From the NCBI GenBank assembly GCA_903882725.1, contig CAIRYF010000295.1, positions 1 through 12,230 on the forward strand: a stretch of DNA of 12,230 bases. Reading direction: 5' to 3'. Positions within the stretch are counted from its first letter, which is position 1; each line of letters begins with the position of its first letter. A model generated the notes under the pieces. That model worked only from the letters and a program-made list of their open reading frames with translations. It made no database searches and was not told the DNA's origin. This DNA comes from an uncultured Simplicispira sp. (GTDB taxonomy: Bacteria; Pseudomonadota; Gammaproteobacteria; Burkholderiales; Burkholderiaceae_C). The translations under genes were made by a program, and so were the position numbers. This document shows, piece after piece, positions 1-12,230 of the stretch.

Positions 1-1021
1 TCATCGACTTGGTGGAACTGATCACCGTGTGGTGAGCGTGATCGCCCAGCGCCGCCTTGATGGCATTGGTTTCATTCAAGTCGCCCAGCGGCGTCGAGGT
101 GCCGTGGGCGTTGAGGTAATCGATCTGATCGGCATTGATGCCAGCGTTGCGCAGCGCGCTGATCATGGCGCGGCGTGGGCCATCCATGCTGGGCGCAGTC
201 ATGTGACCGGCGTCAGCACTCATGCCAAAACCGCACAACTCGGCATAAATTTTGGCACCCCGGGCTTTGGCGTGTTCGTACTCTTCCAGCACCATCACGC
301 CCGCGCCTTCGCCCAGCACAAAGCCATCGCGGTCTTTGTCCCACGGGCGCGAAGCGGCTTTTGGGTCGTCGTTGCGCGTAGACAGGGCGCGCATGGCAGC
401 AAAACCGCCCACGCCCAGTGGCGAGACTGTCGCCTCGGTGCCCCCGGCAACCATCACATCGGCGTCGCCGTATTCAATCATGCGACCGGCCTCACCAATG
501 CAGTGCAGGCCAGTAGTGCAGGCGGTGACTACCGCCAAGTTGGGGCCTTGGAAGCCAAAGCGCATCGACACCTGCCCGGCCACCATGTTGATGATGGAGG
601 CGGGAACAAAAAATGGCGTGATGCGCCGGGCACCCCGGCTGACGTACTCAGTGTGGGTGTTTTCAATCAGCGGCAAACCGCCAATGCCCGAACCGATAAC
701 GCAGCCAATGCGCGTGGCGAGTTCTTCGTCCAACGCTTCGCCAGTAGGCAGGCCCGCATCGGCCACCGCTTGGGCGGCTGCAGCCACGCCAAAATGAATG
801 AAAGAGTCCATGGTGCGCGCCTCTTTGGCGCTCATGTAGGAGCCCAGATCAAACCCTTTGACCTCACCGGCGATCTTGCAAGAGAAATCCGACGTGTCGA
901 ACTTGGTGATGAGATCAATGCCAGATTGACCGGCGAGGATATTGGCCCAAGCCTGCTCTACCGTGTTGCCCACGGGAGTCACACAGCCCAAACCAGTCAC
1001 GACAACACGACGACGACTCAT
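1..1021 (-). CDS. fabF: 3-oxoacyl-[ACP] synthase II (KAS II), 3'-truncated by window edge
   Basis: FabF condenses malonyl-ACP with an acyl-ACP, releasing CO2, in the elongation step of cytoplasmic type II fatty acid synthesis. It starts at ATG 1021 (N-terminus [20 protein letters not shown]), with AAGG about 7 bases upstream, and runs 340 codons to the left edge, so roughly the last 70 residues of a usual ~410-415 are missing. Visible motifs: nucleophile Cys168 in VTACTTGLH, the [20 protein letters not shown] loop (FabF-type rather than FabB-type), [17 protein letters not shown], and the first catalytic histidine His306 in [11 protein letters not shown]. The reading breaks off inside ISSTKSM, just before the TGH that carries the second catalytic histidine. 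It lies 48 bases downstream of acpP, the standard order. The truncation comes from the window and is not a lesion. Confidence 0.97.
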
Positions 1022-1069
1022 GCAATAACCTTGTTACTAAACCCGAAAGAAAAGGGGTTGTGTGCCCGC

Positions 1070-1408
<339 letters not shown>

Positions 1409-1412
1409 TTAA

Positions 1413-2171
1413 TTACATATACATACCGCCATTGACGTGCAACTCCTGCCCCGTCACATAGCCAGCCTCGGGCGAAGCGAGGTAAGCGACCGCGTGCGCA
1501 ATGTCAGCGGGCTTGCCCAAATGTCCCAGCGGAATCTGGCTTTGCAAGGCCGCTTGCTGCGCCTCGGGCAAATTGGCCGTCATATCGGTGTCGATAAAAC
1601 CGGGTGCCACGCAGTTGACAGTAATGCCCCGGCTGCCCAGCTCACGCGCCAAAGCACGCGCCATGCCGGCCACACCGGCCTTGGCGGCGGCGTAATTGGC
1701 TTGGCCGGGGTTGCCCGAGGCACCGACCACGCTGGTGATGTTGATGATGCGGCCAAAGCGCTGCTTCATCATCGGCTTGATGGCAGCGCGGCTGACGCGA
1801 AACACCGCCTTCAAATTGGTGTCGATCACCGCATCCCAGTCGTCGTCCTTCATGCGCATGGCCAAGGTGTCGCGGGTGATGCCAGCGTTGTTGACCAGCA
1901 CTTGCAGGCCGCCTTGCTCCTTGACGATGCGCTCGATCAGGGCGCTGACCGCTGCGCCATCATTGACGTCCAAACTAGCGCCTTGGCAACCAGCGTGGGC
2001 CGACAGCGCCTGCGTGATGCGCGCTGCGCCGTCTTCGGTGGTGGCGGTGCCAATCACTTGGTAGCCGCGTGCGGCCAGCTCCAGCGCGATGGCCGCGCCA
2101 ATACCGCGCGTGGCACCGGTAACCAGCGCTACGGGTGCTGCCGGTGTCGTTTTTGCAGTGGATTCGTTCAT
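1413..2171 (-). CDS. fabG: 3-oxoacyl-[ACP] reductase
   Basis: FabG catalyses the NADPH-dependent reduction of 3-oxoacyl-ACP to (R)-3-hydroxyacyl-ACP in every elongation cycle. The 252-residue protein is a classical short-chain dehydrogenase: nucleotide-binding TGATRGIG at 18-25, NNAG at 94-97, and the catalytic set Asn119, Ser147 (INITSVVG), Tyr160 and Lys164 (YAAAK). The C-terminal GYVTGQELHVNGGMYM is typical of FabG. Length is a few residues over the ~244-247 norm because of an N-terminal extension before PVALVTG. Its ATG overlaps the fabD stop by 4 bases (ATGA), indicating translational coupling, and AAGGA lies inside the end of fabD. AcpP follows after 103 bases. Confidence 0.98.
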   Translation of the reverse strand: MNESTAKTTPAAPVALVTGATRGIGAAIALELAARGYQVIGTATTEDGAARITQALSAHAGCQGASLDVNDGAAVSALIERIVKEQGGLQVLVNNAGITRDTLAMRMKDDDWDAVIDTNLKAVFRVSRAAIKPMMKQRFGRIINITSVVGASGNPGQANYAAAKAGVAGMARALARELGSRGITVNCVAPGFIDTDMTANLPEAQQAALQSQIPLGHLGKPADIAHAVAYLASPEAGYVTGQELHVNGGMYM

Positions 2172-3127
2172 GCCAACAATTCCTTGACTTCGTTGAGTGT
2201 GGCGCTGTCGTACAGCGCAGCGCCGACCAATTGAGCATCAATGCGGCGCACCAAACCGGCCAGCACTTTGCCAGGGCCGCATTCGATGACATGGGTGATG
2301 CCACGCGCCTTGAGCGCTTGCACACATTCGACCCAGCGCACCGGGCCAAAGGCTTGGCGGTACAGCGCGTCGCGGATGGCGTCGCCATCTTGCTGCACGG
2401 CCACGTCGATGTTGTTGAGTACCGGAATTTGCGGCGCGGCCAGCGCGGTAGCGGCCAGCGCTGCGCGCAGCTTTTCGGCCGCAGGTGCCATCAGGCTGGA
2501 GTGAAACGGTGCCGACACCGGCAGTGGCAGGGCGCGCTTGGCTCCGGCGGCTTTGAGCGCTTGGCAGGCTTTCTCGACCGCCGCTTTGCTGCCGGCAATT
2601 ACCGTTTGCGCCGGGTCGTTGAAGTTGACTGCTTCAACCACTTCAAGGCCATTTGCGGCGTTTTCGGCCATAGCCCGCGTCACTTCTGCGCAAACAGCTA
2701 TCACTTTTGCAGCATCCAAGCCCAAAATTGCCGCCATTGCGCCGGTGCCAACCGGCACGGCTTCTTGCATGGCTGCGGCGCGCAGGCGCACCAGCGGCGC
2801 GGCTTGGGCCAGCGTCAACACACCAGACGCCACCAGCGCCGAATACTCGCCCAGCGAGTGCCCGGCCACGGCGGCGGGCAGCGCGCCGCCGTCGCTGCGC
2901 CACACGCGCCACGCGGCCACGCCAGCCACCAACATCACCGGCTGGGTGTTGGTGGTCAGCGCCAGCGCCTCTTTGGGGCCGTCTTGGATCAGGCGGGCGA
3001 TGTCTTCGCCCAGCGCATCAGAGGCTTCTTGCAGCGTCTGCACCACTGCCGGGTGATCGCCCCAGCCGTTCAACATACCAACCGCCTGCGAACCCTGGCC
3101 CGGAAAGACAAAAGCAAAAGACTTCAT
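2168..3127 (-). CDS. fabD: Malonyl-CoA:ACP transacylase
   Basis: FabD transfers malonate from CoA to AcpP, supplying the extender unit for FabH and FabF. From ATG 3127 (MKSFAFVFPGQGSQ) the protein has 319 residues, close to the usual ~310. It shows the oxyanion-hole GQGSQ (Gln11), nucleophile Ser91 in GHSLGEYSAL, the substrate-carboxylate arginine Arg116 in VRLRAAAMQ, and catalytic His209 in PFHSSLM. NFNDPAQTVIAG and IECGPGKVLAG are also standard. A TTG at 3143-3145 in frame would add six residues that lack family resemblance, so ATG 3127 is preferred. No good ribosome-binding site precedes it. It follows fabH after an 85-base AT-rich gap and overlaps fabG by 4 bases. Confidence 0.97.
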   Translation of the reverse strand: MKSFAFVFPGQGSQAVGMLNGWGDHPAVVQTLQEASDALGEDIARLIQDGPKEALALTTNTQPVMLVAGVAAWRVWRSDGGALPAAVAGHSLGEYSALVASGVLTLAQAAPLVRLRAAAMQEAVPVGTGAMAAILGLDAAKVIAVCAEVTRAMAENAANGLEVVEAVNFNDPAQTVIAGSKAAVEKACQALKAAGAKRALPLPVSAPFHSSLMAPAAEKLRAALAATALAAPQIPVLNNIDVAVQQDGDAIRDALYRQAFGPVRWVECVQALKARGITHVIECGPGKVLAGLVRRIDAQLVGAALYDSATLNEVKELLA

Positions 3128-3212
3128 GCGATAAATAAGAGGCAAATAATGGAAAAAAACTCAAAATATGGATGAAATCGGGCTATAGCCCTTTATCCAC
3201 CTGCGCTTTAAG
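3128..3212. other. AT-rich fabH-fabD intergenic element with GGGCTATAGCCC palindrome
   Basis: This 85-base gap is markedly AT-rich against its surroundings. It contains the perfect 12-base palindrome GGGCTATAGCCC (3180-3191), and GCTTTAAGC, a smaller dyad, at 3205-3213 running into the fabH stop codon. The motif order (GGGCTATAGCCC, CTTTAT, GCGCTTTAAGCTAC) resembles, from memory, short intergenic sequences scattered through Comamonadaceae genomes. No second copy is present here, so repeat status cannot be shown. It could instead hold an internal fabD promoter, though no convincing -35/-10 pair was found. Confidence 0.35.
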
Positions 3213-4208
3213 CTACAACTTTAGGAGCACTGCACCCCAAGTAAAGCCGCCGCCAACGCCTTCAAGCAGCAGTGTTTCACCCGCTTTGACCTGGCCCGAG
3301 CGCACCGCGCAGTCCAGTGCCAGCGGAATCGACGCCGCCGAGGTGTTGCCGTGCTGACCCACAGTGACCACCACCTTGTCCATCGACAGCTTGAGCTTGC
3401 GCGCCGTGCTTTGCATGATGCGGATGTTGGCTTGGTGCGGAATCAGCCAATCAATATCGGCCTCAGTCATCCCCGCCTTGGCCAATGTGGCGTGCGCGGC
3501 GCTTTCGAGCAGGCCCACGGCCAGCTTGAACACCGCTTGGCCGTCCATGGTCAGCAAAGGCGTGCCAGTGATCTGCCCGCCCGAAACATGGCCGGGCACG
3601 CACAAAATATCGACGTATTTGCCATCGGCGTGCAAGTCGCTGGCCAAAATGCCCGGCTCGTCCGACGCCTCCAGCACCACGGCGCCAGCGCCGTCGCCAA
3701 ACAGCACGCAAGTGCCCCGATCGGTGAAGTCGAGCAGGCGGCTAAAAATTTCTGAGCCCACCACCAGCGCCCGGCTGGCAGCGCCAGCGCGAATCATGGC
3801 GTCGGCCACCGTCAGCGCATAAATAAAGCCGCTGCACACCGCCTGCACATCAAACGCCGGACAACCGTTGGCACCCAGCTTGTTTTGCAAAATCGCCGCC
3901 GTCGAGGGAAACACCATGTCCGGCGTCGAAGTGGCGACGATGATCAGGTCAATCTCTTGCGGCTGGCGCCCTGCTGCTTCCAAGGCTTTGCGCGCGGCGT
4001 CCAACGCCATGTCGCTGCAAGCGACATCGGGGGCGGCAAAGTGGCGGGCAGAAATACCAGTGCGCGCGACGATCCAGTCGTCCGAGCTGTCCACACCGCG
4101 TGCGGCCAAATCGGCCACCAAGTCGGCGTTGGTCACCCGGCGCGCTGGCAAATGGCTGCCAGTACCAGTGATGCGTGAATAAGGTGAGGAACGTGAGTTG
4201 CGTGTCAT
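3213..4208 (-). CDS. fabH: 3-oxoacyl-[ACP] synthase III (KAS III)
   Basis: FabH starts fatty acid synthesis by condensing acetyl-CoA (or another short acyl-CoA) with malonyl-ACP. The 331-residue protein has the thiolase fold with the KAS III Cys-His-Asn triad: Cys125 in [12 protein letters not shown], His258 in [12 protein letters not shown], and Asn288 in [15 protein letters not shown]. The glycine-rich C-terminal [15 protein letters not shown] is standard. The N-terminus ([21 protein letters not shown]) is about 10 residues longer than in E. coli FabH, but ATG 4208 overlaps the plsX stop by one base (TGATG), which supports it. Internal starts giving SRITGTG would be non-ATG. The gene ends at TAG 3213-3215, on the edge of the AT-rich element before fabD. 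Confidence 0.97.
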
Positions 4209-5260
4209 CAGAGTGGCGCTGGCGTCGCGCCGCGGTCTGCAGGTGCATCCAAGGGCAGCAAAAAAGGCGCTGCACTGGTGATGCGGTTGCGGACACGGTC
4301 CAGCAAGTTGTTGCGGGCTGCATCATACGCGCGGCCCATTGCCTGGACAAAGGCCACTTCATCGGCCGATCCGTGGCTCTTAAACACCAAGCCGCGCAGC
4401 CCCAGCAGCGCCGCACCGTTGTAGCGCCGGTGATCTACCCGTTTTTTGAATGCAGATAGCACCGGATAAGCGACGATGGCTGATATTTTGGTAAACAGAT
4501 TGCGCGAAAACTCTTGCTTTAAAAAGCCGCCCACCATGCCAGCCAAGCCTTCGCTGGCTTTGAGGGCGACGTTGCCAACAAAGCCGTCGCAGATCACGAT
4601 GTCTGCCGTGCCTTTGAAGATGTCATTGCCTTCGACATTGCCAACAAAGTTAATAAAGCCCGACTGGCCAGCTTGGCGCAGCAATTCGCCCGCCTTCTTG
4701 ATCACGTCGTTGCCCTTGATGGCTTCTTCGCCAATATTGAGCAAGCCCACGGTGGGGTTCTCGTTGCCCTTGAGCACCGAATCGAGCGCCGAGCCCAGCA
4801 CCGCAAATTCAAGCAAATGCTGCGCCGTGCTGTTGACGTTGGCCCCCAAGTCCAGCACCGTGGTCGATCCGCCTTTGGCGTTGGGCAACTGGCCGGCAAT
4901 GGCCGGGCGGTCGATACCGTCCAAGGTTTTGAGCACATAGCGGGCAATCGCCATCAGCGCGCCGGTGTTGCCCGCCGACACCGCCGCCGCCGCTTTGCCG
5001 CTTTTGACTTGCTCGATGGCAACGCGCATCGACGAGTCTTTTTTGCGCCGCAAAGCCACTTCCACCGGGTCGTCCATGGTCACAACTTGGCTGGCTGGTA
5101 CCAGCGTGGCGCGCGCGTGGACAAAGCCTTGCAGTGCCTCGGGCAAGCCGACCATGAGCAACTGCGCGTCGGCATGGTCATCCAAAAACTGACGGCACGC
5201 CGCCAGCGTGACGCGGGGGCCGTGGTCGCCTCCCATGCAATCAACAGCCAGAGTAATCAT
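4208..5260 (-). CDS. plsX: Phosphate acyltransferase PlsX
   Basis: PlsX converts acyl-ACP and phosphate to acyl-phosphate, the acyl donor for PlsY in phospholipid synthesis; it is a peripheral membrane enzyme. From ATG 5260 the protein has 350 residues and begins [15 protein letters not shown], the family signature. Further matches are [67 protein letters not shown] and [19 protein letters not shown]. An in-frame TTG at 5288-5290 would add ten residues not seen in relatives. No Shine-Dalgarno precedes the ATG, and a TATAAC hexamer ends 7 bases before it. A terminator lies between rpmF and this gene, so plsX probably begins its own transcript with fabH, fabD, fabG, acpP and fabF behind it. Confidence 0.97.
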
Positions 5261-5267
5261 GGAAGGT

Positions 5268-5273
5268 GTTATA
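5268..5273 (-). promoter_or_regulatory. plsX: Candidate plsX -10 element
   Basis: The minus strand reads TATAAC, five of six matches to the -10 consensus, ending 7 bases before the plsX ATG. Transcription would start at or beside the start codon and give a leaderless or nearly leaderless message, in keeping with the missing Shine-Dalgarno. No good -35 is visible at 16-18 bases. A promoter is needed here because of the terminator at 5309-5348. Confidence 0.3.
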
Positions 5274-5308
5274 GGCCGCCGCACGGCCAAAATTAAAACT
5301 CAATGCAT

Positions 5309-5348
5309 AAAAAAAGGCCCGCGCTACAAATTCAGTAGCAACGGGCCT
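5309..5348 (-). terminator. Rho-independent terminator downstream of rpmF
   Basis: Read on the minus strand: AGGCCCG, two unpaired T, GCTAC, a 7-base loop, GTAGC, one unpaired G, CGGGCCT, then a run of seven T. The outer 7-bp GC-rich stem pairs 5342-5348 with 5315-5321 and the inner 5-bp stem pairs 5335-5339 with 5323-5327. Stem, loop and T-tract have the textbook form, and it lies 26 bases after the rpmF stop in the right orientation. It should end or attenuate yceD-rpmF transcription before plsX. Confidence 0.88.
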
Positions 5349-5356
5349 CGGCGGTC

Positions 5357-5382
5357 GAAGCTTCTGACAGGTGTCAGGCTTC
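5357..5382 (-). other. Second hairpin across the rpmF stop codon
   Basis: GAAGC (5357-5361) pairs with GCTTC (5378-5382), and CTGACA (5364-5369) with TGTCAG (5372-5377). The only interruption is a TT bulge at 5362-5363, and a few central bases form the loop. The structure contains the rpmF stop (5374-5376) and lies 8 bases before the terminator hairpin. It has no T-run of its own. It may protect the 3' end of the rpmF message or assist termination. Confidence 0.5.
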
Positions 5383-5556
5383 AGCCTTGTTCTTCAGAAC
5401 TTGGCGACCACGGTAAAAGCCGTTAGGGCTGATGTGGTGGCGCAGGTGGATTTCGCCGGTGGTGGGTTCGACCGCAATGCCGGGCACCGTGATGGCGTTG
5501 TGCGAGCGGTGCATACCGCGCTTGGAAGGGGACTTTTTGTTTTGCTGAACAGCCAT
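5374..5556 (-). CDS. rpmF: 50S ribosomal protein L32
   Basis: RpmF is a small basic protein of the large ribosomal subunit. The 60-residue product begins [20 protein letters not shown], the family hallmark, and continues through [20 protein letters not shown] and [15 protein letters not shown] 5556 is chosen for this N-terminus and for AGGAG (5563-5567) 6 bases upstream; a longer in-frame reading from 5652 has no family support. It carries none of the cysteines found in zinc-binding L32 forms, so this is the zinc-free type. It follows yceD after 101 bases, as in E. coli, but is separated from plsX by an intrinsic terminator. Confidence 0.98.
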
Positions 5557-5640
5557 GATCGGCTCCTGGTCTGAAAAGGGGTGGGTAAAAACGCGATCAG
5601 CCCATTCGAAAGACACAAGGAGATTCGCGCGAAGCTCTCG

Positions 5641-5646
5641 ATTATA
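5641..5646 (-). promoter_or_regulatory. rpmF: Candidate rpmF promoter -10 (TATAAT)
   Basis: A perfect TATAAT lies on the minus strand just past the yceD stop codon, about 85 bases upstream of the rpmF ATG. No strong -35 is seen at 16-18 bases upstream (that stretch falls in the end of yceD), and there is no TGn extension directly before the hexamer. A separate promoter would suit a ribosomal protein needed in larger amounts than YceD. Confidence 0.4.
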
Positions 5647-5657
5647 TCTCAAGCTAT

Positions 5658-6209
5658 TTAGTGGCTGGACTTGCCCGCCTTAAAGTTAGACAACGCCGCA
5701 AACGGGTTGGGCTTTTCAGCCTCGGCGGCATCAAACTCCTCGCTGCTAGAGGCCATAGGCACTGACACCGGGCATTCGTCATGGCGGGCGACTACAGGCA
5801 AGTCCATTAGCAGCTCGTCTTCAATCAGCGCGCGCAAATCAAACTCACGGCTGATGGCCAACAGGTCTTCTTCCGTCTCATCGTCCAGCGCTTCGGCAGC
5901 GGCTTCGTTGGCAACAAAGCGAAACCAACGGTCAACTTCCAGCGGCACATCGACCGGTGTTAGGCAGCGCTGGCACAGCAGCGGCTGGATGGCCTGCACG
6001 GTCAGGTGCAGCCACAACTCTGGGGCTAGGCCTTCTACAGCGCGCAATTCGCCGCGCGCCTGCCAATCCACATACAAATCGGGACGCAGCCCTTGTGCCT
6101 CTTGCATTAAACGCTCATATTTTAATAGCGAATCATGGCCCTGCAAATGTGCGCCTGCCTGCACAAACGCTTTGATATCGAGCCGGTCGGGGGTGTAGTC
6201 CTTGGTCAT
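5658..6209 (-). CDS. yceD: DUF177 / YceD family, large rRNA subunit accumulation protein
   Basis: YceD-family proteins are needed for normal 23S rRNA accumulation in E. coli and plastids; the mechanism is not settled. The 183-residue product shows the family pattern: CQRC (Cys79, Cys82) after LLHLTVQ-type strands, an acidic middle (LDDETEEDL), [16 protein letters not shown], a third cysteine in HDECP (Cys146), and the C-terminal [10 protein letters not shown]. The three cysteines suggest metal binding, which is an inference. It starts at ATG 6209, diverging from yceF across 25 bases, and precedes rpmF as in E. coli. No Shine-Dalgarno is evident upstream of the ATG, and a TACACT hexamer ends 6 bases before it. 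Confidence 0.93.
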
Positions 6210-6234
6210 ACAGTCAGTGTAAGAGAATCAGGCT
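6210..6234. promoter_or_regulatory. Compact divergent yceD/yceF start region
   Basis: Only 25 bases separate the two divergent start codons, so the promoters must reach into the opposite coding regions. On the minus strand TACACT (6216-6221) could be a -10 for yceD, with a weak TTCGTG 16 bases further upstream inside yceF. That would start the message at or next to the yceD ATG. No comparable plus-strand promoter is clear; AAGAGA lies about 8 bases before the yceF ATG as a weak ribosome-binding site. Confidence 0.3.
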
Positions 6235-6852
6235 ATGCACGAATCTGCTTCTCCACAACTCCCCCCGTCTGCGCAGCGCGCGCTGGTCTTGGGCTCAACT
6301 TCGCCGTATCGACGCCAATTGCTAGAGCGCTTGCGCTTGGCCTTCACAGTTTTTGCCCCGGACGTGAACGAAACCGCGCTGCCCCACGAAGCCCCGCGCG
6401 ACTTGGCGCTGCGCCTGGCGCTGGCCAAAGCCCGAGCCGTGGCCGCGCAGCACCCCGGCACCATCGTCATCGGCTCAGATCAAGTGGCCGATTTGAACGG
6501 CCAGCCGCTGGGCAAACCCGGCACGCACCAGCGCGCCACGGCGCAACTGCGCCAAATGAGCGGCCACAGCGTCGTCTTTCAAACCGCTGTCGCCGTGGTC
6601 TGCCCAGCGACGGGCTTTGAGCAGGTAGATTTAGCACCGGTCGCGGTGCGCTTTCGTGTGCTGGACGACGCTGAAATTGAGCGCTACCTGCGTGCCGAGC
6701 AACCTTACGACTGCGCTGGCAGCGCCAAAAGCGAAGGCTTGGGCATCAGCCTGCTTGACGCCATCGACAGCGACGACCCCACCGCGCTGATTGGCCTGCC
6801 GCTGATTCGCACCTGCCGGATGCTGCGCGCTGCGGGATTGGTGCTGCCATGA
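6235..6852 (+). CDS. yceF: Maf family nucleotide pyrophosphatase, YceF type
   Basis: Maf proteins hydrolyse non-canonical nucleotide triphosphates to monophosphates; the E. coli YceF subgroup prefers 7-methyl-GTP. The 205-residue protein has the family blocks: LVLGSTSPYRRQLLERL (18-34) binding phosphate, APDVNET, LALAKARAV, GSDQV with Asp82 as the likely catalytic base, GKPGTHQRATAQL, and CAGSAKSEGLGISLLDAI followed by DPTALIGLPL. GSDQV rather than GADT, and the location beside yceD-rpmF-plsX, both point to YceF rather than YhdE. ATG 6235 follows a weak AAGAGA site. The last codons overlap the next gene by 4 bases (ATGA), implying translational coupling. Confidence 0.93.
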   Translation: MHESASPQLPPSAQRALVLGSTSPYRRQLLERLRLAFTVFAPDVNETALPHEAPRDLALRLALAKARAVAAQHPGTIVIGSDQVADLNGQPLGKPGTHQRATAQLRQMSGHSVVFQTAVAVVCPATGFEQVDLAPVAVRFRVLDDAEIERYLRAEQPYDCAGSAKSEGLGISLLDAIDSDDPTALIGLPLIRTCRMLRAAGLVLP

Positions 6853-7646
6853 ATGCCATCAACGCCTCGACCAATAAAAAATTGGGCACGCTGTATTTGG
6901 TGCCCGCGCCGCTGGACTTTGGCTGCGATGTGCATATGCCGCTGCAAGAATCACTGCCTGAGGGCACGCTGACCACAGCGGCGCGCCTAACGCACTGGGT
7001 CTGCGAAAACGCCAAAAGCGCCCGCGCTTATTTGAAACGGGTGGATGCCCTGTACCCGCTGGCCGCGCCACTGCAAGAGCAAACCATCACCGAACTGCCG
7101 CGCGAAGTACACAAAAAAGGCGACCACGGCGGCAAAGGTTCGGCGGCGTTTGACGCGCGCCCGCTGCTGGCGGCCGCGCTGGCCGGGCACGACATCGGCT
7201 TGGTCAGCGAGGCCGGTATGCCCGCCGTGGCCGACCCCGGCAGCTCGGTGGTGCGCGCCGCGCACGCGCTGGGCATCGCCGTGGTGCCGCTGGTCGGGCC
7301 GGTGTCGCTGCTGCTGGCCTTGGCCGCCAGCGGCCTGAACGGGCAAAACTTTGCCTTCGTCGGCTATGTGCCACAAGACAGCGACGAGCGCACCCAGCGC
7401 ATCCGCGCGCTGGAAGCGCTGGCCCTCAAAACCGGTCAGACCCAGTTGTTTATCGAGACGCCCTACCGCAACGCTGGGCTGCTGCAAGCCTTGCTGCATA
7501 CGCTCAACCCGAACACGCGCCTGTCGGTCAGCAGCGGCCTGACGCTGACCAGCAGCACCACACGCAGCCAGAGCGTGCAACAGTGGCGGCAAAAACCCGG
7601 CGGGCCGGACAAAAACACGCCCGCAGTATTTGCCATTGGCACTTGA
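6849..7646 (+). CDS. SAM-dependent methyltransferase, RsmI-like (tetrapyrrole methylase fold)
   Basis: The 265-residue protein belongs to the COG0313/tetrapyrrole-methylase superfamily that includes RsmI, the 16S rRNA C1402 2'-O-methyltransferase. Visible blocks: GTLYLVPAPL (13-22), GHDIGLVSEAGMPAVADPG (113-131), VVPLVGPVSLLLALAASGL (145-163) and FAFVGYVP (168-175), then QLFIETPYR (199-207). RsmI has an equivalent SDAGTP loop, so SEAGMP suggests a paralogue with a different target. The N-terminal part, with CDVHMPLQESLP, also differs from RsmI. Target unknown; I give no symbol. Its ATG overlaps the yceF stop by 4 bases, and this pairing, as I recall, is common in Burkholderiales. It converges on apbE with 48 bases between stops. 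Confidence 0.85.
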   Translation: MNAINASTNKKLGTLYLVPAPLDFGCDVHMPLQESLPEGTLTTAARLTHWVCENAKSARAYLKRVDALYPLAAPLQEQTITELPREVHKKGDHGGKGSAAFDARPLLAAALAGHDIGLVSEAGMPAVADPGSSVVRAAHALGIAVVPLVGPVSLLLALAASGLNGQNFAFVGYVPQDSDERTQRIRALEALALKTGQTQLFIETPYRNAGLLQALLHTLNPNTRLSVSSGLTLTSSTTRSQSVQQWRQKPGGPDKNTPAVFAIGT

Positions 7647-7688
7647 TGGGAAATTGATGGGCGTTGGATGGGCGCTTGGGGCGCTTGA
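7645..7688 (+). repeat. 11-bp tandem repeat, GATGGG core, in convergent gap
   Basis: GATGGG occurs at 7645, 7656 and 7667 with an exact 11-base period. A degenerate fourth unit follows, in which GGGCGCTT (7670-7677) recurs 9 bases later (7679-7686). The array begins on the methyltransferase stop codon and fills most of the gap to the apbE stop. No terminator hairpin with a T-run is visible in either direction. Confidence 0.6.
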
Positions 7689-7694
7689 AGTGGC

Positions 7695-8678
7695 CTACGG
7701 CTGTAGCACACCATCAACGATGGAGATTTGCGTAAACGCCTCGCCATCGTCGCCAGCATCCAATCCACCCACCTCTCGCAGCACCAATAACGCCGTCATG
7801 CCCTGCTGCTGCGCCAGCGCGGTGGCCGCTGGCGCGCCCATCACCAGCAAGGCGGTGGCCCACGCGTCGGCCAACATACACGACGGCATCACCACCGTGA
7901 CCGAGGCCAGGCGGTTGTCCACTGGCCGCCCGGTGGCCGGGTGCATGGTGTGTGCATAGTGTTGGCCTGCCAATTCAAAATAATGGCGGTAGTCGCCCGA
8001 GGTGGCAATGGCGGCATCGGCCAGCTCCATCACGCCCATGGCTTCGCGCACGTGGCGCACCGGTTTTTCAATGGCCACAGCCCATGCTTGGCCGCCCGGC
8101 TTGCTGCCTTTGGCACGCATTTCGCCGTCAATGCCGACCAAATAGCGCGTGATACCCAAGCCATCCAGGCAAGCGGCCAGCGCATCGACGCCGTAGCCCT
8201 TGGCAATGCCCGACAAGTCCAGCACAACGGCGCTGTGCTTGCGCAAGCGCTGCTGGGCGGGGTCGAGCTCCAGCACCTCGTGCGCAGCGCGGCGCGGGCG
8301 CTGGCCCAGTGCGCGAATGTGCTGCGCATCCGGTGCATCCCCGGTCGGGCCAAAGCCCCACGCGTTGACCGCATCGCCCACACCGATATCAAACGCGCCG
8401 CCAGACTCGCGCCCGACGCGCAGGGCAGCATCCAACACCGTCCACAGCTCGGGCGGCACACGGTGCCACTGCCACAGCGGCGCGGCGTTGAGGCGGCTCA
8501 GGTCGGAGTCACTCTTCCAGGTAGACATTTGCCGGTCTACCCGATCCACCGTCGCCAACAGCGCCGCGCCGATAGCACCCAAGTCGATACCAGCGGGGGC
8601 AAAAAACACAGCGCTGTAGCGCGTGCCCATGGTGGCACCATTGAGCACATGGCGCTGCAAGGGCGATTCAGAAGACAT
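7695..8678 (-). CDS. apbE: FAD:protein FMN transferase (ApbE/Ftp family)
   Basis: ApbE enzymes move FMN from FAD to a Thr or Ser of a target protein, making a covalent phosphoester flavin. From ATG 8678 the protein has 327 residues. It shows GATMGTRYSAVF near the start, GAFDIGVGDAVNAWGFGP (94-111), LDLSGIAKGYGVD (153-165), YLVGIDGEMRAKG, SGDYRHYFE (227-235), YAHTMHPATGRPV, and the metal-site ADAWATALLVMG (Asp271, Thr275). A GTG at 8684 could add two residues, but a TGA at 8703-8705 blocks any longer reading, so it has no signal peptide or lipobox, unlike many exported ApbE proteins. It overlaps the reductase gene by 11 bases and is the last gene of that operon; the DUF2271 protein upstream is its likely substrate. 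Confidence 0.94.
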   Translation of the reverse strand: MSSESPLQRHVLNGATMGTRYSAVFFAPAGIDLGAIGAALLATVDRVDRQMSTWKSDSDLSRLNAAPLWQWHRVPPELWTVLDAALRVGRESGGAFDIGVGDAVNAWGFGPTGDAPDAQHIRALGQRPRRAAHEVLELDPAQQRLRKHSAVVLDLSGIAKGYGVDALAACLDGLGITRYLVGIDGEMRAKGSKPGGQAWAVAIEKPVRHVREAMGVMELADAAIATSGDYRHYFELAGQHYAHTMHPATGRPVDNRLASVTVVMPSCMLADAWATALLVMGAPAATALAQQQGMTALLVLREVGGLDAGDDGEAFTQISIVDGVLQP

Positions 8679-10890
8679 CTTCACGGTAACGTCCTTGCGT
8701 CTTCAAGAGGGCCACACTCACGCCCAAGGGTGCCAGCACTTCGTCCAGCGCCTGTGCAATGTTTTTCGCCATCGCCCGGCTGCCGCACACCAGCACTTGG
8801 CCATCGCTTTGCAGCAGCTGGCGCAATTGCACGGCATTGCCCAGCACGCGGTCTTGCACATAGGCACCGTCCTGCACACGCGAAAACGCCGCGTGCAAAC
8901 CCGTCAAACGGCCATCGGCCAAATAGGCGTTCAGTTCGGGCTGGTACAAAAAGTCAGAGGCCGGGTCGCGCCCGCCCCAATACAAATACATCGGGTGTTT
9001 GCCAGTGTTGTTGCGGATAAACCCCGCCAGCGGCCCAATGCCGGTGCCCGAGCCAATCAAAATCACCGGTGCTTTGCCAGCAGCCGGCCGAAAGTCCGGG
9101 TGCAGCTGGACAAACGCCTCCATGCGCCCACCCAACGGCAAGCCGTGCAGAAACTCCGAGCACAGACCACCGGGCAGCTTGCGCACACAAATTTCCAAGA
9201 AACCGTCACGCGACTGGCTGGCCAATGAATAAAACCGCGGCACCGCACTGCCGGGCGGCACCACGCCGAGCAAATCGCCCACTTCAAAATGCGGCAGCCC
9301 GCCAGCACCCAGCAGGCGCAGGAAAGCACCTTTCAGGCCCGGCTGCGGCGGCGCAGCAAAGCGCAACACGCTGGTCGGTGCCTGCACCGCTTCGCCGTAG
9401 TCGGCGCGTTCCAGCAGCACAAAAGCGTCGGTGCGCGGGCGTTTTGGGGTGTAGACCAAGTTCAACTCTTGGCCAATCAGCTGACCGACAGCGTTGCCCC
9501 AGCGCGTAAAGGCCTGGCCCGATTGCCGGTCGATGGTGTCCAGCTCCAGCAACGGGCGCCCGCCTTGCGCCAGCAGCGCGGCCTGAACGTCGCAGGCAAA
9601 TTGGCAAAACTGCGGAAACTGCCGGTCGCCAAACCCCAGCACGGCAAAACCGATGCCAGAAGGCAACTTTGCCTTGTCCAGCCGCGCTAAAAATTGCTGC
9701 GCCGAGCTGGGTGCATCGCCGTCACCATAGGTGGCCGTCAGGATAAAAAGCCGCTGGGCTTGCGGATAGGCACCCGTCCACTGGTTCAGCGCCGCCGTAT
9801 GTACGCGCAGACCCGCTTGGCGCAGGGCGTCGTGCAGCGTGTTGGCAAAACCCCAGGTGCTGTTGTTTTCGCTGCCCACCAAAATCACCGTATCAGCCAA
9901 GGCAGCGGCGCTGTTGCCCACCATGCGCGGCATCGACTGGCGTCGCTGCCACCACGTCAGCGCCCCGGTGGCACTCAAAAACGGCACACTCAGCGCGCAC
10001 AGCCCCAGCAGCAGGGCCAACCACCACAGCCCTTGGCCGGTGTGCAATTGGTAGATCAGCTCATAAACCTTGCGCCAGCCGCCATACGGCAAATAAGACA
10101 AAAACTCTCCGGTGCTGGGGTTGATATAGCCCTCGCCTTGCTGGGTGGCCAGCGAATAAAAGCCCCCAGCGTCGCCCGGACTGGGGTAGACCAGTTCGCG
10201 CAGGTCGTTGACATCGGTGGCCCGCAGCACCGGCACAGCCGCCACGGGCATCGCAGGCCCGTCCACCACCTGTGCCGGAAACTCTGGCTCGTCCTCCATA
10301 CCATCGGTAATCAAGGCAAAGGTGGCCGCCGACAGGTACACGCCGGTCAGCGCCGACAGCAGCACCCCCAGCAGCACCACACGCCCCACTTGGGTATGCC
10401 AACGCTGCACAAAATTGCCGCGCAGCGGATCGGCCAGATGGCGCCAGCCGCCCACCCGCTTGAGCAGCAACACCGTGCCCGACACCGACAGCACCAACAT
10501 GGCCAGCGCCAGCAGCCCCGACACCACCCGCCCGGGCGTCTCCAGCAGCCAAGAGCGATGCAAATCCTTCATCCAGCGCAACAGCGGCGCGACAAGGTAC
10601 GGCGCCAATGCTTGGCCGCTGTGCGGATCGACGCGCACCACGCCCGGCTGCCCATTTTGGCTGTAGTAGACGATGACCGAGCCGTTGGGGCTGCGCTGAA
10701 TCTGCTCGACCCCCGGGTACTGCTGCGCCACCCGACCAGCCAGCACCGCCACGCTGATCTGGCCGTCTGCGGGCAGCGCGGCACCGCGCCGCTCCAGCGC
10801 CGGTTCAAGCGACAGCACGGCACCACTGAGTGCCAGCACCACCACCAGCAGGGCCACCCACAAGCCAATAAGGGAATGGAGTTTTCGCAC
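8668..10890 (-). CDS. PepSY transmembrane / flavodoxin / FAD-NADPH reductase fusion
   Basis: This predicted inner-membrane flavoreductase should carry NADPH electrons towards the periplasm. From GTG 10890 it has 740 residues; TTG 10896 is an alternative and a TAG lies 12 bases beyond it. Four membrane helices lie near 11-28, 121-143, 170-193 and 288-311, with two periplasmic PepSY-like loops (VVRVDPHSGQAL, GYINPSTGEFLSYLP). A flavodoxin domain (about 333-468; ILVGSENNSTWGFA, LTATYGDGDAPSS, VLGFGDRQF) precedes a CysJ-like FAD/NADPH part (about 485-740): RFYSLAS, GGLCSEFLHG, VILIGSGTGIGPLAGF, LVCGSRAMAKN and C-terminal RYREDVF. His5 and His165 fall on the cytoplasmic face, His111 and His283 on the periplasmic face, and may bind haem. 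It lies 56 bases after the DUF2271 gene and overlaps apbE. Confidence 0.9.
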   Translation of the reverse strand: MRKLHSLIGLWVALLVVVLALSGAVLSLEPALERRGAALPADGQISVAVLAGRVAQQYPGVEQIQRSPNGSVIVYYSQNGQPGVVRVDPHSGQALAPYLVAPLLRWMKDLHRSWLLETPGRVVSGLLALAMLVLSVSGTVLLLKRVGGWRHLADPLRGNFVQRWHTQVGRVVLLGVLLSALTGVYLSAATFALITDGMEDEPEFPAQVVDGPAMPVAAVPVLRATDVNDLRELVYPSPGDAGGFYSLATQQGEGYINPSTGEFLSYLPYGGWRKVYELIYQLHTGQGLWWLALLLGLCALSVPFLSATGALTWWQRRQSMPRMVGNSAAALADTVILVGSENNSTWGFANTLHDALRQAGLRVHTAALNQWTGAYPQAQRLFILTATYGDGDAPSSAQQFLARLDKAKLPSGIGFAVLGFGDRQFPQFCQFACDVQAALLAQGGRPLLELDTIDRQSGQAFTRWGNAVGQLIGQELNLVYTPKRPRTDAFVLLERADYGEAVQAPTSVLRFAAPPQPGLKGAFLRLLGAGGLPHFEVGDLLGVVPPGSAVPRFYSLASQSRDGFLEICVRKLPGGLCSEFLHGLPLGGRMEAFVQLHPDFRPAAGKAPVILIGSGTGIGPLAGFIRNNTGKHPMYLYWGGRDPASDFLYQPELNAYLADGRLTGLHAAFSRVQDGAYVQDRVLGNAVQLRQLLQSDGQVLVCGSRAMAKNIAQALDEVLAPLGVSVALLKTQGRYREDVF

Positions 10891-10946
10891 CCTCAAGCCC
10901 CCGCTCTACCAGTCGCCCTGCGGGCATTCGTCACCATGGCACCGAC

Positions 10947-11417
10947 TCACATATCAAAGCTGAACGACTGGATATAGCCGCGCCCCGCCGTCGGCTTGCC
11001 CTTGTCTTTGGTGGTCAGCGGCACGCGCAGCTCGGCAGGGTTGTCGCGCTGCTTTTCCACGGCGGTGTCAATGCGGATTTCGTAACCGGCGTCGATCAGT
11101 GCATCAGCCAATTGGACCGTCACCTTCAAGGTTTTACCGCTGCCGACGCTGGCACCGCTGACGCCATCAAACTCGCTGGCCTTCAGGCCGCTGCCGCGCG
11201 CCCAGTCGCGCAGGTGTTTGTAGTACTTGGCCTTTTTTCCGGCCACCCACAGCGTTTTTTGGTATTTTCCGGCAGTATCTGTGACATAAATAGCCAGATA
11301 CGCCCCATCACCGGCGTAGTTTTGCAATTGGGTCGTCAAAGTCACCGGGCGCGCTTGCAGCACACCAGGCAACGCCAAAACACCCGCCAAGCAAATGGAA
11401 TAAGTCCATTTTTTCAT
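10947..11417 (-). CDS. Secreted DUF2271 protein with ApbE-type flavinylation motif
   Basis: The 156-residue product starts MKKWTYSICLAGVLALPG, a Sec signal peptide with probable cleavage after VLQA (about residue 22), leaving a periplasmic domain of about 134 residues. Family features of DUF2271 are the YLAIYVTDTAGKYQKTLWV strand region, YYKHLRDWAR, and the C-terminal GRGYIQSFSFDM. At 84-90 it reads DGVSGAS, matching the Dxx(S/T)GA(T/S) sequence at which ApbE attaches FMN, with Ser90 as candidate acceptor. ATG 11417 is fixed by the signal peptide and a perfect GGAGGT (11425-11430) 7 bases upstream; a longer in-frame reading to 11498 is unlikely. It is followed by the membrane reductase and apbE. 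Electron-carrier function is inferred. Confidence 0.9.
   Translation of the reverse strand: MKKWTYSICLAGVLALPGVLQARPVTLTTQLQNYAGDGAYLAIYVTDTAGKYQKTLWVAGKKAKYYKHLRDWARGSGLKASEFDGVSGASVGSGKTLKVTVQLADALIDAGYEIRIDTAVEKQRDNPAELRVPLTTKDKGKPTAGRGYIQSFSFDM
11136..11168 (-). other. Putative FMN attachment site in the DUF2271 protein
   Basis: These codons give D84-G-V-S-G-A-S90-V-G-S-G94. NqrC/RnfG-type flavoproteins carry FMN on the last Thr of D..(S/T)GAT; here a serine (codon 11148-11150) takes that place, a substitution compatible with phosphoester attachment. With apbE in the same operon this is the best substrate site in the window. No similar motif was seen in the reductase or the small PepSY protein. 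Confidence 0.65.
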
Positions 11418-11457
11418 TGCCAACACCTCCAAAAATGATTTCGTAAAACCATTGTGG

Positions 11458-11483
11458 CATTCACCGGATGAATGTCTGGTGAA
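11458..11483. promoter_or_regulatory. Interlocked inverted repeats upstream of the DUF2271 gene
   Basis: CATTCA-CCGGA-TGAATG (11458-11474) is a perfect 6-bp inverted repeat with a 5-base spacer. It overlaps TTCACC (11460-11465) paired with GGTGAA (11478-11483). The dyads lie 41 bases before the DUF2271 ATG in the 93-base gap after the small PepSY gene. They look like a transcription-factor operator; an RNA hairpin is also possible. No convincing -35/-10 pair was found next to them. Confidence 0.35.
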
Positions 11484-11510
11484 CGGTCTGCACCGCACCG
11501 ACGGGCGGCT

Positions 11511-11828
11511 TTAGAGGTTGTCTGGCCCTTGCCCGTGGCGCTGCTCGCCACGGTGGCTATTTTTTATTTTCATTTTTTGCAGACGCAGCGAATCGGGCGC
11601 GTATTGGGCTTTAAAGCGGTTGCCCTCGGCGTCAATGCCGCGCACCTCGTAGCAGCCGTCATCTACCTTGATGCGCTGAACTTGCCAGCCCTGCTGCTCT
11701 AGTTGCTGGCGCAACACCTCGCGCGGTTGCCAGTCTTGCACGGGCGAGTTGCACTGGCTATCGGCCCATGCGCCGCCACCGGTCAGCAAAGCCACCAGTA
11801 CGACCCCCGCAAAAATAGGTATTTTCAT
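11511..11828 (-). CDS. Small secreted PepSY domain protein
   Basis: The 105-residue product begins with a clear Sec signal peptide, MKIPIFAGVVLVALLTGGG, with cleavage likely after AWA (residue 22). The mature part is one PepSY-like unit: WQPREVLRQQLEQQGWQVQR, then DDGCYEVRGIDAEGNRFKAQY, followed by a basic, polar tail. Two cysteines (Cys26, Cys59) could form a disulfide in the periplasm. ATG 11828 is preceded by GGAGG 9 bases upstream. It sits between the ZIP gene (64 bases) and the DUF2271 gene (93 bases) on the same strand, and the PepSY-type loops of the membrane reductase suggest it works with that protein. PepSY was first described as a peptidase inhibitor domain, but the redox context argues for a different job. 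Exact role unknown. Confidence 0.82.
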   Translation of the reverse strand: MKIPIFAGVVLVALLTGGGAWADSQCNSPVQDWQPREVLRQQLEQQGWQVQRIKVDDGCYEVRGIDAEGNRFKAQYAPDSLRLQKMKIKNSHRGEQRHGQGPDNL

Positions 11829-11892
11829 GATGCATTTCCTCCGGTTGAGGCTACAGCATATTCCTCAGCATCCCTTGCCATGCAAAGGCCAG

Positions 11893-12230
11893 TCAGTGCC
11901 CACCGTGCGCCAACCCGCTGACCAGCGTTACCACGCCCATGCCGGTCAACAGCATGGCAATTTGGACAGCGGTTTCGCGCGCTGACAAGCGCCGTTGCAG
12001 TTGCGGAATCAAATCTGCCAACGCCACGTAGACAAAGCTGCTGGAGGCCACCACCAAAAAGTACGGCAGCCAGTCGTGCAGACGCTCCAACAAAAAATAC
12101 CCAGCCACGCCGCCCAGCGCCGTCACTGCCCCGGCCAACGACACTTTAAGCAGCGCCATGCGCCGGTTTGCGCTGCTGTGCAGCAGCACCACCAAATCGC
12201 CCATGTGGTGCGGCACCTCGTGCGCCAACA
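11893..12230 (-). CDS. ZIP family divalent metal transporter, 5'-truncated by window edge
   Basis: Only the C-terminal ~112 residues are present; the N-terminal half lies beyond the right edge. ZIP transporters import divalent metals such as zinc, iron or manganese across the inner membrane. The fragment opens with HEVPHHMGDLVVLLHSS, which matches the second metal-binding helix (HExPHxxGD) of ZIP proteins, followed by membrane helices at ALLKVSLAGAVTALGGVAGY, WLPYFLVVASSSFVYVALAD and IAMLLTGMGVVTLVSGLAHG. The metal-ligand segment SFVYVALADLIPQL is also typical. It ends HGGH at TGA 11893-11895. Same strand as, and 64 bases upstream of, the small PepSY gene, so it may belong to the redox operon. 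The metal cannot be deduced from this part. Confidence 0.9.
   Translation of the reverse strand, partial: LAHEVPHHMGDLVVLLHSSANRRMALLKVSLAGAVTALGGVAGYFLLERLHDWLPYFLVVASSSFVYVALADLIPQLQRRLSARETAVQIAMLLTGMGVVTLVSGLAHGGH

Follow-up and report, generated by a model that had tools for sequence, protein, structure and literature searches.

A putative PepSY-like flavinylation cassette with a leaderless ApbE beside a ZIP transporter gene in an uncultured Simplicispira

Introduction

The closest described relatives of the locus examined here are PepSY-like flavinylation systems. In the portions of Meheust et al. 2021 (PMC8238504) that deal with such clusters, a PepSY_TM protein with an NAD-binding domain accompanies apbE and a DUF2271 protein carrying [ST]GA[ST], all of which recur in our locus. 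In the same account, the DUF2271 protein of Amantichitinum ursilacus was flavinylated with its cognate ApbE, and the modification was lost when the target threonine was replaced. The original prediction for our locus, made from the DNA letters and their open reading frames, had stated that genome surveys associate ApbE with DUF2271 and PepSY genes, and this description bears the statement out. Our locus differs from the published clusters in having a PepSY_2 gene, which those portions do not mention, in having neither a DUF4198 nor a TonB gene, and in encoding an ApbE without a leader.

A second relative is the Caulobacter CC_3059-3063 operon (PMC3751524), which shares DUF2271, ApbE and a sulfite-reductase-like flavoprotein annotated with heme. 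As far as the relevant part of that report goes, the operon differs by encoding a DUF4198 protein and a transporter and by being Fur-regulated, and no PepSY_2 gene is listed for it.

Results and Discussion

Gene content of the window

The window, a 12,230-nt stretch of DNA from an uncultured Simplicispira sp., contains the five ORFs of the set, all on the minus strand in the ORF list (Table 1). ORFs and Pfam domains confirmed the five same-strand genes of the original prediction, with ZIP represented by its 3' end only, as the window (contig C295 of genome G000, which is 68% complete) stops inside that gene. Intergenic distances are 64 nt (ZIP to PepSY_2), 93 nt (PepSY_2 to DUF2271) and 56 nt (DUF2271 to the fusion), and the fusion and apbE ORFs overlap by 17 nt. 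Start codons of the fusion and of DUF2271 were chosen by homology. A sequence search of the structure database matched the operon's ApbE to solved relatives, and the fusion matched PepSY_TM (E 1e-41), Flavodoxin_1 (E 2e-15) and NAD_binding_1 (E 8e-12) in Pfam.

Table 1. Positions of the features discussed, numbered from the first letter of the window.
Feature	Position	Strand	Remarks
TP_methylase-family methyltransferase gene, left edge of the putative insertion gap	6849..7646	+	PF00590, E 1e-9; synteny
ApbE, FAD:protein FMN transferase	7695..8684	-	GTG start; 329 aa; PF02424, E 2e-82; without hydrophobic leader
PepSY_TM/flavodoxin/FAD-NAD(P)H reductase fusion	8668..10890	-	GTG start at 10890; 740 aa
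Fusion, predicted cytosolic flavodoxin and FNR-type module	8671..9885	-	Pfam; matches to sulfite reductase flavoprotein and P450 reductase chains
Fusion, membrane part, residues 1-328, FoxB-like	9907..10890	-	His5, His111, His165, His283
DUF2271 protein, exported, presumed covalent-FMN carrier	10947..11417	-	ATG start at 11417; 156 aa; PF10029, E 3e-38
ApbE target motif DGVSGAS, DUF2271 residues 84-90	11148..11168	-	Motif scan and homolog rows
PepSY_2 protein, small, hydrophobic leader	11511..11828	-	105 aa; PF13670, E 4e-26
ZIP metal transporter gene, 3' end (last 111 codons)	11893..12228	-	PF02535, E 1.6e-11

Conservation of the four-gene core

From 166 relatives of the fusion, the best 80 were kept as loci. 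DUF2271 is present in 79/80 of these, PepSY_2 in 69/80 and apbE in 61/80, some loci being cut by contig ends. The loci come from Burkholderiales, Thermomonas, Luteimonas, Lysobacter, Pseudomonas, Halomonas, Marinobacter and others. A second cassette type, with a fusion about 45% identical and the same four genes, was found at 13 further loci (10 distinct) in genomes of the window's order. Because of this co-occurrence in the 80 loci and in the second-type loci, the core of PepSY_2, DUF2271, fusion and apbE is a real and widespread operon. Conserved linkage had been proposed as a test of the whole set; DUF2271, the fusion and apbE passed it across the 80 loci, and ZIP failed it both there and in same-genus synteny. 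DUF2271 is present in 39/300 genomes of the window's order. Three loci (L102, L076 and L096) lie near contig ends.

Predicted electron path

The cluster contains a PepSY_TM protein (PF03929/PF16357) in a flavinylation-associated setting, with ApbE and a DUF2271 protein bearing [ST]GA[ST] close by. At least one target product, DUF2271, has an export signal in the form of a hydrophobic leader, as judged by a hydrophobicity measure. By these sequence features, the four-gene core fits the published PepSY-like flavinylation systems and is known in kind. We assign a probability of roughly 0.8 to the reading that the four genes between TP_methylase and ZIP are a cassette inserted in one sub-lineage and constitute a PepSY-like flavinylation electron-export system.

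The D-x-x-[ST]-G-A-[ST] motif was found in DUF2271 alone of the four cassette proteins. Its [ST]GAS is kept in 93/93 DUF2271 rows, including that of the window, and N-terminal hydrophobicity in the same 93/93 rows is at least 1.66 (1.66-3.08). A PDB sequence search with DUF2271 gave nothing better than E 0.16. The PepSY_2 leader has hydrophobicities of 0.49-2.88, and Cys26, Cys59 and a D-D-G-C-Y pattern are conserved over 82 homolog rows of this protein.

The membrane part of the fusion shares the fold of the siderophore reductase FoxB (PDB 7abw), which others have shown to hold two hemes, in a structure model built from 64 sequences (pLDDT 88.7, pTM 0.82). All four FoxB-type heme-ligand histidines are present in matching segments, the place of His165 being our assignment since the profile did not align it to FoxB. 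FoxB differs in that its solved chain, at 382 aa, has no flavodoxin/FNR module, whereas the fusion has one. That module and its NADPH-site stretch are shared with CysJ and P450 reductase, from which the fusion differs in being joined to a membrane part. Identity with CysJ, the sulfite reductase flavoprotein, was rejected at 145.6 bits against the NCBIfam TIGR01931 cut-off of 668 bits. Modelling the whole fusion on 16 close sequences gave a poor result (pLDDT 60, pTM 0.33), which was set aside.

In the path that these features suggest, the cytosolic FNR module would oxidise NADPH and pass electrons through FAD to the flavodoxin FMN. From the flavodoxin they would reach a pair of bis-histidine hemes in the PepSY_TM portion within the membrane, and then the FMN that ApbE would load covalently onto the exported DUF2271 protein. 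A periplasmic acceptor, for which Fe(III) or a ferric complex is the likeliest candidate, would in turn be reduced by the flavinylated protein. A path ending at DUF2271 is probable; the order and direction of transfer, and NADPH rather than NADH as donor, are what we infer from the parts. The route of the original prediction, from NADPH by FAD, FMN and a membrane cofactor to flavinylated DUF2271, thus holds at the level of domains, [ST]GAS and the four FoxB-type histidines.

An ApbE without a hydrophobic leader

The ApbE domain expected by the original prediction is present, and a feature that it missed is the absence of a leader: of the classical characters of an ApbE lipoprotein, the window's protein has the domain and lacks the N-terminal export or lipoprotein signal. 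ApbE leaders were scored as the highest 13-residue hydrophobicity over every ATG, GTG or TTG start lying no more than 60 residues from the conserved core, with a threshold of 1.5; calls made this way are an approximation to SignalP. None of the 61 scored operon ApbEs reached the threshold (62 found, L034 unscored), with a median of -0.31, a value of -0.62 for the window and a nearest approach of 1.47 (L037). In 61/61, a start codon close to the core yields V/M-K. Second-type operon ApbEs behaved likewise (0/10 distinct), while all 19 exported-type controls reached 1.5. These 19 are the source genome's second ApbE, whose Tat-like leader scores 1.52, and, from each of 18 genomes with an apbE-less locus, the best ApbE (2.13-3.17, with a lipobox-like motif in 17/18). 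Where genomes of the window's order hold a longer type of DUF2271, the ApbEs beside it are mostly leaderless as well: 2/21 reach the threshold (L003 and L018), and that of L020 has a lipobox-like match at low hydrophobicity. One operon ApbE (L038) attains 2.12 if the whole open frame is counted, including stretches before any start.

From its sequence, the operon's ApbE seems to be cytosolic, on the membrane side opposite its presumed exported substrate, which is unusual. The cytosolic ApbEs named in the part of a review available to this comparison are those of the Klebsiella soluble fumarate reductase and of two trypanosomatids. Meheust et al. 2021 (PMC8238504) call a DUF2271-linked ApbE signal-peptide-truncated in the relevant portion, so that exported ones exist. 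Because the enzyme is leaderless while its presumed substrate is exported, the flavin may be attached before export. We put forward tentatively that FMN is joined to DUF2271 in the cytosol and that the protein is then exported with its flavin bound. If true, such loading would need no export of flavin to the periplasm, and it would reverse the accepted order of export followed by flavinylation. These operons could reveal whether covalent flavin attachment can precede export. The operon ApbE without a hydrophobic leader is new here; a phrase search of the literature on cytosolic flavinylation or ApbE leaders did not turn up the idea of loading before export, which is weak evidence of its absence from print.

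Alternatively, the leaderless ApbE could modify a cytosolic protein and leave DUF2271 to another, exported ApbE. Besides the operon's enzyme, the source genome does encode an ApbE whose leader is Tat-like, and 18/18 searched genomes with an apbE-less locus encode one at another site, the best of them carrying a strongly hydrophobic leader. This division of labour is nonetheless unlikely: apbE accompanies DUF2271 in 61/80 loci, the target motif is confined to DUF2271 among the four cassette proteins, and in 7/35 genomes, whose completeness is not given, the operon's apbE is the sole ApbE match (the two matches of G339 are pieces of one gene).

The electron acceptor

Fe(III) is the main acceptor that we favour, by a modest margin, because of the regulation of a homolog, VIT1-type neighbours and Ferric_reduct/FAD genes nearby. 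In the portion of the Caulobacter report that covers it, the homologous operon shows iron regulation and an EDTA phenotype. VIT1-type genes directly follow apbE in 18/80 loci, all of them in Pseudomonas, and Ferric_reduct/FAD genes lie near 8 loci, one of them a fragment. The iron regulation, the EDTA phenotype and the VIT1-type neighbours speak against a different acceptor, such as another substrate in the periplasm or copper whose reduction would serve the assembly of oxidases, which we regard as doubtful. It would be in keeping with CrpH, a PepSY_TM protein described, in the part of its report that bears on this, as supporting heme-copper oxidases, with a gene for a heavy-metal P-type ATPase that lies some 1.8 kb away from the cassette of L042 (Pseudomonas fluorescens FW300-N2E3), and with P-type ATPase genes making up 4/86 downstream genes scanned. 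That census covered 86 of 147 listed genes; many of the 61 left out are from Pseudomonas, so that VIT1, with 3 in the census, is undercounted.

The ZIP gene as a resident neighbour

The full-length ZIP ortholog from a related locus (L119; 275 aa, PF02535 E 9e-31) and the TP_methylase gene were searched in 60 relatives, of which 25 belong to the same genus. Among these 25, the cassette adjoins ZIP in G308, G319 gave no ZIP match, and the other 23 were compared. In 21/23, ZIP and TP_methylase are convergent with stops -4 to 164 nt apart and no cassette between them. The two exceptions are G302, with 882 nt in between, and G315, with a 5,018-nt gap holding TctC, CoA-transferase, acyl-CoA dehydrogenase and LysR genes. 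In the window this gap is occupied by the cassette, running from the methylase stop (7646) and apbE stop (7695) to the PepSY_2 start (11828) and ZIP stop (11893). Its left junction is also seen in G319 and its right junction in G308, where 15 nt separate the ZIP stop from the PepSY_2 start. A search of the flanks of the 80 other cassettes, with the C-terminal 111 aa of the window's ZIP as query, met no relative of this protein.

A tree places the window's fusion beside that of Burkholderiales REEB378 (support 1.0) and next with Luteimonas and Thermomonas (0.84). It is far from the second cassette type, which stands elsewhere in 12/25 same-genus genomes. Because of the ZIP-TP_methylase adjacency in relatives and this distant grouping, the cassette was probably inserted behind a resident ZIP gene, insertion being a simpler reading than repeated loss. 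ZIP is a resident neighbour outside the conserved cassette, and the link is incidental: the linkage proposed in the original prediction is not conserved. The tie to a metal transporter, though tempting, can be an accident of insertion.

Plant ferric reductases are paired with ZIP proteins. A corresponding single unit here, in which the reductase would yield Fe(II) or another reduced metal for import by ZIP, draws on this analogy, on the shared strand and short spacing in the window and G308, which make cotranscription likely now, and on the VIT1-type genes at the opposite operon end in 18/80 loci, but is very improbable given the 21/23 genomes in which ZIP adjoins TP_methylase without a cassette, the 80 loci that the window's ZIP stretch leaves unmatched and the unrelated block that fills the same gap in G315. 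On synteny, ZIP is rejected as part of the system and as half of a reductase-ZIP uptake pair; the cassette is presumably cotranscribed with ZIP. A crude scan of 24 same-genus sequences upstream of ZIP gave no convincing Fur or Zur box (best Fur 13/19, no Zur patterns). PF02535 matches occur in 23/33 genomes of cassette loci, counted by contig, with hits not all mapped to cassettes.

A two-component pair and a candidate box in relatives

Small PepSY genes have been reported, in the part of the source that treats them, to lie near two-component genes more than 60 times more often than expected. In the relevant portions of the DbfQRS (PMC12714742) and PA2658-BqsSR (PMC4682146) reports, a small PepSY gene is found near a two-component pair and a TTAAG(N)6TTAAG-like box, an arrangement that many of our relatives share. 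The relatives differ from both in having the module linked to an operon for electron transfer, and the window's contig displays neither pair nor box: up to its end within ZIP, no ORF of the window is a two-component gene, and the box is absent from the window and from L119 and L120. The best match in the source genome (68% complete) to the regulator of L037 is 40% identical.

A gene of a divergent histidine kinase/OmpR-type regulator pair lies just upstream in 49/79 scorable loci, as judged from gene clusters and the Pfam domains of one pair. The pair and candidate box, like the location of ApbE, are worth following. The pair and box offer a route to the signal and hence to the acceptor. As to that signal, BqsS is described as iron-responsive, and iron did not alter a DbfQRS reporter in Vibrio, each in the part of the literature that addresses it. 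The box TT[CA]AG-N6-NT[CA]AG (TTCAG-N6-GTCAG-like) was found upstream in 51/79 loci versus 8/914 control windows. It accompanies the pair in 43/49 loci and occurs in 8/30 loci without the pair (Fisher p 7e-8, which is optimistic as the loci are related). At two loci with no flagged pair (L056 and L090), the box has the exact BqsR form TTAAG-N6-TTAAG.

Genomic context of the cassette

In G315, a genome of the window's genus, Pfam assignments showed that the gap between the TP_methylase gene and the ZIP metal transporter gene, where the cassette sits in the window, was occupied by a block unrelated to the cassette, and the gap therefore accepts insertions. Among the 80 best of 166 relatives of the fusion, a gene for a Ferric_reduct and FAD-binding protein adjoined the cassette in 8 loci, a count that includes a fragment in L092.

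Features of the window and of related loci
Feature	Location	Content	Basis
Gap block	L137:1117-5838 (G315)	TctC, CoA_transf_3, acyl-CoA dehydrogenase, LysR	Pfam
Ferric_reduct + FAD-binding gene	L105:7644-8954		Pfam
Ferric_reduct + FAD-binding gene	L048:12463-13746		Pfam
Ferric_reduct + FAD-binding gene	L044, L051, L092, L096, L109, L110		Clustering
Split apbE	L034:12207-13188	Two frames
ZIP start-region motif	L119, about 2927-3200; upstream of ZIP in L122-L144
Fatty-acid cluster	Window 2-5652	fabF, acpP, fabG, fabD, fabH, plsX, rpmF-like	ORFs by eye

The apbE gene of a Thermomonas MAG was split, which may be an assembly error. In L027-L030, a single long frame with a leader-like start held both the DUF2271 and ApbE matches and is an alternative arrangement to a separate leaderless ApbE.

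A motif resembling GGCCTnTAGGCC.TACAG..AAGCGC...AGCTATG, common to many members of the genus, looks like a dispersed repeat that forms the ZIP gene start; an inverted copy was seen by eye further upstream in L119. The fatty-acid cluster in the left part of the window had an ordinary gene order.
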